Shown here piece after piece: positions 1 through 64,000 of a stretch of 64,000 nucleotides of DNA. Below the pieces are notes generated by a model that was not told the origin of the DNA, did not search any database, and was given only the letters and a program-made list of their open reading frames with translations. The stretch is from Endozoicomonas sp. G2_2. GTDB lineage: Bacteria; Pseudomonadota; Gammaproteobacteria; Nevskiales; Salinisphaeraceae. Every line of letters begins with the position of its first letter. Positions within the stretch are counted from its first letter, which is position 1. A program made the position numbers and the translations under genes. The stretch is from NCBI RefSeq assembly GCF_017744135.1, contig NZ_JAGHQU010000013.1, positions 1 through 64,000 on the forward strand, written 5' to 3'.

Positions 1-76
1 ACTCGCCCTGATGATCGAAGACCATCCGAACCGCACGCTGGCGAACTTCCGGGGAATAACGTTTGCTTGCTTTCAT
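1..76 (-). CDS. IS3-family transposase OrfA, N-terminal fragment
   Basis: Reading leftward from an ATG at 74-76, the first 25 codons give MKASKRYSPEVRQRAVRMVF followed by DHQGE. This is the characteristic opening of the helix-turn-helix OrfA of IS3-family elements, which binds the terminal repeats and is normally fused to the DDE integrase OrfB by programmed frameshifting. The gene runs off the window. It lies just inside the terminal repeat ending at 126, as expected for orfA. The fragment is too short to tell which IS3 member it is. Confidence 0.8.
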   Translation of the reverse strand, partial: MKASKRYSPEVRQRAVRMVFDHQGE

Positions 77-126
77 GGCTCCAGTCTCTCAAGAGTTGGA
101 GCCTCCGACGAACCCGGGGCGATTCA
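1..126 (-). mobile_element. IS3-family insertion sequence, terminal part
   Basis: The left edge of the window is the end of an IS3-family element. Read on the minus strand from 126 it begins TGAATCGCCCCGGGTTCGTC, which has the TGA start and GC-rich core usual for terminal inverted repeats of one IS3 subgroup. The orfA start codon lies about 50 bases inside. The rest of the element is off the left edge, so its intactness and target duplication cannot be judged. The boundary at 126 is inferred from the repeat pattern. Confidence 0.75.
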
Positions 127-884
127 GTTGTGTTGTATCGAGCTAATTACCGTACGATTTAGTACGTATTACATATCGCGTATCAGCACGATTTAGTCAG
201 TTTTATGTGCCCAAGATCGCGGCTACGCGAACCGTTCACCTCTCGTCGTCGTTTACATGGCGCGCCGTACAAGTCGATCAGTTCGAGAGTGTTGTCGTAA
301 CAGAATTCGATCCCGCGGCCGAAGCGTCCCCCTGACGCCGCGGCCCGTCGTCGCTTGAATCGCATTTTAGCTGGGCGGATTTCGAAGCCGTCCGATCATC
401 TATCGCAATACCGCGGGTTGATATGATGGGTTTGGGCGCGGCAGTTGGGCATTCACAGGCTTCTTTCCCATTCGCGCAGAGATCGAAGAACTAGCGATCG
501 GCGCGCTCGCGCTGCCGGGCTGTATCCGCCCCGGCTACGACCGGGTGACCCGTTGATGGCCACGACTACCGAACTGAGAGTCGTGCCACGACGCCCTGCC
601 CGCGATCATGGCGCGTGGCGAATATCCTTCGATGGCCAAGGTGCGTGTCGAACTGCGCACCACGGATTCACAGCAGACAATACCCCGGCATATTTAAGTC
701 CATCCGGCAGCGACTGCCTGATCAGATAAGTAGCGGATTTCCCGAGCGCCTGCCCCGAGTCGTCGCCAATGCCGCACACCGTTTCAATTAGGAAGCCCGC
801 GGCTAAGCCAGCGCCGAACTCGAGCGACGGCATGCCACCATGCACGAGCGTAAAAAAACACTCAAACTCGATCTTGAGCAGGCG
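127..884. other. Accessory DNA without a recognisable gene
   Basis: About 760 bases between the IS3 end and the decayed RES gene. Short open frames exist on both strands but none has a convincing start, ribosome-binding site or family signature. The composition is patchy, with AT-rich stretches near 130-200 unlike the core genes to the right. I read it as scrambled accessory DNA within an integrated element. Confidence 0.5.
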
Positions 885-1393
885 CTAGAACCAATCAGCT
901 GCTCGACGACCAGGTTGAATACCTACAACAACGCGCCGAGGCCGTGGGTCAAAGAGTCGCTGGATGACAGCCAGCAAGCCCACAGCGAAAACGAACACGA
1001 CGTCGTGAATGAACGACAAATCCGCCATCGCGGGACGAAAAACGTTGATCAGATAGTTCGAGGCGTACGGCATGAACACGACGGCACCTGGAGAAACGGC
1101 TTGTCGCCGGCCTCGAGCCACCCCTGTCCGCCATCGATGGGATCGTTCGGCACACGCGCGACAAGCTCGAGTTCGCCCTCCCACACATCGAGCACGACCA
1201 GCCGATGCGTGAGCGACGCATTCGCCAGACACATGCCGGCGTGAGCGAGCTTTTCGAAAACCGCGAGCGCGGGATGTTCCGCCGTGTAGATCACCGGATA
1301 CCTACAGGCGTCCACCGTCGGCTTTAGAGTTTCAGCGCCCTTGCAGCTTAGATCCTAGGCATAGAGTTACTGTGCAGCGCGATAACGCCGCAT
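885..1393 (-). pseudogene. RES-domain toxin, broken
   Basis: Starting at an ATG that overlaps the antitoxin stop by one base (TGATG, 1391-1395), the minus strand reads MRRYRAAQ, then TAA at 1367-1369 and TAG at 1355-1357, then continues in frame with PVIYTAEHPALAVFEKLAHA, a clear RES-domain core. After WLEAGDKPFLQVP the frame is lost near 1081, and AVVFMPYASNYLINVFRP follows in another frame, as expected for the NYLxN region of RES proteins. RES toxins deplete NAD+ in characterised RES/Xre systems. Two in-frame stops and at least one frameshift make this copy non-functional as read. The tail beyond about 1020 no longer matches the family. Confidence 0.75.
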
Positions 1394-1854
1394 CAAGCAT
1401 CAATGCCGTACATCATTCGGCCGAGCACCTGTTCGACCCACTCGGTACCGCTTTCGGTATCGGCCAAGGTAATCGGGGCCTGGCCCTCGAATACGTGATT
1501 CGGATTGTTAAGCCAATTCATCGCGCGATCCTGATCTCCAAAGGTTTCTTCAGCGAACGCGATGATCCGGGCAACGCGCAGCACAGCCTCCGAAGCGTGC
1601 TTCGAAAGGCGTTTCGATTTGCTCTTGCCTGCTGAAATCAACGTCGTGCGGGGCACAACCTGATCGAACAGGCGCTTAGGAACACCACTGTTCTCGCGAA
1701 GATAGCGCGCGCAAGTGCCCGGTAGACCATTCCGTACAGCCTTTGTAGCTGTCGCTGGCTCTCGGAAATCAGTAGCGGCGATGTTAAGGACTTCAGCACT
1801 CCCTAAAAGGGCAACAACACGTTCGCTCGTGCCAATGTCAGCCTTTACTTTCAT
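1393..1854 (-). CDS. Xre/MbcA/ParS-type antitoxin
   Basis: A 153-residue protein preceding the broken RES gene. The N-terminal half looks like the Xre-like helix-turn-helix of this antitoxin family. The C-terminal half has the toxin-binding domain pattern: AFAEETFGDQDRAMNWLNNP, then LxG, P, and a final TESGTEWVEQVLGRMMYGI. In characterised RES/Xre pairs this protein neutralises the NAD+-consuming toxin and represses the operon. I chose the ATG at 1852-1854, preceded by GAGGTG at a six-base spacing, over an in-frame GTG nine bases upstream. Its stop overlaps the toxin start by one base. The antitoxin appears intact although its toxin is dead, so it may persist as a remnant or as protection against related toxins. 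Confidence 0.8.
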   Translation of the reverse strand: MKVKADIGTSERVVALLGSAEVLNIAATDFREPATATKAVRNGLPGTCARYLRENSGVPKRLFDQVVPRTTLISAGKSKSKRLSKHASEAVLRVARIIAFAEETFGDQDRAMNWLNNPNHVFEGQAPITLADTESGTEWVEQVLGRMMYGIDA

Positions 1855-2474
1855 AGCAAACACCTCGGTATCGCCAAATCGATCGCGCCCGCGTTCGTCT
1901 ATGACTGGGCGAAATGTATACGCGACCCGCTTATGTCCGCTGAGACCGTTGCGGATTCACCTCGGTGTTCAACCCAATCTCGTATGCGGTGGCCGGGGGC
2001 CGCTCCATAGGGCGATGGGAGCAGTCCTACTCGTGTAAGACAGCCGAAAATCGCGAAAAAGCACGATTTTAGTAATTATGCTCGCAGCGCGGTGAGCTTG
2101 GCCACAGTAAATTTCACGAACGTCACTACCCTTACTGTGAGTTTGAGAGCTTTGAGGATCTTACCTATTAATAGCATGCGCTCAACCCTCCCGACTTCGA
2201 AGAATGAGATCGTATTGATAGCGCTCAATCGTATCCGGGCGCCACTTTATGGCTTGAGCGAGCTATTTATAATCTGTTCGGCCAAGTCGCGCCGCCCTGT
2301 AAACGTTCGGCGCCACGTACGACACGCACTCCTGCCCGACCGCTGTCAAGAGCTCAGCCGATACGACGTGGGCACCTTTGTTTTCTCAGAGCTAAAGCCA
2401 CCTGGCATGGCGCGTTGGCCGACGGCGCTGGCTCTTAAAATCGCATTGAGCTCTCGAGCCTACGGGGCATCGCC
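1855..2474. other. Accessory intergenic region
   Basis: About 620 bases between the antitoxin and the excisionase-like gene, with no gene I can support. It contains a small inverted repeat at 2047-2070 (AAAATCG and CGATTTT) and a perfect TATAAT at 2268-2273. I see no good -35 at the right distance from the latter, so I do not call a promoter. Confidence 0.45.
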
Positions 2475-2690
2475 ATGCGCCTAACCTCGATACCGAGATT
2501 CCTGAAGCAGTACTTCGAGCCGGGCTCGGAGCCTTGCGCGCGGACCGTGCGTAGAGGCATTGAACGCGGCGATATTCCTGGGCGAAAAGTTGGCGGCCAG
2601 TGGTTTGTCGATCTGCATCTTTTTGAATCTGGGAACGATCCACTTGTCGCGCGTGTGCTAGGCGGCGACGATATGAGACCAGGTTCATAA
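2475..2690 (+). CDS. Excisionase-like small DNA-binding protein
   Basis: A 71-residue protein ten bases upstream of the integrase gene. It starts MRLTSIPRFLKQYF, then has a winged-helix-like segment with CARTVRRGIERGDIPGRKVG followed by QWFVDLHLF. That is the layout of phage excisionases (Xis/HTH_17-like), where the arginine-rich helix contacts DNA and the G-x-W-F/Y-V strand forms the wing. Such proteins bend DNA at the attachment site and bias the integrase toward excision. Position and length fit; the assignment rests on pattern and context only. The start has no strong Shine-Dalgarno sequence. Confidence 0.65.
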   Translation: MRLTSIPRFLKQYFEPGSEPCARTVRRGIERGDIPGRKVGGQWFVDLHLFESGNDPLVARVLGGDDMRPGS

Positions 2691-2700
2691 ATAAAAAGGC

Positions 2701-3780
2701 ATGGCTAGACCAAGAACCGCCGCCAACCGAGGGCTTCCGCAGAATCTTCATCTACACGCGCCTTCAGGTCTCTATCGGTACAAGCATCCTGTCACGGGAA
2801 AGTACCACTACCTATCGCGCGATCGCGCGGAATGCATTGCGGCCGCGAAGAAGCTCAATGCGATGCTTCTGCCTTCGAACGATCTTGTGTCGCGCGTCGT
2901 AGCGCCGAGCCTCTTATTCGACAAGCTGATCGCTCTATATAAAGAGAACGAGCTCGCGCACCGGAACCTCGCCGAGAAAACGCAGACCATCTACAACCAC
3001 GCGTTGCGCCGTCTCGACGAGCAGTTCGGGCAGCGCGACGTAACCGAGCTGACTGTTCGTGATCTCGCCTCGGGGGTCGACGAACTCACCAGCGGAGGCC
3101 GGATGCGCAATCAATACCGCAGCCTGCTGATCGAGCTGTTCCAATACGCGCGAGCCGAAGGCTGGCGCGAGGACAACCCAGCGGATGCGCTGCGAATCGC
3201 CAAGACCACAAGACAGCGCGCCCGTTTCACCTGGGCGGGTTTCGTCGCCGTCTATCGCGCTGCCCCGCCCTGGCTACGCGTGGCCATGGGGATCGCGCTG
3301 TATTCGCTACAGCGTGAAGGCGATGTGCTGTCGTTCGAATATCCGCGCGATGGCGTTTGGCGGTTCGAACAAGAGAAAACCGGCACGCCGCTTGAGATCA
3401 CTATCGAAGGCGGTCTGGCGCGCGCGATCGAACGAAGCCGGGACGATGTTGTGAGTCCGCTAGTTGTTCACCGCTTACCGGAGAAAGCCCGCCCGCGCCA
3501 CATGCGGGCGAAGAAACGCACCCATCACACGCAGGTGCTCAAAGATCAGCTGATCCGCGAGTTCGCTAAGGTGCGGCGCGCAAGCGGGTTTTACGACGGG
3601 GTGGCGAATCCGCCGACATTCCACGAAATTCGCAGTTTAGGAGCTCACCTCATGCGCGAAGCGGGACACGATGAAACTGTTATTCAGCTACTACTCGGCC
3701 ATCAGGATGTCGAACAGACCCGCGTTTATCTATCCGATCATAAACGTAGTCATGTGCGAGTCGCTGCCGCGTCGTTCTAA
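2701..3780 (+). CDS. int: Tyrosine site-specific recombinase (integrase)
   Basis: A 359-residue lambda-type integrase. The N-terminus (ARPRTAANRGLPQNL, then YRYKHPVTGKYHYL) matches the arm-site-binding domain of phage integrases. A core-binding helical region follows at about residues 65-165. The catalytic domain has the expected residues: the first Arg in LYSLQREGDVL (about 205), HEIRSLGAHLM (His/Arg about 308 and 311), LLGHQD and the nucleophilic Tyr in TRVYLSDH (about 342). It probably integrates its element at the 3' end of the tRNA-Pro gene 620 bases downstream, a classic target. All catalytic residues are present, so the enzyme may be active even though the element around it looks decayed. 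Confidence 0.92.
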   Translation: MARPRTAANRGLPQNLHLHAPSGLYRYKHPVTGKYHYLSRDRAECIAAAKKLNAMLLPSNDLVSRVVAPSLLFDKLIALYKENELAHRNLAEKTQTIYNHALRRLDEQFGQRDVTELTVRDLASGVDELTSGGRMRNQYRSLLIELFQYARAEGWREDNPADALRIAKTTRQRARFTWAGFVAVYRAAPPWLRVAMGIALYSLQREGDVLSFEYPRDGVWRFEQEKTGTPLEITIEGGLARAIERSRDDVVSPLVVHRLPEKARPRHMRAKKRTHHTQVLKDQLIREFAKVRRASGFYDGVANPPTFHEIRSLGAHLMREAGHDETVIQLLLGHQDVEQTRVYLSDHKRSHVRVAAASF

Positions 3781-3801
3781 GCCCCTCTCACGGATGAAGC
3801 A

Positions 3802-4377
3802 ATGCTCGTAGAACTTATAGCGCCTATAGCACTCGGCTTCCTCGGCGGTTGGCTTCGGGACGCTTGGAAGGAAAGTAGCGGGGACCGACGTGCCCACCTG
3901 TTGGTTCAGCGCGAGCAAATCGAGAAACTTGCCGACTCATTGCTGATTTTTCATGGAGTGTTTAAAGCCGAGCATCGTGCATTGAAACGCACACTCCAGC
4001 AGCTACCCGGGGCCGAAGAGCCTTCCCGAATTACTCGCGACGACGAGTTTGCTGCTGTCGAGATGCTGGTCGAACTATATTTCGATCAACCCGAACGGGC
4101 TCAGCTTGGAAAGATCTCACACGTACTATCGCTATACGACAATCAACGACAAGATCCGTTCGTACAACTCGCGTTAGACAACCACCACCGATACGACCCA
4201 GGTGCGCGAAAGCTCGTAGAGCTCGCATGCGATATGCACACGGTGGTATACGAATTCGTCGACCTACTAAAAATTCGCGCTCAAGCGCTACGAGCGGAAC
4301 TGAGCGGCAGTAGTTTCGGTGTAGTTTCGGTATGGAAGCGGTATGGGAAGAAATGGGCCTTCTGGCGAAAGCCCTAA
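3802..4377 (+). CDS. Hypothetical membrane-anchored accessory protein
   Basis: A 191-residue protein I do not recognise. The N-terminus LVELIAPIALGFLGGWL is a likely single membrane anchor at about residues 2-18. The rest is charged and mostly helical, with RREQ-type coiled-coil character at about 35-75 and a basic C-terminus (WKRYGKKWAFWRKP). It lies between the integrase gene and the tRNA-Pro attachment site, 21 bases after int and 24 bases before the tRNA 3' end. Genes in this slot of integrated elements are often cargo, sometimes defensive, but nothing in the sequence fixes a function. Confidence 0.6.
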   Translation: MLVELIAPIALGFLGGWLRDAWKESSGDRRAHLLVQREQIEKLADSLLIFHGVFKAEHRALKRTLQQLPGAEEPSRITRDDEFAAVEMLVELYFDQPERAQLGKISHVLSLYDNQRQDPFVQLALDNHHRYDPGARKLVELACDMHTVVYEFVDLLKIRAQALRAELSGSSFGVVSVWKRYGKKWAFWRKP

Positions 4378-4401
4378 CCCGCTGATACCAGAAAAGAAAG
4401 A

Positions 4402-4425
4402 TGGTCGGGGTAGCAGGATTTGAAC
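4402..4425 (-). other. Probable chromosomal attachment site (tRNA-Pro 3' end)
   Basis: The T arm and acceptor end of tRNA-Pro mark the switch from accessory DNA (integrase, excisionase, IS, dead toxin) to conserved core genes. Tyrosine integrases commonly recombine within tRNA 3' ends and restore the gene. I found no second copy of this segment at 1-4401, so the other junction, if kept, is outside the window. Confidence 0.5.
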
Positions 4426-4478
4426 CTACGACCTTCTGCACCCCATGCAGACGCGCTACCAAGCTGCGCCATACCCCG
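4402..4478 (-). tRNA. tRNA-Pro (GGG)
   Basis: A complete 77-base cloverleaf on the minus strand. The acceptor arm starts CGGGGTA and pairs with TACCCCG, the anticodon stem TCTGC/GCAGA encloses the loop ATGGGGT (anticodon GGG), and the T arm is GTAGG-TTCAAAT-CCTGC. CCA is encoded at 4402-4404. Its 3' end faces the accessory DNA, so it is the probable attachment site of the element to the left. Confidence 0.97.
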
Positions 4479-4552
4479 AGAAGATGCGTATGTTAACAGA
4501 GAAAAAGAAAACGTCGAGACGTATTCAACACGCCACGGAATAACTCGATCAG

Positions 4553-4930
4553 TTATTCGAGACGGCGCGCGATGGCTTCGAGTTCGCCGCGAATGGAGGC
4601 CAGTGAATCCGCCGCGCTCGCCACCGGCAAGGACGCCAAAACGCGCCCCTTGTCACGAAGCTGCAGTCGCGCGCCCTGGATCGTGAACCCCTGCTCATAC
4701 AAGAGCATGCGTATATCCCGCGCGATAATCACATCATGCTGCTGGTAATAACGTCGGTTGCCGCGGCGCTTTACAGGCTTCAGCTGGGTGAATTCCTGCT
4801 CCCAATAGCGAAGCACATGCGGTTTCACCCGACACAGATCGCTGACTTCACCGATCGTGAAGTAGCGCTTGTCCGGAATCCGGGGAAGTTCTTCAGCTGG
4901 CTGCGTCAATGCTCGACTCGACGCGTGCAC
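4553..4930 (-). CDS. MerR-family transcriptional regulator
   Basis: A 125-residue regulator with an N-terminal MerR helix-turn-helix: [20 protein letters not shown], then [20 protein letters not shown] (about residues 24-62). A short helical C-terminus follows without a recognisable metal-binding cysteine pattern, so the ligand is unknown. This regulator is commonly found directly downstream of ihfA in gammaproteobacteria. The chosen GTG start gives a 38-base overlap with ihfA; an in-frame TTG about seven codons further in would shorten it. It is probably co-transcribed with pheT-ihfA and ends just before tRNA-Pro. Confidence 0.88.
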
Positions 4931-5192
4931 GCATCTTCTGGCCCGGCTTGAAACTCACGACGCGTCGTGCCGAGATCGGGATCTCTTCACCCGTCTTCGG
5001 ATTGCGACCGGGGCGTTGGTTCTTGTCGCGCAACTCGAAATTGCCGAACCCCGACAGTTTCACGTATTCCCCGCTTTCGAGCGTCGAACGCACTTCCTCG
5101 AAGAAGCAATCCACGAATTCCTTGGATTCCCGCTTGTTGAAGCCGAGCTGCTCAAAGAGATTTTCGGTCAGATCCGCTTTGGTCAGTGCCAC
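4893..5192 (-). CDS. ihfA: Integration host factor alpha subunit
   Basis: A 99-residue HU/IHF-family protein starting [20 protein letters not shown]. The beta-arm segment [17 protein letters not shown] carries the proline that intercalates into DNA in IHF. It pairs with IhfB to bend DNA at specific sites in replication, recombination and transcription. The alpha identity follows from length, sequence and the conserved pheT-ihfA order. It starts two bases after the pheT stop, so translation is probably coupled. Confidence 0.97.
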
Positions 5193-5194
5193 GG

Positions 5195-7582
5195 TTATTC
5201 ACCCCTAATTCGCGCGTCACATTGTTCAGCGAGAGCCGCCACGACGCGAGTTATTATTGTATCGACCCCTTCGTCAGTTAGCGTGCTCGCTTTATCTTGG
5301 AAAATCAAGCCTAAAGCCACGCTCTTGAAACCAGTCTCAAGCCCCTCGCCTCGAAACAGGTCGAAGACCTCGATCGACCGTATTGCCGCCTCGTTAACCG
5401 ACTCGATCGCACCAACAAGCGACGCGACCGGTGTCTTTTCCGCGACAACAACCGCAAGATCTCGCCGTACGGTGGGCTGTTCCGAGAGCGGCTCGAAGCG
5501 CACCGCCGCCTCCACGGCCAGCGCACTAGAATCCAGTTCAAAAAGATACGGCAATTCGCTGTTTTTATAACGCTTCGAGAAAACCGGCGAAAGCTGCCCG
5601 ACCCAACCCACAGGCGTATCGTCGAGATATATCTCCGCGCTCCGCCCAGGGTGCAGCGCGGCGTGGCGGGCCGCGACGAAAGTCAGTCGACCGGACGTGC
5701 CGGAGAACAAGGCCTCGGCATCAGCCTTGATATCGAAGAAATCGACCGGCCGCGCAACACGGTCCCAGTGCGTCGGCTCGGCTTGACCGCTGATCAGCCC
5801 AGCGAGCGTGTCGCGCTGGCCGACCCCGTTTTCCGCGGCATCATCCGGCATGAACCGCAGGCCGCGTTCGTAAAGGCGAACGGTGGATTGTTGGCGACGC
5901 ACATTATGCGCCCAGCTTGGCAGTAGGCTGGCCCATAGCGTGCGCCGCATTTCGACCAGTTGGTCGGATATCGGGTTGTCGAGCACAACGGCCTCTTCGC
6001 CGCCGGTGAGCGCGGCATGGAGTCCCGGCTCCACAAAACTGTAGGTGATCGCTTCGCTATAGCCCCTCTGGCGAAGAACCGAATCGGCATTTTGCGCGAC
6101 CGTCAGGCCGGCAGCCGCCGCCACGGGCGGCAGACTCACGCCCTGTGCCGCCGTTTTCAGCCGGTCGTAACCGTAAACGCGCGCGATCTCTTCGATGAGA
6201 TCCGCTTCGATCTGCAGGTCATAGCGCCAGCTGGGCGGCACCGCAACCAGCGATGTCTCGTCGTTGTCTTGGAGCCCGATGCCGAGCGCTTCCAGTGCAT
6301 GCTCGATCCAGCGGCGGTCGATATCCTGACCGAGCAGCCGTGCAACGTGGGCGAAGGACAGCCGAATCTTTCGTTGTTCAGGCCAGACGGCGTTGCCTTC
6401 GCTATGCACTACGGGACCTGGCGTGCCGCCCGACTCGGAGACGAGCAGCGCCGTCGCACGTTCGAGCGCCACCGGATGCAGTGCTGGGTCGACACCGCGC
6501 TCGAACCGGTGCAGCGAATCTGTATGGATCTTGTAGCGGCGCCCCTGGCCCGCAACGGCAGCGGGCGTGAAACAGGCCGACTCGAACACTACATGACGCG
6601 TGCTGTCGTTCACCGCGGTCCGCAGACCACCGATCATGCCCGCAATCGCCACCGGCCCGTCGTCGTCGGCAATGACCAGGGTTTCGTCCGACAGTGTCAC
6701 GTTCTCGCCATCGAGGGTGACGATCTGCTCGCCCTCCTCGGCCATGCGCACGCGAATACCGCCCACTAGCTTGTCGGCGTCGAATGCGTGCATGGGCTGA
6801 CCGAGCTCGAGCATCACGTAGTTGCCGATGTCGACCGGCAGGTTGATGCGCCTTACGCCGGCACGACGCAGACGTTCCGCCATCCAAACGGGCGTCACGC
6901 CCTCGGGGTCGAGATCCGAGACTTGGCGCGCCGCGTAACCGGCACAGCGCGTGGGCGCTTCGATGGTAACGGCACGACGTTCGTTGCCTTTGGCCGCTAC
7001 CACGTCAGTTTCTGGCCCCGTCATCGGTTTGTCGAAGGCGACCGCGAGTTCGCGCGCGATGCCGCGCATGCTGAGACAGTCGCCGCGGTTGGGCGTCAGA
7101 TCGATATCAAAGACGCGATCCGGGAGACCCAGGTAGTCGGCAAGCGGCGTCCCGGGCTGCGCCGAATCCGCGAGCTCCAGCAGGCCGCTCGCGTCCACAC
7201 TCAGATCCAGCTCGCTCGCGCTGCAGAGCATTCCCGAAGACGCCTCGCCGCGAATCTCGGTTGCCTTGATGCGCGTTCCGTTCGGCAGCGTCGCCCCAAC
7301 GCAGGCCACGGGCACGTGCAACCCTTCACGTGCGTTGGGGGCGCCGCAGACGATGTCCAGCGGGGTCGCGTTACCGATGTCGACGCGACACAGCTTGAGA
7401 CGATCCGCCTGTGGATGCGGGCGGCAGTGTTGAATCACGCCCACGACAACACCGTCGAGGTCAGGGCCGCCGTCGAGTAGCGCGTCGACCTCCAGCCCGG
7501 CCATGGTGAGCGTGTCGGCGACCGTATCGGTCGACGCATCCAACGCCACCCAGTCCCGCAACCATTGTTCGCTTGTCTTCAT
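5195..7582 (-). CDS. pheT: Phenylalanine--tRNA ligase beta subunit
   Basis: A 795-residue protein, the same length as the E. coli enzyme. It opens [15 protein letters not shown] and carries in order an OB-fold tRNA-binding domain (about 40-150, [20 protein letters not shown]), the B3/B4 editing region (about 210-390), the B5 domain (about 405-475) and a C-terminal anticodon-binding FDX-ACB fold (about 700-795). With PheS it forms the alpha2beta2 enzyme that charges tRNA-Phe in the cytoplasm; the beta subunit supplies editing and tRNA contacts. The gene lies 103 bases after pheS and two bases before ihfA. No lesion is visible. Confidence 0.98.
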
Positions 7583-7685
7583 AAATCAGGCCAATCGTGT
7601 TTCAGCAGGGTTCGCGCGCCTGGATCATGCCGAACCACGGCGCAGGTCCGCGAGCTTGGCGCGGATAAACCGCTGGACGAACTTC

Positions 7686-8687
7686 CTATACGAACTGGGA
7701 AAGAAAACGCAGGTCGTTTTCGTAGAACTGGCGCAGATCGGTGACGCCATGGCGCAACATGGCCAGGCGTTCCACGCCCATGCCAATGGCATAGCCCGTG
7801 TAGCGTTCGCCATCGATGCCGGCCGCTTCGAGCACGCGCGGATGCACCATGCCGCAGCCGAGAACCTCCATCCATCCGGAACCGGTACCGAGACTGCGCC
7901 CGTCGATATCGACTTCCGCGGACGGCTCGGTAAAAGGAAAATAGGAGGGACGGAAACGCAGCTTCAGCTCCGTATCGAAAAACGCTTCCAGAAACGACTG
8001 CAATTCCGCACGCAGCTCCGCAAAGCTCACGCGCTCGGCGACGTAAAGCGCCTCGACCTGATGAAACATTGGACTGTGGGTCCGATCCGAGTCACAACGG
8101 TATACGCGACCGGGCGCGATGACACGAATCGGCGGCTGGCGACTCTCCATCGTGCGTATCTGCACGGGCGACGTATGCGTACGAAGCAACAGCCGCGCGC
8201 CGTCGACATAGAACGTGTCCTGCATGGCGCGGGCCGGATGATCCGGCGGGACGTTCAACGCTTCGAAGTTGTGGTAATCGTCCTCGATCTCGGGGCCGTG
8301 GACGACTTCGAAACCGTTGTGCACGAACAGTCGCTCGATACGCTCACGGGTCTGCGTAATCGGATGCGCGGCGCCCGGACGCCGACCGCGGCCGGGCAGT
8401 GTGACGTCGACACTCTCCTCCTCCAGCCTGCGCTCCAAAGCCAGCGCTTCGAGTGTTTGCTTGCGCTGCGCGATCGCTTCCGCGATTTCCGTTTTCACCG
8501 CGTTGATTCGTGCGCCTTCGGCCTTGCGCTGATCCGGTGCGAGCGCACCCAGCTGTTTGAGTTGCGCGGTGATGACCCCTTTCTTACCGAGCAGCGCGAC
8601 CCTTTTTTCGTCGAGCGCCGCAAGGCTGGACGCGTCATCAATATCGGCCAATGCCTGATCGCGCAGGCGATCGAGTTCGGTGGTCAT
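7686..8687 (-). CDS. pheS: Phenylalanine--tRNA ligase alpha subunit
   Basis: A 333-residue class II synthetase subunit. The N-terminal coiled coil (about residues 1-90) binds tRNA. The catalytic domain has motif 2 ([20 protein letters not shown]) and the motif 3 region with GIGVER-like [17 protein letters not shown] near residue 305. It activates phenylalanine and forms the active site of PheST. A strong terminator-like hairpin lies between rplT and this gene, so its expression may depend on readthrough or attenuation as in E. coli, although I see no leader peptide rich in Phe codons. Confidence 0.98.
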
Positions 8688-8720
8688 GCGCCGGGACTCC
8701 CTGGACTGCTAAAGAGCAGC

Positions 8721-8759
8721 CACAAAAACAAAAGGGAAAGGCGCGCGCCTTTCCCTTTT
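8721..8759 (-). terminator. Terminator or attenuator between rplT and pheS
   Basis: The arms AAAAGGGAAAGGCGC and GCGCCTTTCCCTTTT form a perfect 30-base inverted repeat at 8730-8759. On the minus strand it is followed by GTTTTTGTG, which fits a Rho-independent terminator for the infC-rpmI-rplT transcript. It lies about 40 bases upstream of the pheS start. A second GC-rich hairpin (GTCCGGCC/GGCCGGAC, about 8805-8826) lies just after rplT. In E. coli this gap holds the pheM attenuator; here only the terminator is evident. Confidence 0.8.
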
Positions 8760-8833
8760 ATGTCTTTCGCGAGCGCTCTGCAATGCGCAGGCGCTCCGTC
8801 AAGCGTCCGGCCGTGCCCGGCCGGACACGCGGG

Positions 8834-9190
8834 TCAGGCGTGGGCGGACTTCGCCTGCTCGACGATCGCGGCAAACGTCTGCTTGTCGCGCACCGCCAGA
8901 TCCGCGAGGATCTTGCGATCGAGCTCGATGCCGGCCTTCTTCAAACCGTTCATGAGCACGCTGTACGACGTGCCCAGCTCCTTGGCGCCGGCACTGATAC
9001 GCGTGATCCACAGCGCACGAAAATCGCGCTTGCGGTTGCGACGGTCACGATAGGCGTATTGGCCGGCCTTGAAAACGGCCTGACGAGCAACGCGATACGT
9101 GCGGCTGCGCGCACCGTAATAGCCCTTGGCCTGCTTGAGTACTTTCTTGTGACGGGCCTTCGCCGTCACGCCGCGACTGACTCGTGCCAT
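8834..9190 (-). CDS. rplT: 50S ribosomal protein L20
   Basis: A 118-residue protein beginning [20 protein letters not shown]. It has the long basic N-terminal tail of L20, needed for 23S rRNA folding, and the globular C-terminal domain ([20 protein letters not shown]). I chose the ATG at 9188-9190; the open frame extends upstream but only MARVSRG fits the family. L20 also represses its own operon in enterobacteria by binding the rpmI leader. It sits in the universal infC-rpmI-rplT order. Confidence 0.98.
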
Positions 9191-9274
9191 CTTCGCGTAT
9201 CCTGTTTCTAACTGTTGAAAATCAAATACGGCGGCCGCTTGCAACGGGCCGCCGCGGTGTCCGAATGCGCCCTA

Positions 9275-9472
9275 CTATTTGTAGGGAATCAGCCGATCCA
9301 TTCCCGGCTGGTCACAATGCGCAACCATGGCGCCCTGAGCCAGCCGACGCTTACGCTTGGGCGACTTTTTGGTCAGAATATGGTTGTCGTACGCGCGACG
9401 GCGGCGCAGCTTGCCGCTACCGGTACGCTTGAAACGCTTGGCAGCACCGCGGTTCGTCTTGAGCTTGGGCAT
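9275..9472 (-). CDS. rpmI: 50S ribosomal protein L35
   Basis: A 65-residue highly basic protein, [20 protein letters not shown] followed by [20 protein letters not shown]. Length and sequence are standard for L35, a small protein of the large subunit. It lies 56 bases after infC and 84 bases before rplT, within the infC operon. Confidence 0.98.
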
Positions 9473-9528
9473 AACTTCTCTCTAAATCAACGTGTCCGGG
9501 CGCCCGGCGTCCGGATGATCGGGATTCA

Positions 9529-10068
9529 CTATTTCTTGCTGTGCTTGGGCACGCCCTTGAGCGGCGCCATCACCATGGTCATCAGGCGACCCTGCATTTC
9601 AGGATGCTGCTCGACCGACGCCATCTCTTCCAGATCGTCGCGAACCTTGTCCATCAACTCCATGCCGAGTTCCTGATGGGCCATTTCGCGGCCGCGAAAA
9701 CGCAGCGTGATCTTGATCTTGTCGCCGTCTTCCAGAAACTCTCTCAGCTTCCGCAGCTTGATGTTGTAGTCGCCCTTGTCGGTACCGGGGCGAAACTTCA
9801 CTTCCTTGAGCTGCGTCTGCTTCTGTTTCTGTTTGCCAGCCTGCTGGGTCTTTTTCTTTTCGAAGATGTGCTTGCCGTAATCCATAATCCGGGTGACCGG
9901 CGGATTGGCGTTCGGCGAGACCTCGACTAGGTCGAGTGAATACTCGGCCGCTTTCTCGAGCGCATCCTCGATTCGCATGATGCCGACCTGTTCCCCTTCG
10001 GGGTCGATCACGCGGACTTCCCGCGCCGTTATTGCATCGTTGCGACGATCCTTTTGTCCAGAAGCGAT
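9529..10068 (-). CDS. infC: Translation initiation factor IF-3
   Basis: A 179-residue protein if started at the ATC codon at 10066-10068, giving (M)[20 protein letters not shown] and then DPEGEQVGI. No ATG or better-placed start exists at the family N-terminus; the first in-frame GTG, at 10009-10011, would remove about 19 conserved residues. A strong Shine-Dalgarno sequence lies eight bases upstream of the ATC. IF-3 binds the 30S subunit and rejects non-canonical initiation codons, so a rare start gives self-control; E. coli infC uses AUU for this reason. The N-domain, lysine-rich linker ([15 protein letters not shown]) and C-domain ([27 protein letters not shown]) are intact. Confidence 0.93.
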
Positions 10069-10076
10069 TTCAGCGT

Positions 10077-10083
10077 CCTCCTT
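10077..10083 (-). promoter_or_regulatory. Shine-Dalgarno site fixing the AUC start of infC
   Basis: AAGGAGG on the minus strand, a perfect complement to the 16S rRNA 3' end, lies eight bases before ATC at 10066-10068. It decides the unusual start, since no ATG, GTG or TTG lies at that distance. Confidence 0.85.
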
Positions 10084-10177
10084 GCATTAGCGGCATTTCG
10101 CACTGCTTCTCGCGTACACGAATTGCGCGAAGCGCGCGAGTATAGCAGATGATCGCGCGCGAACCAGCCTCGGAAGG

Positions 10178-12085
10178 CTAATTTCTCGCCTCCACCCGCT
10201 CTCGGGCCATCGTGACGAAGTCGTCTACCGTCATGCTGCCGAGATCCTCGCCTTCGCGGGTCCGTACGGCCACTGATCCGGATTCGACTTCACGATCGCC
10301 AACCACGAGCAGATAGGGCACGCGTTGCATCGTATGTTCACGGATCTTGTAGCCGATCTTTTCGTTTCTCAAGTCCGTATCCACCCGGAGCCCCGCGTCC
10401 TGGAGCTTTTTCTCGGCGGCACGCACAAAATCGGACTGCGCATCGGTGATGTTGAGCAACACGGCCTGTGACGGCGACAACCACAGCGGCATCGAACCGG
10501 CGTAGTGCTCGATCAGGATACCGATGAAGCGCTCCAGCGAGCCGAGAATGGCGCGATGGATCATCACCGGCACCTGGCGATCGCCGTTCTCGTCGACGTA
10601 TTCGGCGCCGAGACGGTCCGGCATGGAAAAGTCCAGCTGGACAGTGCCCAGCTGCCACACACGATTGAGGCAGTCACGCAGCGAGAACTCGATCTTGGGC
10701 CCGTAGAAGGCGCCTTCGCCCGGCTGCAGCTCGAAGTCCAGATCCTTGTCTTCCAGGCAGCGTTGCAGCGCCGCCTCCGACTTGTCCCAAATCGCATCGG
10801 AGCCGACCCGCTGCTCGGGCCGGGTCGAGAGCTTGATCAGCACCTCGTCGAAGCCGAAGTCCCGGTACACCGAGTACAGGAGGTCGATGAACGCGCCGAC
10901 CTCGGCCCCGATCTGCGCCTCGGTACAGAAGATATGGGCATCGTCCTGGGTGAAGCCGCGCACGCGCATCAGCCCGTGCAGCGTCCCCGAGGCCTCGTTG
11001 CGATGACAGGAGCCGAACTCGGCCAGACGCAACGGCAGGTCGCGGTAGCTTTTCAGACCGCGGTTGTAGATCTGCACATGCGCCGGACAGTTCATCGGCT
11101 TGACGGCGAACTGGCGTTCCTCCGAGCCGGTGATGAACATGTTGTCCATGAACTTGTCGGCGTGGCCGGATTTTTCCCATAGCGACAGGTCGATCAGCGA
11201 TGGCGTATGCACCTCGCGATAATCCTGGCGCTTGAGCCGCGCGCGGATGTAGTCGGTAATCTGCAGATAGATCTGCCAGCCGCGGTCGTGCCAGAACACC
11301 ATGCCGGGCGCCTCTTCCTGAATATGGAAGAGTTCCTGCCGGCGGCCGATGAGGCGATGGTCGCGCTTTTTGGCTTCCTCGATATGCGCCAGATGCGCCT
11401 TGAGGTCCTTCTTGTTCGCCCACGCCGTGCCGTAGATACGGGTGAGCATCTCGTTGTTCGCGTCACCGCGCCAGTAGGCACCAGCCAGGCTGGTGAGCTT
11501 GAAGGCACGCAGGTGCCGCGAGTTCGGCACGTGCGGGCCTACGCACATGTCGGTGTAGTCTTCGTGGTGATAGAGCGCGATGGTCTCGCCTTCCGGAATG
11601 CCGCGCACGATTTCCTGTTTATACGGCTCGTTGCGCGCCTCAAAGGTTTCCAACGCCTTGTCGCGGGTCACGACTTCGCGAATCACGTCGTGATCGCGCT
11701 CGGCCAGCTCGTGCATGCGCGCCTCGATCTTTTCCAGATCCTCGGGCGTGAGCGTGCGGTCGATGGCGATATCGTAATAGAAGCCGTCGTCGATCACGGG
11801 CCCGATCGCCATCTGCACGTTCGGGTAGATCGTCTTGAGCGCCTGACCCAGCAGATGCGCACAGGAGTGACGGATGATGTCGAGGCCTTCCGGGTCACGC
11901 GCGGTGATCAGCGCGACCTCGGCATCGTGATCGATCTCGACACAGGCATCGGCGAGGCGGCCGTCGACACGGGCGGCGAGCGTGGCTTTCGCCAGCCCTG
12001 CGCCGATCGATTCGGCGACCTGCATACCGGTAACCGGCTGGTCGAAGGATTTGACGGTGCCGTCGGGCAGCGTGATGGCGGGCAT
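10178..12085 (-). CDS. thrS: Threonine--tRNA ligase
   Basis: A 635-residue class II synthetase. The N-terminal TGS domain starts [20 protein letters not shown]. The editing domain (about 65-225) has [12 protein letters not shown], the HxxxH metal site that removes mischarged serine, with [12 protein letters not shown] further on. The catalytic core shows motif 2 ([20 protein letters not shown]) and motif 3 ([20 protein letters not shown]). The C-terminal anticodon-binding domain follows. The ATG start is preceded by AGGAAGG. The gene is upstream of infC, the usual order. A hairpin at 12135-12150 (GCAGTC/GACTGC) lies in its leader. Confidence 0.98.
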
Positions 12086-12156
12086 GATGTCCTTCCTGTT
12101 CAGTGGCGGCCGATACCAGGGGCCGCGTGCATGGGCAGTCTGAAGACTGCAGATAA

Positions 12157-12190
12157 ATAAAAAGCCGCTCGGGAACCCGTAGCGGCTTTT
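12157..12190 (-). terminator. Terminator of the tRNA-Val transcript
   Basis: On the minus strand AAAAGCCGCT, an 11-base loop and AGCGGCTTTTT are followed by ATTTATC. The stem is nine to ten base pairs with a U tract, a textbook Rho-independent terminator. It comes directly after the duplicated tRNA 3'-end segment, so the tRNA-Val precursor would carry a structured trailer of about 210 bases. It also insulates thrS. Confidence 0.85.
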
Positions 12191-12196
12191 CTATCG

Positions 12197-12225
12197 TCTG
12201 GTAGGCGCGAGTGGATTCGACCACC
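12197..12225 (-). repeat. Duplicated 3' end of tRNA-Val
   Basis: This segment repeats the T-arm and acceptor end of the tRNA-Val gene at 12371 onward, including the encoded CCA, with a single-base deletion in the T loop (GGTGGTCGAATCC against GGTGGTTCGAATCC). It lies 145 bases downstream of the tRNA on the same strand, just before the terminator. Confidence 0.85.
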
Positions 12226-12306
12226 CCGCGCAGCGGGGTGACGCGACCGCAGGGAGCCCGAAGGGCCGGCTTCTTAGAAGCCGGCAACCCCGACCCGAAG
12301 GGTCGG
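12222..12306 (-). repeat. Hairpin array in the tRNA-Val trailer
   Basis: Three strong inverted repeats follow each other: CACCCCGC/GCGGGGTG (12222-12240), GCCGGCTTCT/AGAAGCCGGC (12265-12285) and CCGACCC/GGGTCGG (12290-12306). Together with the duplicated tRNA tail they make the trailer between tRNA-Val and its terminator highly structured. I see no coding capacity in it. Confidence 0.7.
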
Positions 12307-12370
12307 TGGTGAGAATCCCTGCCATCGCCGTGATGTCGAGCCACGGCACTTACCGCATCCACATAGAATC

Positions 12371-12447
<77 letters not shown>

Positions 12448-12539
12448 AATGAGGGCGCAAAGATACCGGCTATCGGCGAGCGCGGCAACCGTTAGTTGTA
12501 AATTTTTTGACCGCCCTGCTCCGCGTTACCGAGACGCGA

Positions 12540-14561
12540 TCAGCCCGCCTTCGCCGGCAGTTCGAAGGCGTGCTCGCGGATCTTGGAAATGCGATCCCGG
12601 AGTTCGCCGGCCTGCTCGAACTCCAGGTTCTCGGCGTGCTTGAACATCTGCTTCTCGAGCTTTTCGATCTCCTTGGCGAGCTGATTCGGCGTCATGCGCG
12701 CATAGTCGGCGCCCACTTCGGCCACCTTCTTGCGCTCCTTGACCTCGCTGTACTCCTCGTAGCCGTGGCGCATGACATCGGCCACCGCCTTCTTGATGGT
12801 CTGCGGCGTGATGCCGTGTTCTTCGTTGAAGGCAATCTGCTTGGCACGACGGCGCTCGGTCTCGTCGATCGCCCGACGCATGGACCCGGTGATGTTGTCT
12901 GCGTACAGCACCGCGCGGCCGTCCACGTTGCGGGCCGCGCGTCCGATCGTCTGGATCAGCGAGCGCTCGGCACGCAGGAAGCCTTCCTTGTCGGCGTCCA
13001 GGATGCCCACCAGCGCAACCTCGGGAATATCCAGCCCCTCGCGCAGCAGGTTGATACCCACGAGCACATCGAACTCGCCAAGGCGCAGATCACGAATGAT
13101 CTCGCTGCGTTCGACGGTATCGATATCCGAATGCAGGTAGCGCACGCGCACGCCGTTCTCGTGCAGATACTCGGTGAGATCCTCCGCCATGCGCTTGGTG
13201 AGCGTGGTCACCAGAACACGCTGATTCCTGCCGGTGACCTCCTGAATTTCCGACAGCAGATCGTCGACCTGATTCTCGGCCGGCCGAATCTCGATCGCCG
13301 GATCGACCAGCCCTGTCGGACGCACCACCTGCTCGACGGTGTTGTCGGCGTGCTCGGTCTCGTAGGCGCCGGGCGTGGCCGACACATAGACCATCTGCGG
13401 CGCCACGCGCTCGAACTCCTCGAACTTGAGCGGCCGATTGTCGAGCGCGGACGGCAGACGAAAGCCGTATTCCACCAGCGTTTCCTTGCGCGCGCGATCG
13501 CCCTTGTACATGCCGCCAATCTGGGGGACGGTCACATGCGACTCGTCCAGCACCATGATCGCGTCGTCCGGCAGATAGTCGAGCAGACACGGCGGCGGCT
13601 CGCCCGGCGCACGCCCGGACAGATAGCGCGAGTAGTTCTCGATGCCGGAGCAGAAGCCGATCTCGTTGATCATCTCCAGATCGAAGAGCGTGCGCTGCTC
13701 GATACGCTGCGCCTCGAGCAGCTTGCCCTCTTTCTCGAACCAGGCGACGCGCTCCTTCATCTCCGCCTTGATCGCATCCATGGCCCCGACCATGCGTTCG
13801 CGCGGCGTCACATAGTGCGTCTTCGGATAAATCGTCAGCCGCGGCACCTTGCGATTGACGGTACCCGTGAGCGGATCGAAATACGAAAGACGCTCGATCT
13901 CGTCATCGAACAGCTCGATACGCACGGCTTCATCATCGGCTTCTGCCGGAAACACGTCGATGATCTCGCCGCGCACCCGGTAGGTGCCGCGCTCGAGCGC
14001 CACGTCGTTGCGCTTGTACTGAAGCTCGGTGAGGCGCTTGACGATGTCGCGCTGGCCGATGCGGTCGCCCTCGTCCAGGTGCATCACCATCGAGAAATAG
14101 GCCTTGGGATCACCGAGACCGTAGATTGCCGAGACCGATGCCACGATAATCGTGTCGCGTCGCTCCATCAGCGCCTTCGTAGCCGACAGGCGCATCTGTT
14201 CGATGTGCTCGTTGACCGACGAATCCTTCTCGATGAACGTATCCGAGGCCGGCACATAGGCTTCCGGCTGGTAGTAGTCGTAATAGGACACGAAGTACTC
14301 GACCGCGTTGTCCGGGAAGAACTCCTTCATCTCCCCGTACAGCTGCGCGGCCAGCGTCTTGTTCGGGGCCATCACCAGCATGGGCCGGTTGGCCTGCATC
14401 GCGACGTTCGCCATCGTGAACGTCTTGCCGGAGCCGGTCACGCCCAACAGCACCTGATGGGCCAGCCCGTCGTCCAGCCCTTCGACCAGCCCCCGGATTG
14501 CGGTTGGCTGATCACCTGCGGGCGCCCAGTCCGCCTTGAGATTGAAGTTGCTTTCGCTCAT
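12540..14561 (-). CDS. uvrB: Excinuclease ABC subunit B
   Basis: A 673-residue DNA-damage-recognition helicase of nucleotide excision repair. It has a Walker A motif ([12 protein letters not shown], about residues 40-51), the damage-probing beta hairpin ([11 protein letters not shown], about 92-102), helicase motifs including [19 protein letters not shown] and [14 protein letters not shown], and a C-terminal UVR motif ([20 protein letters not shown]) that contacts UvrC. UvrA loads it and UvrC cuts on either side of the lesion. Length and all motifs are standard. A plus-strand open frame of similar length over this gene is a composition shadow. Confidence 0.98.
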
Positions 14562-14709
14562 GCCGTCATGATTGGCGCGGTTCGCATGAAAACAAGCGAC
14601 GCGCGGTTGAAGTAACAGATGTGCGCCTTACGCAAATTCGGTACGGCCAGAGGCACGCGCGTCTTCTAGGCTCGCCCAAATGCGGCATGGAAAAATTGCC
14701 TCACAACGC

Positions 14710-14738
14710 TTGCCAATCCGCCATCGTTCGCCTAGCAT
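14710..14738 (+). promoter_or_regulatory. Sigma70-type promoter for tRNA-Asn
   Basis: TTGCCA (14710-14715) and TAGCAT (14733-14738) are separated by 17 bases and lie about 45 bases upstream of the tRNA-Asn gene. This is a plausible strong promoter in the 220-base gap after the divergent uvrB. Confidence 0.55.
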
Positions 14739-14781
14739 ACGCGGCCTTCGCTACACAGCGAAAAACACAGGGATACTCAGT

Positions 14782-14857
14782 TCCCCGGTAGCTCAGTTGG
14801 TAGAGCGGGTGACTGTTAATCACTAGGTCGGCGGTTCGAGCCCGTCCCGGGGAGCCA
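14782..14857 (+). tRNA. tRNA-Asn (GTT)
   Basis: A complete 76-base cloverleaf: acceptor TCCCCGG/CCGGGGA, anticodon stem GGTGA/TCACT with loop CTGTTAA (anticodon GTT), T arm GGCGG-TTCGAGC-CCGTC and encoded CCA at 14855-14857. It stands alone between the divergent uvrB and the convergent DUF2845 gene. Confidence 0.97.
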
Positions 14858-15002
14858 TCTCCTCGATTGAGTACCCTTGAACGCCGCGCTCGCCGGCTTC
14901 TTCCTTATACAAGACAGCTGCCTGCTATGCGCGCACCGTAGCAAGTGCACGTTGCACCCTAAATATCCCACGCCGCCGTCGCGGATCGCCAATCGGTTTT
15001 CG

Positions 15003-15617
15003 TTAGCGATCGAAACCGCGTTCGAGCGTATCGGAGTCGACGACGATCGCGTTTTCCAGCGTGACTTCGCGTAGCAGGCGATTGCCGCCGAAATTGAAGA
15101 CCCATTTTTCACGGTAAACAGGATTCACACCGCGCCGCAGCCGGTAGTCGTAGGTCCCGACGTCGTTGCGCCTGCTGAAAACGAACCCGCCGCTTTTCTG
15201 GATCGGTTCGCCACAGGCCTGCAGCAGACGATACTTGCTCATGCCCCGGGCGATATCCGTGGGGCGGCATTCATTCGCGCCGCGCCTCACGGTAAAACCG
15301 TAGCCGTCGTCGCGAATGCGCTGCAGTTTGCCGTCGCGGAAGACGAGAATCTGCAACAGGCGGCTCGGGCCCCGATTATAGGTCCACTCCTCCATGGAGA
15401 GCGTCTGCCCATAGGCAAGACCGCTTCCGCCGATCCACGGGTCGACGAAATCCGGCGCGCCACACTTGTTACGCACGACGGCCGCCGGGTCACCGGTCTG
15501 GATCAGCGCGCCGCCGCAGCGCAGGCTGTCGGCCACAGCCGGTCCGCCAGACACACACAGCCCCAGGACTAAAACGAAACAGGCCCAGATACTGTGCTTG
15601 CGCGTTGTTCGGCTCAT
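15003..15617 (-). CDS. Exported DUF2845-family protein
   Basis: A 204-residue protein with a signal peptide (hydrophobic WACFVLVLGLCVSGG, probably cleaved after AVADS). The mature part contains two similar cysteine-bearing modules: LRCGGALIQTGDPAAVVRNK with CGAPDF, then ARGMSKYRLLQACGEPIQ. These match the duplicated DUF2845 pattern, whose function is unknown. It follows gspB by two bases, so it is probably co-expressed with gspA-gspB and may act in the periplasm near the cell wall, but that is inference from position only. Confidence 0.8.
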   Translation of the reverse strand: MSRTTRKHSIWACFVLVLGLCVSGGPAVADSLRCGGALIQTGDPAAVVRNKCGAPDFVDPWIGGSGLAYGQTLSMEEWTYNRGPSRLLQILVFRDGKLQRIRDDGYGFTVRRGANECRPTDIARGMSKYRLLQACGEPIQKSGGFVFSRRNDVGTYDYRLRRGVNPVYREKWVFNFGGNRLLREVTLENAIVVDSDTLERGFDR

Positions 15618-15619
15618 GG

Positions 15620-16438
15620 CTAGCTCGGCCCTTTCACGTGGTATCGATCGCCCCGGTAGTTCAGCGTCGCACCGGTCGCGTCGATCGATTCCACGGCGGG
15701 GCCTTCGGCGAGACGTTCGCCCTCGTGATAGCGACGTCCGTTGACCAATATGAAACTTCGTCCGGGCACGGTGCTGAACAGATGGCCATTGATCGCGACC
15801 GCCGGCGCGGAGCCACGCGGCGCAGGCGCGTTCGGCTGCGGCCCCGGCGGCCGAGACGATGGGGCGTCGTCGAGCGGCGTGCGTGAATAGGTGACCTGGC
15901 CGCCGCCAGCACGCGGCGCGTCGTTCGACAGTCGAAGATTTTCCATGGGCCGCGGCTTCGCCGGCGGCAACGTCGGGCTCGACGGCGCCGTCGGCGCGGA
16001 TTGGTCACTGCCACGCGCCTGGAGACGTTCCGGCGCCTCTTGCGGCGCGGCTGTGGCGCGCGCGCCGACGTTGGACTGCGCCGGCGCGCGCTCGGTGTTC
16101 TCGCCAGACGATTTCGCCACCGGCCCGCTGGCCTGCGCGCCCGTTTCGTCAGTTTCCGCCGCGGACTCCGGCGACGACGGCGCTTGTGTTTCACCCGCGC
16201 TGGACACAACCGTGGGCGCGGGTTCGACGAATGCCTCGGAGACGCGCGTGGGCACGAACAGATAAGCCAGAAGCGCCGCGTTGCAGACAACCAGCAGCCC
16301 GACCAGCCACCGCAGCGCCCGGCCCGAGCCACCGCTGCCCGGCCCCGGCCCGCCTTCGGCGAGCGAGCGCAGATCTGCGCGCTGATTTTCGTGCCGCTCA
16401 CGCTCGGCTTTCTTGAGAGCATCGACCAGATACGACAC
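15620..16438 (-). CDS. gspB: Type II secretion protein GspB
   Basis: A 272-residue protein starting MSYLVDALKKAERERHENQR, the typical N-terminus of ExeB/GspB. A single transmembrane helix follows (about residues 42-62, LVGLLVVCNAALLAYLFVP), then a long Pro/Ala/Ser-rich periplasmic linker. The C-terminal globular T2SSB domain (about 210-272) has VAINGHLFSTVPGRSFILVN and RRYHEGERL. With GspA it helps place the secretin through the peptidoglycan. The gene follows gspA by two bases. The linker is low complexity and will align poorly. Confidence 0.9.
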   Translation of the reverse strand: MSYLVDALKKAERERHENQRADLRSLAEGGPGPGSGGSGRALRWLVGLLVVCNAALLAYLFVPTRVSEAFVEPAPTVVSSAGETQAPSSPESAAETDETGAQASGPVAKSSGENTERAPAQSNVGARATAAPQEAPERLQARGSDQSAPTAPSSPTLPPAKPRPMENLRLSNDAPRAGGGQVTYSRTPLDDAPSSRPPGPQPNAPAPRGSAPAVAINGHLFSTVPGRSFILVNGRRYHEGERLAEGPAVESIDATGATLNYRGDRYHVKGPS

Positions 16439-16440
16439 GC

Positions 16441-18225
16441 CTATTCCTCTACGGGGTTCAACGCGGGCGATCCGGGCGATGGCACGGCGCCATTGAGCAT
16501 CATCTGGGTGCGTGGACCGGCCATGGCGTCTGCCTTCAGGCCGTTCGCGGCCTGAAAGGCGCGCAGCCGCTGCTGCAGCGCTTCATCGTAGATGGGCGAT
16601 GCCGGGCCTAGCTGCGTTTCCGGGTTGCGGCCACGAATACGGTCGAGGCGCTTGCGCAGCCAGACGACGGCCGATCCCACCGCACCCGGCTGAATCAGGC
16701 TGACACCCGAGTCGGCACGCCAGACGACCTCGAACTCGCCGGTCCAGATGCGGCCCAAGGCCGCCCGCGTGATCCGGCGGGTACCGTCCGCTCCCACCAG
16801 CGTGGCTTCGGGCCCGTCGAGCGAACTCAGAAGAACCTTGCGCGTGCGTCCTTCATCCTGAATGGTCAGCAATGCTGGCCGGTTATAGCGCTGGATGACG
16901 GAAAAGTTGCCGGTGTCCGCAAGACAGCGCAGATCCCCCACCCGCAGGCTGCGACAATCGGTACGGACCTCGGAGCCGAAGACGCCCCACAAGCGCAACA
17001 ACTGTGTGATGTCGGCGTCGCCCGCCGGCAGGCCACCCGGCGCCGGTACCGATTCGGCAGTCGTGCTGCCGCCACTGCCGCTGCTGACATCGGTATCCGG
17101 TGCGCTTTCCGTCTCCTCGACGTCGCTGGCCGCGACGTCGGTATCCGCCGGCATCGGCCGGTAGCTGTCGCCACCCTCGCCGGTCGCCAGCATGGCGTTC
17201 GCGCCGCCGTTCTCCGGCGCGGCCGCGTTCGGCGCGTTGTCCTCACCCACGACATCGCCGGCTACGGGCGTGGAAGCGCCCGCCCCGCCGCTCTGCATCC
17301 ATTCCGCGGCACGCGTGAGCTCGATGCCGGGATACCATGCCAGCGTGCCGACCACGGCCACCGCAGCCAGGCTCGCCGCAGGAACCCCGACCCGCAGCCA
17401 GCGAGAATGGCGTTCGCGCGGCAGCGTTTCCAGTGCCGCGCGCGACACGATGAGCGGCCCGATCTTCGAGCGTGCGTGGGCATAACCGCCCATCAGCGCG
17501 CGCTCGCACACCATATTGATGAGCCGGGGTATGCCGCCGGTATAACGGCGCAGGGCAAACAGCGCGCCAGCGGAAAACAGATGCTGCGAACCGCCGGCGA
17601 GCTTGAGGCGATGCTGAACATAGGCGCGTGTCTCGCCGTAACCCAGCGCATTGAGCTTGAAACGCGCGGTGATCCGCTGCGACAGCTGTCGCAGGTCATG
17701 ACGGGCCAGCAGCTGTTCCAGTTCCGGCTGTCCGACGAGAATGATGCGCAACAGCTTGTGCTTGTGGGTTTCGAGATTGGTCAGCAGGCGCAGCTGTTCG
17801 AGCACGCCGCGGCTGAGGTTCTGCGCCTCGTCGATGATCAGTACCGTGCGCCGATTATTGGCATGGGTGGCCAGCAGATGGCGGTTCAGGCGATCGACGA
17901 GATCCTTGAGCGACGTGTCGCGGCGTGGGTCGTATTCCGCGCCCAGCTCGTCGCAGATGGTGGCGACGAACTCGCGCACCTCTAGATGCGGGTTCCAGCA
18001 CAGCGCGATATCGAGTTCCGGCATGTCGTTATCGACCAGCGCCCGGATCAGCGTCGTCTTGCCGGTACCGACTTCGCCGATCAGCGCAACGAAGCCACCG
18101 TGCTCGCCCGCGCCGTAAAGCAGATGGCTCAGCGCTTCCCGATGACTCGCGCTCAGATACAGGAACGCCGGGTCCGGCGTCACCGAGAACGGATAGTCAT
18201 CGAGACCGTAATAGCGCAGATACAT
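16441..18225 (-). CDS. gspA: Type II secretion ATPase GspA (ExeA-like)
   Basis: A 594-residue inner-membrane protein. The N-terminal AAA ATPase starts MYLRYYGLDDYPFSVTPDPA, with Walker A GEVGTGKTT (about 50-58) and Walker B VLIIDEAQNL. A transmembrane helix lies near residue 285. The periplasmic part has a C39-like region (LLRLWGVFGSEV to EFEVVWRAD) and a C-terminal peptidoglycan-binding domain ending near AGPRTQMMLNG. ExeA/GspA helps assemble the secretin multimer through the wall using ATP. I chose the ATG at 18223-18225 because MYLRYYGL is the family start; the frame stays open about 110 codons upstream without similarity. It is divergent from gspC. Confidence 0.92.
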   Translation of the reverse strand: MYLRYYGLDDYPFSVTPDPAFLYLSASHREALSHLLYGAGEHGGFVALIGEVGTGKTTLIRALVDNDMPELDIALCWNPHLEVREFVATICDELGAEYDPRRDTSLKDLVDRLNRHLLATHANNRRTVLIIDEAQNLSRGVLEQLRLLTNLETHKHKLLRIILVGQPELEQLLARHDLRQLSQRITARFKLNALGYGETRAYVQHRLKLAGGSQHLFSAGALFALRRYTGGIPRLINMVCERALMGGYAHARSKIGPLIVSRAALETLPRERHSRWLRVGVPAASLAAVAVVGTLAWYPGIELTRAAEWMQSGGAGASTPVAGDVVGEDNAPNAAAPENGGANAMLATGEGGDSYRPMPADTDVAASDVEETESAPDTDVSSGSGGSTTAESVPAPGGLPAGDADITQLLRLWGVFGSEVRTDCRSLRVGDLRCLADTGNFSVIQRYNRPALLTIQDEGRTRKVLLSSLDGPEATLVGADGTRRITRAALGRIWTGEFEVVWRADSGVSLIQPGAVGSAVVWLRKRLDRIRGRNPETQLGPASPIYDEALQQRLRAFQAANGLKADAMAGPRTQMMLNGAVPSPGSPALNPVEE

Positions 18226-18355
18226 GCAAAAAACACAGGCGAGCGGTAACGGCGCAAGTCTAACCCGCACCCGCGGCACGGCAAACTCGAACGCTCGCTG
18301 GAATTCGCCGTGCGGCTTGACCGCAACGTCATCTTCGTGGGGTAGACTCCGCCCC
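18226..18355. promoter_or_regulatory. Divergent gspA/gspC control region
   Basis: This 130-base gap separates the leftward gspA operon from the rightward gspC operon and must hold both promoters. Toward gspC, TTGACC (18317-18322) and TAGACT (18343-18348) are recognisable but 20 bases apart, so spacing is poor for sigma70. No clear operator palindrome is visible. Confidence 0.35.
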
Positions 18356-19210
18356 ATGGCCGTTGAACTCTCCCGCGACGCGCAGCGCTGGCTTGGCCGC
18401 CTGCCCGAAATAGCCAACATTCTGTTGGTAATCCTCATTGCCCTTTCGGCCGCCCGGCTCTTCTGGCTCGCGTGGCCGGCTGGCGAGAACGAACTCATGC
18501 CCGCCGTCACCGGCCCGACGAACGACCGCGGTGGCGATAGCGTGGATGTCGACACCATCGCGAGTGCTCACCTGTTCGGCGAACAGAGCGTCGATAGCTC
18601 GGCGGCCGAGGAGCGCGAGATCATCAACGCGCCCGAGACCCGCCTCAACCTCGTACTTACCGGCATTGTGTCCGAGCAAAACGGCAACCGCTCCCGTGCG
18701 CTGATCCGCAGCGGCCGTTCCGACCAGGAGAGCTACGCGGTGGGCGATGCCATCGACAACGGCGTGAAACTGCACGCCATCTACGCCAACCGGGTCATCC
18801 TCGACCGTAGCGGTCGTTTCGAGACGCTGACGCTCGAGAGCGTCAAGCAGGCCAAGTCGCTCAAGGGCATCGAACGCACCCAGGCCGTCTCCAGCGAACT
18901 CGCCAGCGACTTGGGTGAGGTACGCCAGAAAATTCTTGCCAATCCGGCAAATGCATCGCGATACATCCGCTTGCAGCCGGAGCGACAAAACGGCAACCTC
19001 GTGGGATACCGTATTTATCCGGGGGCCGACCGGGGGCTATTTGAGAAGGCCGGCCTGGAACCGGGGGAACTGGTCACTGCCGTCAACGGGCAACCGCTGA
19101 ACAACCCGGCCGCGTCGCTCAGGTTACTGAGCAATCTCGCCGAGGCCAGCAGCGCGTCCGTGACGCTCGAACGCGATGGCCAGCAACGTACCGTCACGGT
19201 GAATTTCTAA
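18356..19210 (+). CDS. gspC: Type II secretion protein GspC
   Basis: A 284-residue inner-membrane protein. It has a short cytoplasmic N-terminus, one transmembrane helix (about residues 20-42, ANILLVILIALSAARLFWL), a homology region (about 65-135, IASAHLFGE to RLNLVLTGIV) that contacts the secretin, and a C-terminal PDZ-like domain (GYRIYPGADRGLFEKAGLEP, then ELVTAVNGQPL). GspC links the secretin to the inner platform and helps choose substrates. I chose the ATG at 18356 because the family starts just before the membrane helix. The stop is one base before gspD. Confidence 0.92.
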   Translation: MAVELSRDAQRWLGRLPEIANILLVILIALSAARLFWLAWPAGENELMPAVTGPTNDRGGDSVDVDTIASAHLFGEQSVDSSAAEEREIINAPETRLNLVLTGIVSEQNGNRSRALIRSGRSDQESYAVGDAIDNGVKLHAIYANRVILDRSGRFETLTLESVKQAKSLKGIERTQAVSSELASDLGEVRQKILANPANASRYIRLQPERQNGNLVGYRIYPGADRGLFEKAGLEPGELVTAVNGQPLNNPAASLRLLSNLAEASSASVTLERDGQQRTVTVNF

Positions 19211-19211
19211 A

Positions 19212-21305
19212 ATGACAGCCATCGTCTTGCGCCGGTTTTTCTGCCTGCTCGCACTCTCTTTGTTCGCCATGGGGACAGCGACGGCCCAGACCGCTACCAG
19301 CCAGACCGCGACCACTCAGGGAGATTCATTCACGCTGAATCTCAAGGATGCGGACATCACGACGCTGATCGCGACGGTAAGCGAAGTCACCGGGCGCAAT
19401 TTCGTGGTCGACCCGCGCGTCAAGGGCGACGTGACCGTGCTCTCGACCGAGCCGATGACGCCCAGTCAGCTCTACGAGACCTTCCTCTCGGTGCTCGAGG
19501 TCCATGGGTTCGCGGCAGTGCCCTCGGGCGAAGTCACCAAGATCATCCCGCAGATCAACGCGAAGCAGGACGGCGGGTTCGGCCGCCGTGGCGGCAACGC
19601 GACCCGCGAGGACATCGTCACGCGCGTGATCAACGTCGACAACGTGCCTGCCGATCAGCTGGTGCCGATCCTGCGCCCGCTCGTACCGCAGTACGGGCAT
19701 CTGGCGGCCTACTCCGCGTCCAATACGCTGATCATTTCCGATCGCGCGGCCAACGCACAGCGCATGGCCGAGATCGTGGCGAAGATCGATCGTAACGGCC
19801 TCAAGGACGTCGAAAGCATCCGTCTGCAATACGCGAGCGCGTCGGAAGTGGCGGCGGTCGTCGATCAGCTCAAGGCCGGCGCCAGCGGCAACGCGGCCGC
19901 GGGCAACTTCACCATAATCCCGGACGAGCGCACGAACAGCGTGATCATCAGCGGCGGCCGCCAGGAGCGCCTGCGCCTGCGCGCGATCATTGCCGATCTG
20001 GATACCGAGTCCGAACAGAGCGGCGGCACGCAAGTCGTCTATCTCGATTACGCGGACGCCGAAACCATCGCGCCCGTGCTGCAGAACTATGCCGACGGCC
20101 AGGGCGCCACGTCGGCGAGCAGCGGCGGCAATGGCGGCAATGCCAGCAGCAGTGCGGCGCGCCGTCCTGGCGGCGGTGCGAACGGTGTGAGCGTGATCGC
20201 CGAACCCGGCGCCAACGCGCTGGTCGTCACCGCCCCCGCCGATACGATGCGCCAGATCAAGCAGGTCATCGAGCAGCTGGATATCCGCCGGGGGCAGGTG
20301 CTGGTGGAGGCAATCATCGCCGAAGTGAGCCTGACCCGTTCCCGCCAGCTCGGTGTCAACGTCGCCGCTTTCGAAAACGGCGGCCCCGCGGCTGCGAGCA
20401 TCCTGGATCAGGACACCCTGACCGCGGTCCCCTCTCTTGCCATGGATGGCACCCCGCTGAGCCTGATCCAGCAGGGTCTCAATGTCGCCCTGGGCGACAT
20501 CAACGACAGCGGCACCGGTTTCGCGGTCCTCGTCAACGCCCTGTCCGGCAACACCAACACCAACGTGCTGTCCACCCCTTCGCTGATCACCCGCGACAAC
20601 GAGGAAGCCGAGATCAAGGTTGGCCAGGAAGTCCCCTTCGTGACCGGCAACTACACCAGCGGGACGACCGGTGGCGGCGTCAACAACGGCCTCACCAACC
20701 CGTTTCAGACCATCGAACGCAAGGACGTCGGTCTCACCCTGGGCTTCACGCCCCAGATCAGCGCCGGCGACACGATCCAGCTCACCATCGATCAGGAGAT
20801 CTCGAGCATCGCCCAGGGCTCGAGCCAGACGGGCGCGGTGGACCTGATCACCAACAACCGCACCCTCACCACATCCGTGGAAGTCGAGAACGGCCAGATC
20901 CTGGTCCTCGGCGGCCTGATCGACGATCAGGTCACGGAGTCCGAACAGAAGGTGCCGCTGCTCGGCGATATTCCGTTGCTCGGCGCGTTGTTCACGTTCC
21001 GGAACGTGCAGAAGAACAAGCGCAACCTGCTCAACTTCATCCGGCCGACGATTCTGCGCGGCGGCGGCGAAGCGGACTACTACACGCGCAAGAAATACAA
21101 CTACATCCGCTCCCTGCAGGAGCAGCAGGCGGAGACCAGTATCCCGCTCATGGGCGAGGAACAACGGCCACAGCTGCCCCCGATCAACGAGTATGACGAC
21201 AGCGACTCGTTCTCGGAGGATTCGGGTGTGAGCAACAACGAGAGCACGCCGCGCGACTCCGACCGCGATGCCCGGGGCGGCAAGCGTCGCGGCGACCAGT
21301 TCTAG
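19212..21305 (+). CDS. gspD: Type II secretion secretin GspD
   Basis: A 697-residue outer-membrane channel subunit. A signal peptide (FFCLLALSLFAMGTATA) is followed by the N0 domain (FTLNLKDADITTLIATVSEV), three N1-N3 modules with a Gly/Ser/Asn-rich insert near residues 295-325, and the secretin domain with VPFVTGNYTSG and the conserved EVENGQILVLGGLIDDQVTE. The C-terminal S-domain is acidic. It forms the large multimeric pore through which folded exoproteins leave. Length and domain order are standard. It starts one base after gspC, so coupling is likely. Confidence 0.96.
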   Translation: MTAIVLRRFFCLLALSLFAMGTATAQTATSQTATTQGDSFTLNLKDADITTLIATVSEVTGRNFVVDPRVKGDVTVLSTEPMTPSQLYETFLSVLEVHGFAAVPSGEVTKIIPQINAKQDGGFGRRGGNATREDIVTRVINVDNVPADQLVPILRPLVPQYGHLAAYSASNTLIISDRAANAQRMAEIVAKIDRNGLKDVESIRLQYASASEVAAVVDQLKAGASGNAAAGNFTIIPDERTNSVIISGGRQERLRLRAIIADLDTESEQSGGTQVVYLDYADAETIAPVLQNYADGQGATSASSGGNGGNASSSAARRPGGGANGVSVIAEPGANALVVTAPADTMRQIKQVIEQLDIRRGQVLVEAIIAEVSLTRSRQLGVNVAAFENGGPAAASILDQDTLTAVPSLAMDGTPLSLIQQGLNVALGDINDSGTGFAVLVNALSGNTNTNVLSTPSLITRDNEEAEIKVGQEVPFVTGNYTSGTTGGGVNNGLTNPFQTIERKDVGLTLGFTPQISAGDTIQLTIDQEISSIAQGSSQTGAVDLITNNRTLTTSVEVENGQILVLGGLIDDQVTESEQKVPLLGDIPLLGALFTFRNVQKNKRNLLNFIRPTILRGGGEADYYTRKKYNYIRSLQEQQAETSIPLMGEEQRPQLPPINEYDDSDSFSEDSGVSNNESTPRDSDRDARGGKRRGDQF

Positions 21306-21331
21306 AAGCGCCGTAACCGGCAGGACAGCAC

Positions 21332-22882
21332 ATGAGCGACAATCTCGAAACGCTCAGCCTCGAACCGATCGCCGACGACATGGCCGCGCCCGCGCCAACC
21401 GCCGGGCCGGGCGGCGTCGATCGCCTTCCGTTCGCCTTTGCCAAGCGCCACGGCATCATGCTCGGCGCCGAACACGACGGCGCCATCGAAGTGACGGTTC
21501 GCGCCCCGGTCAACCAGACCGCGCTCTCCGAGGTCCGCCGCTACTGCAAGCGCCCGCTTGAAATACACCGCGTGGATGCCGGCTCCTTCGACGCGCTGCT
21601 GCAGAACGACTACGAGGGCAAGGCCAACGAGTCCATGCAGATCGTCGAAGGCATGGATGAGGAAATGGATCTCTCGGATGCCGCACGCGCACTGTCCGAA
21701 CCCGCCGACCTGCTCGAGTCGTCCGACGACGCGCCGATCATCCGGCTGATCAACGCGCTGCTCACGGAAGCGATCAAGGAGAACGCGTCCGATATTCATA
21801 TCGAGCCGTTCGAGTCGCGGCTGACGGTTCGTTTTCGTGTCGACGGTGTGCTGCGTGAAGTACTCAGCCCGCCCCGCCAGCTCGCCCCGCGCCTGATCTC
21901 CCGCGTGAAAGTGATGGCCAAGCTGGATATCGCCGAAAAGCGTATCCCGCAGGACGGACGCATCTCGGTGCGCATCGCGGGCCGGCCGGTGGACGTGCGC
22001 GTCTCGACCATCCCGTCGGGCAACGGCGAGCGCGTGGTGATGCGACTGCTGGACAAGCAGGCCGGCCGTCTCGACTTGCCACAGCTGGGCATGCCCGAGG
22101 AAACTCTCGAGGGCATCGACGCGCTGATCCACAAGCCGCACGGCATCATGCTCGTCACCGGCCCGACCGGCTCCGGCAAGACCACGACCCTGTACGCTGG
22201 CCTGACCCGGATCAACGACCGCACCCGCAACATCATGACCGTCGAGGACCCGATCGAGTACTACCTCGACGGCATCGGCCAGACGCAGGTGAACTCCAAG
22301 GTCGACATGAGCTTTGCGCGCGGGCTGCGCGCCATCCTGCGCCAGGATCCGGACGTGGTGATGATCGGCGAAATTCGCGACCTGGAAACCGCGGAAATCG
22401 CGGTGCAGGCGTCACTCACCGGCCATCTGGTGTTTTCGACCCTGCATACCAACACGGCCGTGGGCGCGATCGCGCGCCTGCGCGACATGGGGGTCGAACC
22501 CTTCCTGCTGTCCTCGAGCCTCATCGGCATCATGGCGCAGCGGCTCGTGCGCACGCTGTGCAAGGACTGCCGCGAATCGTATGTCGCCAACCGACGCGAA
22601 TGCGAGCTGCTGCACGCCGATCCCGAGGATCCGCCGATTCTGCACAAGCCGGCCGGCTGCGAAGCCTGCAACCAGTCCGGTTTTCGCGGGCGTACCGGCG
22701 TCTACGAGCTTGTGGTGGTCGACGACGAGATGCGCAATCTCATTCACGAGCAGGTGTCCGAGCAGGCGCTGGAACGCCACGCGCGCAAGACCACGCCGAG
22801 CATTCGCGCCGACGGCATTGCCAACGTCCTGGCGGGCAACACGACGCTCGAAGAAGTGCTGCGCGTGACCCGTGAGAGTTAG
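21332..22882 (+). CDS. gspE: Type II secretion ATPase GspE
   Basis: A 516-residue hexameric ATPase of the secretion platform. After an N-terminal GspL-binding region, the catalytic part shows Walker A GPTGSGKTTTL (about 276-286), an Asp box (TVEDPIEYYLDGIGQTQVN), Walker B (DPDVVMIGEIRDLETAEIA) and a His box (GHLVFSTLHTN). A four-cysteine zinc module (LCKDC and GCEACN, about residues 408-448) is typical of GspE. It powers pseudopilus assembly from the cytoplasmic face. It sits 26 bases after gspD. Confidence 0.97.
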   Translation: MSDNLETLSLEPIADDMAAPAPTAGPGGVDRLPFAFAKRHGIMLGAEHDGAIEVTVRAPVNQTALSEVRRYCKRPLEIHRVDAGSFDALLQNDYEGKANESMQIVEGMDEEMDLSDAARALSEPADLLESSDDAPIIRLINALLTEAIKENASDIHIEPFESRLTVRFRVDGVLREVLSPPRQLAPRLISRVKVMAKLDIAEKRIPQDGRISVRIAGRPVDVRVSTIPSGNGERVVMRLLDKQAGRLDLPQLGMPEETLEGIDALIHKPHGIMLVTGPTGSGKTTTLYAGLTRINDRTRNIMTVEDPIEYYLDGIGQTQVNSKVDMSFARGLRAILRQDPDVVMIGEIRDLETAEIAVQASLTGHLVFSTLHTNTAVGAIARLRDMGVEPFLLSSSLIGIMAQRLVRTLCKDCRESYVANRRECELLHADPEDPPILHKPAGCEACNQSGFRGRTGVYELVVVDDEMRNLIHEQVSEQALERHARKTTPSIRADGIANVLAGNTTLEEVLRVTRES

Positions 22883-22891
22883 AGCCTAGCC

Positions 22892-24106
22892 TTGGGCGCT
22901 TACGAATACACCGCGCTCGACCCCCGCGGGCGCGAAAAGAAAGGCGTGCTCGAGGGCGATGCCGCGCGCGCCATTCGCGCGCAGTTGCGCGATCAGGGCC
23001 TCACGCCCATCGAGGTGCACGAAGTCGCCGACCGCAAGAGCGGCCGCGCGCGCGGGTTTTCGTTCTCGCGCGGTATCAGCGTCACCGAACTGTCCCTGTT
23101 CACGCGCCAACTCGCAACGCTCACCCACGCCGGCCTGCCGATGGAGGAGGCACTCAAGGCGGTCGCCGAACAGACGGATAGCGACAAGGTGCAGCGCATC
23201 ATCGTCGGCGTGCGCTCGCAGGTGGTCGAGGGCCATACGCTTGCCGATGCCCTGGGCCATTTCCCGAACAGCTTCGACGAGCTTTATCGGGCAACCACGG
23301 CGGCCGGCGAACAGTCCGGGCGGATCGACGAAGTGCTCACCGGGCTGGCCGACTACGTCGAGGATCAGCAGTCCATGCGCCAGAAGGTCCTGGCGGCCAT
23401 GATCTATCCGGCATTCCTGTCGGTCGTGGCCATCGGTATCGTCATCGCGCTGCTCGCCACGGTCGTGCCCGATCTCGTGGAAGTCTTCGAAAGCGTCAAC
23501 GCCGACCTGCCGCCGCTGACCACCGGGCTTATCGCGGTCAGTGATTTCCTGCGCTACTGGGGCTGGTTGCTGGCGCTGATTCTCGGCGCCTGCGTCACGG
23601 GGTTCATCTACGGCATGCGTCGGCCGGCCTTCAAGCGCGTGGTCCAGTCGCGGGTTCTGCAGCTGCCGCTGATCGGACGCTTCGCGCGCGGCGTGAACAC
23701 GGCGCGTTTCACGCGCACGCTGTCGATTCTCACCCGCAGCGGCGTCCCCGCGCTCGACGCGATGACCATCGGCGCGGACGTGGTCACCAACCTGCCCATG
23801 CGCGATGCGATCAAGCGCGCATCGGCGCGTGTTCGAGAGGGCGACGCCATTCACCGGGCCCTGGGGCGCGAGCGTCTGTTTCCGCCGATCACGCTGCACA
23901 TGATCGCCAACGGCGAGATTTCCGGCGAACTGGACATGATGCTCGGCCGCGCGGCGGAACATCAGGAACGCGAGGTGGAAACACTCCGGCAAGGGGTGAT
24001 GGGTATTCTGGGGCCCGCGGTCATCCTGGCCATGGGCGGACTCGTACTGATCATCGTGCTCGCGATCCTGCTGCCGGTGTTCAACCTGAACCAGCTGGTC
24101 AAATAA
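22892..24106 (+). CDS. gspF: Type II secretion platform protein GspF
   Basis: A 404-residue polytopic inner-membrane protein. The start is a TTG: the family N-terminus MGAYEYTALDPRGREKKGVL begins exactly there and no ATG is near. Two cytoplasmic helical repeats (around FTRQLATLTHAGLPMEEALK and FTRTLSILTRSGVPALDAMT) alternate with three transmembrane helices, including AFLSVVAIGIVIALLATVV and the C-terminal ILAMGGLVLIIVLAILLPVF. It is the platform core that couples GspE to the pseudopilus. It starts nine bases after gspE. Confidence 0.95.
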   Translation: MGAYEYTALDPRGREKKGVLEGDAARAIRAQLRDQGLTPIEVHEVADRKSGRARGFSFSRGISVTELSLFTRQLATLTHAGLPMEEALKAVAEQTDSDKVQRIIVGVRSQVVEGHTLADALGHFPNSFDELYRATTAAGEQSGRIDEVLTGLADYVEDQQSMRQKVLAAMIYPAFLSVVAIGIVIALLATVVPDLVEVFESVNADLPPLTTGLIAVSDFLRYWGWLLALILGACVTGFIYGMRRPAFKRVVQSRVLQLPLIGRFARGVNTARFTRTLSILTRSGVPALDAMTIGADVVTNLPMRDAIKRASARVREGDAIHRALGRERLFPPITLHMIANGEISGELDMMLGRAAEHQEREVETLRQGVMGILGPAVILAMGGLVLIIVLAILLPVFNLNQLVK

Positions 24107-24179
24107 TCAACGGCCCGGCGCCGGTCTTCGCGCGCCCGGCTTACACTATTCGGATACGTCATCCGCAGGAGATAACAAT

Positions 24180-24638
24180 ATGATGCGACAGGGTCTTACC
24201 GCAGGCGCTCGCGCCACGCAGCGCGGCTTCACGCTCATCGAGATCATGGTCGTGGTGGTGATCCTCGGCATCCTGGCCGCCATCGTGGTGCCCAACATCA
24301 TCGACCGCCCGGATGCCGCACGCGTCGCCAAGGCGCGCCAGGACATCCGCGCGGTGGAGAGCGCGCTCAAGCTCTATCGCTTGGACAACTTCCGTTATCC
24401 CACCACCGAGCAGGGCCTCGCCGCGCTGGTCGACAAGCCGACTACGCAGCCCGAGCCGCGCAACTGGAAATCCGGCGGCTATCTCGACCGTATCCCGACC
24501 GACCCCTGGGGCGAAACCTACCACTATCGCAACCCCGGTGAGCATGGCGAGATCGACGTCTACACGCTGGGCCGCGACGGCCGTCCCGGCGGCGAGGAAA
24601 GCGACGCGGACATCGGCAACTGGGCGCTCGACAGCTAG
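24180..24638 (+). CDS. gspG: Major pseudopilin GspG
   Basis: A 152-residue type IV pilin-like protein. A short basic leader ends in QRGFTLIEIMVVVVILGILA, the prepilin peptidase cleavage site and hydrophobic helix with the conserved Glu at +5. The globular domain contains the GspG calcium-site region (YHYRNPGEHGEIDVYTLGRD). It forms the shaft of the pseudopilus. The Shine-Dalgarno sequence is AGGAGA before the first ATG; a second ATG follows at once. No prepilin peptidase gene is in the window. Confidence 0.96.
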   Translation: MMRQGLTAGARATQRGFTLIEIMVVVVILGILAAIVVPNIIDRPDAARVAKARQDIRAVESALKLYRLDNFRYPTTEQGLAALVDKPTTQPEPRNWKSGGYLDRIPTDPWGETYHYRNPGEHGEIDVYTLGRDGRPGGEESDADIGNWALDS

Positions 24639-24659
24639 CCCGCGCGCCGCGCGTAAGAC

Positions 24660-25214
24660 ATGCGTCAACCGCGGCATCATCAGCGTCGGGCACAGACCGG
24701 GTTCACGCTCGTCGAAGTGCTGGTCGTTGCCCTGATCATCGGCGTGGTCATGGCTTTCGTGTCCCTGTCGATCAATCCCACCGGCCCTGCGGACCGGCTG
24801 GATACCGAAGCGAAACGACTGGAAGCGCTGGCCACGACGGCCGCCGACGACGCGATCCTCTACGGTCGCGAAATCGGACTCGACATTACACGCGGCGGCT
24901 ATCGCTTCCTGCGCCTCGGCGACGACGGCTGGCAGCCGCTCGCCGGTACGGACACGCCGCTGCGGCCGCGCGAACTCGGCGAGGGACTGGTGATCGCGCT
25001 GATCGCCCGCGACGACGACACGCCCCAGCTGGTCCAGCCCGACGAGGATGAGGACGAGGAGGACGTGGTGCGGCCGGAGGCGGTCTTTTTGTCCAGCGGC
25101 GAAATGATCCCGTTCGAGCTCGAGCTGTTCTCGCCTGACGTCGAACACCGCTATCGCCTCGTCGGCGAAGCCGCCGGTACCCTCGAACTGACACGCATCG
25201 AGGGGCGACGATGA
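24660..25214 (+). CDS. gspH: Minor pseudopilin GspH
   Basis: A 184-residue pilin-like protein with the processing site and helix QTGFTLVEVLVVALIIGVVM near the start. The globular part has ETKRLEALA-like helices and TRGGYRFLRLGDDGWQPL, a common GspH element. A run of acidic residues near residue 125 (PDEDEDEEDVV) is an unusual loop that could be a metal-binding or solvent-exposed insert. GspH joins the shaft to the minor pseudopilin tip. The last four bases overlap gspI. Confidence 0.9.
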   Translation: MRQPRHHQRRAQTGFTLVEVLVVALIIGVVMAFVSLSINPTGPADRLDTEAKRLEALATTAADDAILYGREIGLDITRGGYRFLRLGDDGWQPLAGTDTPLRPRELGEGLVIALIARDDDTPQLVQPDEDEDEEDVVRPEAVFLSSGEMIPFELELFSPDVEHRYRLVGEAAGTLELTRIEGRR

Positions 25215-25669
25215 ATCGGCAGCGCGGTTTCACCCTCATCGAGGTCCTGGTGGCGACCGCAATACTGGCGCTCGCGCTGGGCGCGTTCATCTCCGGCGGC
25301 GCGCGTTACGCGGACTATGCCCGCTACATCCACGATCGCACCCTGGCCCAGTGGGTCGCACGCAACCAGCTCGTCCAGTACCAGATTGCCGAACAATGGC
25401 CCGACACCGGCACCGAGGACGGTGATACCGAAATGGGCGGTAGCGACTGGCGCTGGGTCGCCGAGATTTCCGAATCCCCGGACCCGGACGTGCGCCGCAT
25501 CGACCTGCGAGTTTTCCGGATCGACACCAACAGCGGCGATCCGGAGCCAGAGTCGACGGCATTGCTCAGCGGCTTCGTCACCCAGCATATCGATCCGGTG
25601 AACGCCCCGGGCGACAACGCGGCCGAAGCGAGCGCCAACGATGCCGCCGATTACGGTTCGAGCTTCTGA
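25211..25669 (+). CDS. gspI: Minor pseudopilin GspI
   Basis: A 152-residue protein with a very short leader and RQRGFTLIEVLVATAILALA, the prepilin signature. The rest is the small GspI fold with WVARNQLVQYQIAEQWP and the WRWVAEISESPDPDVRRIDL strand pair. GspI, J and K form the pseudopilus tip. Its ATG overlaps gspH by four bases and its last base is the first base of gspJ. The C-terminal 25 residues are Ala/Asn-rich and probably unstructured. Confidence 0.92.
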   Translation: MNRQRGFTLIEVLVATAILALALGAFISGGARYADYARYIHDRTLAQWVARNQLVQYQIAEQWPDTGTEDGDTEMGGSDWRWVAEISESPDPDVRRIDLRVFRIDTNSGDPEPESTALLSGFVTQHIDPVNAPGDNAAEASANDAADYGSSF

Positions 25670-26325
25670 TGGCGAGCCGACAACAGGCCGGTTTCACGCT
25701 CATCGAGCTGCTGATCGCGATCGCGGTATTCGTGGTCATGGCGGCGATGGCCTATGGCGGCCTGTCGTCGGTTATCTCGACGCGCGAAACGGTGACCGCC
25801 GCGCTGGAGCGCAGCAAGACGCTGCAGATGGCGGTCTGGCGAATGCGCCAGGACATCGAACAGATCGTCGACCGCCCGGTGCGCGACAGCTTCGGCGACA
25901 GCCAGCCGGCGATTACCGGCAGTCCGGATCTCGGCCTCCAGTTCACCCGTAACGGCTGGCGCAATCCGCTCGGCGACATCCGCAGCAGTCTTCAGCGCGT
26001 CGCGTATCGCATCGACGAGGACGACAACCTGGTTCGGGCCTACTGGCGGGTACTCGATCAGGCGCAGGACAGCGCGCCCGTCGAATCGACCCTGCTGGAG
26101 GACGTGTCCGATCTCGAATGGCGCTTTCTCGACGGCGATCGCGAATGGCGCGACCGCTGGCCCGTCGATGCCGCACCCGGCGCCATTCCCACCGTGGACC
26201 CGACGACCGGCGCCGCCCAGCAGGCACAACGCTATGCGCCGCCATTGGCCATAGAGCTGCGCGTGACCACCCCCGAATGGGGCGACCTGCGGCTGGTGTT
26301 CATGGTCCCGGGAGCCGAGAAGTGA
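25669..26325 (+). CDS. gspJ: Minor pseudopilin GspJ
   Basis: A 218-residue pilin-like protein starting MASRQQAGFTLIELLIAIAV, with the cleavage Gly and the Glu at +5. The globular domain includes AVWRMRQDIEQIVDRPVRDS and VAYRIDEDDNLVRAYWRVLD, both typical of GspJ. It belongs to the tip complex with GspI and GspK. It overlaps gspI by one base and gspK by four. Confidence 0.93.
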   Translation: MASRQQAGFTLIELLIAIAVFVVMAAMAYGGLSSVISTRETVTAALERSKTLQMAVWRMRQDIEQIVDRPVRDSFGDSQPAITGSPDLGLQFTRNGWRNPLGDIRSSLQRVAYRIDEDDNLVRAYWRVLDQAQDSAPVESTLLEDVSDLEWRFLDGDREWRDRWPVDAAPGAIPTVDPTTGAAQQAQRYAPPLAIELRVTTPEWGDLRLVFMVPGAEK

Positions 26326-27266
26326 CGGTGCGCGCCGTGCATCACGAACGGGGCGTCGCCCTGCTGACCGCCATGCTGATCGTCTCGCTGGTGGCGATCA
26401 TCGGGGCGGGCATGCTCTCGCAGATGAACCTTGCCCTGCATCGCAGCGGCAACATCTGGCAGTCGGAGCAGGCCTGGTGGTACGCGGTCGGCATCGAGAA
26501 CTGGCTCGGCAAGCTGCTGCGCCAGGACGCCGAGTTCACCGACATCGACAGCCTCGACGAGCCCTGGGCGCAGCCCGTGGATTATCTACCCCTGGATGGC
26601 GGCGCGCTGCAAGGCCAGGTGATCGACCTGCAGGGGCGTTTCAACCTCAACAATCTCTCCGGAAGCGACGCCGATGCGGCCCAGGAACAGCTCCAGCGAC
26701 TGGTGGAGCTGGTCGGCGACACCGACCAGGTCACCGCACGCACGATCGCGGCCTCCGTGCGCGACTGGATCGATGCCGACATCAACCCGACGCTGCCCGA
26801 CGGCGCCGAGGACGACTACTACCTCGGCCTGTCGCCGGCTTATCGCGTGGCCAATACGCAGATGTCCAGCGCCAGCGAACTGCGCATGGTCAAGGGCATG
26901 ACGCCGGCGCTCTACGCCGCCCTCGCGCCCTATATCTGCGCACTGCCCGAAGTCACCGCCATCAACGTGAATACCGCGCCCGCGCCGGTCCTGGCCACGA
27001 TCGCGCCGGAACTGCCGCCCACCACCGGCGAGTCGCTGGTGGAATCGCGGGCCGACGAGCCCTGGGAATCGGTCGATGCGTTTCTCCAGGATCCGGCGCT
27101 GGCGGGCCGTCAGATCGACTCCGGACGGTTGAGCGTGATCACGAACTATTTCATGGCCACCGGCCAGATCACCGTCGACCGCGCCCAGATCCAGTTTTTC
27201 AGCGTGCTCGAACGCGCCGACAACGGTGCGGTACGTACCGTACGCCACAGCACCAACGTGGACTGA
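26322..27266 (+). CDS. gspK: Minor pseudopilin GspK
   Basis: A 314-residue tip pseudopilin. I start it at the GTG overlapping the gspJ stop (GTGA), which places a short leader HHERG before the helix VALLTAMLIVSLVAIIGAGM; the usual Glu at +5 is absent, as is normal for GspK. The large globular insert contains LQGRFNLNNL, RDWIDADINPTLPDGAEDDY and YICALPEVTAINVNTAPAPV. GspK caps the pseudopilus. An upstream extension of the open frame lies inside gspJ and is ignored. A 238-base gap separates it from gspL. Confidence 0.94.
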   Translation: MTVRAVHHERGVALLTAMLIVSLVAIIGAGMLSQMNLALHRSGNIWQSEQAWWYAVGIENWLGKLLRQDAEFTDIDSLDEPWAQPVDYLPLDGGALQGQVIDLQGRFNLNNLSGSDADAAQEQLQRLVELVGDTDQVTARTIAASVRDWIDADINPTLPDGAEDDYYLGLSPAYRVANTQMSSASELRMVKGMTPALYAALAPYICALPEVTAINVNTAPAPVLATIAPELPPTTGESLVESRADEPWESVDAFLQDPALAGRQIDSGRLSVITNYFMATGQITVDRAQIQFFSVLERADNGAVRTVRHSTNVD

Positions 27267-27504
27267 GCCATGACGATCCTGCACACCGGCTCGCCCACCC
27301 GCGGCACGGGCACACACGGCATGCGGCATGCCCGCCCCGTTAACGCATGCGGCGGGGAATTCAATGCTCGCAGCGTCGGATGCAACACCTTATTTCAAGG
27401 CGGTTTGCTTAGGGTAGACTGGGCGCCGGCCGGCAATCGCGCACGGCGCCGCCCTGTCGTCGGCACGACAGGCGGCCGGCCCGAACACCGGGGGTAGCAG
27501 TTTC
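27267..27504 (+). promoter_or_regulatory. gspK-gspL gap with possible promoter and hairpin
   Basis: A 238-base gap splits the gsp cluster. TTTCAA (27393-27398) and TAGACT (27415-27420), 16 bases apart, could be a weak promoter for gspLMN. A strong hairpin with one bulge follows at 27448-27476 (GCCGCCCTGTCGT, loop CGGC, ACGACAGGCGGC). It has no U tract, so it is more likely a leader structure than a terminator. No gene is visible. Confidence 0.3.
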
Positions 27505-28713
27505 GTGTCCGAACGATTCATCGTGTATTTCGACGGCGAGCAGGCAGCGTGGCTGAACGCGGCCGAGGAACTCGTGCGCGGCACGCTGCGCGACGCCGCC
27601 ACGGCCGCCGACGGTCGAGAGACCACGGTGCTGATGCCGGGCGAGGACATCCTTCTCACCCGCGTTGCCCTGCCCCCCATTCGCCAGGCCCGTCGCCGGC
27701 TTCAGGCCGCGAGTTTCGCCCTGGAAGACCGGCTGGTTTCCCGCGTGGACGATCTGCACTTCGCCCTCGCCCCGCGTGCCGAAGCCGACGGCGAAACGCC
27801 CGTGCTGGTCGTCGAGCGCGCGCTGGTTCAGTCCACGCTCGATGCCTGCCGCGACGCGGGACTGGATGTCGTGCAACTGCTGCCGGACATGTTCGCCCTG
27901 CCCGACACCGGTGCCGAGAGCTGGTCGGTCGCCATGATCGGCGACCGCGTGATCACGCGGACCGATACCCTGCATGGCTTCGCCTGCGAGCGCGGCCTGT
28001 GGCCCACGCTTGCCGGCGGCTGTACGCCACCCGAGCACGTGGTGCTCCACGCCAGCGACAACGATAGCCAAGCCCGCGCCCTGGTCGACGAGCTGCGTTT
28101 CGAGCCCGCTCCGGATATCGAACAGGTCGGCCACCCCGATCCCGATGCGCTGCTCGCAAGACTGCTCGCGCATGCCGACACGCAGCGCGCGATCAACCTG
28201 CGCCAGGGCACGTTCGCCCGGGCCTCGGCCATGCAGGCATGGTGGCAGCCTTTCAAGTTGACCGCCGGCCTGGCCGCCGCCTGGTTGCTGGTGGCGCTCG
28301 CCGCGCGCGGGATCGAGAGCTGGCAGCTGCATCAACGCATCGATACCCTCGAAGCACAGAGCGAGACCGCGTTTCGCGAGGCCTTTCCCAACGTACGCAC
28401 GATCAACGATCTGCGCGTACAGGCCGAGCAGAACATTCGCGCTCTGCGCGGCTCGGGCGGCAGCGGCGGCATGTTCCCATTATTGCAGGCCACGGCCGAG
28501 GTTACCGGTCAGGCCGGCGATCTCACTATTCAGTCCATGCAGTATCGCGACGGCGCGCTGTACCTGAGCCTGCGCGGCGACAGCGTGCAATCGCTCGAGG
28601 CGTTGCGTGCCGGCTTTGCCCGTCAGCGCGGTGCCGCGCTCAACGTGGAAAGCGCGGACGCCGCAGCGGACGGCGTGCAGATCCGCGCCAGCGTGACCGG
28701 AGAAGCCGTATGA
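27505..28713 (+). CDS. gspL: Type II secretion protein GspL
   Basis: A 402-residue bitopic inner-membrane protein. The N-terminal two thirds (about 1-240) is the cytoplasmic actin-like domain that binds GspE, with VLMPGEDILLTRVALPPI and RRRLQAASFALEDRL. One transmembrane helix lies at about 253-270 (LTAGLAAAWLLVALAARG). The periplasmic ferredoxin-like domain (about 325-400) ends with SVQSLEALRAGFARQ. GspL couples the ATPase to GspM and GspF. The stop overlaps the gspM start (ATGA). It may have its own promoter. Confidence 0.92.
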   Translation: MSERFIVYFDGEQAAWLNAAEELVRGTLRDAATAADGRETTVLMPGEDILLTRVALPPIRQARRRLQAASFALEDRLVSRVDDLHFALAPRAEADGETPVLVVERALVQSTLDACRDAGLDVVQLLPDMFALPDTGAESWSVAMIGDRVITRTDTLHGFACERGLWPTLAGGCTPPEHVVLHASDNDSQARALVDELRFEPAPDIEQVGHPDPDALLARLLAHADTQRAINLRQGTFARASAMQAWWQPFKLTAGLAAAWLLVALAARGIESWQLHQRIDTLEAQSETAFREAFPNVRTINDLRVQAEQNIRALRGSGGSGGMFPLLQATAEVTGQAGDLTIQSMQYRDGALYLSLRGDSVQSLEALRAGFARQRGAALNVESADAAADGVQIRASVTGEAV

Positions 28714-29210
28714 ACGCGCTGCGACAGTGGTACGACGGTCTTGCGCCCCGCGAGCGCATCGCCGTGATCGCCGGCGCGATCGCGGTGGCATTCGCGCTGT
28801 TCTATTACGCCATATGGGTGCCGCTCGACAGCAGCGTTACCGAAGGCCGGATTCGCCTGAACGCCCAGGCGGAGGAAACACGCTGGGTGCTCGGCATTCG
28901 CGACGAAGCGCGGCTGCTGCAGGCCAGCGACACGCGGCGCCAGATTCAGGGCCGCAACGATTCGCTGCTGTCCATTGTCGACGCCACCAGCCGGGAGAAC
29001 GGTCTCGGCGAGGCCGTGCGCCGGATACAGCCCGATGACGACGATCAGGCGACGGTCACGCTCGAGAAGGCCAATTTCAACCAGATGCTTTTCTGGCTGC
29101 GCAGTCTGCAGCGCGACTACGGCGTCGCCGCCAGCCAGATGACGGTCACGCGCGACGAGGAATCGGGCACGGTTCAGGCGCGCATGACCCTGTCGCGAGG
29201 CGCCGCATGA
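28710..29210 (+). CDS. gspM: Type II secretion protein GspM
   Basis: A 166-residue inner-membrane protein: MNALRQWYDGLAPRERIAVI, a transmembrane helix at about residues 18-38, and a periplasmic ferredoxin-like domain with NLR-type helices (LLQASDTRRQIQGRNDSLLS) and FNQMLFWLRSLQRDYGVAAS. It binds GspL. I chose the ATG overlapping the gspL stop by four bases; the open frame upstream lies inside gspL. It overlaps gspN by four bases. Confidence 0.92.
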   Translation: MNALRQWYDGLAPRERIAVIAGAIAVAFALFYYAIWVPLDSSVTEGRIRLNAQAEETRWVLGIRDEARLLQASDTRRQIQGRNDSLLSIVDATSRENGLGEAVRRIQPDDDDQATVTLEKANFNQMLFWLRSLQRDYGVAASQMTVTRDEESGTVQARMTLSRGAA

Positions 29211-29962
29211 ATGCACGCATCCTGCGCTACGGCGCGATCGGTCTTGTCGCCTTCGTGATCGGCCTGGTCGCCTTTCTGCCGGGCCGTGTCGCCGCCGGCT
29301 GGGCGGAACAGATGGCGCCGGTCTCGCTGGGCGGTGTGACCGGGACCGTATTCGCGGGCCAGGCCAGCTATGCGTCCGGGCCCGGCGGTGCGGTCGAGAA
29401 TCTGCAGTGGACGCTGCATCCCGCGGCGCTGCTGATCGGGCGGCTGAGCGCGGATATCCGGATCGACTCCGATATCAACGGCTTCAGCGCCGAGGTGTCG
29501 CGGTCGCTGTTCGGCGCGACCACCCTGGAGAACGTCACCGGCAGCGCCTCGGCGGGCTGGCTCGCCAAGCTGGGCGGCTATACGTTCCTGCCGCTCTCCG
29601 GTGATATCAACGTGGATATCGAACGCGCCGCGTTCGACGACACGCTGCAGTTCGATGCCCTCTCCGGCCAGATCCGGCTCGGCAATACCCGCTGGGAACT
29701 GCTCAACCCCCCGGTTCAGCTCGGCCAGGTCACGACCGCGCTCACGAATACCGAGGAAGGCGTGCAACTGACGGTGGTCGACAGCAGTGGCCCGCTCGCG
29801 CTCGACGGGCAGATCACGATCGACAATAGCCGCCGCTATCGCATGGAAGCGGCGCTGCGCGCGCGGGCCGGCGCGGACCAGCGGCTCGGGTCGATGCTCG
29901 ACCAGCTCGGCAAGGCCGACGACGAAGGCTGGCATCGCGTACGCGAACAAGGACGGCTGTGA
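29207..29962 (+). CDS. gspN: Type II secretion protein GspN
   Basis: A 251-residue protein with an N-terminal membrane helix (YGAIGLVAFVIGLVAFLPGR) and a beta-rich domain (LGGVTGTVFAGQASYASG, VENLQWTLHPAALLIGRLSA) as in the T2SSN family, which is related to AsmA-type repeats. It is dispensable in some systems and its exact role is unclear. It closes the coupled gspLMN set and overlaps the next gene by four bases. Confidence 0.9.
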   Translation: MNARILRYGAIGLVAFVIGLVAFLPGRVAAGWAEQMAPVSLGGVTGTVFAGQASYASGPGGAVENLQWTLHPAALLIGRLSADIRIDSDINGFSAEVSRSLFGATTLENVTGSASAGWLAKLGGYTFLPLSGDINVDIERAAFDDTLQFDALSGQIRLGNTRWELLNPPVQLGQVTTALTNTEEGVQLTVVDSSGPLALDGQITIDNSRRYRMEAALRARAGADQRLGSMLDQLGKADDEGWHRVREQGRL

Positions 29963-31428
29963 GCCTGACACCAGCGGCCTGGCTGTCGCTGCCGTGGCTG
30001 GTGTTTCTCGGCTATGCGGTGATGGTGCTGCGCGCCACGCCGGGCCGTGCCGGCCCAATGGCGTTCTTCGGCGGCCACTCGTTGCAGGGTCGCGCGCCGG
30101 GAATCTGGTTGCTTGGCGCTTCGGCGGCCGTGTCCTGGGTGATGGCCAAGAGTGTCGACAACGCCATGAACCTGACGGTCGCCTTCGGCTGGTGGGGCGG
30201 TATCGGCTATGCCGCCTACTGGCTGGCCTTCGTGGTGGTGGCCATCGCGGTCTACTTCATCCGTACACGCGGCGGCGACACCTCGCTCGCCGCCTTTCTG
30301 GGCCGTAAATACGGCCTGCCGGCGACGCGGCTGTTCCTGGTCGTGATCGGCATTCGTCTGTTCAACGAGGTCTGGTCCAACACCAAGGTCGCCGCGTTGT
30401 ATTTCGGCGCGGAAGGCAGCGTCGGCTACTGGCTGGCCGCCCTGGCCTTTGCCGGTCTCACGCTCTACTACAGCCGACGCGGCGGTCTGCGCTCGTCGAT
30501 CGTGACCGACGCCATCCAGATGCTGCTGATCGCGCTTCTGCTGGTCATCACGCTGACGGTACTGGCGCCCGGTGTGGCGGCCAGCGGCGTGCCGAGCGTC
30601 GCCAACGGCGGCCTGCGTCCCGACATGGTCGCGGGCGGCATCACCTTTTTCATACTCGCACTGGTGCAGACGCTGTCCTACGGTTTTCACGACCCGGTAC
30701 TCACCGACCGCGCCTTCGTGAGCCCGCCGCTGAAGATGGTCGCCAGCTTCGTACTCGCCGCGCTGCTCGGCGGCACACTCATCGCCGGCTTCAGCGTCGC
30801 GGGCCTGTATGCACTGGTCAACGGTATCGATCCGGCGCCCTCGGTCGCGATCGCCATCCCCATGGCGCTCGGCCTGGGCATGCTGCTGCTGTTCAACGCC
30901 GTGATGCTGGCCAGTGCCGGGTCGACGCTCGACTCCACCTTCGCGTCCACGGCGAAGTTCGGCGCCCGCGACTGGCGGATCGCCCGCGCGGTGCCGACGC
31001 TCGACGACCAGGCGCGCGGGCGCCGGGCGATGTGGATCATCGCGCTGTTGGGCAACCTGCCATTGCTGTCGTTCTATATCGACGGCGTCGGCCCGGCGGT
31101 CATCGCCGCCACCACCATCAGCGGTACCGCGATCATGGGCCTCGCGCCGATCTTTCTGCTGGCCTGGGTTCGCCCGGCCGGCACCCTGTCTTTTCACCTC
31201 GCGCTCTGGCCCGGCGTGCTGATCGGTTTGCTACTGGCACTACAGAAGCTTGCCGATCTGCCCACGATTCCCGACTGGGTTCATCTCGGCACCGGCCCTT
31301 ACGCGCAGACGCTGGGCATCAACGTCTGGGGTCTTGCCCTGTGTACGGTGCTGTTTCTGACCGGCGCCGTGATCGACCTGCTGCGCGGTCGCGTGGTCTA
31401 CCCGGTGCGTTCGAACTCGTTTTCCTGA
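29959..31428 (+). CDS. Sodium:solute symporter family protein
   Basis: A 489-residue integral membrane protein with about thirteen hydrophobic segments. It fits the SSF fold: GASAAVSWVMAKSVDNAMNL near residues 52-71, then SLAAFLGRKYGLPATRLF, FNEVWSNTKVAALYF and SAGSTLDSTFASTAKFGARD, the segment with conserved Ser/Thr near the sodium site. The substrate cannot be read from sequence; it is divergent from proline or pantothenate permeases. The GTG start overlaps the gspN stop (GTGA), so it is translationally coupled to the secretion operon, which is unusual. Its 3' end overlaps cfa by 31 bases, tail to tail. Confidence 0.82.
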   Translation: MSLTPAAWLSLPWLVFLGYAVMVLRATPGRAGPMAFFGGHSLQGRAPGIWLLGASAAVSWVMAKSVDNAMNLTVAFGWWGGIGYAAYWLAFVVVAIAVYFIRTRGGDTSLAAFLGRKYGLPATRLFLVVIGIRLFNEVWSNTKVAALYFGAEGSVGYWLAALAFAGLTLYYSRRGGLRSSIVTDAIQMLLIALLLVITLTVLAPGVAASGVPSVANGGLRPDMVAGGITFFILALVQTLSYGFHDPVLTDRAFVSPPLKMVASFVLAALLGGTLIAGFSVAGLYALVNGIDPAPSVAIAIPMALGLGMLLLFNAVMLASAGSTLDSTFASTAKFGARDWRIARAVPTLDDQARGRRAMWIIALLGNLPLLSFYIDGVGPAVIAATTISGTAIMGLAPIFLLAWVRPAGTLSFHLALWPGVLIGLLLALQKLADLPTIPDWVHLGTGPYAQTLGINVWGLALCTVLFLTGAVIDLLRGRVVYPVRSNSFS

Positions 31429-32639
31429 ATCCGGCGCGGCGCGGCCGCCAGATTCTTGTAGAGATAATCGCGGGTCACCGGCACGGTATCGTTTTCGTGC
31501 GCCAGCTGGATATGGAACACCACCAGTTCACCCCAGCGAAAGATCGCCTGGCAACCGAGCAGATAGAACTCCCACATCCGACAGAACCGCTCGCCGAGAC
31601 GCTCGCGAAAGGCGTCGCGATGATGCTGAAAACGCCGATTCCAGCAGTCCAGCGTACGCGCGTAGTGCAGCCGCCAGATCTCCAGGTCCGACAGGCTCAT
31701 GCCGGTGTGCTCGACGCAGGGCGCGACTTCGGACAGGGACGGAATGTAGCCGCCCGGGAAGATGTATTTCTCGATCCAGCCCTGGGTGGACTCGATCGGC
31801 GGGCCGTTGCGCCCGATGGTATGGATGAGACTGCGGCCGCCGGGTTTGAGCAGCCGATGCACCTGGTCGAAGAACACCTGAAACTGCGGCCGCCCGACGT
31901 GCTCGAACATGCCGACACTCACGATCGCGTCGTAGCCCTGCGCGCAGTCGCCGTCGTGTTCCCGGTAGTCCTGCTGCAGGAATCTGACCCGATCCGCCAG
32001 CCCTTCCCGTGCCGCGCGCGAACACGCGTAGCCGTACTGGTCGTCCGATAGCGTAAGGCCCGTGACCCGTACGTCGTGGTGGCGCGCCAGATATAGCGCC
32101 AGCCCGCCCCAGCCACAACCGATATCCAGCACGTGATCGCCCGGCTGCAGACACAGCTTGCGGGCGATATGCCGGCACTTGGCCTGCTGTGCGGCCTCCA
32201 GGTCCATCTCCGCGGACTCGAAATAGGCGCAGGAGTACTGCATGTCCGCATCGAGAAATTTCTCGAACAGCTCGTGGTCGATATCGTAATGGTGCTTGAC
32301 GTTACGGCGCGCGCGCAGCCGCGAGTTGGCTTCGCGCAGCCCGCGCAGCGCGTGCCGGGCCAGATCGAGAATGCGGCTGGAACGGAAATTGTCGACGTTG
32401 GCGAAATACAGTTCGAACAGGGCCAGCAAGCCGCCTTCGCCCGGCCACCAGTCGCCGTCCATATACGCCTCGCCAAACGCCATCTCCGGATCGGACAGCA
32501 GCCGTGCCAGCACCCGACGGTCGCGCAGATGGATATGAGCGGTGGGTGATCCCTGGCCAATCAATTGGGTATTGGCATCCGGATAATGAATCACGAGGGT
32601 GCCGTGATTGATGAGCCGGTCGAAAAAACGCGTTTTCAT
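31398..32639 (-). CDS. cfa: Cyclopropane-fatty-acyl-phospholipid synthase
   Basis: A 413-residue enzyme that transfers a methylene from S-adenosylmethionine to unsaturated acyl chains of membrane phospholipids. The N-terminal lipid-binding domain (about 1-130) includes MAFGEAYMDGDWWPGEG. The methyltransferase core has VLDIGCGWGGLALYLA (about 165-180), GLTLSDDQYGYA and SVGMFEHVGRPQF. The C-terminal CFAS motifs are EKYIFPGGYIPSL and ARTLDCWNRRF. Cyclopropanation protects against acid and osmotic stress. A sigma70-like promoter with an inverted repeat lies just upstream. Confidence 0.95.
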   Translation of the reverse strand: MKTRFFDRLINHGTLVIHYPDANTQLIGQGSPTAHIHLRDRRVLARLLSDPEMAFGEAYMDGDWWPGEGGLLALFELYFANVDNFRSSRILDLARHALRGLREANSRLRARRNVKHHYDIDHELFEKFLDADMQYSCAYFESAEMDLEAAQQAKCRHIARKLCLQPGDHVLDIGCGWGGLALYLARHHDVRVTGLTLSDDQYGYACSRAAREGLADRVRFLQQDYREHDGDCAQGYDAIVSVGMFEHVGRPQFQVFFDQVHRLLKPGGRSLIHTIGRNGPPIESTQGWIEKYIFPGGYIPSLSEVAPCVEHTGMSLSDLEIWRLHYARTLDCWNRRFQHHRDAFRERLGERFCRMWEFYLLGCQAIFRWGELVVFHIQLAHENDTVPVTRDYLYKNLAAAPRRIQENEFERTG

Positions 32640-32701
32640 GACGTTCCCGCTCCCGCGGACAACGCGCAGAAGACGTCATCCGCCGTTTCATGCCTGAATC
32701 G

Positions 32702-32745
32702 ATCATAACCAAAAACCACATACGTGTACATTACATCGTTAATGT
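32702..32745 (-). promoter_or_regulatory. cfa promoter with overlapping inverted repeat
   Basis: On the minus strand TGTACA (32725-32730) and TATGAT (32702-32707) are 17 bases apart and point at cfa. An inverted repeat ACATTA-N6-TAATGT (32728-32745) overlaps the -35 edge and could be an operator or activator site. The factor that binds it is unknown. Confidence 0.5.
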
Positions 32746-33083
32746 GCGCCCGTACTGCATACCGTGCGATGACGGCGGGCGCTCGGCGCACCGCGGTACT
32801 GACGATTGAAAAAATGCCGTCCGGGCGCTGATTTGGCTCGCGTTTGTGCTGGCTTGCGGACGATCACAAATTTAGGAGACTTGCGGACCGACCTGGCCCG
32901 CCAAGAAGCTGCGATATGTAAGCGTCACGGCCAGACGACGCACTCGCTACACAGCCACGGCACGGGCTAACGGGCCCGTAACCGCGGGCGGGGTCTCGAA
33001 ACACGGGCCATGACCGCTATCATGCCGTCAGCTTGATTTCCTTCGGAGTGCATCCCGATGCCGGTCCCCATCGCCCATGCCAT
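32746..33083. other. Intergenic region between cfa and the dehydrogenase gene
   Basis: About 340 bases with no gene I can support. A Shine-Dalgarno-like GGAG followed by ATG at 33058-33060 opens a 23-codon reading frame that is out of frame with the dehydrogenase and ends near 33127. It may be a chance start or mark the true start of the downstream gene if the sequence holds a one-base error. Confidence 0.4.
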
Positions 33084-34103
33084 ATGCCTGCGCGGCTCGC
33101 TGTTCAGTCCCGGGCCCTGCTGTCCGTGAGCCCGTCGTCTGCCCGCGCGCTCTGGCTGCGCCCGCCCAACGAGAGCTTTGTCGCCGAAGAGCGCCTCGGG
33201 CCGCCCGCGCCCGGCGCATTGACCGTATGCACGCGCTACACCGCCGTCAGTCGCGGCACTGAAACGCTGGTCTACACCGGCCGCGTGCCGGCCAGCGAGT
33301 ACGCACGAATGCGCGCGCCATTCCAGGCCGGTGAACTGCCCGGGCCGGTCAAGCACGGCTACGCGAACGTCGGCGTCGTGGAAGCCGGGCCGGAGGACTG
33401 GCTCGGGCGGCATATCTTCTGTCTGTACCCACATCAGACGCGGTTTCATATCGACCCCGCGTCGGCGGTGTTGCTGCCCGACGACGTGCCGCCCGAGCGC
33501 GCAGTGCTCGCCGCCAACATGGAAACCGCGGTCAACGCGCTCTGGGACGCCGGTCTTGGCATTGGCGACCGCGTGACCGTGATCGGCGCGGGCGTGATCG
33601 GTGGCCTCATCGCGGGGCTTGCGGTCGGCACGCCCGGCGTCGATGTGGAACTGGTGGACATCGATGAACGCAAACGCGCGCTCGCCGACGCGCTCGATGT
33701 GGCCTTTCGCGCCCCCGAACACGCGACGCGCGAACGCGACATCGTCATCCATGCCAGCGCCACCGAGGCGGGGCTCGCCACCGCGATCGGCCTCGCCGGC
33801 TTCGAGGCCACTGTGCTCGAAATGAGCTGGTACGGCGAACAGCCCGTGACCGTGCCGCTCGGCGGGCCGTTCCATTCGAAACGACTCACCTTGCGGTCGA
33901 GTCAGGTCGGCGCCGTATCGCCCGGCCGCCGCCCCCGACGTGATCACGGCTCGCGGCTGGCACTGGCCGTGTCGCTGCTCAACGATGCACGCTTCGATGC
34001 GCTGATTGCGCCCGACGTCGCCTTCGAGACATTGCCCGACGTCATGGCACGCCTGGCCGACCCGGACGATGCCACGCTCTGCCAGCGCATCCGCTACGAC
34101 TGA
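33084..34103 (+). CDS. MDR-superfamily zinc-type alcohol dehydrogenase-like protein
   Basis: A 339-residue oxidoreductase of the medium-chain dehydrogenase type. It has SARALWLRPPNESFV near the start, SRGTETLVYTGRVPASEYAR, ANMETAVNALWDAGLGIGDR, and the Rossmann motif VTVIGAGVIGGLIAGLAVG (about residues 165-183). The usual cysteine-rich structural zinc loop is absent, so zinc dependence is doubtful. It probably oxidises or reduces a side chain in the pathway encoded by its neighbours. The start is uncertain: I took the ATG at 33084, a GTG at 33126 is closer to the conserved region, and the best ribosome-binding site precedes an out-of-frame ATG at 33058. Confidence 0.78.
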   Translation: MPARLAVQSRALLSVSPSSARALWLRPPNESFVAEERLGPPAPGALTVCTRYTAVSRGTETLVYTGRVPASEYARMRAPFQAGELPGPVKHGYANVGVVEAGPEDWLGRHIFCLYPHQTRFHIDPASAVLLPDDVPPERAVLAANMETAVNALWDAGLGIGDRVTVIGAGVIGGLIAGLAVGTPGVDVELVDIDERKRALADALDVAFRAPEHATRERDIVIHASATEAGLATAIGLAGFEATVLEMSWYGEQPVTVPLGGPFHSKRLTLRSSQVGAVSPGRRPRRDHGSRLALAVSLLNDARFDALIAPDVAFETLPDVMARLADPDDATLCQRIRYD

Positions 34104-34142
34104 TCGTTCGTCGATTCCTGTTCAAAGCCGCAAGGAGATTGC

Positions 34143-34541
34143 ATGTTCAGCCTGACCGTTCGCGATCATTTCATGATCGCCCACAGCTTCACCGGCGAGA
34201 TATTCGGCCCCGCACAGCAGACCCACGGCGCCACCTATGTGGTGGACGTGACCTTCATGCGGCCGGAACTGGACGGCGACGACCTGGTCGTCGACATCGG
34301 CCTCGCGAGCGCGGCGCTCAAGCAACAGCTCGCCACACTCAACATGCGCAATCTCGACGAAGCCAGCGAATTTCGCGGCCACAACACCACAACCGAGTTT
34401 CTCGCCAAGGCCGTGTTCGATCGCCTGCGCACCGCCATCCGTTCCGGCGATCTGGGCCAGAGCGCCAAGGATCTGTCGGCACTGCGCGTCACGCTGGCCG
34501 AATCCCATATCGCCTGGGCGACTTTCGAAGGCGATCTTTGA
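34143..34541 (+). CDS. Divergent 6-pyruvoyl-tetrahydropterin synthase/QueD-family protein
   Basis: A 132-residue T-fold protein. Family landmarks are present but altered: IAHSF keeps the first zinc histidine; the usual HGH motif reads THGAT, so the third residue is Ala; and the Cys of the GKC segment is missing (GEIFGPAQQ). HNTTTEFLA stands where PTxENLA is usual, and ESHIAWATFEGDL keeps the substrate-binding Glu. Normal family members convert 7,8-dihydroneopterin triphosphate. This one probably binds a pterin-like or purine-derived ligand without the standard chemistry. Its stop overlaps the TTG start of the glycosyltransferase gene. Confidence 0.8.
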   Translation: MFSLTVRDHFMIAHSFTGEIFGPAQQTHGATYVVDVTFMRPELDGDDLVVDIGLASAALKQQLATLNMRNLDEASEFRGHNTTTEFLAKAVFDRLRTAIRSGDLGQSAKDLSALRVTLAESHIAWATFEGDL

Positions 34542-35617
34542 ACAACGGGCAGACGATAACGTTCATCATCGCCGGCCCGCTCGACCAGCCCACCGGCGGT
34601 TATCGCTACGACGCCCGCATCATCGCCGGACTACGCGCACACGGCTGGAGAGTCGCGGTGGTTGAACTGCCCGGCCGGTTCCCGCTGGCGGACGACGAGG
34701 CCGCCCGCGCGCTCGAGCGCACGTTATCGGGCTGCGAAGCCGGATCGCGCGTCGTCATCGACGGCCTCGCCGGCGGCGGTCTGCCGGATGTCGTCGGTCG
34801 CCACGCCGCACGACTTTCGATCACCGCGCTGGTGCATCACCCGCTCTGCGACGAGACCGGACTCGACATCGAAACGGCCGATGCGCTGCGCGCACGCGAA
34901 ACCGAGACGCTGTCGCATGCGGCGTGCATCATCGCCACCAGCCGTTTTACCCGCGAACGCCTGCATGAGCTCGGCCTCACCACAAACGACGCCGTGGTGA
35001 TCGAACCCGGCGTTGAAGATCCGCCCCGCGCCAAAGCGCGACGCCGCACACCCAGCGCCGGCACGCCCCGGCGACTGCTGTGCGTGGCCACACTCATTCC
35101 GCGCAAGGGACACGCGATCCTCGTCGAGGCGCTCGCCCGGATTGCGGACCTGGACTGGCAGTGCGCCTTTGTCGGCGCCACCGATCGCGATCCCGAACAC
35201 ACCGCCGTGATCGAAACCGCGATTTCCAAGGCCGGCCTTTCGGATCGCGTCACGCTCCACGGCGCGGTCGACGAATCGCGGCTGGACGCACACTATGCGG
35301 ACGCCGACCTGTTCGTGCTGGCGTCCCACTACGAGGGCTACGGCATGGTGATCACCGAGGCGATCGCGCACGCACTGCCGGTCGTCACGACCACCGGCGG
35401 TGCGCTTGCCCATACCTTGCCGGCCGGCGCCGGCCGCGCAACGCCGCCGGGCGACGCGGACGCATTCGCCACCGCGCTGCGTACGATCATGACCGATCGC
35501 AGCGCGTACACGGCCGCACGCCAGGCGGCACAGACGGCCGGCGCGCGGCTGGGCGACTGGCCCGAGGCCGCACGGGCCTTCGCAGCGGCACTCCAGACAT
35601 CGGGGCAACGAACATGA
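34538..35617 (+). CDS. GT4-family glycosyltransferase
   Basis: A 359-residue GT-B glycosyltransferase. The N-terminal domain begins with ITFIIAGPLDQPTGGYRYDA, a glycine-rich acceptor loop. The C-terminal nucleotide-sugar domain has RRLLCVATLIPRKGHAILVE and the family motif EGYGMVITEAIAHALPVVTT (about residues 266-285) with the conserved EGYG/E pair. It would attach a sugar from a nucleotide donor to a small molecule or polysaccharide. The start is TTG overlapping the upstream stop (TTGA); no better start is near. Between a pterin-synthase homologue and a methyltransferase, a small-molecule acceptor is likely, which is inference. Confidence 0.85.
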   Translation: MNNGQTITFIIAGPLDQPTGGYRYDARIIAGLRAHGWRVAVVELPGRFPLADDEAARALERTLSGCEAGSRVVIDGLAGGGLPDVVGRHAARLSITALVHHPLCDETGLDIETADALRARETETLSHAACIIATSRFTRERLHELGLTTNDAVVIEPGVEDPPRAKARRRTPSAGTPRRLLCVATLIPRKGHAILVEALARIADLDWQCAFVGATDRDPEHTAVIETAISKAGLSDRVTLHGAVDESRLDAHYADADLFVLASHYEGYGMVITEAIAHALPVVTTTGGALAHTLPAGAGRATPPGDADAFATALRTIMTDRSAYTAARQAAQTAGARLGDWPEAARAFAAALQTSGQRT

Positions 35618-36450
35618 GCGCGCACGCCTATTTCGCCGGCGACTGGCTCGCCTTGCGCGAACCGCTCGACCACGCCAGCCGCGACGCGTCACTGACGACG
35701 CGCGCCGCCCGCGCGCTCGACGCCGGGCCCGTCGCCGAGAAGACGATCGTGGATCTGGGCTGTGGCAGCGGCTCGAACCTGCGCTACCTCGCCCCGCGGC
35801 TACCCGGTCCGCAGCGCTGGCATCTGCTCGATCACGACCGAACGCTTCTCGACGCCGCGAGCGCCGACAACTGCCGCGACCGCGACGGCAGGCGGCCGAC
35901 AATCGAGACGCATGAGACGAATCTCGCCGATACGGCCTGGCATACGCTGCTCGACGACGCCGATCTGGTGACCGCATCCGCGCTGTTCGATCTGGTTACC
36001 GCAGACTGGGTCGGCAGCCTGGCAGACGCCTGCGCACAGCGACGTCTTCCTGCCCTGTTCGTGCTGAGCGTGGATGGCGCCATCGATCTGCAGCCAAGCG
36101 ACCCCGAGGATCCACGGGTACTCGCACGCCTGCAGGCGCATCAGGCCCGCGACAAGAGCTTTGGCGCGGCCCTCGGCACGGACGCGCCCCGGGTCATCAG
36201 GCTGGCGTTTTCGCGGGCCGGCTACACGGTACATGCGGCCGATGCGGTCTGGGTTATCGACGACGCGGCGCAGACCGCGGTCGCAACAGCACTCGTTACC
36301 GGCTGGCGCGACGCGGCGATCGAACAGTCGCCGTCGGAGGGTGACCGCATCTCGCAATGGGCCGAACGCCGCTGTCGGCAGCTGCGGGCGGGCGAACTGC
36401 GAATCGCCGTCGGCCATCAGGATCTGTTCGCCATGCCGGGAACCCGCTGA
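35614..36450 (+). CDS. Class I SAM-dependent methyltransferase
   Basis: A 278-residue protein with a Rossmann methyltransferase motif I IVDLGCGSGSNLRYLAPRL (about residues 45-63), WHLLDHDRTLLDAA (motif II region) and DADLVTASALFDLVTADWVG. The C-terminal half (FGAALGTDAPRVIRLAFSRA, GHQDLFAM) does not point to a known substrate. The ATG overlaps the glycosyltransferase stop by four bases, so the two are made together. It probably methylates the product of this cluster. Confidence 0.85.
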   Translation: MSAHAYFAGDWLALREPLDHASRDASLTTRAARALDAGPVAEKTIVDLGCGSGSNLRYLAPRLPGPQRWHLLDHDRTLLDAASADNCRDRDGRRPTIETHETNLADTAWHTLLDDADLVTASALFDLVTADWVGSLADACAQRRLPALFVLSVDGAIDLQPSDPEDPRVLARLQAHQARDKSFGAALGTDAPRVIRLAFSRAGYTVHAADAVWVIDDAAQTAVATALVTGWRDAAIEQSPSEGDRISQWAERRCRQLRAGELRIAVGHQDLFAMPGTR

Positions 36451-36471
36451 CGCCGGTCGCCGCGGGCATCG

Positions 36472-37305
36472 CTAGTCGCGCAGATCGAGGTCGAAGAACA
36501 TGTCCGCGCCCATGGGCTGGCTGCGACACGGCGGCCGGAGCGCGCTGTCGAGGCGCGCGATCGGCGCCAGCGACACGGCCGGACGCCCCGAACCGATGAT
36601 CAGCGGCGCGACGACCACATGCAGGCGATCCAGCAGCCCGGCCTGGAGAAAACGCGAGATCGTCACACCGCCGCCCTCGATCAACACCCGCGTGAGGCCA
36701 CGCTCGGCCAGGCAGTCCAGAATCGATTGGGGCGACACGCCGTCTTCGCCCACGTCGATGCCGACACATTCGACACCCCGGCCGATCGCCGCATGCGGGT
36801 GGCCCACCAGATGCAACGTCGGCGCCGCACCGTCGCGAAACACCTTGCACGCGCCGCTCACGCGTGCGCGGGGGTCGAGCACCACGCGAACGGGATTGCT
36901 ACCCTCGGCGTGACGCACGGTCAGCTGTGGATCGTCGGCTGCCACCGTACCGGCACCCACCACCACGGCATCCACCAGCGCGCGCAGACGATGCAGATGC
37001 ACGCGGCTGGCTTCGCCGGTCACATAGTGCGAGTGGCCGCTCTCGGTTGCGATGCGCCCGTCCAGGCTCTGGCCGATCTGGGCGATCACGAACCGCGAGC
37101 CGCCGAACGCCACCGGCAGCAACGCGTCCAGAAGCGCCGCCGCCGCGGGTGTCACCTCGGCCTCGCTGTACCAGCGAAACTGCGCATCCAGGTGCAGTTC
37201 CGGGGCGTGGTCGGCAGCAGCCGCGAGTACCGCCGGCAGGGCCGGCAAGCGCCTGCGTGCATCCTGAATCAATTGCCAGGCGTAGCTTTCGTCGATCACA
37301 GCCAT
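36472..37305 (-). CDS. RibD C-terminal-type (dihydrofolate reductase-like) reductase
   Basis: A 277-residue protein whose main domain (about residues 70-270) matches the RibD_C/DHFR-like fold: RFVIAQIGQSLDGRIATESG, LRALVDAVVVGAGTVAADDP, NPVRVVLDPRARV and LTRVLIEGGGVTISRFLQAG. In riboflavin synthesis this fold reduces the ribosylamino group using NADPH. No deaminase domain is present; the first 70 residues are unrelated. The ATG at 37303-37305 has GGGAG upstream. It is convergent with the methyltransferase gene and divergent from the GTP cyclohydrolase gene, which makes a stand-alone riboflavin role unlikely. Confidence 0.87.
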   Translation of the reverse strand: MAVIDESYAWQLIQDARRRLPALPAVLAAAADHAPELHLDAQFRWYSEAEVTPAAAALLDALLPVAFGGSRFVIAQIGQSLDGRIATESGHSHYVTGEASRVHLHRLRALVDAVVVGAGTVAADDPQLTVRHAEGSNPVRVVLDPRARVSGACKVFRDGAAPTLHLVGHPHAAIGRGVECVGIDVGEDGVSPQSILDCLAERGLTRVLIEGGGVTISRFLQAGLLDRLHVVVAPLIIGSGRPAVSLAPIARLDSALRPPCRSQPMGADMFFDLDLRD

Positions 37306-37470
37306 GCGTCTCCCGCCGCTTGCATAGACAATCCGATGCGGCGGGCGTCGCCGCGCGGCAGGCAACTCTAGGATAATGCCGCGCGCCACGCGAACCGACG
37401 CAGGCCCGCACCGACGTATAGACGCGTTGGCGCTTGATTTGAAAGCAACTGGTCCATACCGAGAGTAAGC
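37306..37470. promoter_or_regulatory. Divergent control region of the reductase and cyclohydrolase genes
   Basis: This 165-base gap must hold the promoters of both genes. I do not find a convincing -35/-10 pair, nor an FMN riboswitch, which would need more room and conserved purine-rich loops. Flavin feedback control is therefore not evident. Confidence 0.35.
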
Positions 37471-38607
37471 ATGCGACAGGTGGAACGTTCGATCTTCGAT
37501 TTACGGCGCGGCCTGCCGGTCCTCGTCCGCGACGCCCGGGACGACAGCGCGCGAGCGACACTGGTCGCCCCCCTCGAAGGGATGAACGACGACGCCCTCG
37601 CCCGTCTGGCCGAACACGCCGGCAACGATTGTGCGCTGGCCCTGACCCGCCACCGCCTGGCACTGCTCGGCATCGAGGTCGACGACGAAGCGGCCTGTCT
37701 GCCGCTCACCACCGCGGACAGCGCCGCCTCGGTGATCGAATGGGCCTGTGCCCGACAGCCGTCCGCCGCGCCTGCACGCGATACGCGCGAGATCACGGAC
37801 AACGATGCCGCCGCCCTTACCCTCATGCGCCGCGGGCTGCTCATACCGGCCGCGATCACGGTACCGGTCGCGCCCGAGCGCATGGCGACCGTCGAAGCAC
37901 GCATCGCGGACGGCAGTCTGCTCGCGCTCGATACCCGCTCGATCGCGAATTACGAACAGAACGCACCCCGTTTCCTGCGCCGGATCAGCGCGGCCGACGT
38001 GCCCCTGGCCGGCTCCGAACAGTCGCGCTTCGTGCTCTTTCGCGAGGCGGACGGCATGCGCGAGCATGTGGCCATCGTGATCGGCGAGCCCGAGGAATGG
38101 GCCGACGCGGTGCCGGTACGGCTGCACTCGGCCTGTCTCACCGGCGACCTGTTCGGCAGCCTGCGCTGCGACTGTGGCGAACAGCTGCGCTCCAGCGTGG
38201 CCCGAATCGCCGAAACCGGCGGCGGTGTACTCCTCTACCTGGCCCAGGAAGGACGCGGCATCGGCCTCGCCAACAAGCTGCGCGCCTACAGCCTGCAGGA
38301 CGAAGGCCTCGATACGGTCGACGCCGACCACGTGCTCGGCTTCGGCGACGACGAACGCAACTACAACGTCGCCCTGGAAATGCTCTCGCAACTCGAGATC
38401 CGGCGTATCGAGCTGCTGACGAACAACCCCAACAAGATCGACGCCATGAGCCGCGGCGGCGTCACGGTCGTGCAGCGCAGCGGCGTCTACGGGCGTCTGA
38501 CGGCACAGAACCGGCGTTATCTCACCGCGAAGGCGGCCAAGGCCGGCCACTGGCTCGACCACGTCCTCGGGACCGCGCCCGACGACGTGCCCGCCACCGA
38601 TAATTGA
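37471..38607 (+). CDS. GTP cyclohydrolase II with degenerate RibB-like N-terminal domain
   Basis: A 378-residue two-domain protein. The C-terminal domain (about 195-365) is GTP cyclohydrolase II: HSACLTGDLFGSLRCDCG with the three zinc cysteines, LLYLAQEGRGIGLANKLRAY, GFGDDERNYNVALEM with the catalytic Asp/Arg region, and ELLTNNPNKIDAM. The N-terminal 190 residues align in layout with RibB (DHBP synthase; FDLRRGLPVLVRDARDD) but lack the acidic DRENEGDL-type metal site, so that activity is probably lost. The enzyme should open GTP to a formyl-free diaminopyrimidine. Neighbours other than riboflavin genes suggest a different end product. Confidence 0.87.
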   Translation: MRQVERSIFDLRRGLPVLVRDARDDSARATLVAPLEGMNDDALARLAEHAGNDCALALTRHRLALLGIEVDDEAACLPLTTADSAASVIEWACARQPSAAPARDTREITDNDAAALTLMRRGLLIPAAITVPVAPERMATVEARIADGSLLALDTRSIANYEQNAPRFLRRISAADVPLAGSEQSRFVLFREADGMREHVAIVIGEPEEWADAVPVRLHSACLTGDLFGSLRCDCGEQLRSSVARIAETGGGVLLYLAQEGRGIGLANKLRAYSLQDEGLDTVDADHVLGFGDDERNYNVALEMLSQLEIRRIELLTNNPNKIDAMSRGGVTVVQRSGVYGRLTAQNRRYLTAKAAKAGHWLDHVLGTAPDDVPATDN

Positions 38608-38628
38608 CGGGCGCCGGCCCGGTTTCGA

Positions 38629-39453
38629 TCAGCGCGCGCCGAGCGTGTCCAGATCGAACGCCAGCGTTTCATCGATGATCACCCGCAGGCGCGCGGCGAA
38701 ATGCGCGCACAGCGTCGCGCCGTGAGCGGCACTGGCCTCGCGGGCATCGCCGGCCACACCGGCCGGGTGTAGATCCTGCGCCAGCCAGGCGAACGCGGCA
38801 TCGCCCTCGGGCAGCAGCGTGGCGCCGTCATCCGCGCGGCGCTGGCCGAGCGGCTCGAACGTCGCGAGCTTGTCCCGGCGTATCTTTTCGGGCGCGAAGT
38901 GCAGCATCAGCGACGTTTCGAGCGCGCCGCCGTGCAGGCCATGCGCCAGCTCGCGCGCCGAAAGCGAATCCGCGGGCGGCGCGAAACGGAAATAGTTGGC
39001 CTTGATCACCAGCAGGCCGTGCGCGGCCCGCAGCTTGAGCGCCGCCATGTCGAGCACGGCCTTGTTGCCGCCATGGCTGTTGAACAGCAGCAGGCGCCGG
39101 ATTCCCGCGCGCGCAACGGCCGCGCCGATCGCTTCGATCTGTGCGATCGCCTGCTCGGGCGACAGGCTCAGCGTGCCCGCGAAGTCCGCGTGCTCCATGC
39201 TCGAGCCGATCGCCAGCCCGGGCAGGCGCAGTACCGGCCGCGGCCTCGGCGCGCCGCCGGCGAGTGCCGCATCGATCAGCCCGTGGCCGATGTCCACGTC
39301 CGTGGATAGCGGCAGATGCGGGCCATGCTGTTCGATCGCGGCGACCGGCAGGATCGCGACCGGATCCGCCGCGGCCAGCGCCGCCAGTTCCGGGCCGGTC
39401 AGATCGGCCCAGGCGGACACGTCGTCACGCCGCTCGTCGTCGCGCCCTGTCAT
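38629..39453 (-). CDS. Creatininase-family amidohydrolase
   Basis: A 274-residue metal-dependent amidohydrolase. Family motifs are AAIEQHGPHLPLSTDVDIGH (metal ligands Glu, His and Asp, about residues 38-57), SMEHADFAGTLSLSPE, RRLLLFNSHGGNKAVLDMAA (His/Gly-Gly-Asn) and LHGGALETSLML (metal-binding Glu). The family includes creatininase, the archaeal formamide hydrolase ArfB of flavin synthesis, and MftE. Beside a GTP cyclohydrolase and a RibD-type reductase, an ArfB-like or ring-amide hydrolysis is plausible. It is convergent with the cyclohydrolase gene (21 bases apart), and its ATG overlaps the stop of the upstream gene by four bases. Confidence 0.87.
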   Translation of the reverse strand: MTGRDDERRDDVSAWADLTGPELAALAAADPVAILPVAAIEQHGPHLPLSTDVDIGHGLIDAALAGGAPRPRPVLRLPGLAIGSSMEHADFAGTLSLSPEQAIAQIEAIGAAVARAGIRRLLLFNSHGGNKAVLDMAALKLRAAHGLLVIKANYFRFAPPADSLSARELAHGLHGGALETSLMLHFAPEKIRRDKLATFEPLGQRRADDGATLLPEGDAAFAWLAQDLHPAGVAGDAREASAAHGATLCAHFAARLRVIIDETLAFDLDTLGAR

Positions 39454-40043
39454 GCCGAGCCCGGATCGTCGTCCCGCGGCTGGGGATCGCGCTCGAAGCC
39501 CAGCCGCGCCTCGAGCGAGGCGCTGTCGCAGCGCATCACGGGCAGCACCGTATCGAAGGCCGCGAGCGTGAGCGCGGTTTGCGCGCCGTCCGGCTGTGCC
39601 AGCGCGTCTGCCAGGCTGGCATCGTCGTCGACCGGCGCGCCGCCGACCTGCAGGCGTTCCAGCACCCAGGCGAGCGCGGCGCCGTCGATACCGGCCGCAC
39701 CGTGCGGGGTGTCGAGCACGCCGGCGCCCTGCTCGTCGAGATACAGCGCGCTCGCCTCGCGAATGGGCTGCCCGGTGTGCGCAATCAGCGTGTCGTCGGC
39801 CTCCACGCGCACGACCAGCGGCGTGAATTCGATCGCGATATAGCCGCGCTGCGGGCCGTTCTGGAAGAACCAGCGGCCATGCCTGTCCGCGGCGTAATTG
39901 CGCGCGATGGTATCGACGATACGCGGATGGCTGATGCGTTCGCCCTGGATCAGCCAGTGACCACGCCGGTCGAGACCGAGCCAGCCGAACAGCGCGGGCA
40001 CGTTCGGCCATCGCGCAAGTGCGCGTTGTACCCATTCATCCAT
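39450..40043 (-). CDS. Conserved proteobacterial protein of unknown function
   Basis: A 197-residue soluble protein that I recognise as a conserved type but cannot name with confidence. The N-terminal half carries ARWPNVPALFGWLGLDRRGH and GRWFFQNGPQRGYIAIEFTP, strongly conserved-looking motifs rich in aromatic residues. The C-terminal half is less distinctive (GAALAWVLERLQVGG, TVLPVMRCDSASLEAR). No signal peptide or membrane segment is visible. I chose the ATG at 40041-40043 because MDEWVQRALARWPNVP begins the conserved part. It overlaps the creatininase-family gene by four bases, so the two are coupled. Confidence 0.65.
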   Translation of the reverse strand: MDEWVQRALARWPNVPALFGWLGLDRRGHWLIQGERISHPRIVDTIARNYAADRHGRWFFQNGPQRGYIAIEFTPLVVRVEADDTLIAHTGQPIREASALYLDEQGAGVLDTPHGAAGIDGAALAWVLERLQVGGAPVDDDASLADALAQPDGAQTALTLAAFDTVLPVMRCDSASLEARLGFERDPQPRDDDPGSA

Positions 40044-40204
40044 CTGAAAGATCGCCGGGATAGAAACTCGCCCCGATGATAGCGGCAACACGCGCTTTCT
40101 TGCGCGTGCCGATGCCGCGCCGCAGCTTTGCACGGCTTGTGCATGGCGGATGGTGTGTCTTCAACGCGCGCTCGCGCCCGGTAACTGCGGATCCCGGTTC
40201 CATC

Positions 40205-41860
40205 ATGGACATCGTGTTCACCAGCCTCGTTCTGCTGTTCGCTGTCGCCCTGTCCGGCGTGCTCATCGGCCTGTTGCCGCTCGCCGCGCCGAAACCGATG
40301 GTCCAGATCGCGATCGGGTCCGCCCTGGCGCTACCGGGTTTCGGCCTGCACGTGTCTCTGGACCCGGATCTGTTCTTCCTGCTGTTCATTCCGCCGCTTC
40401 TGTTCGCGGACGGCTGGCGCATGCCACGCCGCGAATTCCGCCGTCTGGGCGCGCCGATCGTCGCGCTGGCGCTGGGATTGGTGCTGTTCACGGTGGTATG
40501 CGTCGGCTATTTCGTGCACTGGATCATTCCGGGCGTGCCGCTGTCCGTCGGCTTCGCGCTGGGCGCCGTGCTTTCGCCGACGGACGCCCTCGCGGTCTCG
40601 TCGGTCTCGGGCCGCACGGCGATTCCACGCCGGCTCATGCATATCCTCCAGGGCGAAGCGCTGATGAACGATGCCTCGGCACTGGTGGCACTACGGTTTG
40701 CGATCGCGGCCGCGCTGACCGGCAGTTTCGCCCTCGGCCCGGCCACGATGAGCTTCATCCTCATCGCGTCCGGCGGACTGCTAGTGGGCATCGCCCTCGG
40801 CTGGCTGTTCAGCGGCCTGCGTGGCTATTTGACGCACTGGCGCGCCGACGACCCGGCCAGCCATGTCGCGCTTCTGATGCTCATTCCCTATGCCGCCTAT
40901 CTGCTCGCCGATGCGCTCGGCGTATCGGGCATTCTCTCGGCGGTCGCGGCGGGCATGACGCTCAACGGGCTGAACACCCTCAAGGGCGAGCTGACCACAC
41001 GCATGCAGGCCAACAATCTCTGGTCGATGCTGGAGTTCGTGTTCAACGGCATGGTGTTCGTGCTGCTCGGCCTCCAGATGCCGCACATCGTCGCGCGCGC
41101 GACCGCCAGCGTCGCCGACATCGCCGGCGGCGAGCTGTGGCATCTGGGCTGGTTCGTGATTGCCATCACCCTCGTGCTGCTGGCCACGCGATATATCTGG
41201 ATATGGCTCATGCTCTGGGGCATGCGGTTGCAGGCGCGCTGGCGCGGTGAGCCGGCCCCGCGCCTGAGCACACGCGTGATCGCCATCAGCACGCTGGCCG
41301 GCGTACGCGGCGCGATCACGCTCGCGGCCGCGCTATCGCTGCCGTTGACGCTGGCCGACGGCAGCCCGTTTCCTGCCCGCGGGGTGCTGGTCTTCGTTGC
41401 GGCCGGCGTGATCCTCGCGTCGCTCGTGATCGCGAGCATCGGCCTGCCCGCGTTGCTTCGCGCGGGGCGCGATCCCGAAGACGACCCCATGGAACGCGAG
41501 GAGCGCGACGCCCGCGCGACCGCGGCCCAGGCGGCCATCCGCGCGCTCGAGGCCCATGAACGCACGCACGCCGATTCCCGCGAGAGCAGCGACGCACGGC
41601 TCTATGCCGATGCCTGCGCGCGCGTGCTGTCGGTTTACCAACCGCGCCTCGACCCGGACAATGCCAGCGACGACAGTGCCCGCGTGCGCCGCGCCTTCGA
41701 GATCGAAAAACAACTGCGCCTGACCGCACTGCGCGCCGAACGAGAAGAAATCTATCGCCTGCGCAACGCCCTGCAGATCAACGACGAAACGCTGCGCCGC
41801 GTGCTGGCCGATATCGACCTGCTCGAAGCGGCGCTGATCGGCCCGACAGCCCGTCGCTGA
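40205..41860 (+). CDS. CPA1-family Na+/H+ antiporter
   Basis: A 551-residue cation:proton antiporter. About twelve membrane segments occupy residues 1-420, with the family motifs GAVLSPTDALAVSSV (the ion-binding Asp, about 125-139), LMNDASALVALRFA (the ND pair) and EFVFNGMVFVLLGLQ. A charged cytoplasmic tail of about 130 residues follows (EREERDARATAAQAAIRALE), likely coiled coil. It exchanges cytoplasmic Na+ or K+ for protons, useful in salty or alkaline habitats. I chose the ATG at 40205, where membrane segment 1 begins; the frame is open upstream without family similarity. Confidence 0.9.
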   Translation: MDIVFTSLVLLFAVALSGVLIGLLPLAAPKPMVQIAIGSALALPGFGLHVSLDPDLFFLLFIPPLLFADGWRMPRREFRRLGAPIVALALGLVLFTVVCVGYFVHWIIPGVPLSVGFALGAVLSPTDALAVSSVSGRTAIPRRLMHILQGEALMNDASALVALRFAIAAALTGSFALGPATMSFILIASGGLLVGIALGWLFSGLRGYLTHWRADDPASHVALLMLIPYAAYLLADALGVSGILSAVAAGMTLNGLNTLKGELTTRMQANNLWSMLEFVFNGMVFVLLGLQMPHIVARATASVADIAGGELWHLGWFVIAITLVLLATRYIWIWLMLWGMRLQARWRGEPAPRLSTRVIAISTLAGVRGAITLAAALSLPLTLADGSPFPARGVLVFVAAGVILASLVIASIGLPALLRAGRDPEDDPMEREERDARATAAQAAIRALEAHERTHADSRESSDARLYADACARVLSVYQPRLDPDNASDDSARVRRAFEIEKQLRLTALRAEREEIYRLRNALQINDETLRRVLADIDLLEAALIGPTARR

Positions 41861-41922
41861 CACGAATCGCCGCCGAGTCGTCTACAGTCGGGCGCTGGAA
41901 TTTTCGCCAGACAGCGCAACGC

Positions 41923-43137
41923 ATGTACGACACGATCATCATCGGCGGCGGCATCGTGGGCCTCGCAACGGCCCGCGAACTGCTGCGCCGACGGCCGGCT
42001 GAGCGCGTGCTCATGGTCGAGAAAGAGGCCGAACTCGCCGCCCATCAGACGGGCCACAATTCGGGCGTGATCCACGCCGGCGTCTACTATGCGCCGGGAT
42101 CAATGAAGGCGCGTTTCTGCACCGCGGGCAATGCGGCAACACGCGAATTCTGTGCCGCGCACGATATCCCGTTCGATATTCGCGGCAAGCTGCTGGTGGC
42201 CACCGATCACGGGGAGCGCCCCGGCCTGGCGCGTCTGTTCGAGCGCATCGGAGAGAACGGCATCGAACGGCAATGGCTGGACCGCGACGCGCTCGCCGAG
42301 CGCGAGCCGGCGGTACGCGGTGTTGCGGGCGTTTTCGTGCCGAGCAGCGGCATCGTGGACTACCGCGCCGTCTGCGCAGCACTCGCCGTCGAGGTCGAGG
42401 CCGCGGGCGGCACCATTCGTCGCGGCTGCGCGGTTACCGGTCTGGCGGAATACGCCAGCGAGGTCGTCGTCGAGACCACGGACGGCAGCTTTCATGCACG
42501 CAAGCTCGTGGCCTGCGCCGGGCTGATGGCGGATCGCCTGGTGCGCATGCTCGATATCGAGCCCGACTTCATCATCTGCCCGTTTCGCGGCGAGTACTAC
42601 CGGCTTGCAGCGCATCGCCGCGACATCGTGCGTCACCTGATCTACCCGGTGCCCGACCCGACCATGCCGTTTCTGGGTGTGCATCTCACGCCGATGATCG
42701 ACGGCTCGATCACGGTCGGCCCGAACGCGGTGCTAGCCACCGCGCGCGAGGGTTATCGCAAGCGTGATTTCAATGCCTGCGATCTGGGCGAAATGCTGGC
42801 TTTTCCCGGCGTGCGCCGCATGCTCGGCCGCCATGTGCGACCCGGCCTGGTCGAATTGAAGAACGCGCTGTCCAGGCGCGGCTATCTCGAACAGGTACGC
42901 CGCTACTGCCCCGAACTCACGCTGGCCGACCTAGAACCCCATCCGGCCGGTGTGCGCGCCCAGGCCGTGGCCCGCGACGGCACGCTGATCGGCGATTTCC
43001 GTTTCATCGACACGCCGCGCAGTCTGCATGTCTGCAATGCGCCCTCGCCGGCGGCCACTTCGGCGCTGCCGATCGCCGGCCATATTGTCGATCGGCTGGT
43101 CGAGCGCCAGGCCAGGCACGAGATCGTCCAGGCCTGA
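41923..43137 (+). CDS. lhgO: L-2-hydroxyglutarate oxidase
   Basis: A 404-residue FAD enzyme of the DAO family. It shows the N-terminal FAD motif IIIGGGIVGLATARELLRR (about residues 5-23), then TGHNSGVIHAGVYYAPGS, the LhgO signature, and a C-terminal FAD segment. It oxidises L-2-hydroxyglutarate to 2-oxoglutarate and passes electrons to the membrane quinone pool. No lesion is seen. It lies 62 bases after the antiporter gene and 73 bases before a flavin reductase gene. Confidence 0.94.
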   Translation: MYDTIIIGGGIVGLATARELLRRRPAERVLMVEKEAELAAHQTGHNSGVIHAGVYYAPGSMKARFCTAGNAATREFCAAHDIPFDIRGKLLVATDHGERPGLARLFERIGENGIERQWLDRDALAEREPAVRGVAGVFVPSSGIVDYRAVCAALAVEVEAAGGTIRRGCAVTGLAEYASEVVVETTDGSFHARKLVACAGLMADRLVRMLDIEPDFIICPFRGEYYRLAAHRRDIVRHLIYPVPDPTMPFLGVHLTPMIDGSITVGPNAVLATAREGYRKRDFNACDLGEMLAFPGVRRMLGRHVRPGLVELKNALSRRGYLEQVRRYCPELTLADLEPHPAGVRAQAVARDGTLIGDFRFIDTPRSLHVCNAPSPAATSALPIAGHIVDRLVERQARHEIVQA

Positions 43138-43210
43138 GGGACAGCAATATCCGCGCTAGGATTGGGCCCGACTTTCACCGCTCGCCCGCCGCGGCGACTC
43201 CAGGAGCCAC

Positions 43211-43831
43211 ATGAGCGACCACGTGCATTTCTACGAACCGCGCAACGGCCACGGCCTGGCGCACAATCCCTTCAATGCGATCGTGGCCCCACGCCCGATC
43301 GGCTGGATTTCATCGCTTGGCCGAGAGGGCACGCGCAATCTCGCGCCATACAGCTTCTTCAACGCCTTCAACTACACGCCGCCGATCGTGGGTTTTGCCA
43401 GCGTCGGCTACAAGGACAGCGTGGCGAACATCGAAGCCACGGGCGAATTCGCCTGGAACCTCGCCAGCAAGCCGCTCGCCGAACAGATGAACGCGAGCTG
43501 CGAAGCCGTCGACCCCGATGTCGACGAATTCGAACTCGCCGGGCTCACGCCCGAACCGTCACGCGTGATCGACGTACCGCGTGTGGCCGAGACGCCGGTT
43601 TCCTTCGAATGCCGGCTCAGCCAGCTGCTGCGGCTGACCGGCGCCGACGGCAGCGAGACCGACACCTGGCTGGTGCTCGGCGAAGTGGTGGGCGTGCATA
43701 TCGCGCGACACCTGCTGGTGGACGGTGTGTATGACACCGCCGCCGGGGAGCCGATCATGCGTGCGGGCGGCCCGGCCGATTATTTCGCGATTTCGGCGAA
43801 CAACCTCTTTCGCATGCACCGCCCGGGCTAG
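43211..43831 (+). CDS. Flavin reductase family protein (FMN-binding split barrel)
   Basis: A 206-residue protein with the flavin reductase-like split barrel: NPFNAIVAPRPIGWISSLGR, NLAPYSFFNAFNYTPPIVGF and KDSVANIEATGEFAWNLASK. Members reduce or bind FMN and serve oxygenases or act alone; the specific partner is unknown. The Shine-Dalgarno sequence GGAG precedes the ATG. It ends tail to tail with the AsmA gene, overlapping by four bases. Confidence 0.88.
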   Translation: MSDHVHFYEPRNGHGLAHNPFNAIVAPRPIGWISSLGREGTRNLAPYSFFNAFNYTPPIVGFASVGYKDSVANIEATGEFAWNLASKPLAEQMNASCEAVDPDVDEFELAGLTPEPSRVIDVPRVAETPVSFECRLSQLLRLTGADGSETDTWLVLGEVVGVHIARHLLVDGVYDTAAGEPIMRAGGPADYFAISANNLFRMHRPG

Positions 43832-45912
43832 TTGTCGCTGTCGGGCGCCTCGCCGGCATCCGCGGCCTGAATCTGCTCCAGCACCGGCTGGCACTGGCCG
43901 CTTTCGCCCGAGGTCGGCGATACCAGCGCCAACAGGGCCGCGGCCGGCGTGGCCACCGCGCCCAGCGCAACCGCGGCCGCGCCCCGGGCGAGCAGCGGCC
44001 CGGCCTTCACGCCCGGCGACGGGTCTGCAAAGGTGCCCCGCACATACAGCGGCGAGCGCAGCGTGAACAGGCGTGGGCCCTTGCTCTTCGGGGTGATGGT
44101 CAGATCCAGCGTTTCGGGGCCGAAATCGATATCGCCGGTGATGTTGATGATGGCGTTCTCGGTATCGAAGACGAACACGTTCGGCGTGGCCAGCCCGTCC
44201 TGGATCGGAATGTCCGCGGCCGCGCAGTTGATCCGGACCTGTTCGTCACCGAACAGTTTGCCGACCACCCAGTTGCCGACATTCAGCCCGGCCAGTTCCA
44301 TGAGGTTGCGGCTGATCGCACCGCGGTCGATGAGTACCGTCAGCCGGCCGTTCGCGCCGCCGAGCAGCGCCGCGACCGAATTGCCGTTGCCCGCCAGCGA
44401 TGCGTCGCCGTTGATCTGGCCGAGACTACCCTCCAGCGCCTCGACTTCCGGCACGATCTCGTCGAGCTGCAGCCGCCGCGCGTGCAGATCCGCGCGTGCC
44501 GCCAGGGGCGACTTGTTCCCCTCCAGGCGTACCGTGGTGTTGAGTTCGCCGCCGGCCACGCCGAAGCGCAGCGGATCGAGCAGAATCTCGCCGGCATCGA
44601 GCACCAGATGCGTATACAGATCGGTCAGCGGCAGCGATTCGCCGTGTTCGATGCGCCGGGCGGTGAACTTCACGTCCGCATCCATCATCGCCCAGCTTTC
44701 GGTGTCGAACTGCTCGACCGGGAGTGCCTTGTCGGCGGGCTGACGGCTCTGTTCGCCGCGTTCGGCCTTCTGCGCGTTCGAGTCCGCACCGATCAACGGC
44801 GCCAGGTCGGCAAAGCGCAGCTGTTCGGACAGCAGTTCACCGCTGAGGCTGGGCCGTTCACCGGTCTGGTCGAACGATAGACTGCCGGCGATATCGCTGT
44901 CGCCGATCCGGCCCTGTAATTCCCGGTACGCGAAGGTGGACCCGTTCTCGTGATCGAGATCGGCGACCAGATGCCCGCGCGTCGAATACGCCGGTGTGGG
45001 CGGCAGGGTCACGCCGGTAAGGCGGCGCAGCGCATCCAGGCTTTCTCCCGAGAAGGACACGTCGAGATCCGCGCCGCCGAAACTCAGCGGCTGGCTTATC
45101 GTGCCGGCGAGCTGCACGCGGGTGTTGCCCGAGCGCACGTCGGCCTGGAGCGGAAACGGCGTGGTCTCGCTCTTGAGCGCCAGCACACCGCCGATCCGGC
45201 CGTTGCCCGACAACGGCTCGCCGCGGTAGCTGCCGTCGATCGTCCAGCCGAAGACGTAATCGCGTATCGACGCGGCGTCCGCTGCAACCGCGCTGTCGTC
45301 GCCGCTGATCTGCGCGAACGGCACCGGTTTGCCCAGCGGATCGACCACGAGCGTGAAATCCGCGTCGAGCGTGGCATCCCGATAGCGAACCTGGCCCTTG
45401 TCGAAGGCAATCTCGTCGACGCTGACCGTCCAGCCCGAGCCTTCGGCCGAGTCCGGTTCGTCCGCCTGCTCGTCGTTGCCCAGGTCGAAGGTCCAGTTGT
45501 CCCGGCCGTCCGCCTGGCGGATCAGCGTGGCATCGGCCCCGTTGGCCGAGATGCGCGGAATGGAAACGCGCCCGGCCAATAGCCCAAGCGGCGCGAGCCA
45601 GACATCGACACGGCCGACGCGGGCCATGGTGTCGGCATCGAAGCCCGCCGGGTTGCCCAGGCGAATATCTTCAGCATGCACATGCGGCCAGGGCACCCAG
45701 GCGGCCAGACCTTCGGCGTCTTCGGGGCGCGCCCAGTCGAGGCCGAGATCGCCGCGAATCTCGAACGGCCGGTTGATGGCCGACGACACTTGTTCGTTGA
45801 TCGTCGGCTTGATGCTGTTCCAGTCGAACAAGAGCACGAACACGACGAGCAGGACGACGAGACCGACCAGAACGCCGGCGATACCGATTCCGATTTTTGG
45901 TGCGCGTTTCAC
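43828..45912 (-). CDS. AsmA-family protein
   Basis: A 694-residue envelope protein. An N-terminal membrane helix (IGIGIAGVLVGLVVLLVVFV) is followed by DWNSIKPTINEQVSSAINRP, the start of the AsmA chorein-like N-terminal domain, and a long periplasmic beta-rich region. The AsmA C-terminal domain (about residues 440-640) includes VAALLGGANGRLTVLIDRGA, and NINGD-type repeats near IINITGDIDF follow. AsmA-like proteins are thought to act in phospholipid transport to the outer membrane. I chose the GTG at 45910-45912, with GGAG six bases upstream. The open frame extends further upstream without similarity. Confidence 0.9.
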   Translation of the reverse strand: MKRAPKIGIGIAGVLVGLVVLLVVFVLLFDWNSIKPTINEQVSSAINRPFEIRGDLGLDWARPEDAEGLAAWVPWPHVHAEDIRLGNPAGFDADTMARVGRVDVWLAPLGLLAGRVSIPRISANGADATLIRQADGRDNWTFDLGNDEQADEPDSAEGSGWTVSVDEIAFDKGQVRYRDATLDADFTLVVDPLGKPVPFAQISGDDSAVAADAASIRDYVFGWTIDGSYRGEPLSGNGRIGGVLALKSETTPFPLQADVRSGNTRVQLAGTISQPLSFGGADLDVSFSGESLDALRRLTGVTLPPTPAYSTRGHLVADLDHENGSTFAYRELQGRIGDSDIAGSLSFDQTGERPSLSGELLSEQLRFADLAPLIGADSNAQKAERGEQSRQPADKALPVEQFDTESWAMMDADVKFTARRIEHGESLPLTDLYTHLVLDAGEILLDPLRFGVAGGELNTTVRLEGNKSPLAARADLHARRLQLDEIVPEVEALEGSLGQINGDASLAGNGNSVAALLGGANGRLTVLIDRGAISRNLMELAGLNVGNWVVGKLFGDEQVRINCAAADIPIQDGLATPNVFVFDTENAIINITGDIDFGPETLDLTITPKSKGPRLFTLRSPLYVRGTFADPSPGVKAGPLLARGAAAVALGAVATPAAALLALVSPTSGESGQCQPVLEQIQAADAGEAPDSDN

Positions 45913-46043
45913 GACACACTCCGTTGCTTCACGCGACCCCTCGCAGGCACGAGTATGGCGCGAAACACCGATCCGATGTGAACGGCTGTCACGAGACGCG
46001 CGATATGCGACGCTAACGGCGTGATTCGACGACGGTAGCGACC

Positions 46044-46433
46044 ATGCCTGCATCCATGCGCCCCCCGGCGGCCACGGCGGCGCTGCTCGCCTTAGGCCTG
46101 TTCGTTTCCGGTTGCGCCGGCGACCACGCCACGCGGCCCGCCGACACACAGACCGATGAACCGACGGTCACGCTGCTGACGTACCGCTGCGAAAGCGGCG
46201 CGATGATCCGCGCGACCTATCCGACCGATGCCATCGCGCTGGTGCGCTATCGCGGCCAGACCCGTCAGATGCGGGTTGCCCGCGCGGCAAGCGGCGTGCG
46301 CTATGTCGACGACGGCCTGCAGTGGTGGACCAAGGGAACCGGCGCGGGCGCGACCGCAGTGCTGTCCGAACGCGCGGACGACGGCGGCGCGATCGAGCGC
46401 TGCGAGGAAATCGAGGCGCGCGACAACGCCTGA
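46044..46433 (+). CDS. MliC-like lipoprotein, C-type lysozyme inhibitor
   Basis: A 129-residue lipoprotein. The signal peptide LLALGLFVSGC gives a lipobox (VSGC) with the lipidated Cys near residue 24. The mature domain matches the MliC/PliC fold: LTYRCESGAMIRATYPTDAI, a central MRVARAASGVRYVDDGLQWW and the TKG loop, which in MliC enters the lysozyme active site. It would protect the wall from host or environmental C-type lysozyme. An ATG four codons downstream is an alternative start. Confidence 0.8.
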   Translation: MPASMRPPAATAALLALGLFVSGCAGDHATRPADTQTDEPTVTLLTYRCESGAMIRATYPTDAIALVRYRGQTRQMRVARAASGVRYVDDGLQWWTKGTGAGATAVLSERADDGGAIERCEEIEARDNA

Positions 46434-46591
46434 GACGCCGGCCCCGCGATCGACGATTCGTGGCTTAGTTTGCGCACCGCGCGTTGACGCCCGGTGCCTG
46501 CCGGCCTTGAAGCCCGGCCGTGCCGACCCGAGTTTCAGGCTTTCGCTCATCTGACTAGCCGGCGCCTGGCGCCGTTCAAGGAATACATCGC

Positions 46592-47683
46592 ATGGCCAAG
46601 AACAAGTCCATCCTGACCGACGATTCGCTGGATTTTCTCGAGCGCTACCTGAACAACGCGTCGCCGACCGGTTACGAGCAACCGGGCCAGAAACTCTGGA
46701 TGGACTATCTGCGCCCCTATGTCGACGAGTTCATCACCGATGCCTACGGCTCGGCGGTCGGCGTCATCAACCCGGACGCCGACTACAAGGTCGTCATCGA
46801 AGGGCATGCCGACGAGATTTCCTGGTATGTGAACCACATCACGGACAACGGTCTGATCTACGTGCTGCGCAACGGCGGGTCCGATCATCAGATCGCGACC
46901 TCCAAGCGGGTCAACATCCATACCAAGAGCGGCATCGTGCCGGGCGTGTTCGGCTGGCCGGCGATCCACCTGCGTGATCCGATGAAGGAACAGGCGCCGA
47001 AGAAGGACAACATCTTCGTCGACGTCGGCGCGAGCTCGAAAGAAGAAGTCGAGGAGATGGGCGTGCACGTGGGCTGCGTGATCACCTATCCCGACGAGTT
47101 TTTCGTGCTCAACGACGACAAGTTCGTCTGCCGCGCCATCGACAACCGCATGGGCGGTTTCATGGTCGCGGAGGTTGCACGTCTGATCCACGAATCGGGC
47201 AAGCGGCCGAACTTCGGGCTGTACGTGGTCAACTCGGTACAGGAGGAAGTGGGCCTCAAGGGCGCGGGCATGATCGCCGAGCGCATCAAACCCGATGTGG
47301 CCATCTGCACCGACGTCACCCACGACACCACCACACCGATGATCGAGCAGAAGAAGACCGGCACCGCCAAGATCGGCGCCGGCCCGGTCATCACCTATGC
47401 GCCGGCCGTGCAGAACCGCGTGCGCGAACACCTGATCGCCACCGCCGAAAAACACGAGATTCCGTTCCAGCGGCTGGTCAGTGCGCCGGCCACCGGTACC
47501 GATACCGACGCCTTTGCCTACAGCAACCAGGGCGTGCCCTCGGCGCTGGTCGCGCTGGCGCTGCGCTACATGCACACCACGGTCGAGATGGTGCATCGCG
47601 AAGACGTCGAGAACGTCATCCGCCTGATTCACCAGTCCGTGACGAGCATCGAAGCCGGCGAGACGTTCAGCTACTTCGACTGA
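46592..47683 (+). CDS. M42-family metallopeptidase
   Basis: A 363-residue dinuclear zinc aminopeptidase. Motifs are VVIEGHADEISWYVNHI (metal His/Asp), CRAIDNRMGGFMVAEV (bridging Asp), NSVQEEVGLKGAG (catalytic Glu pair), AICTDVTHDT (metal Asp) and ALRYMHTTVEMVH (last His). M42 enzymes form large dodecamers and trim peptides in the cytoplasm. The N-terminus MAKNKSILTDDSLDFLERYL is typical. A hairpin at 47748-47780 may end its transcript. Confidence 0.93.
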   Translation: MAKNKSILTDDSLDFLERYLNNASPTGYEQPGQKLWMDYLRPYVDEFITDAYGSAVGVINPDADYKVVIEGHADEISWYVNHITDNGLIYVLRNGGSDHQIATSKRVNIHTKSGIVPGVFGWPAIHLRDPMKEQAPKKDNIFVDVGASSKEEVEEMGVHVGCVITYPDEFFVLNDDKFVCRAIDNRMGGFMVAEVARLIHESGKRPNFGLYVVNSVQEEVGLKGAGMIAERIKPDVAICTDVTHDTTTPMIEQKKTGTAKIGAGPVITYAPAVQNRVREHLIATAEKHEIPFQRLVSAPATGTDTDAFAYSNQGVPSALVALALRYMHTTVEMVHREDVENVIRLIHQSVTSIEAGETFSYFD

Positions 47684-47747
47684 TCGGCGCCATGCCGGCT
47701 CGAGCCGAACCGGCCGGGCAAATGGGCTAGCATCGACAGCAGATATC

Positions 47748-47780
47748 GACGGGGCCGACGGTTCGGCGTGCGGCCCCGTC
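47748..47780 (+). terminator. Hairpin between the M42 peptidase and LrgA genes
   Basis: GACGGGGCCG and CGGCCCCGTC form a perfect ten-pair stem with a 13-base loop, followed only by TTC. It could end the upstream transcript weakly or shape the LrgA leader. It ends three bases before an ATG at 47784, which argues against that ATG as the LrgA start. Confidence 0.5.
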
Positions 47781-47804
47781 TTCATGCTGCTGTCGGAGAG
47801 TCTC

Positions 47805-48149
47805 ATGATCGGAAGTCTGGCCGCCCTGCTGCTGTTTCAGCTCGCGGGCGAAATCGTGGTGCGCCTGACCGGCCTGCCGTTACCCGGGCCGGTACTCGGC
47901 ATGCTCCTGCTGTTTGCCGCCCTGCTCGCGCGCGGCTCGGCCCCGCGGGTGTTCAACGACACCAGCCGCGGCCTGCTCAACTATCTCGCACTGCTGTTCG
48001 TGCCGGCCGGCGTCGGCATCATCAGCCATCTGTCGCGCGTGACCGACGAATGGGTCGCGATTACCGTCACCCTGGTCGCGAGTACCGCCCTGGCCATGGT
48101 CGTGACCGCCTTCTCCCTGCGTGCGCTCACCACCGGACGGGGCGAGTGA
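47805..48149 (+). CDS. CidA/LrgA-family holin-like protein
   Basis: A 114-residue membrane protein with four hydrophobic segments, including SLAALLLFQLAGEIVVRLTG, LPLPGPVLGMLLLFAALLAR and LLFVPAGVGIISHLSRVTDE. The PGPVLGM and VPAGVG motifs are diagnostic. CidA/LrgA proteins form a small pore or act with LrgB in solute export and autolysis control. I chose the ATG at 47805, with GGAG six bases upstream, over an ATG at 47784 that sits against a strong hairpin. LrgB follows after one base. Confidence 0.88.
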   Translation: MIGSLAALLLFQLAGEIVVRLTGLPLPGPVLGMLLLFAALLARGSAPRVFNDTSRGLLNYLALLFVPAGVGIISHLSRVTDEWVAITVTLVASTALAMVVTAFSLRALTTGRGE

Positions 48150-48150
48150 C

Positions 48151-48870
48151 ATGAATCGCCTCGCACAGGTCTGGGTCTACATCGAGGAAACGCCGCTGCT
48201 GTGGCTGGCGCTCACCCTTTGCGTGTTCTGGCTCGCCCAGCAGCTCTATCGGCGCTTGGGTGAGTTCCCGCTGCTCAATCCCGTACTCGTGAGCGTCGTC
48301 GCGCTGGTGGTAATTCTCGCGGCCACCGGTACACCCTACGAGGACTATTTCGACGGCGCCCAGTTCATCCATTTCCTGCTCGGACCCGCGACCGTGGCGC
48401 TCGCCGTGCCGCTGGCCGGCCAGGCACGCGAACTGCGTCGCTACTGGCGACCGATCGCGATCGCGCTCAGCGCGGGGTCGCTCACCGCGGTGGCCAGCGC
48501 GATGGCGCTCGGCTGGTTGCTGGGGCTGGATTCGCAGACGCTGCTGTCGATGCTGCCCAAGTCGGTGACCACGCCGATCGCTATGGGCGTGACCGAACAG
48601 ATCGGCGGCCTGCCGTCGCTCACCGCCGTGCTCGTCATCCTCACCGGTATCACCGGTGCGGTGATCGGCATTCCTCTGCTGCGCCTGCTGGGTCTGCGGG
48701 ATCCGGTGGCCAAGGGCTTCGCGATGGGCGTGGCCGCCCACGGCATCGGCACCGCACGCGCGTTCGAGCACAGCGAACGTGCCGGCGCCTACTCCGGCCT
48801 GGGGATGGGGCTCAACGGCGCACTGACAGCCCTGCTCGTGCCGCTTCTGGTGTGGCTGTTCGGTTTGTAG
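48151..48870 (+). CDS. LrgB-family membrane protein
   Basis: A 239-residue polytopic protein paired with LrgA. It has LNPVLVSVVALVVILAATGT, FLLGPATVALAVPLAGQARE, LPKSVTTPIAMGVTEQIGGL and FAMGVAAHGIGTARAFEHSE, all conserved in LrgB/CidB/PLGG1. Related plant proteins carry glycolate and glycerate; in bacteria the pair affects murein hydrolase activity or organic acid export. I chose the ATG at 48151, one base after the LrgA stop; the frame extends upstream inside lrgA. Confidence 0.92.
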   Translation: MNRLAQVWVYIEETPLLWLALTLCVFWLAQQLYRRLGEFPLLNPVLVSVVALVVILAATGTPYEDYFDGAQFIHFLLGPATVALAVPLAGQARELRRYWRPIAIALSAGSLTAVASAMALGWLLGLDSQTLLSMLPKSVTTPIAMGVTEQIGGLPSLTAVLVILTGITGAVIGIPLLRLLGLRDPVAKGFAMGVAAHGIGTARAFEHSERAGAYSGLGMGLNGALTALLVPLLVWLFGL

Positions 48871-48889
48871 CGCCGCCAGCTGCCCGGCG

Positions 48890-48918
48890 CTTGTTTCCGG
48901 ACAGCGGTATACCCATGC
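48890..48918 (+). promoter_or_regulatory. Heat-shock (sigma32-like) promoter of hsp20
   Basis: CTTGTTT (48890-48896) and ACCCATGC (48911-48918) are 14 bases apart and resemble the sigma32 elements CTTGAAA and CCCCATNT. They lie about 30 bases upstream of hsp20, which is followed by lon. Function of the genes and position agree with heat control. Confidence 0.5.
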
Positions 48919-48949
48919 TCGGGTTAGGGAAAATCGTTGTACACCCGAC

Positions 48950-49354
48950 ATGTCAGGACGCGATCTGGAAAATTTCATGTGGGGCGAGGCAATCCGCCGG
49001 CTCGACCGCGCCGACCGGATCCAGCGCCAGTTCTTCCGGCCGGCCGGCAGCCGTGCCCGACGCCAGTGGGAACCGCCGGTCGATGTCTTCGAAACCCGTG
49101 ACGCGATCTATGTCACCGTCGCCCTGCCCGGAGTGCCGGCCGATGCGCTGACCGAGCTCGAAGTGCGCGACGATACGCTGATCGTGGCCGGCGAGCGCCG
49201 GGTACCGGCACCGGACGCGCGCGCGGCGCTGCACCGACTGGAAATTCCCCACGGGCGGTTTCAGCGCCGGGTCACGCTGGCGCATCCGCGCCTGGCCATT
49301 GCCGGCCATGAGCTGCGCGATGGCTGTCTGTACCTCACGCTGCGCAAGCGCTGA
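48950..49354 (+). CDS. Hsp20/alpha-crystallin small heat-shock protein
   Basis: A 134-residue chaperone. The alpha-crystallin domain (about residues 40-134) has WEPPVDVFETRDAIYVTVAL, PGVPADALTELEVRDDTLIV, AGERR and HRLEIPHGRFQRRVTL. The usual C-terminal I-x-I tail that bridges dimers is missing, since the protein ends at LYLTLRKR, so it may form smaller oligomers. It holds unfolding proteins for refolding or for the Lon protease encoded two genes downstream. Confidence 0.9.
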   Translation: MSGRDLENFMWGEAIRRLDRADRIQRQFFRPAGSRARRQWEPPVDVFETRDAIYVTVALPGVPADALTELEVRDDTLIVAGERRVPAPDARAALHRLEIPHGRFQRRVTLAHPRLAIAGHELRDGCLYLTLRKR

Positions 49355-49364
49355 GGCCGGCACC

Positions 49365-49670
49365 ATGATCACCTGCTACCTGCATTACGTGATCGATCCG
49401 GCGCGAACCGCCGAATTCGAGCACGACGCAAAACCGTGGATCCCGATGGTTGAACGTTTCAGCGGGCGTCATCACGGCTACTTCCTGCCGCATGAAGGCG
49501 CCAGCGACATTGCCTACGCGCTATTCAGTTTCGACTCGCTCGCGGCCTACGAACGCTACCGCGAGCAGGCCGCGACCGACGACGACTGCATGGCCGCCTT
49601 CCGCTACGCCGATGAGACTGGCTGCATCGTGTCCTACGAGCGCAGTTTCATGCGGCCGGTCTTCGCCTGA
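49365..49670 (+). CDS. NIPSNAP-family protein
   Basis: A 101-residue ferredoxin-like protein beginning MITCYLHYVIDPARTAEFEH. It has ERFSGRHHGYFLPHEG, IAYALFSFDSLAAYERYREQ and CIVSYERSFMRPVF, the NIPSNAP pattern of a dimeric alpha-beta barrel. Function is unknown; relatives resemble antibiotic-biosynthesis monooxygenases. I chose the ATG at 49365; the open frame upstream lies inside hsp20. It is 10 bases after hsp20 and 71 before lon, so all three may share heat-shock control. Confidence 0.85.
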   Translation: MITCYLHYVIDPARTAEFEHDAKPWIPMVERFSGRHHGYFLPHEGASDIAYALFSFDSLAAYERYREQAATDDDCMAAFRYADETGCIVSYERSFMRPVFA

Positions 49671-49741
49671 TCGCTTCCACATTATTTTTCGCCGCAAGTC
49701 CCATCCGTGAGGCAGGCGGCCCGGGCCAATTTCTCAAGCTC

Positions 49742-52174
<2,433 letters not shown>

Positions 52175-52182
52175 CGGCGCCG

Positions 52183-52752
52183 TCAGCCACCCTCCAGCGC
52201 GCGCAGGCGCGCCTCGAGGTCGAACACGTGCGCATCGTTGGCGCCAAGTTCGCGCAGGGCATCGGCCAGATCGAGCAGATAGTCGCGGTTCGGGCCGCTC
52301 GGCCCCTGCGATACCGCGATTTGCCGGGCGATGGCGTCGGCCGGCGCATCGCCCAGAAATGCCTCGTTCTCGGGCGTGGCGATATAGACCAGCCCTTCCT
52401 CGTGGCCGCCGTCGGCAAAGGTCATTTCGGTGGCGAAGCGCAGATAACCGTTCTTCTCGCGATGATCGAGATGACCGAAAACCGCCGGCGTGATGCGATA
52501 GGCCATGCCGGTGCAGACTTCGCCGGGCGCCTCAACCAGCGTCGCCACACGCCCCGGCGCCTCGGGCGTGCCGCGATGGTCATGCGAGCCCTGCCAGAAA
52601 CGCCGCTGCCAGCCGCGGATCGTCGCCGGCCGACGCTCGATATAGTCGAAGCCGGCCTTGTAGATCAGCGATCCGTAGCCGAACAGCCAGAGCTGCTCGC
52701 GATCGGCGAACCGGCCATCGCGCCGGTTCGCCTCGATGGTGTTGAACGACAC
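52183..52752 (-). CDS. ChaC-type gamma-glutamylcyclotransferase
   Basis: A 189-residue protein with LWLFGYGSLIYKAGFDYIER (the YGSL substrate loop) and GWQRRFWQGSHDHRGTPEAP, typical of ChaC. The conserved Glu lies in the segment MAYRITPAVFGHLDHREKNG. ChaC enzymes cleave glutathione to 5-oxoproline and Cys-Gly in the cytoplasm. The start is a GTG (52750-52752). It sits 14 bases after rdgC and converges on lon with an 8-base gap. Confidence 0.9.
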   Translation of the reverse strand: MSFNTIEANRRDGRFADREQLWLFGYGSLIYKAGFDYIERRPATIRGWQRRFWQGSHDHRGTPEAPGRVATLVEAPGEVCTGMAYRITPAVFGHLDHREKNGYLRFATEMTFADGGHEEGLVYIATPENEAFLGDAPADAIARQIAVSQGPSGPNRDYLLDLADALRELGANDAHVFDLEARLRALEGG

Positions 52753-52766
52753 CGCCGTGCCTTCGA

Positions 52767-53690
52767 TCAGGCCGCGCGGGCGTCGACCTCGCCGGCCACG
52801 CCGAAATGGGTGTAGATCCGGTCGAGCAGCCCGCGCAGTACCTGCCCCTGCAGGCTGATACGCGCCTGCAGTTCGGCCACCGCGTCCTCGGCGTCCACCG
52901 CGTCCAGATCGTCCTGGACCAGATCCAGCGGCCGCAGGCGCTTGAGATCGAGATTGTCGGCCAGATCGAATTCCAGCGCGTCGTCCACCGCGAGGTTAAG
53001 CCGCACGACCTGCATGCCGGCGCCCAGGTGGGCACGCACTTCGTCGCGCTGCAGATCCATGGCCGTCACCCGCACGCTGGACTTGGTGTCGTCGTCGGAT
53101 TCGAGCACGCAGCGGTCGCCGCACTCGAAGCCGTTGGGCAGGCGCGCCGGCTCGGCCAGCCAGGTGCTCATCTCCTGCGCGGGCGGTGTGCCGGCGTCGG
53201 GCCGTGTCACGGGCAGCGTCCCCAGCGCGGTGCGCAGCGCGGCGACCACCTGCTCCGCGCGCTTTTCCGCCGCGCTGTCGACCCATACGCGGTGATCGCG
53301 TAGATCCATGACCACGACGGTACGGCGCGAACGCGTGAACGCCCGCGGCAGCAGCTCGAAATGGGCTTCATCCTTGATGTCGGCCTTCTCGCGCCGGCTG
53401 ACCTTGCGGCCCTCCTTCGTCTCGATCTGCTCGACGCGCTCCTCGACCTCTTCGGCCAGCACCGCGGCCGGGAGCATGCGCACGATCTCCTGATGCATGC
53501 ACACGGCGAGGTTATCGACCACATGGACCATCGCGGTATCGGCCTTGAGCGGCGGCACGAAGCCTTCCGTGCTCTGGCTCTGCGTGCCGCATTCCGGGCA
53601 CAGCGCGTCCGCAAGGCGCTGTTCGAGTTCGGCGGCCGTCCAGCCGAAGCGCTCGGTTCCGAGAAACACGCACAGATTCTTTAGCCACAT
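52767..53690 (-). CDS. rdgC: Recombination-associated protein RdgC
   Basis: A 307-residue DNA-binding protein that forms a ring around duplex DNA and restrains RecA. Family features are MWLKNLCVFLGTE at the N-terminus, CMHQEIVRMLPAAVLAEEVE, KDEAHFELLPRAFTRSRRTV and LGAGMQVVRLNLAVDDALEF. Length matches the E. coli protein (303). It is transcribed ahead of chaC. Confidence 0.96.
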   Translation of the reverse strand: MWLKNLCVFLGTERFGWTAAELEQRLADALCPECGTQSQSTEGFVPPLKADTAMVHVVDNLAVCMHQEIVRMLPAAVLAEEVEERVEQIETKEGRKVSRREKADIKDEAHFELLPRAFTRSRRTVVVMDLRDHRVWVDSAAEKRAEQVVAALRTALGTLPVTRPDAGTPPAQEMSTWLAEPARLPNGFECGDRCVLESDDDTKSSVRVTAMDLQRDEVRAHLGAGMQVVRLNLAVDDALEFDLADNLDLKRLRPLDLVQDDLDAVDAEDAVAELQARISLQGQVLRGLLDRIYTHFGVAGEVDARAA

Positions 53691-53985
53691 GCCGGGTCAT
53701 CCATTTCTATCGTTCAGGAAATCCGCCGTGCCGGCGCCAGGGCCGCGCGCAGCGGCACCCGGCGGGCGGCGAGAGTGGCGCGACCATACCCAACGCCGCG
53801 TCCGGGCTCAACAAGACATCCGGCCATATCGATCGCCGCGCCCCGTTGCCACCAAAACGCGCCGTGCGCGCGCTCGACGCGGGCAGCCGGCGAGCCATTG
53901 TGCGGCCTGACATGCGACACGCCTTGCATGGCTGAATATCGGGCCGCGCCGAGGCGACGACGCGGGTGTCGCTGTTTCGCCGGCG
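53691..53985. other. Intergenic region between rdgC and the EAL gene
   Basis: About 295 bases, GC-rich, between the rdgC start and the end of the EAL gene. Both lie on the minus strand, so the region should hold an rdgC promoter and an EAL terminator. I cannot point to a convincing example of either, and I see no gene. Confidence 0.4.
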
Positions 53986-54768
53986 TCAGGCCGAGCGCCT
54001 GCGGGCCGCCTCGATGCGCGCCTCGTCCACGATCGGCAACGTCTCGATCGCGGGATAGGCGAACCAGTAACCCTGTTGCAGCGTGATGCCCGCGGAGAGA
54101 AGCCAGGCGGCCTCTTCGCCGGTCTCCACGCCTTCGGCGACGAGACGGATATTCAGACGCGCGGCCAGCGTAACCAGCGTCTCGAGGATGATCTGCCGGC
54201 GCGGCGACTCGTGAATGGCGCAGACAAGATGACGGTCGATCTTGACCACGTCCGGCTGCAGATCGGCCAGCAGCTCGAGATTGGCGTAGCCGGCACCGAA
54301 ATCGTCGATCGCCGTCCAGAACCCCATGGCGTTGTAGGACTCGACGATATTCTGCAGATGCGCACGGTCGCGCACCTCCTCGGTTTCCATCACCTCGAAC
54401 ATGATCCGCGATTCCGGCCAGCCGAGCTCGCGCGCGACCGCCAGCGTGGCTTCGATACAGGCGCTCGGCTCGTAGACGGCATTCGGCAGAAAGTTGATCG
54501 ACACCGGGCACGGGCAACCCAGCCGGTCGGCGATTTCCAGCGCACGAATACGACAGGCCTGGTCGAAGCGATACAGCGAACACGGCTGCACCTGGCTCAG
54601 GATCGCGCCCGCGCCTTCACCATTGACGCCGCGCACGAGGGCTTCGTAAGCGAAAGGCGCGCCGGCGGCCACATCCACGATGGGTTGAAAGGCCATGGTG
54701 AAGTCGAAATCGAGCCCCCCGTCGCAGCGGCGGCAGCCGCCCTCCTCGTCGCGCAAGCATTTCGCCAT
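53986..54768 (-). CDS. EAL-domain cyclic-di-GMP phosphodiesterase
   Basis: A 260-residue protein made of a single EAL domain after a short Cys-containing N-terminus (CLRDEEGGCRRC). Catalytic and metal residues are visible: YEALVRG, SINFLPN, IMFEVMETEE, AIDDFGAGYA (loop 6), DVVKIDR, VAEGVET and QQGYWFAYP. It should hydrolyse c-di-GMP to pGpG and favour motility over biofilm. There is no GGDEF, PAS or receiver domain, so control must come from partners or from the N-terminal cysteines, which could bind metal. The latter is inference. Confidence 0.9.
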   Translation of the reverse strand: MAKCLRDEEGGCRRCDGGLDFDFTMAFQPIVDVAAGAPFAYEALVRGVNGEGAGAILSQVQPCSLYRFDQACRIRALEIADRLGCPCPVSINFLPNAVYEPSACIEATLAVARELGWPESRIMFEVMETEEVRDRAHLQNIVESYNAMGFWTAIDDFGAGYANLELLADLQPDVVKIDRHLVCAIHESPRRQIILETLVTLAARLNIRLVAEGVETGEEAAWLLSAGITLQQGYWFAYPAIETLPIVDEARIEAARRRSA

Positions 54769-54938
54769 GAATCAGAACCGTGGATTTCGCGGTGAACCGG
54801 TAAGCATTGTTGTGAGTATCGGCAGATCTTCTGTATGAAACAGCCCGATATGGAAAATTTCCAGCAGCTTCGACGTATCGCCTGCGGCCCGGCGTGATCT
54901 TGCGGCCGGTGCCGCATCGCGCGGGTGCCACGCCCCGG

Positions 54939-55448
54939 TCACGCCTCGATCGCGATCGGTGCACCCGCAACGAGCAGACCGGGTGTGCGTACGGCGGCCC
55001 GCATCCCGCCGACACGATGCAACCCGGTGCGCATATCCAGACCCAGCAGGCGCGACAGATAGCCGCAGGGCGGACAACTGCTCACGATTTCCAGGCGCAC
55101 GTCGCCGATCGCGAGCGTGCGACCGCGCAGCGCCGCGATGTCGAGGCCATCCACCACCAGATTACGGCGCAACCAGGCCGCCTCCACCGGCACACCCAAC
55201 CGGCGGCTGCAGAGCGCGACGGCATCACGGGTGATCAGCGACACGTCGCGTGCACCCGGCATCACCGCCGCGCGTTTCGAGAACGTGCCGCGCCCGGCGT
55301 GGTAGCGATCGCCGACCAGGCCTTGCCCACGCGCCGCCTCGGCCCGGGCGACGGCGCGCATGGGCGCACCGCGCTCACCGGCGATCAGAATCCGTTCGAG
55401 GCGCGGTGTTGCCGTACCGGGCCCCGTTTCGCGCATCGATGGTGTCAT
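54939..55448 (-). CDS. MOSC-domain protein
   Basis: A 169-residue protein with a MOSC (molybdenum cofactor sulfurase C-terminal) core: ARGQGLVGDRYHAGRGTFSK, RRNLVVDGLDIAALRGRTLA and LEIVSSCPPCGYLSRLLG, which holds the conserved Cys. MOSC proteins bind molybdenum cofactor or carry sulfur; YiiM-like members detoxify N-hydroxylated bases. I chose the ATG at 55446-55448, since residues before it show no similarity. It is divergent from the Pat-like gene. Confidence 0.85.
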   Translation of the reverse strand: MTPSMRETGPGTATPRLERILIAGERGAPMRAVARAEAARGQGLVGDRYHAGRGTFSKRAAVMPGARDVSLITRDAVALCSRRLGVPVEAAWLRRNLVVDGLDIAALRGRTLAIGDVRLEIVSSCPPCGYLSRLLGLDMRTGLHRVGGMRAAVRTPGLLVAGAPIAIEA

Positions 55449-55591
55449 CCGAACGATGATGCCATTGGCGTGGGCCGGTGGCGGGCCGGGCTGCGCTTGA
55501 GCGCGAGCCGCAACCCTGCTGTGATGGCCTGGATGAATGTATGGCCCGACAGCTCTGCATCGTGCGCGCTCGCCGTCGCACACGCTGACGC

Positions 55592-57928
55592 ATGACACTT
55601 CGCAATATCGATGCGCTGTTCCACGCCAAGGGCGTGGCGCTTTTCGGTGAGCCCGAGGGCGATGCGCAGTCCCAGCTCATGCGCAATATCGAAGCCAGCC
55701 TCGCGGCCGACAGTCGGCGACACGTGGTCTCGCGCGCCGGCGCCAACAGGCTGGCCGACTTCGAACCCGCCCTGGCGGTCATCCTGGATTCGCGCTGGGG
55801 CACGCCGGCGCAGATCGACCGGCTCGGCGCAATGGGCTGTCGCGCCGTGCTCTGGGCTTCGGAAAATCGAATTTCAGGCAACGTGTTGCGCGCGGCCCAG
55901 CCCTACAATCTGCGGCTTCTGGGGTCACGATCCGCGGGCATCGTGCAGACCCGCGCCGATCACAATTTCAGCACCCTCGCGCTCGCGCCGCGGCCCGGCA
56001 AGGTGGCGCTGATCACCCAGTCGCAGTCGCTCGCCGCGGCAGCACTCGACTGGGCCCTGGGGCGCAATATCGGTTTTTCCTGGATGGCCTGCAGCGGCTC
56101 CGAGGCGGATATCGACGTCGCCGACCTGCTCGACTACGCCGCACTCGACCCGCGTACGCGCGCCGTGGTCCTGCAGGTGGGCCATATCCGCTCGCCGCGC
56201 AAGTTCATGTCGGCCGCGCGTGCCGCCGCGCGTGTGAAACCGGTGCTCGTGCTGCAGACGCGACGCGCGGTGGACGATGGCCCCAAGGGCCCGGATCCGG
56301 CCCGTTCCGCGGCCTTCGCCCGCGCGGGTCTGGTGGAATGCGAGAACATGGGCGGGTTGTTCGACGGCCTGGCCGCCATGGAACTGCTGCCCACCGTGGG
56401 CAGCAACCGCGTGGCCGTGCTTGCCAACGGCGCCGGGGCCTGCGCCCTCGGCACCGACGCCATGTTCCGCCATGACATCGAGCCGGCCCGGCTATCCACC
56501 GACAGCCGCGCCGCACTCGTCGCTGCCGCACCGCACGCGAGCGATCTGGGCGTGGCGGTGGACCTGGGCCGTTCGAACATCGATCAAAGTCTCGCAGCGC
56601 TGGCGTGCGCTACCGACGACGCCAATGTCGACGCCGTACTGTTCATCCACAGCCCTGTCGCCGGCCAGCCGCACGAACCCATGGTGGATGCGATTGCCGG
56701 CACCGAACTCGCCGGTCGACTGATGACGGTCTGGCTCGGCCTGCATACCGCACAACCGGCACGTCGCAGCAGCGCAAAGGCGCGTCTGGCGACCTTTTCA
56801 TCTGCGGACGAGGCGGTGCGCGCGGTGCGCTACCGGGCGCGCTATCACTTCACACGCGAACTGCTCACCGCCACCCCGCCACCGGACCCGACCGTGACGG
56901 CGGACGTCGATGCGCTACGCGAGCGGCTGGCCATGCTGTCGAGCAACGGTGTCGAATGGCTGTCCAGCGACGAGGCGGCGCACCTGCTGACGGCCTACGG
57001 CATTGCCGGCGAAACGCCGGCCGAAACCGCGGTGCAGGTTCGCGTTCGTGTGTACCGCCACGACGAACTCGGCATGGTGATGAGCGTGCGCGACGAAGCG
57101 CTCGGCATCGCACCCGCCTACGGGTTCGCGCCCCTCGACGCCTTGCTGGCACGGCGCATGCTCGAGGGTGCCAGCGCGGGCCGGTTGCGCGGCACGCGCG
57201 CCGCGTTCGAAGCGCTCGCCCAGGCCCTCGTGCGAATCGGCAAGATGATCGTCGATCTGCCGCCGCTGTCCGGGCTCGACATCCGCGTGGCCGCCGGCCC
57301 GCGGGGGCGACTGCAGGCCCCGGCCGACAGCCTGATCGAGATCACCGGCAGCCCGCTGCCCGCGCGTCAGCGCCTGGCCATGTCGCCCTACCCGGCGCGC
57401 ATGCGGCATATCGTTTCGCTGAAGAACGACAGCCGCTACATCGTGCGCGCCATTCGCCCGTCGGACGAGCCGGCCGTGCTCGACCTGCTGGAAAGCCTGA
57501 GCCCGGACGAAATCCGGCTCCGGTTCTTCAATTTCATCCGCCATTTCTCGCACGACATGGCGGCCCGCATCACGCAGGTGGATTACGACCGCGAGGTGTC
57601 GCTGGTCGTGAGCCGCTATGACACACCCGACCAGCTCGCCGGCATGGGCACGCTGATCTGCGACCCCGACGGCGCGGAAGCCGAATTCGCGATCCTGGTT
57701 CACCGTGCGCACACGGGCGTCGGCCTCGGCCGCCACCTGCTCGACTGCCTGCTGCGCCAGGCCAGCGCGCGCGAGATCGACACCGTGTATGGCGACGTGC
57801 TCGCCCAGAATAAGCCAATGCTCGCACTCGCGCGCAGCCTGGGGTTCAAGGTGAAGCTGTCTCTGGAGGATGCCAGCAGCGTACGCGTCGAGATTCCGGC
57901 CGCGAACTACGCGCGGGACGACGACTGA
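55592..57928 (+). CDS. Pat/PatZ-like protein lysine acetyltransferase
   Basis: A 778-residue fusion of an NDP-forming acyl-CoA synthetase-like region with a C-terminal GNAT domain. The CoA-binding and ligase regions (about 1-450) include KVALITQSQSLAAAALDWAL and RTRAVVLQVGHIRSPRKFMS. The ATP-grasp region is short (LLTAYGIAGETPAETAVQVR). The GNAT domain (about 615-770) has YIVRAIRPSDEPAVLDLLES, EFAILVHRAHTGVGLGRHLL and the following Asn segment. It is about 110 residues shorter than E. coli PatZ. It probably acetylates metabolic enzymes such as acetyl-CoA synthetase. Confidence 0.88.
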   Translation: MTLRNIDALFHAKGVALFGEPEGDAQSQLMRNIEASLAADSRRHVVSRAGANRLADFEPALAVILDSRWGTPAQIDRLGAMGCRAVLWASENRISGNVLRAAQPYNLRLLGSRSAGIVQTRADHNFSTLALAPRPGKVALITQSQSLAAAALDWALGRNIGFSWMACSGSEADIDVADLLDYAALDPRTRAVVLQVGHIRSPRKFMSAARAAARVKPVLVLQTRRAVDDGPKGPDPARSAAFARAGLVECENMGGLFDGLAAMELLPTVGSNRVAVLANGAGACALGTDAMFRHDIEPARLSTDSRAALVAAAPHASDLGVAVDLGRSNIDQSLAALACATDDANVDAVLFIHSPVAGQPHEPMVDAIAGTELAGRLMTVWLGLHTAQPARRSSAKARLATFSSADEAVRAVRYRARYHFTRELLTATPPPDPTVTADVDALRERLAMLSSNGVEWLSSDEAAHLLTAYGIAGETPAETAVQVRVRVYRHDELGMVMSVRDEALGIAPAYGFAPLDALLARRMLEGASAGRLRGTRAAFEALAQALVRIGKMIVDLPPLSGLDIRVAAGPRGRLQAPADSLIEITGSPLPARQRLAMSPYPARMRHIVSLKNDSRYIVRAIRPSDEPAVLDLLESLSPDEIRLRFFNFIRHFSHDMAARITQVDYDREVSLVVSRYDTPDQLAGMGTLICDPDGAEAEFAILVHRAHTGVGLGRHLLDCLLRQASAREIDTVYGDVLAQNKPMLALARSLGFKVKLSLEDASSVRVEIPAANYARDDD

Positions 57929-57939
57929 GCTGTCGGCGG

Positions 57940-57982
57940 TCGTCATGAACGCCCCGGGCTCGTATAATCGGGGTATTCACCC
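57940..57982 (+). promoter_or_regulatory. Promoter and inverted repeat ahead of the cation transporter
   Basis: TCGTCA (57940-57945) and a perfect TATAAT (57963-57968) are 17 bases apart and lie 30 bases upstream of the transporter ATG. Directly after the -10 an inverted repeat GGGGT-ATTC-ACCCC covers the expected transcription start, a good place for a metal-responsive repressor. Confidence 0.5.
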
Positions 57983-57998
57983 CTACCGGAACCAACCG

Positions 57999-58649
57999 AT
58001 GGCCGGCTGCTGCAGCGAAGACGACGCCCATTTAGCGCGCATGCGCGAAAGCCAGAAGCGCGTGCTGTGGATGGTGCTGTTTCTGAACGCGGCCATGTTC
58101 GTCGGCGAGTTCACCGCCGGATGGATCGCAGGCTCGACCGCACTGCTCGCCGACTCGCTGGATATGCTCGGCGACACCATGGTCTATGCCCTGAGCCTCG
58201 CGGTGATTTCGCAGGGCGCACGTGCGAAAGCCCTTTCGGCCGGCTTCAAGGGCGCCATCATGCTCGGTTTCGGGGTGCTGGTCGCGGTGCAGCTCGTGTT
58301 CAAGCTCATCTACGGGCTGCCGCCCCAGGCGTCGCTGATGGCGATCGTCGGCGCGCTCGCGCTGGTGGGCAACATCGCCTGCCTGGCGCTGCTCACCCGC
58401 CACCGCGAGGATGACGTGAACATGAGTTCGGTCTGGGTCTGCTCGCGTAACGATCTCGTGGCAAACAGCGGCGTGATTCTCGCCGCCGGGCTGGTCGCCT
58501 GGACACAGAGCATCTGGCCGGACCTGCTCATCGGCGCCGCGATTGCGGGTCTGTTCCTACGCTCGTCCATTGGCGTGCTCGGCGAGGCCCGTACCGCGTA
58601 TCACGCCGCCGGCCGCGACAACGCCCCGCTGGCCGACGGGCATGGCTGA
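57999..58649 (+). CDS. CDF-type cation transporter, short form
   Basis: A 216-residue membrane protein with about six helices. It starts MAGCCSEDDAHLARMRESQK, with a Cys pair and acidic residues that may bind metal. Helix 2 has AGSTALLADSLDMLGDTMVY, the CDF site with the Asp pair. A further helix has WVCSRNDLVANSGVILAAGL, the matching second site. CDF proteins export Zn2+, Co2+ or Cd2+ by proton exchange. The usual long cytoplasmic C-terminal domain is missing, as in small CDF-like members. I chose the ATG at 57999; it fits the promoter just upstream. Confidence 0.87.
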   Translation: MAGCCSEDDAHLARMRESQKRVLWMVLFLNAAMFVGEFTAGWIAGSTALLADSLDMLGDTMVYALSLAVISQGARAKALSAGFKGAIMLGFGVLVAVQLVFKLIYGLPPQASLMAIVGALALVGNIACLALLTRHREDDVNMSSVWVCSRNDLVANSGVILAAGLVAWTQSIWPDLLIGAAIAGLFLRSSIGVLGEARTAYHAAGRDNAPLADGHG

Positions 58650-59217
58650 CAGCACGGCCGCCGACCCCGCGCCGATCGCTTCGCCCGACGCGGTGTTGCG
58701 TTTCTGGTTCGAGGAACTCACCCCCGGCGACTGGTTTCGTAAATCCGACGCCCTTGATCGCAAGATCGCAGACCGATTCGAGGCCACGCTGCGTGTCGCC
58801 GGTTCCAAAGGCCTTCGGGCATGGCGCGAAACGGCAGCTGGACGGCTCGCGGAAATACTCGTGCTCGACCAGTTCTCCCGCAATATCCATCGGGACAGCG
58901 CCCGCGCGTTCGAAAACGATGCCGCCGCGCGCGCCCTCACACGCGATGCGATCGACACGGGCGACGACCAGTCGCTTACACCCCAGCAGCGCGCGTTCTT
59001 GTATATGCCGCTCATGCACAGTGAGGCGCGCGCGGATCACGAAACAGCGCTCGCGCTGTATGAAAGCCTGGGCTTGCAAGGGCACCTCGATGCCGAACGC
59101 CAGCACTACCGGATCATCGAGCGATTCGGTCGCTACCCACACCGCAACGCCCTGCTCGGGCGCGAAAGCACACCGGATGAAAAGGCTTTCCTTGCCGAAC
59201 CCGGCTCGTCGTTCTGA
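58642..59217 (+). CDS. DUF924-family protein
   Basis: A 191-residue helical protein. It has AVLRFWFEELTPGDWFRKSD near the start, AGRLAEILVLDQFSRNIHRD and QRAFLYMPLMHSEARADHET, the hallmark segments of DUF924, a TPR-like fold with no known function. The ATG at 58642 overlaps the transporter gene by eight bases, so the two are probably co-expressed. The C-terminus (GRYPHRNALLGRESTPDE) is complete. Confidence 0.88.
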   Translation: MADSTAADPAPIASPDAVLRFWFEELTPGDWFRKSDALDRKIADRFEATLRVAGSKGLRAWRETAAGRLAEILVLDQFSRNIHRDSARAFENDAAARALTRDAIDTGDDQSLTPQQRAFLYMPLMHSEARADHETALALYESLGLQGHLDAERQHYRIIERFGRYPHRNALLGRESTPDEKAFLAEPGSSF

Positions 59218-59495
59218 AAACAGCCAACCGGCGTCGCTGGCTCGTTTTCTTGAGATACGGCGTGTGCACGAGGAGTGGTCCACCGTCGGTGACAATACCA
59301 ACCCCGCGTGTTCGGGCTGAGATCAACTGAATCAGGCGCGCTCTTTGCGACAACCCGTATTCGTTTTGGAGTTCAGGACGAACTTCGCGGATCGCGTCAA
59401 GTATCGAGTGGCCCTCTTTCGATGCCGCGCGCACGTGAAACAGCAGAGCGCACACAGTGAAGAGACTTGGCGCGATGTTGCTACAAGCAAGCCAG
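59218..59495. other. Intergenic region after the DUF924 gene
   Basis: About 280 bases between the DUF924 stop and the first tRNA-Arg trailer repeat. Overlapping short frames exist on both strands, but none has family similarity or a ribosome-binding site. It may include degraded copies of the downstream repeats; I cannot support a gene. Confidence 0.4.
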
Positions 59496-59595
59496 TTCGC
59501 GGCTGCGCCGCTTACTCCGCGGTTCGGATTCGCAACGCGAATCCGTCGAACCAACATCGTTCGTCTGTCGCAGGTTCGACCCTCGATACAGAACC

Positions 59596-59630
59596 ATGAA
59601 TAAGAGCGGTCGTTGACCGCTCTTATTCAT
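59596..59630 (-). repeat. Long palindrome of the distal trailer unit
   Basis: ATGAATAAGAGCGGTC, a three-base loop and GACCGCTCTTATTCAT make a perfect 16-pair stem. It repeats the palindrome found at the tRNA 3' end. Confidence 0.85.
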
Positions 59631-59633
59631 AGC

Positions 59634-59648
59634 GCCCCGAGCAGGAGT
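59634..59648 (-). repeat. Copy of the tRNA-Arg 3' end
   Basis: ACTCCTGCTCGGGGC on the minus strand repeats the 3' T arm and acceptor strand of tRNA-Arg. The following bases are GC rather than A-CCA. It marks the junction between trailer units. Confidence 0.8.
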
Positions 59649-59769
59649 ATTCGCGGCTGCGCCGCTCACCCTTCGGGCCCGCGTCGCTGCGCTCCGCGGT
59701 TCGGATTCGCAACGCGAATCCGTCGAACCAACATCGTTCGTCTGTCGCAGGTTCGACCCTGGATACAGA

Positions 59770-59810
59770 ACCATGAATAAGAGCGGTCGTTGACCGCTCT
59801 TATTCATGGT
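59770..59810 (-). terminator. Palindrome at the tRNA-Arg 3' end, possible terminator or processing signal
   Basis: ACCATGAATAAGAGCGGTC, a three-base loop and its exact complement give a perfect 19-pair stem that overlaps the encoded CCA. In RNA the hairpin would begin within the tRNA's own 3' end. It lacks a run of U after the stem, so it may be a processing or stability element rather than a terminator. Confidence 0.6.
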
Positions 59811-59883
59811 GCCCCGAGCAGGAGTCGAACCTGCGACCTGCCGCTTAGGAGGCGGCTGCTCTATCCTGCTGAGCTACCGGGGC
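59807..59883 (-). tRNA. tRNA-Arg (CCT)
   Basis: A complete 77-base cloverleaf: acceptor GCCCCGG/TCGGGGC with one G-U pair, anticodon stem GCCGC/GCGGC around CTCCTAA (anticodon CCT), T arm GCAGG-TTCGACT-CCTGC and encoded CCA at 59807-59809. It decodes the rare AGG codon. An unusual trailer of tandem repeats follows it. Confidence 0.97.
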
Positions 59884-60214
59884 ATTGCGCTTGCGCGGCG
59901 CTAGATTAACGCACCGCGACGCCGATCTCGACCCGTGACGGACGAGTAATGGGAGACAGGGCTATCGCTTGCGGCGGCAGGCAACGAAACCGGCAGTGGC
60001 GGAACTCAACGCCGCGTGTCACCAGTCCGGCGTCGACCGCGCCGATCGAGGCCGCCTGAGACCGCTGCCGGCACGCGTCCCACCGTTCGGCGCATCGGCT
60101 GGACCCATCGATCGATTAAGCCAGCGATACCCGATGCTGCGCCCCGACTTTGCCTGCTACGGCTGCGTGAGGAACGCGTATCGGCCCCACCCCGCCCGCC
60201 GCGACGCTTTATCG
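59884..60214. other. Intergenic region between tRNA-Arg and the TetR gene
   Basis: About 330 bases between divergent transcription units. It must contain the tRNA-Arg promoter near its left end and leads into the TetR promoter at its right end. Short frames on both strands show no similarity or ribosome-binding site. I see no gene here. Confidence 0.4.
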
Positions 60215-60244
60215 TTGACAGTATTTGTAGAGGCCAGCTAGCAT
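60215..60244 (+). promoter_or_regulatory. Promoter of the TetR-ligase operon
   Basis: A perfect TTGACA (60215-60220) and TAGCAT (60239-60244), 18 bases apart, place transcription start near 60251. That is downstream of an ATG at 60249, which supports the later start codon at 60279. Confidence 0.6.
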
Positions 60245-60249
60245 TCATA

Positions 60250-60263
60250 TGAAACATGTTTCA
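60250..60263 (+). promoter_or_regulatory. PsrA/TetR-type operator
   Basis: TGAAACATGTTTCA is a perfect 14-base palindrome containing GAAAC-N2-GTTTC, the form reported for PsrA boxes in Pseudomonas fatty-acid regulation. It sits on the expected transcription start and should be where the adjacent TetR protein represses its own operon. Confidence 0.6.
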
Positions 60264-60278
60264 CTAGTCACCTTAGCC

Positions 60279-60899
60279 ATGACGAGTAGCGACGGCGCTT
60301 CCCTGAAGCCGATCACCGCGCGTGGCGAGGCGACACGCCAGAAGATACTGTCGGCCGCCGAGGAAGCCTTCGGGCGCTCGGGATTCTTTCGTGCCTCGAT
60401 CAGCGATATCACGCGAGGCGCCGGGGTCGCACAGGGTACCTTCTATCTCTACTTCCAGAACAAGGAAGACGTACTCGGCGAGCTGGTACGGCATATGGGT
60501 CGCGAGTTGCGCCGCATGCTTACGCATTCCATACCCACCGGCCTGACCCGGCTCGACGCGGAGCGCGAAGGCATTGCGGCGTTCATGCGCTTCGTCTCCG
60601 AGCGGCAGAATCTCTACCGGGTGGTCCAGGAATCGCTGTTCGTCGACGAAGAGATCTACCGCGGCTACTACATGGACTTTGCCCGCGGCTACATGAGCGC
60701 ACTCGAAAAGTCGGTCGAAAAGAACGAAATCCGGGACGGCAATCTCGAGGTCTGGGTGTGGATTCTCATGGGCGTCGGCCATTTTCTGGGTCTGCGCTAC
60801 GGCCTGTGGGCGAAGAACGGCCTGGGCGATACCGAACTCGACGCCGTCATGGACTTCATTCGCAACGGCATCGCCGTATCGGAGCCGAACCGTTCGTGA
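60279..60899 (+). CDS. TetR/AcrR-family transcriptional regulator
   Basis: A 206-residue regulator. The N-terminal TetR helix-turn-helix (about residues 14-60) has RQKILSAAEEAFGRSGFFRA, SISDITRGAGVAQGTFYLYF and QNKEDVLGELV. The C-terminal ligand domain includes LYRVVQESLFVDEEIYRGYY. A fatty acyl-CoA ligand is plausible because the operon encodes a FabH-like protein and an acyl-CoA ligase, and the operator resembles a PsrA box. I chose the ATG at 60279 because the predicted transcription start lies after the earlier ATG at 60249. The stop overlaps the next gene's GTG. Confidence 0.88.
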   Translation: MTSSDGASLKPITARGEATRQKILSAAEEAFGRSGFFRASISDITRGAGVAQGTFYLYFQNKEDVLGELVRHMGRELRRMLTHSIPTGLTRLDAEREGIAAFMRFVSERQNLYRVVQESLFVDEEIYRGYYMDFARGYMSALEKSVEKNEIRDGNLEVWVWILMGVGHFLGLRYGLWAKNGLGDTELDAVMDFIRNGIAVSEPNRS

Positions 60900-61893
60900 C
60901 GCATGCCTGCGTGACCGGCCTGGGCGTTCATGTGCCCAAGGGCCGAATCACCGCGGCTGAAATCGCCCGGGCGAGCGCCCTGCCCGCGGCCGTGGTTCGC
61001 GACAAGCTCCGGGTCCATTAAAAACTCATCGCCGCGCCGCAAGATCACCCCACCGCGATGGCGGTGCGTGCCGCGCATCGAGCACTCGAAGAGGCCGGCG
61101 TCGCGCCACAACACATCGATGTCGCAATCTGCATCACCGAGGAGCACAAGGACGATCCGGTGTGGAGCGCGCGCGCCAAGCTCGCGCATGAACTGGGCGC
61201 GACCAACGCCTATGCTTTCGACCTTGGCCAGAAATACGGTGCGGCGGTACTCGCCTTCAAGCTCGCGCGCGATCTGATTACCGCCGATCCGCAAATCGAC
61301 ACCGTGCTCATCGCCGGCGGCTACCGAAACGGCGATCTCATCGATTATTCAGACCCGGCGGTACGCTTCATGTACAACCTCGCACCGGGCGCCGGCGCCG
61401 CGGTAATCCAGCGGGAGACGCCCGTCCACGCCATCCTCGGCAGCGCCATTCGCACCGATGGTGCCCTGGCCGATGACGTACGGGTGCCGGTAGGCGGCAC
61501 CAAGGCGCCGTCGACCGCTTATCCTGGCGCCGATTGTTGCCTGCGCGTACCCGACCCGGCGGGCATGAAGCAACGTCTGGCGTGTCGATAGCCGCATAAC
61601 TTCCAGCACTTGATCGACAAGGCCGTCGACCGATCCGGCGCCCGCAACGCGGATATCGCCTATCTCGCGCTGCTGGCCCGGATCGGGCTGCCCGGCCCGC
61701 CGCGCGCTCGATCTATCTCGACCGTTATGGCCACATGGGCCCCGTGAACCCGATTCTCAGTCTTACGCTGGCGCGTGACGCGGGGCGGCTGCAGCATGGC
61801 GGCCTTGCTGTGCTTGTGGCGGCAGGCATCGGCTATGTCTGGAACGCACTGTGCCTGCGCTGGCACGCGCCCACGCCGAATATGGCAGGCTGA
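60896..61893 (+). pseudogene. FabH-like 3-oxoacyl-ACP synthase III family, broken
   Basis: From a GTG overlapping the TetR stop, the reading runs THACVTGLGVHVPKGRITAA, is stopped by TAA at 61019-61021, continues in the same frame through DHPTAMAVRAAHRALEEAGV, ELGATNAYAFDLGQKYGAAV and IAGGYRNGDLIDYSDPAVRF, and meets TAG at 61589-61591. It resumes as NFQHLIDKAVDRSGARNADI, then changes frame near 61700 to YLDRYGHMGPVNPILSLTLA and GIGYVWNALCLRW. These are all FabH/thiolase landmarks. The active-site Cys position reads QKYGA instead of a Cys-containing ACAG-type motif. Two stops are each one C-to-T change from Gln codons. As read it cannot make a full protein. Confidence 0.8.
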
Positions 61894-61941
61894 CCACCGC
61901 GATTGATCACGCAAACGCAGGCGCCGCACAAGGAGGATTCG

Positions 61942-63453
61942 ATGGACATGTTCGACCTTCTCGGCCACCGCGCCCGTGCCACGCCAGACCGGCTCGCACT
62001 CGAGGATCTCGCCAGCGGCGAACGCTATACCTATGCGCGCCTGAACGAACAGGCATCGCGGTTCGCCGCCGCCGCAATCGAACAGTGGTCGCTCGTGCCG
62101 GGCGAGCGGGTCGCCTACCTCGGGCATAACCGGGCCGAATTCTTTGCCATGCTGTTCGGCTGCGCCAAGGCGGGGCTGATTCTGGTGCCGCTCAACTGGC
62201 GCCTCGCCCAACCCGAGCTGAGCAGCCTGCTCGACGACTGCACGCCGGCCGCGCTCATTCATGGCGACGAATTTCGACAAACGGCAACCGCACTCGCGGC
62301 CGAGCGGTCGGTGCTTCGCATCGCGATCGACGGCGACGACCGCAACGCGCGCCGCTATGCCCACGATCTCGCAGCGGCACAGCCGGACACGCGCCAGGTC
62401 GCCCCGCGCGACCCGGACACCCCCTGGTACCTGCTCTACACCGCGGGCACGACGGGCCGGCCCAAGGGCGTTATCCAGACGTTTCGGATGATGCTCGCGA
62501 ACCATCTGAATATCGCACCGGCGGTCGGGCTGACCGGCGAGGATGTTCTGCTCAACGTGTTGCCGCTGTTTCATACCGCCGGCATCAATCTCTACACCAC
62601 ACCGCTGCTGATCACCGGCGGCACGGTTCTCATCGCCCGGCAATTCGACCCGCGGGCGGCGTTGGACGTGCTCGAACGCCGCGCCACGGTATTCTTCGGT
62701 GTGCCTGCGGTTTACGAGGCCTTGCTTGCGCAGCCGGCTTTCGAAGGCGCCCGCCTCGACGGCGTACGCTCCTGGGGTTGCGGTGGCGCAGCCCTGGCAG
62801 CACCCGTTACGCAGCGCTTCGCCGATCACGGCATACGGGTACGCACCGGCATGGGGATGACGGAAACCGGGCCTACCGTTTTCCTTCTCGATGAAGCCCT
62901 CGCGCTCGACAAGATCGGCTCCGTGGGGCATCCCCAGCTTTTGGCCGAGGTGCGTATCTTCGACCCGAATCTCCAGGACGTTGCCCCCGGCGAATGCGGC
63001 GAGTTGCTCATTCGCGGACCGGGGGTGACCCCGGGCTACTGGCAGCAGCCGCACGCCACCGCCGATGCATTCGTCGACGGCGGCTGGCTGCGCAGCGGCG
63101 ATATCGCCCGCTGCGATCCCGACGGCTGCTACACCATCGTCGATCGCCGCAAGGACATGTTCATCTCCGGTGGGGAAAACGTCTATCCCGCGGAGATCGA
63201 AAAAGTGCTCGAGCACCACCCGGCACTCGCCGAACTGGCCGTCACCGGTGTACAGGACGCGCGCTGGGGCGAAGTCGGCAAGGCATGGCTCGTGCTCCGT
63301 CCGAGCGCCGCGCAACCAAGCGATGACGACCTCAAGCACTTCTGCCGCAAACAGCTGGCTTCGTACAAGATTCCGGCGCGCTTCGAATGGCTGGACGCAC
63401 TGCCGCGTAACGCCGTCGGCAAGATCACCAAACAGGCGTTGCGCGAGCACTGA
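61942..63453 (+). CDS. Long-chain acyl-CoA ligase (AMP-forming)
   Basis: A 503-residue ANL-family enzyme. Motifs are YTAGTTGRPKGV (ATP loop, about residues 164-175), the A5 motif GMGMTETGPTV, YTIVDRRKDMFISGGENVYP (A7-A8) and the A10 motif PRNAVGKITK with the catalytic Lys near the C-terminus. It activates a carboxylic acid as acyl-AMP and then acyl-CoA in the cytoplasm. The substrate is probably a fatty or aromatic acid; sequence alone does not decide. I chose the ATG at 61942, preceded by AAGGAGG at a six-base spacing. The upstream FabH-like gene is broken, but this one is intact. Confidence 0.92.
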   Translation: MDMFDLLGHRARATPDRLALEDLASGERYTYARLNEQASRFAAAAIEQWSLVPGERVAYLGHNRAEFFAMLFGCAKAGLILVPLNWRLAQPELSSLLDDCTPAALIHGDEFRQTATALAAERSVLRIAIDGDDRNARRYAHDLAAAQPDTRQVAPRDPDTPWYLLYTAGTTGRPKGVIQTFRMMLANHLNIAPAVGLTGEDVLLNVLPLFHTAGINLYTTPLLITGGTVLIARQFDPRAALDVLERRATVFFGVPAVYEALLAQPAFEGARLDGVRSWGCGGAALAAPVTQRFADHGIRVRTGMGMTETGPTVFLLDEALALDKIGSVGHPQLLAEVRIFDPNLQDVAPGECGELLIRGPGVTPGYWQQPHATADAFVDGGWLRSGDIARCDPDGCYTIVDRRKDMFISGGENVYPAEIEKVLEHHPALAELAVTGVQDARWGEVGKAWLVLRPSAAQPSDDDLKHFCRKQLASYKIPARFEWLDALPRNAVGKITKQALREH

Positions 63454-63918
63454 TCGCACGCTCGGCGCCGGGTCGCCGTGTTCCTTCACTACGTTTACCC
63501 GGTGTTGCGGTCGTTACGTATCGAGGTCGTGGCCGCCGTCGACTCATAAATTCCGTACGCCCCTTCCCTGAAAATCCGCGGCCACGAAAGCCTGATTCGG
63601 ACCAGCGGACAACACACCTGGCGATGGCCCTTTCATGCGCCGCCACCAGCCATATCCTCGGCGTTAGCCCTCTCAATTTGCTGCGGCGATCCGCGCACGA
63701 TCGTTGCGTTATACAGCAGTTGGTCGATTTGCGGAATTTAATTTCAATATTTTTTCTTTGCAAATGAGAGCCGTAGCGCCAAATCCCGAATTTGTTGCAG
63801 TGCATTACTTGAATATACAGCGATCGGCCACTAGGTTTAGCTGCGTACCGATTTTCAATACGACTTTCGTCTACGCCGCTATCAGATATCGAGCGTAGCG
63901 CCCTTTAAGGAGACAGAC
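63454..63918. other. AT-richer intergenic region before an exported protein gene
   Basis: About 465 bases. The left part is GC-rich without a gene. From about 63710 the composition drops, with a run of T at 63749-63758, as is common in promoter regions of strongly expressed envelope genes. A TATACA at 63814-63819 has a weak TTGTTG 16 bases upstream; I do not press this call. The last bases hold a clear AAGGAG ribosome-binding site. Confidence 0.4.
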
Positions 63919-64000
63919 ATGCAAAATCGCACTGTGACCCGTATCGCTTCCGTCGCTGTTCTGGCCAGCCTTCTCGGCTTCTCGACCCTGGGCTTCGCAC
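63919..64000 (+). CDS. Exported protein, signal peptide only (truncated by window end)
   Basis: The final 82 bases open a gene: AAGGAG six bases before ATG, then MQNRTVTRIASVAVLASLLG and FSTLGFA. This is a typical Sec signal peptide with a basic start, a hydrophobic core and a small-residue end where signal peptidase I would cut. The AT-rich upstream region and strong ribosome-binding site suggest a well-expressed envelope or periplasmic protein such as a porin or substrate-binding protein. The mature protein lies beyond the window, so no family can be named. Confidence 0.7.
   Translation, partial: MQNRTVTRIASVAVLASLLGFSTLGFA

Follow-up and report, generated by a model that had tools for sequence, protein, structure and literature searches.

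The window, the whole 64,000-nt stretch of DNA analysed here, carries a gene for tRNA-Arg(CCT) that is followed, on the minus strand, by two tandem repeat units of the RtT type. The parts of this array are listed below. R1 is a covariance model built from an alignment (A1) of 30 units, which extends from K-12 rtT to Salinisphaera relatives and takes in many Gammaproteobacteria; K-12 rtT is among its rows, and sequence from the host genome was excluded. The model R2 represents the core alone, with the tRNA-derived flanks left out.

59807..59883, minus strand: tRNA-Arg(CCT), host gene of the array (ARAGORN; Rfam RF00005, 67.1 bits)
59824..59837, minus strand: 5' strand and loop of the tRNA T-arm (GTCGCAGGTTCGAC), the complement of the antisense segments
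59770..59810, minus strand: palindrome H1, 19 bp, starting from the discriminator base, with ACCA paired with TGGT; a design conserved in relatives
59630..59806, minus strand: unit 1, 177 bp, the sole complete RtT-type unit (R1 match at 59630-59778, 74.8 bits, E 3.7e-18)
59744..59757, minus strand: antisense T-arm of unit 1 (GTCGAACCTGCGAC)
59648..59722, minus strand: RtT core module, hairpins P3-P6, with a CGAATA end and then the tRNA 3' copy (R2 match, 83.2 bits, E 3.8e-17)
59702..59722, minus strand: hairpin P3, CGGATTCGC-gtt-GCGAATCCG
59664..59679, minus strand: conserved GGCCCGAAGGGTGAGC with hairpin P5 (CCC/GGG)
59634..59648, minus strand: copy of the tRNA 3' end, 15 nt (ACTCCTGCTCGGGGC)
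59630-59632, minus strand: CCA of the tRNA 3'-end copy, decayed to CTA
59596..59630, minus strand: palindrome H2, 16 bp
59567..59580, minus strand: antisense T-arm of unit 2
59495..59629, minus strand: unit 2, truncated, lacking P4, P5 and the tRNA 3' copy (partial R1 match at 59503-59577, E 0.005)

The two units form a direct repeat of 134 nt (59515-59648 and 59692-59825) with 98% identity and a spacing of 177, and in both the reverse complement of the tRNA T-arm is present, exact over 14 nt (59744-59757 and 59567-59580). Read in the sense of the tRNA, unit 1 runs from H1 through a 13-nt spacer, the antisense T-arm, a loop, GGTTCGAC, hairpins P3-P6 and CGAATA to the tRNA 3' copy. A preliminary description of this DNA had reported two tandem units with a period of 177 behind tRNA-Arg(CCT), palindromes of 16 and 19 pairs, an overlap of the tRNA-adjacent palindrome with the CCA, and a copy of the tRNA 3' end at the unit junction, and all of these features hold; H1 takes in the CCA together with the preceding base, and the copied CCA now reads CTA. 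By its layout, each complete unit is made up of a palindrome starting with the NCCA of the tRNA, an inverted copy of the tRNA's own T-arm, a hairpin core, and a second copy of the tRNA 3' end, in direct orientation, in which the core occupies the place of the T-loop.

Occurrence of the module

The host genome, probably of the genus Salinisphaera, is a draft assembly of 33 contigs (3.73 Mb, 45 tRNA matches), on which copy counts depend. Searches of it with blastn, R1 and R2 found the RtT-type module behind eight tRNA loci and found no copies at non-tRNA sites. The same layout recurs behind tRNA-Arg(CCG), tRNA-Arg(TCT), tRNA-Arg(ACG), tRNA-Gln(CTG), tRNA-Gln(TTG), tRNA-Tyr(GTA) and a decayed second tRNA-Arg(CCT), and sister loci retain an intact CCA in the tRNA 3' copy. 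All 16 R1 matches with E<1e-4 are tRNA trailers, matches on contig C3 being counted as the continuation of the tRNA-Arg(ACG) array, and all 15 matches from the core-only search with R2 lie in tRNA arrays, the best of them being the core in the window (83.2 bits). Weak blastn matches on C7, C8, C11 (502 kb), C22 (86 kb), C27 (97 kb), C28 (55 kb) and C30 contained no units on reading. The tRNA-Arg(ACG) array runs to the end of C28 (L013), and the same unit sequence opens C3 (L012); since both contigs break inside it, this array is probably longer than assembled. A second trailer in the window, that of tRNA-Val(GAC) (12156..12370, minus strand), has an antisense T-arm of 10 nt (12301-12310) and a 3'-end copy of 24 nt (12199-12222), and its core-like part is weak and seemingly in the opposite orientation (R1 E 0.11, plus strand).

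A same-strand tRNA lies no more than 320 bases upstream at 54 of 57 RF00391 loci; two of the remaining three are cut by a contig end, and the third resembles a tRNA-Ser broken by a core in its T-loop. A search of the phylum with R1 was positive in 66 of 397 genomes, other classes included, and every one of the 29 fresh loci that it gave is behind a tRNA (Tyr 10, Ser 7, Gln 3, Arg 3, Lys 3, Asp 2, Glu 1). The copied 3' ends match their own tRNA at 16.6 of 18 positions, as against 11.4 of 18 for other tRNAs. The window array also lies behind its tRNA on the same strand, and is probably co-transcribed with it.

The core also occurs elsewhere. At L124, L187, L283 and L297, tRNA-Tyr or tRNA-Ser (pseudo)genes have the core directly in the T-loop, and look as if their T-arm had recombined with the direct copy of a unit. 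An RtT-type unit lies behind tRNA-Ser(GCT) in a Ca. Auribacterota MAG, outside Pseudomonadota (L130 3595-3738, 70.8 bits). In Rhodanobacteraceae-type genomes, the core is found at non-tRNA sites in dispersed palindromic repeats of the GTCATTCC type (L102, L105, L108, L127, L128, L134 and others). These have the same hairpin core between GA and ATCC, but differ from the window units in being dispersed and in lacking both tRNA copies and P1. The preliminary description had named scattering at many non-tRNA sites as the mark of a dispersed element; such scattering is absent from the host genome by BLAST, R1 and R2, whereas the core itself is dispersed in the Rhodanobacteraceae-type genomes.

Relationship to E. 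coli rtT

When genome contigs were scanned with the conserved core as a pattern, 44 stretches emerged, from Salinisphaera, Rhodanobacteraceae, Ectothiorhodospiraceae, Alteromonas, Legionellaceae, Enterobacteriaceae and one Ca. Auribacterota MAG, among others. The same core motif is present in K-12 tyrTV, where its Rfam name is RtT (RF00391); a search of the literature by sequence motif gave no match to the core. RF00391 itself gives the window unit 15.8 bits, under the curated cut-off of 45. Against the host genome it yields 15 matches at E<=10, of which the first 12 are all tRNA trailers and the best scores 43.6 bits; it exceeds the cut-off in 8 of 14 genomes of the genus (best 75.4 bits) and reaches E<=1e-3 in 65 of 370 genomes of the class. 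Alignment A1 is continuous from K-12 rtT to the Salinisphaera relatives, that is, one family, and R1, from which the host genome was excluded, gives the window unit 74.8 bits (E 3.7e-18); the array is thus a case of the descent (or spread) of one module and not of independent invention. By profile comparison, the window array is a divergent RtT-type variant and a homologue of E. coli rtT, and is not filed as a member of RF00391 because of its score of 15.8 bits against the cut-off of 45.

In K-12 tyrT, RF00391 matches lie at 911, 1089 and 1267 of L095, and are thus 178 bp apart, and the rttR RNA, annotated at 1287066-1287236, has its end precisely on the CCA of the copied tRNA end. E. coli rtT is the rttR RNA, which is freed from the tyrT transcript as a stable product of about 171 nt; in E. 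coli SK1144, tyrT is without repeats. The architecture shared with tyrT, which the preliminary description had pointed out, is therefore real, but its statement that the sequence is unrelated to the E. coli repeats does not stand against the single family of A1 and an R1 E-value of 4e-18. Like E. coli rtT/rttR, the window has tandem units (177 bp, against 178 bp in E. coli) behind a tRNA, with copies of the tRNA 3' region in both orientations, P2 and a weak P1, the core GGCCCGAAGGG.GAGC, CGARTA followed directly by ATCC, and a terminal copy of the tRNA 3' end, though with its CCA decayed. Unlike E. coli rtT, it has an Arg host and scores below the RF00391 cut-off, its antisense is extended to 13-14 nt over the 5' strand of the T-stem with P1 reduced, and it has TC in place of the tandem GA; the NCCA palindrome, in turn, was not seen in the K-12 sequence.

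Among other known systems, the Actinobacillus pleuropneumoniae RNAs Arrc20 and Arrc21 are RtT family members near other tRNAs (Asn and Lys) and were detected on northern blots; unlike the window array, they are described upstream of tRNA genes, and the sections of that report drawn on here describe no tandem array or tracking of the tRNA (PMC4986893). BIME-type repeats upstream of gatY, rbfA and cvpA share the similarity to rtT, but lie outside tRNA trailers and were proposed to be attenuators (PMC2965389). The RtT-type variant is broader and more regular than is described in the portions of the literature searched.

Structure and correspondence to the tRNA

The predicted RNA fold of unit 1 is far more stable than that of shuffled sequence (z -5.4). 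Across the family, 86.6% of the cells of P1, P2, P5 and P6 are paired, versus 73.4% after shuffling, and the covariation score is 0.336, versus 0.118 for shuffled alignments and at most 0.12 for slid structures, these counts being of cells and not of independent events. P1 is formed by the inverted tRNA copy pairing with the direct copy; its pairing is 81% within units, and 61% when strands are swapped between different tRNAs. In P4-P6, G-U pairs outnumber A-C by 52 to 16, with most of the excess coming from helix P5, where one pair is dominant. Both the helices and the agreement with the local tRNA are conserved in the sequences.

At the place between P1 and P2, 22 of the 30 family rows have GA in the inverted copy, facing GA, in agreement with the tandem GA motif that has been reported for RtT (PMC7657543), and 6 of the 30 have TC. 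The motif is missing in the window unit, where TC/GA, a Watson-Crick combination, stands at that place. The window unit has P2 and P4-P6, and P1 is weak in the Arg type (70% paired, versus 85% for other tRNAs). In the Salinisphaera Arg arrays, where P1 is weaker, the inverted copy instead covers the 5' strand of the T-stem, so that arrays of Arg CCT, CCG, TCT, TCG and ACG carry antisense segments of 13-14 nt that are exact to their own tRNA. On inspection of the copies, the last five or six antisense bases find a partner strand only in the tRNA and none within the unit.

The palindrome of Salinisphaera Arg sense units starts nearly always from the discriminator base, with NCCA paired with TGGN. 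It is 17-20 pairs long, and between species its sequence is wholly different. In 28 distinct sense palindromes, to which this comparison was restricted, mirror readings being left out, departures from Watson-Crick pairing comprise 25 G-U, 4 A-C and 18 others; such an excess of G-U over A-C is expected if the RNA strand in tRNA sense matters. The discriminator-starting palindrome that pairs NCCA and the 13-14-nt exact antisense to the tRNA's own T-arm are new to the present variant.

Many palindrome copies, that of the window included, have no U-tract, and a plain terminator therefore fails to explain them; a long processing duplex would do so. Strong U-tracts occur in some sister copies (the third unit of Arg CCG, and Gln CTG). 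No promoter or U-tract terminator was recognised near the window unit, and no classical intrinsic terminator was scored in the window.

Discussion

We suggest that the array is probably, though by no means certainly, a divergent RtT-type tRNA trailer that is co-transcribed with its tRNA and processed into an rtT-like RNA. This is the best reading because rttR ends at the copied CCA and because RtT RNAs have been seen on northern blots. The array would be transcribed as the 3' trailer of tRNA-Arg, and its long NCCA-starting hairpins would serve as processing sites, possibly as duplexes of the RNase III type. Cleavage at the hairpins and trimming to a tRNA-like 3' end would then yield the tRNA and a small structured RNA, much as rttR comes from the tyrT transcript. 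More speculatively, the freed RNA, as a mimic of the tRNA 3' end that carries an antisense T-arm, might influence the maturation of tRNAs or control related to them; a connection between rtT and the stringent response is mentioned, at second hand, in the passages of the two reports considered here (PMC4986893, PMC2965389). The window unit itself may have lost the ability to yield a proper 3' end, since its copied CCA has decayed to CTA.

Previous work has mostly regarded rtT as a side product of a single E. coli tRNA operon. The present results describe instead a module that occurs widely across the phylum (R1 is positive in 66 of 397 genomes), is tied to no fewer than seven tRNA isotypes among the loci searched, and is built from copies of the local tRNA, both inverted and direct, which stay matched to it. 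With several natural copies per genome and predicted partners for them, the function of rtT becomes testable, and tRNA trailers become tied to a family of dispersed hairpin repeats.

This last tie is also the basis of the strongest alternative, a selfish hairpin DNA element, BIME/REP-like or of the HUH type, whose insertion point is GA^ATCC within palindromic sites. Copies of the tRNA 3' end would offer one such site in their T-loop (TTCGA^ATCC), the arrays would grow by unequal crossing-over, and any RNA product would be a by-product. The core does lie between GA and ATCC both at tRNA copies and in the dispersed GTCATTCC-type repeats, and L134 contains a core-free repeat of the same kind (GCGGGAATCCAG, compared with GCGGGA-core-ATCCAG). 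There are 26 core matches in G406 and 22 in G407, mostly dispersed among those inspected, and the broken tRNAs with the core directly in their T-loop fit insertion as well, as does the report that rtT-like sequences of E. coli are part of BIMEs (PMC2965389). On the other hand, the Salinisphaera core is never away from tRNAs, behind tRNAs it almost always has the same orientation, the sequences of P1, P2 and the antisense track that of the tRNA, the excess of G-U over A-C indicates an RNA strand, and a non-systematic look linked no transposase to the core. As an account of the array, we hold such an element to be somewhat unlikely. An origin from one is nevertheless quite possible, given the core in dispersed Rhodanobacteraceae-type repeats and the rtT-like sequences in BIMEs, and is compatible with a present-day function of the RNA.

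It is also conceivable, if improbable, that the array is a self-directed switch, in which the palindrome locking NCCA and the antisense to the tRNA's own T-arm would refold or block precursors of that tRNA, so that a read-through transcript, or the freed RNA in trans, would target one tRNA. The idea comes from folding the tRNA and unit 1 jointly: the preferred structure joins the T-arm to the antisense and the 5' acceptor strand to the downstream copy of the 3' end (z -8.35). Such a fold is the basis for the idea and not evidence that the refolding occurs, and folding during transcription would normally give the tRNA precedence. If true, a trailer RNA would exert feedback on one specific tRNA, and the device would be built anew for each tRNA when the module moves.

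We consider it a little more doubtful still that the NCCA-starting palindrome is the only working part, as a terminator or 3'-processing hairpin, with the rest carried along. The palindrome keeps its design (17-20 bp, from N73) under full turnover of sequence between species, and some copies have strong U-tracts, but the best-conserved part across the phylum is the core, even in species without such a palindrome, and the window palindrome is one of those without a U-tract. Finally, the recurrent, convergent origin of trailer RNAs that the preliminary description had proposed finds a footing in the low Rfam score of the window unit, yet an independent invention of the rtT-like architecture is highly improbable, given that the alignment and profiles join one family through intermediates and that a model without host genome sequence reaches E 4e-18.

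Two minor observations concern tRNA sequences. Rfam "Plastid-ycf2" matches proved to be the antisense of tRNAs. Outside the window, 8.6 kb beyond its tRNA-Arg(CCT), lies a decayed second tRNA-Arg(CCT) (contig C4:68198-68561, L009) with two RtT-type units, in which trailer sequence replaces the 3' half of the tRNA.
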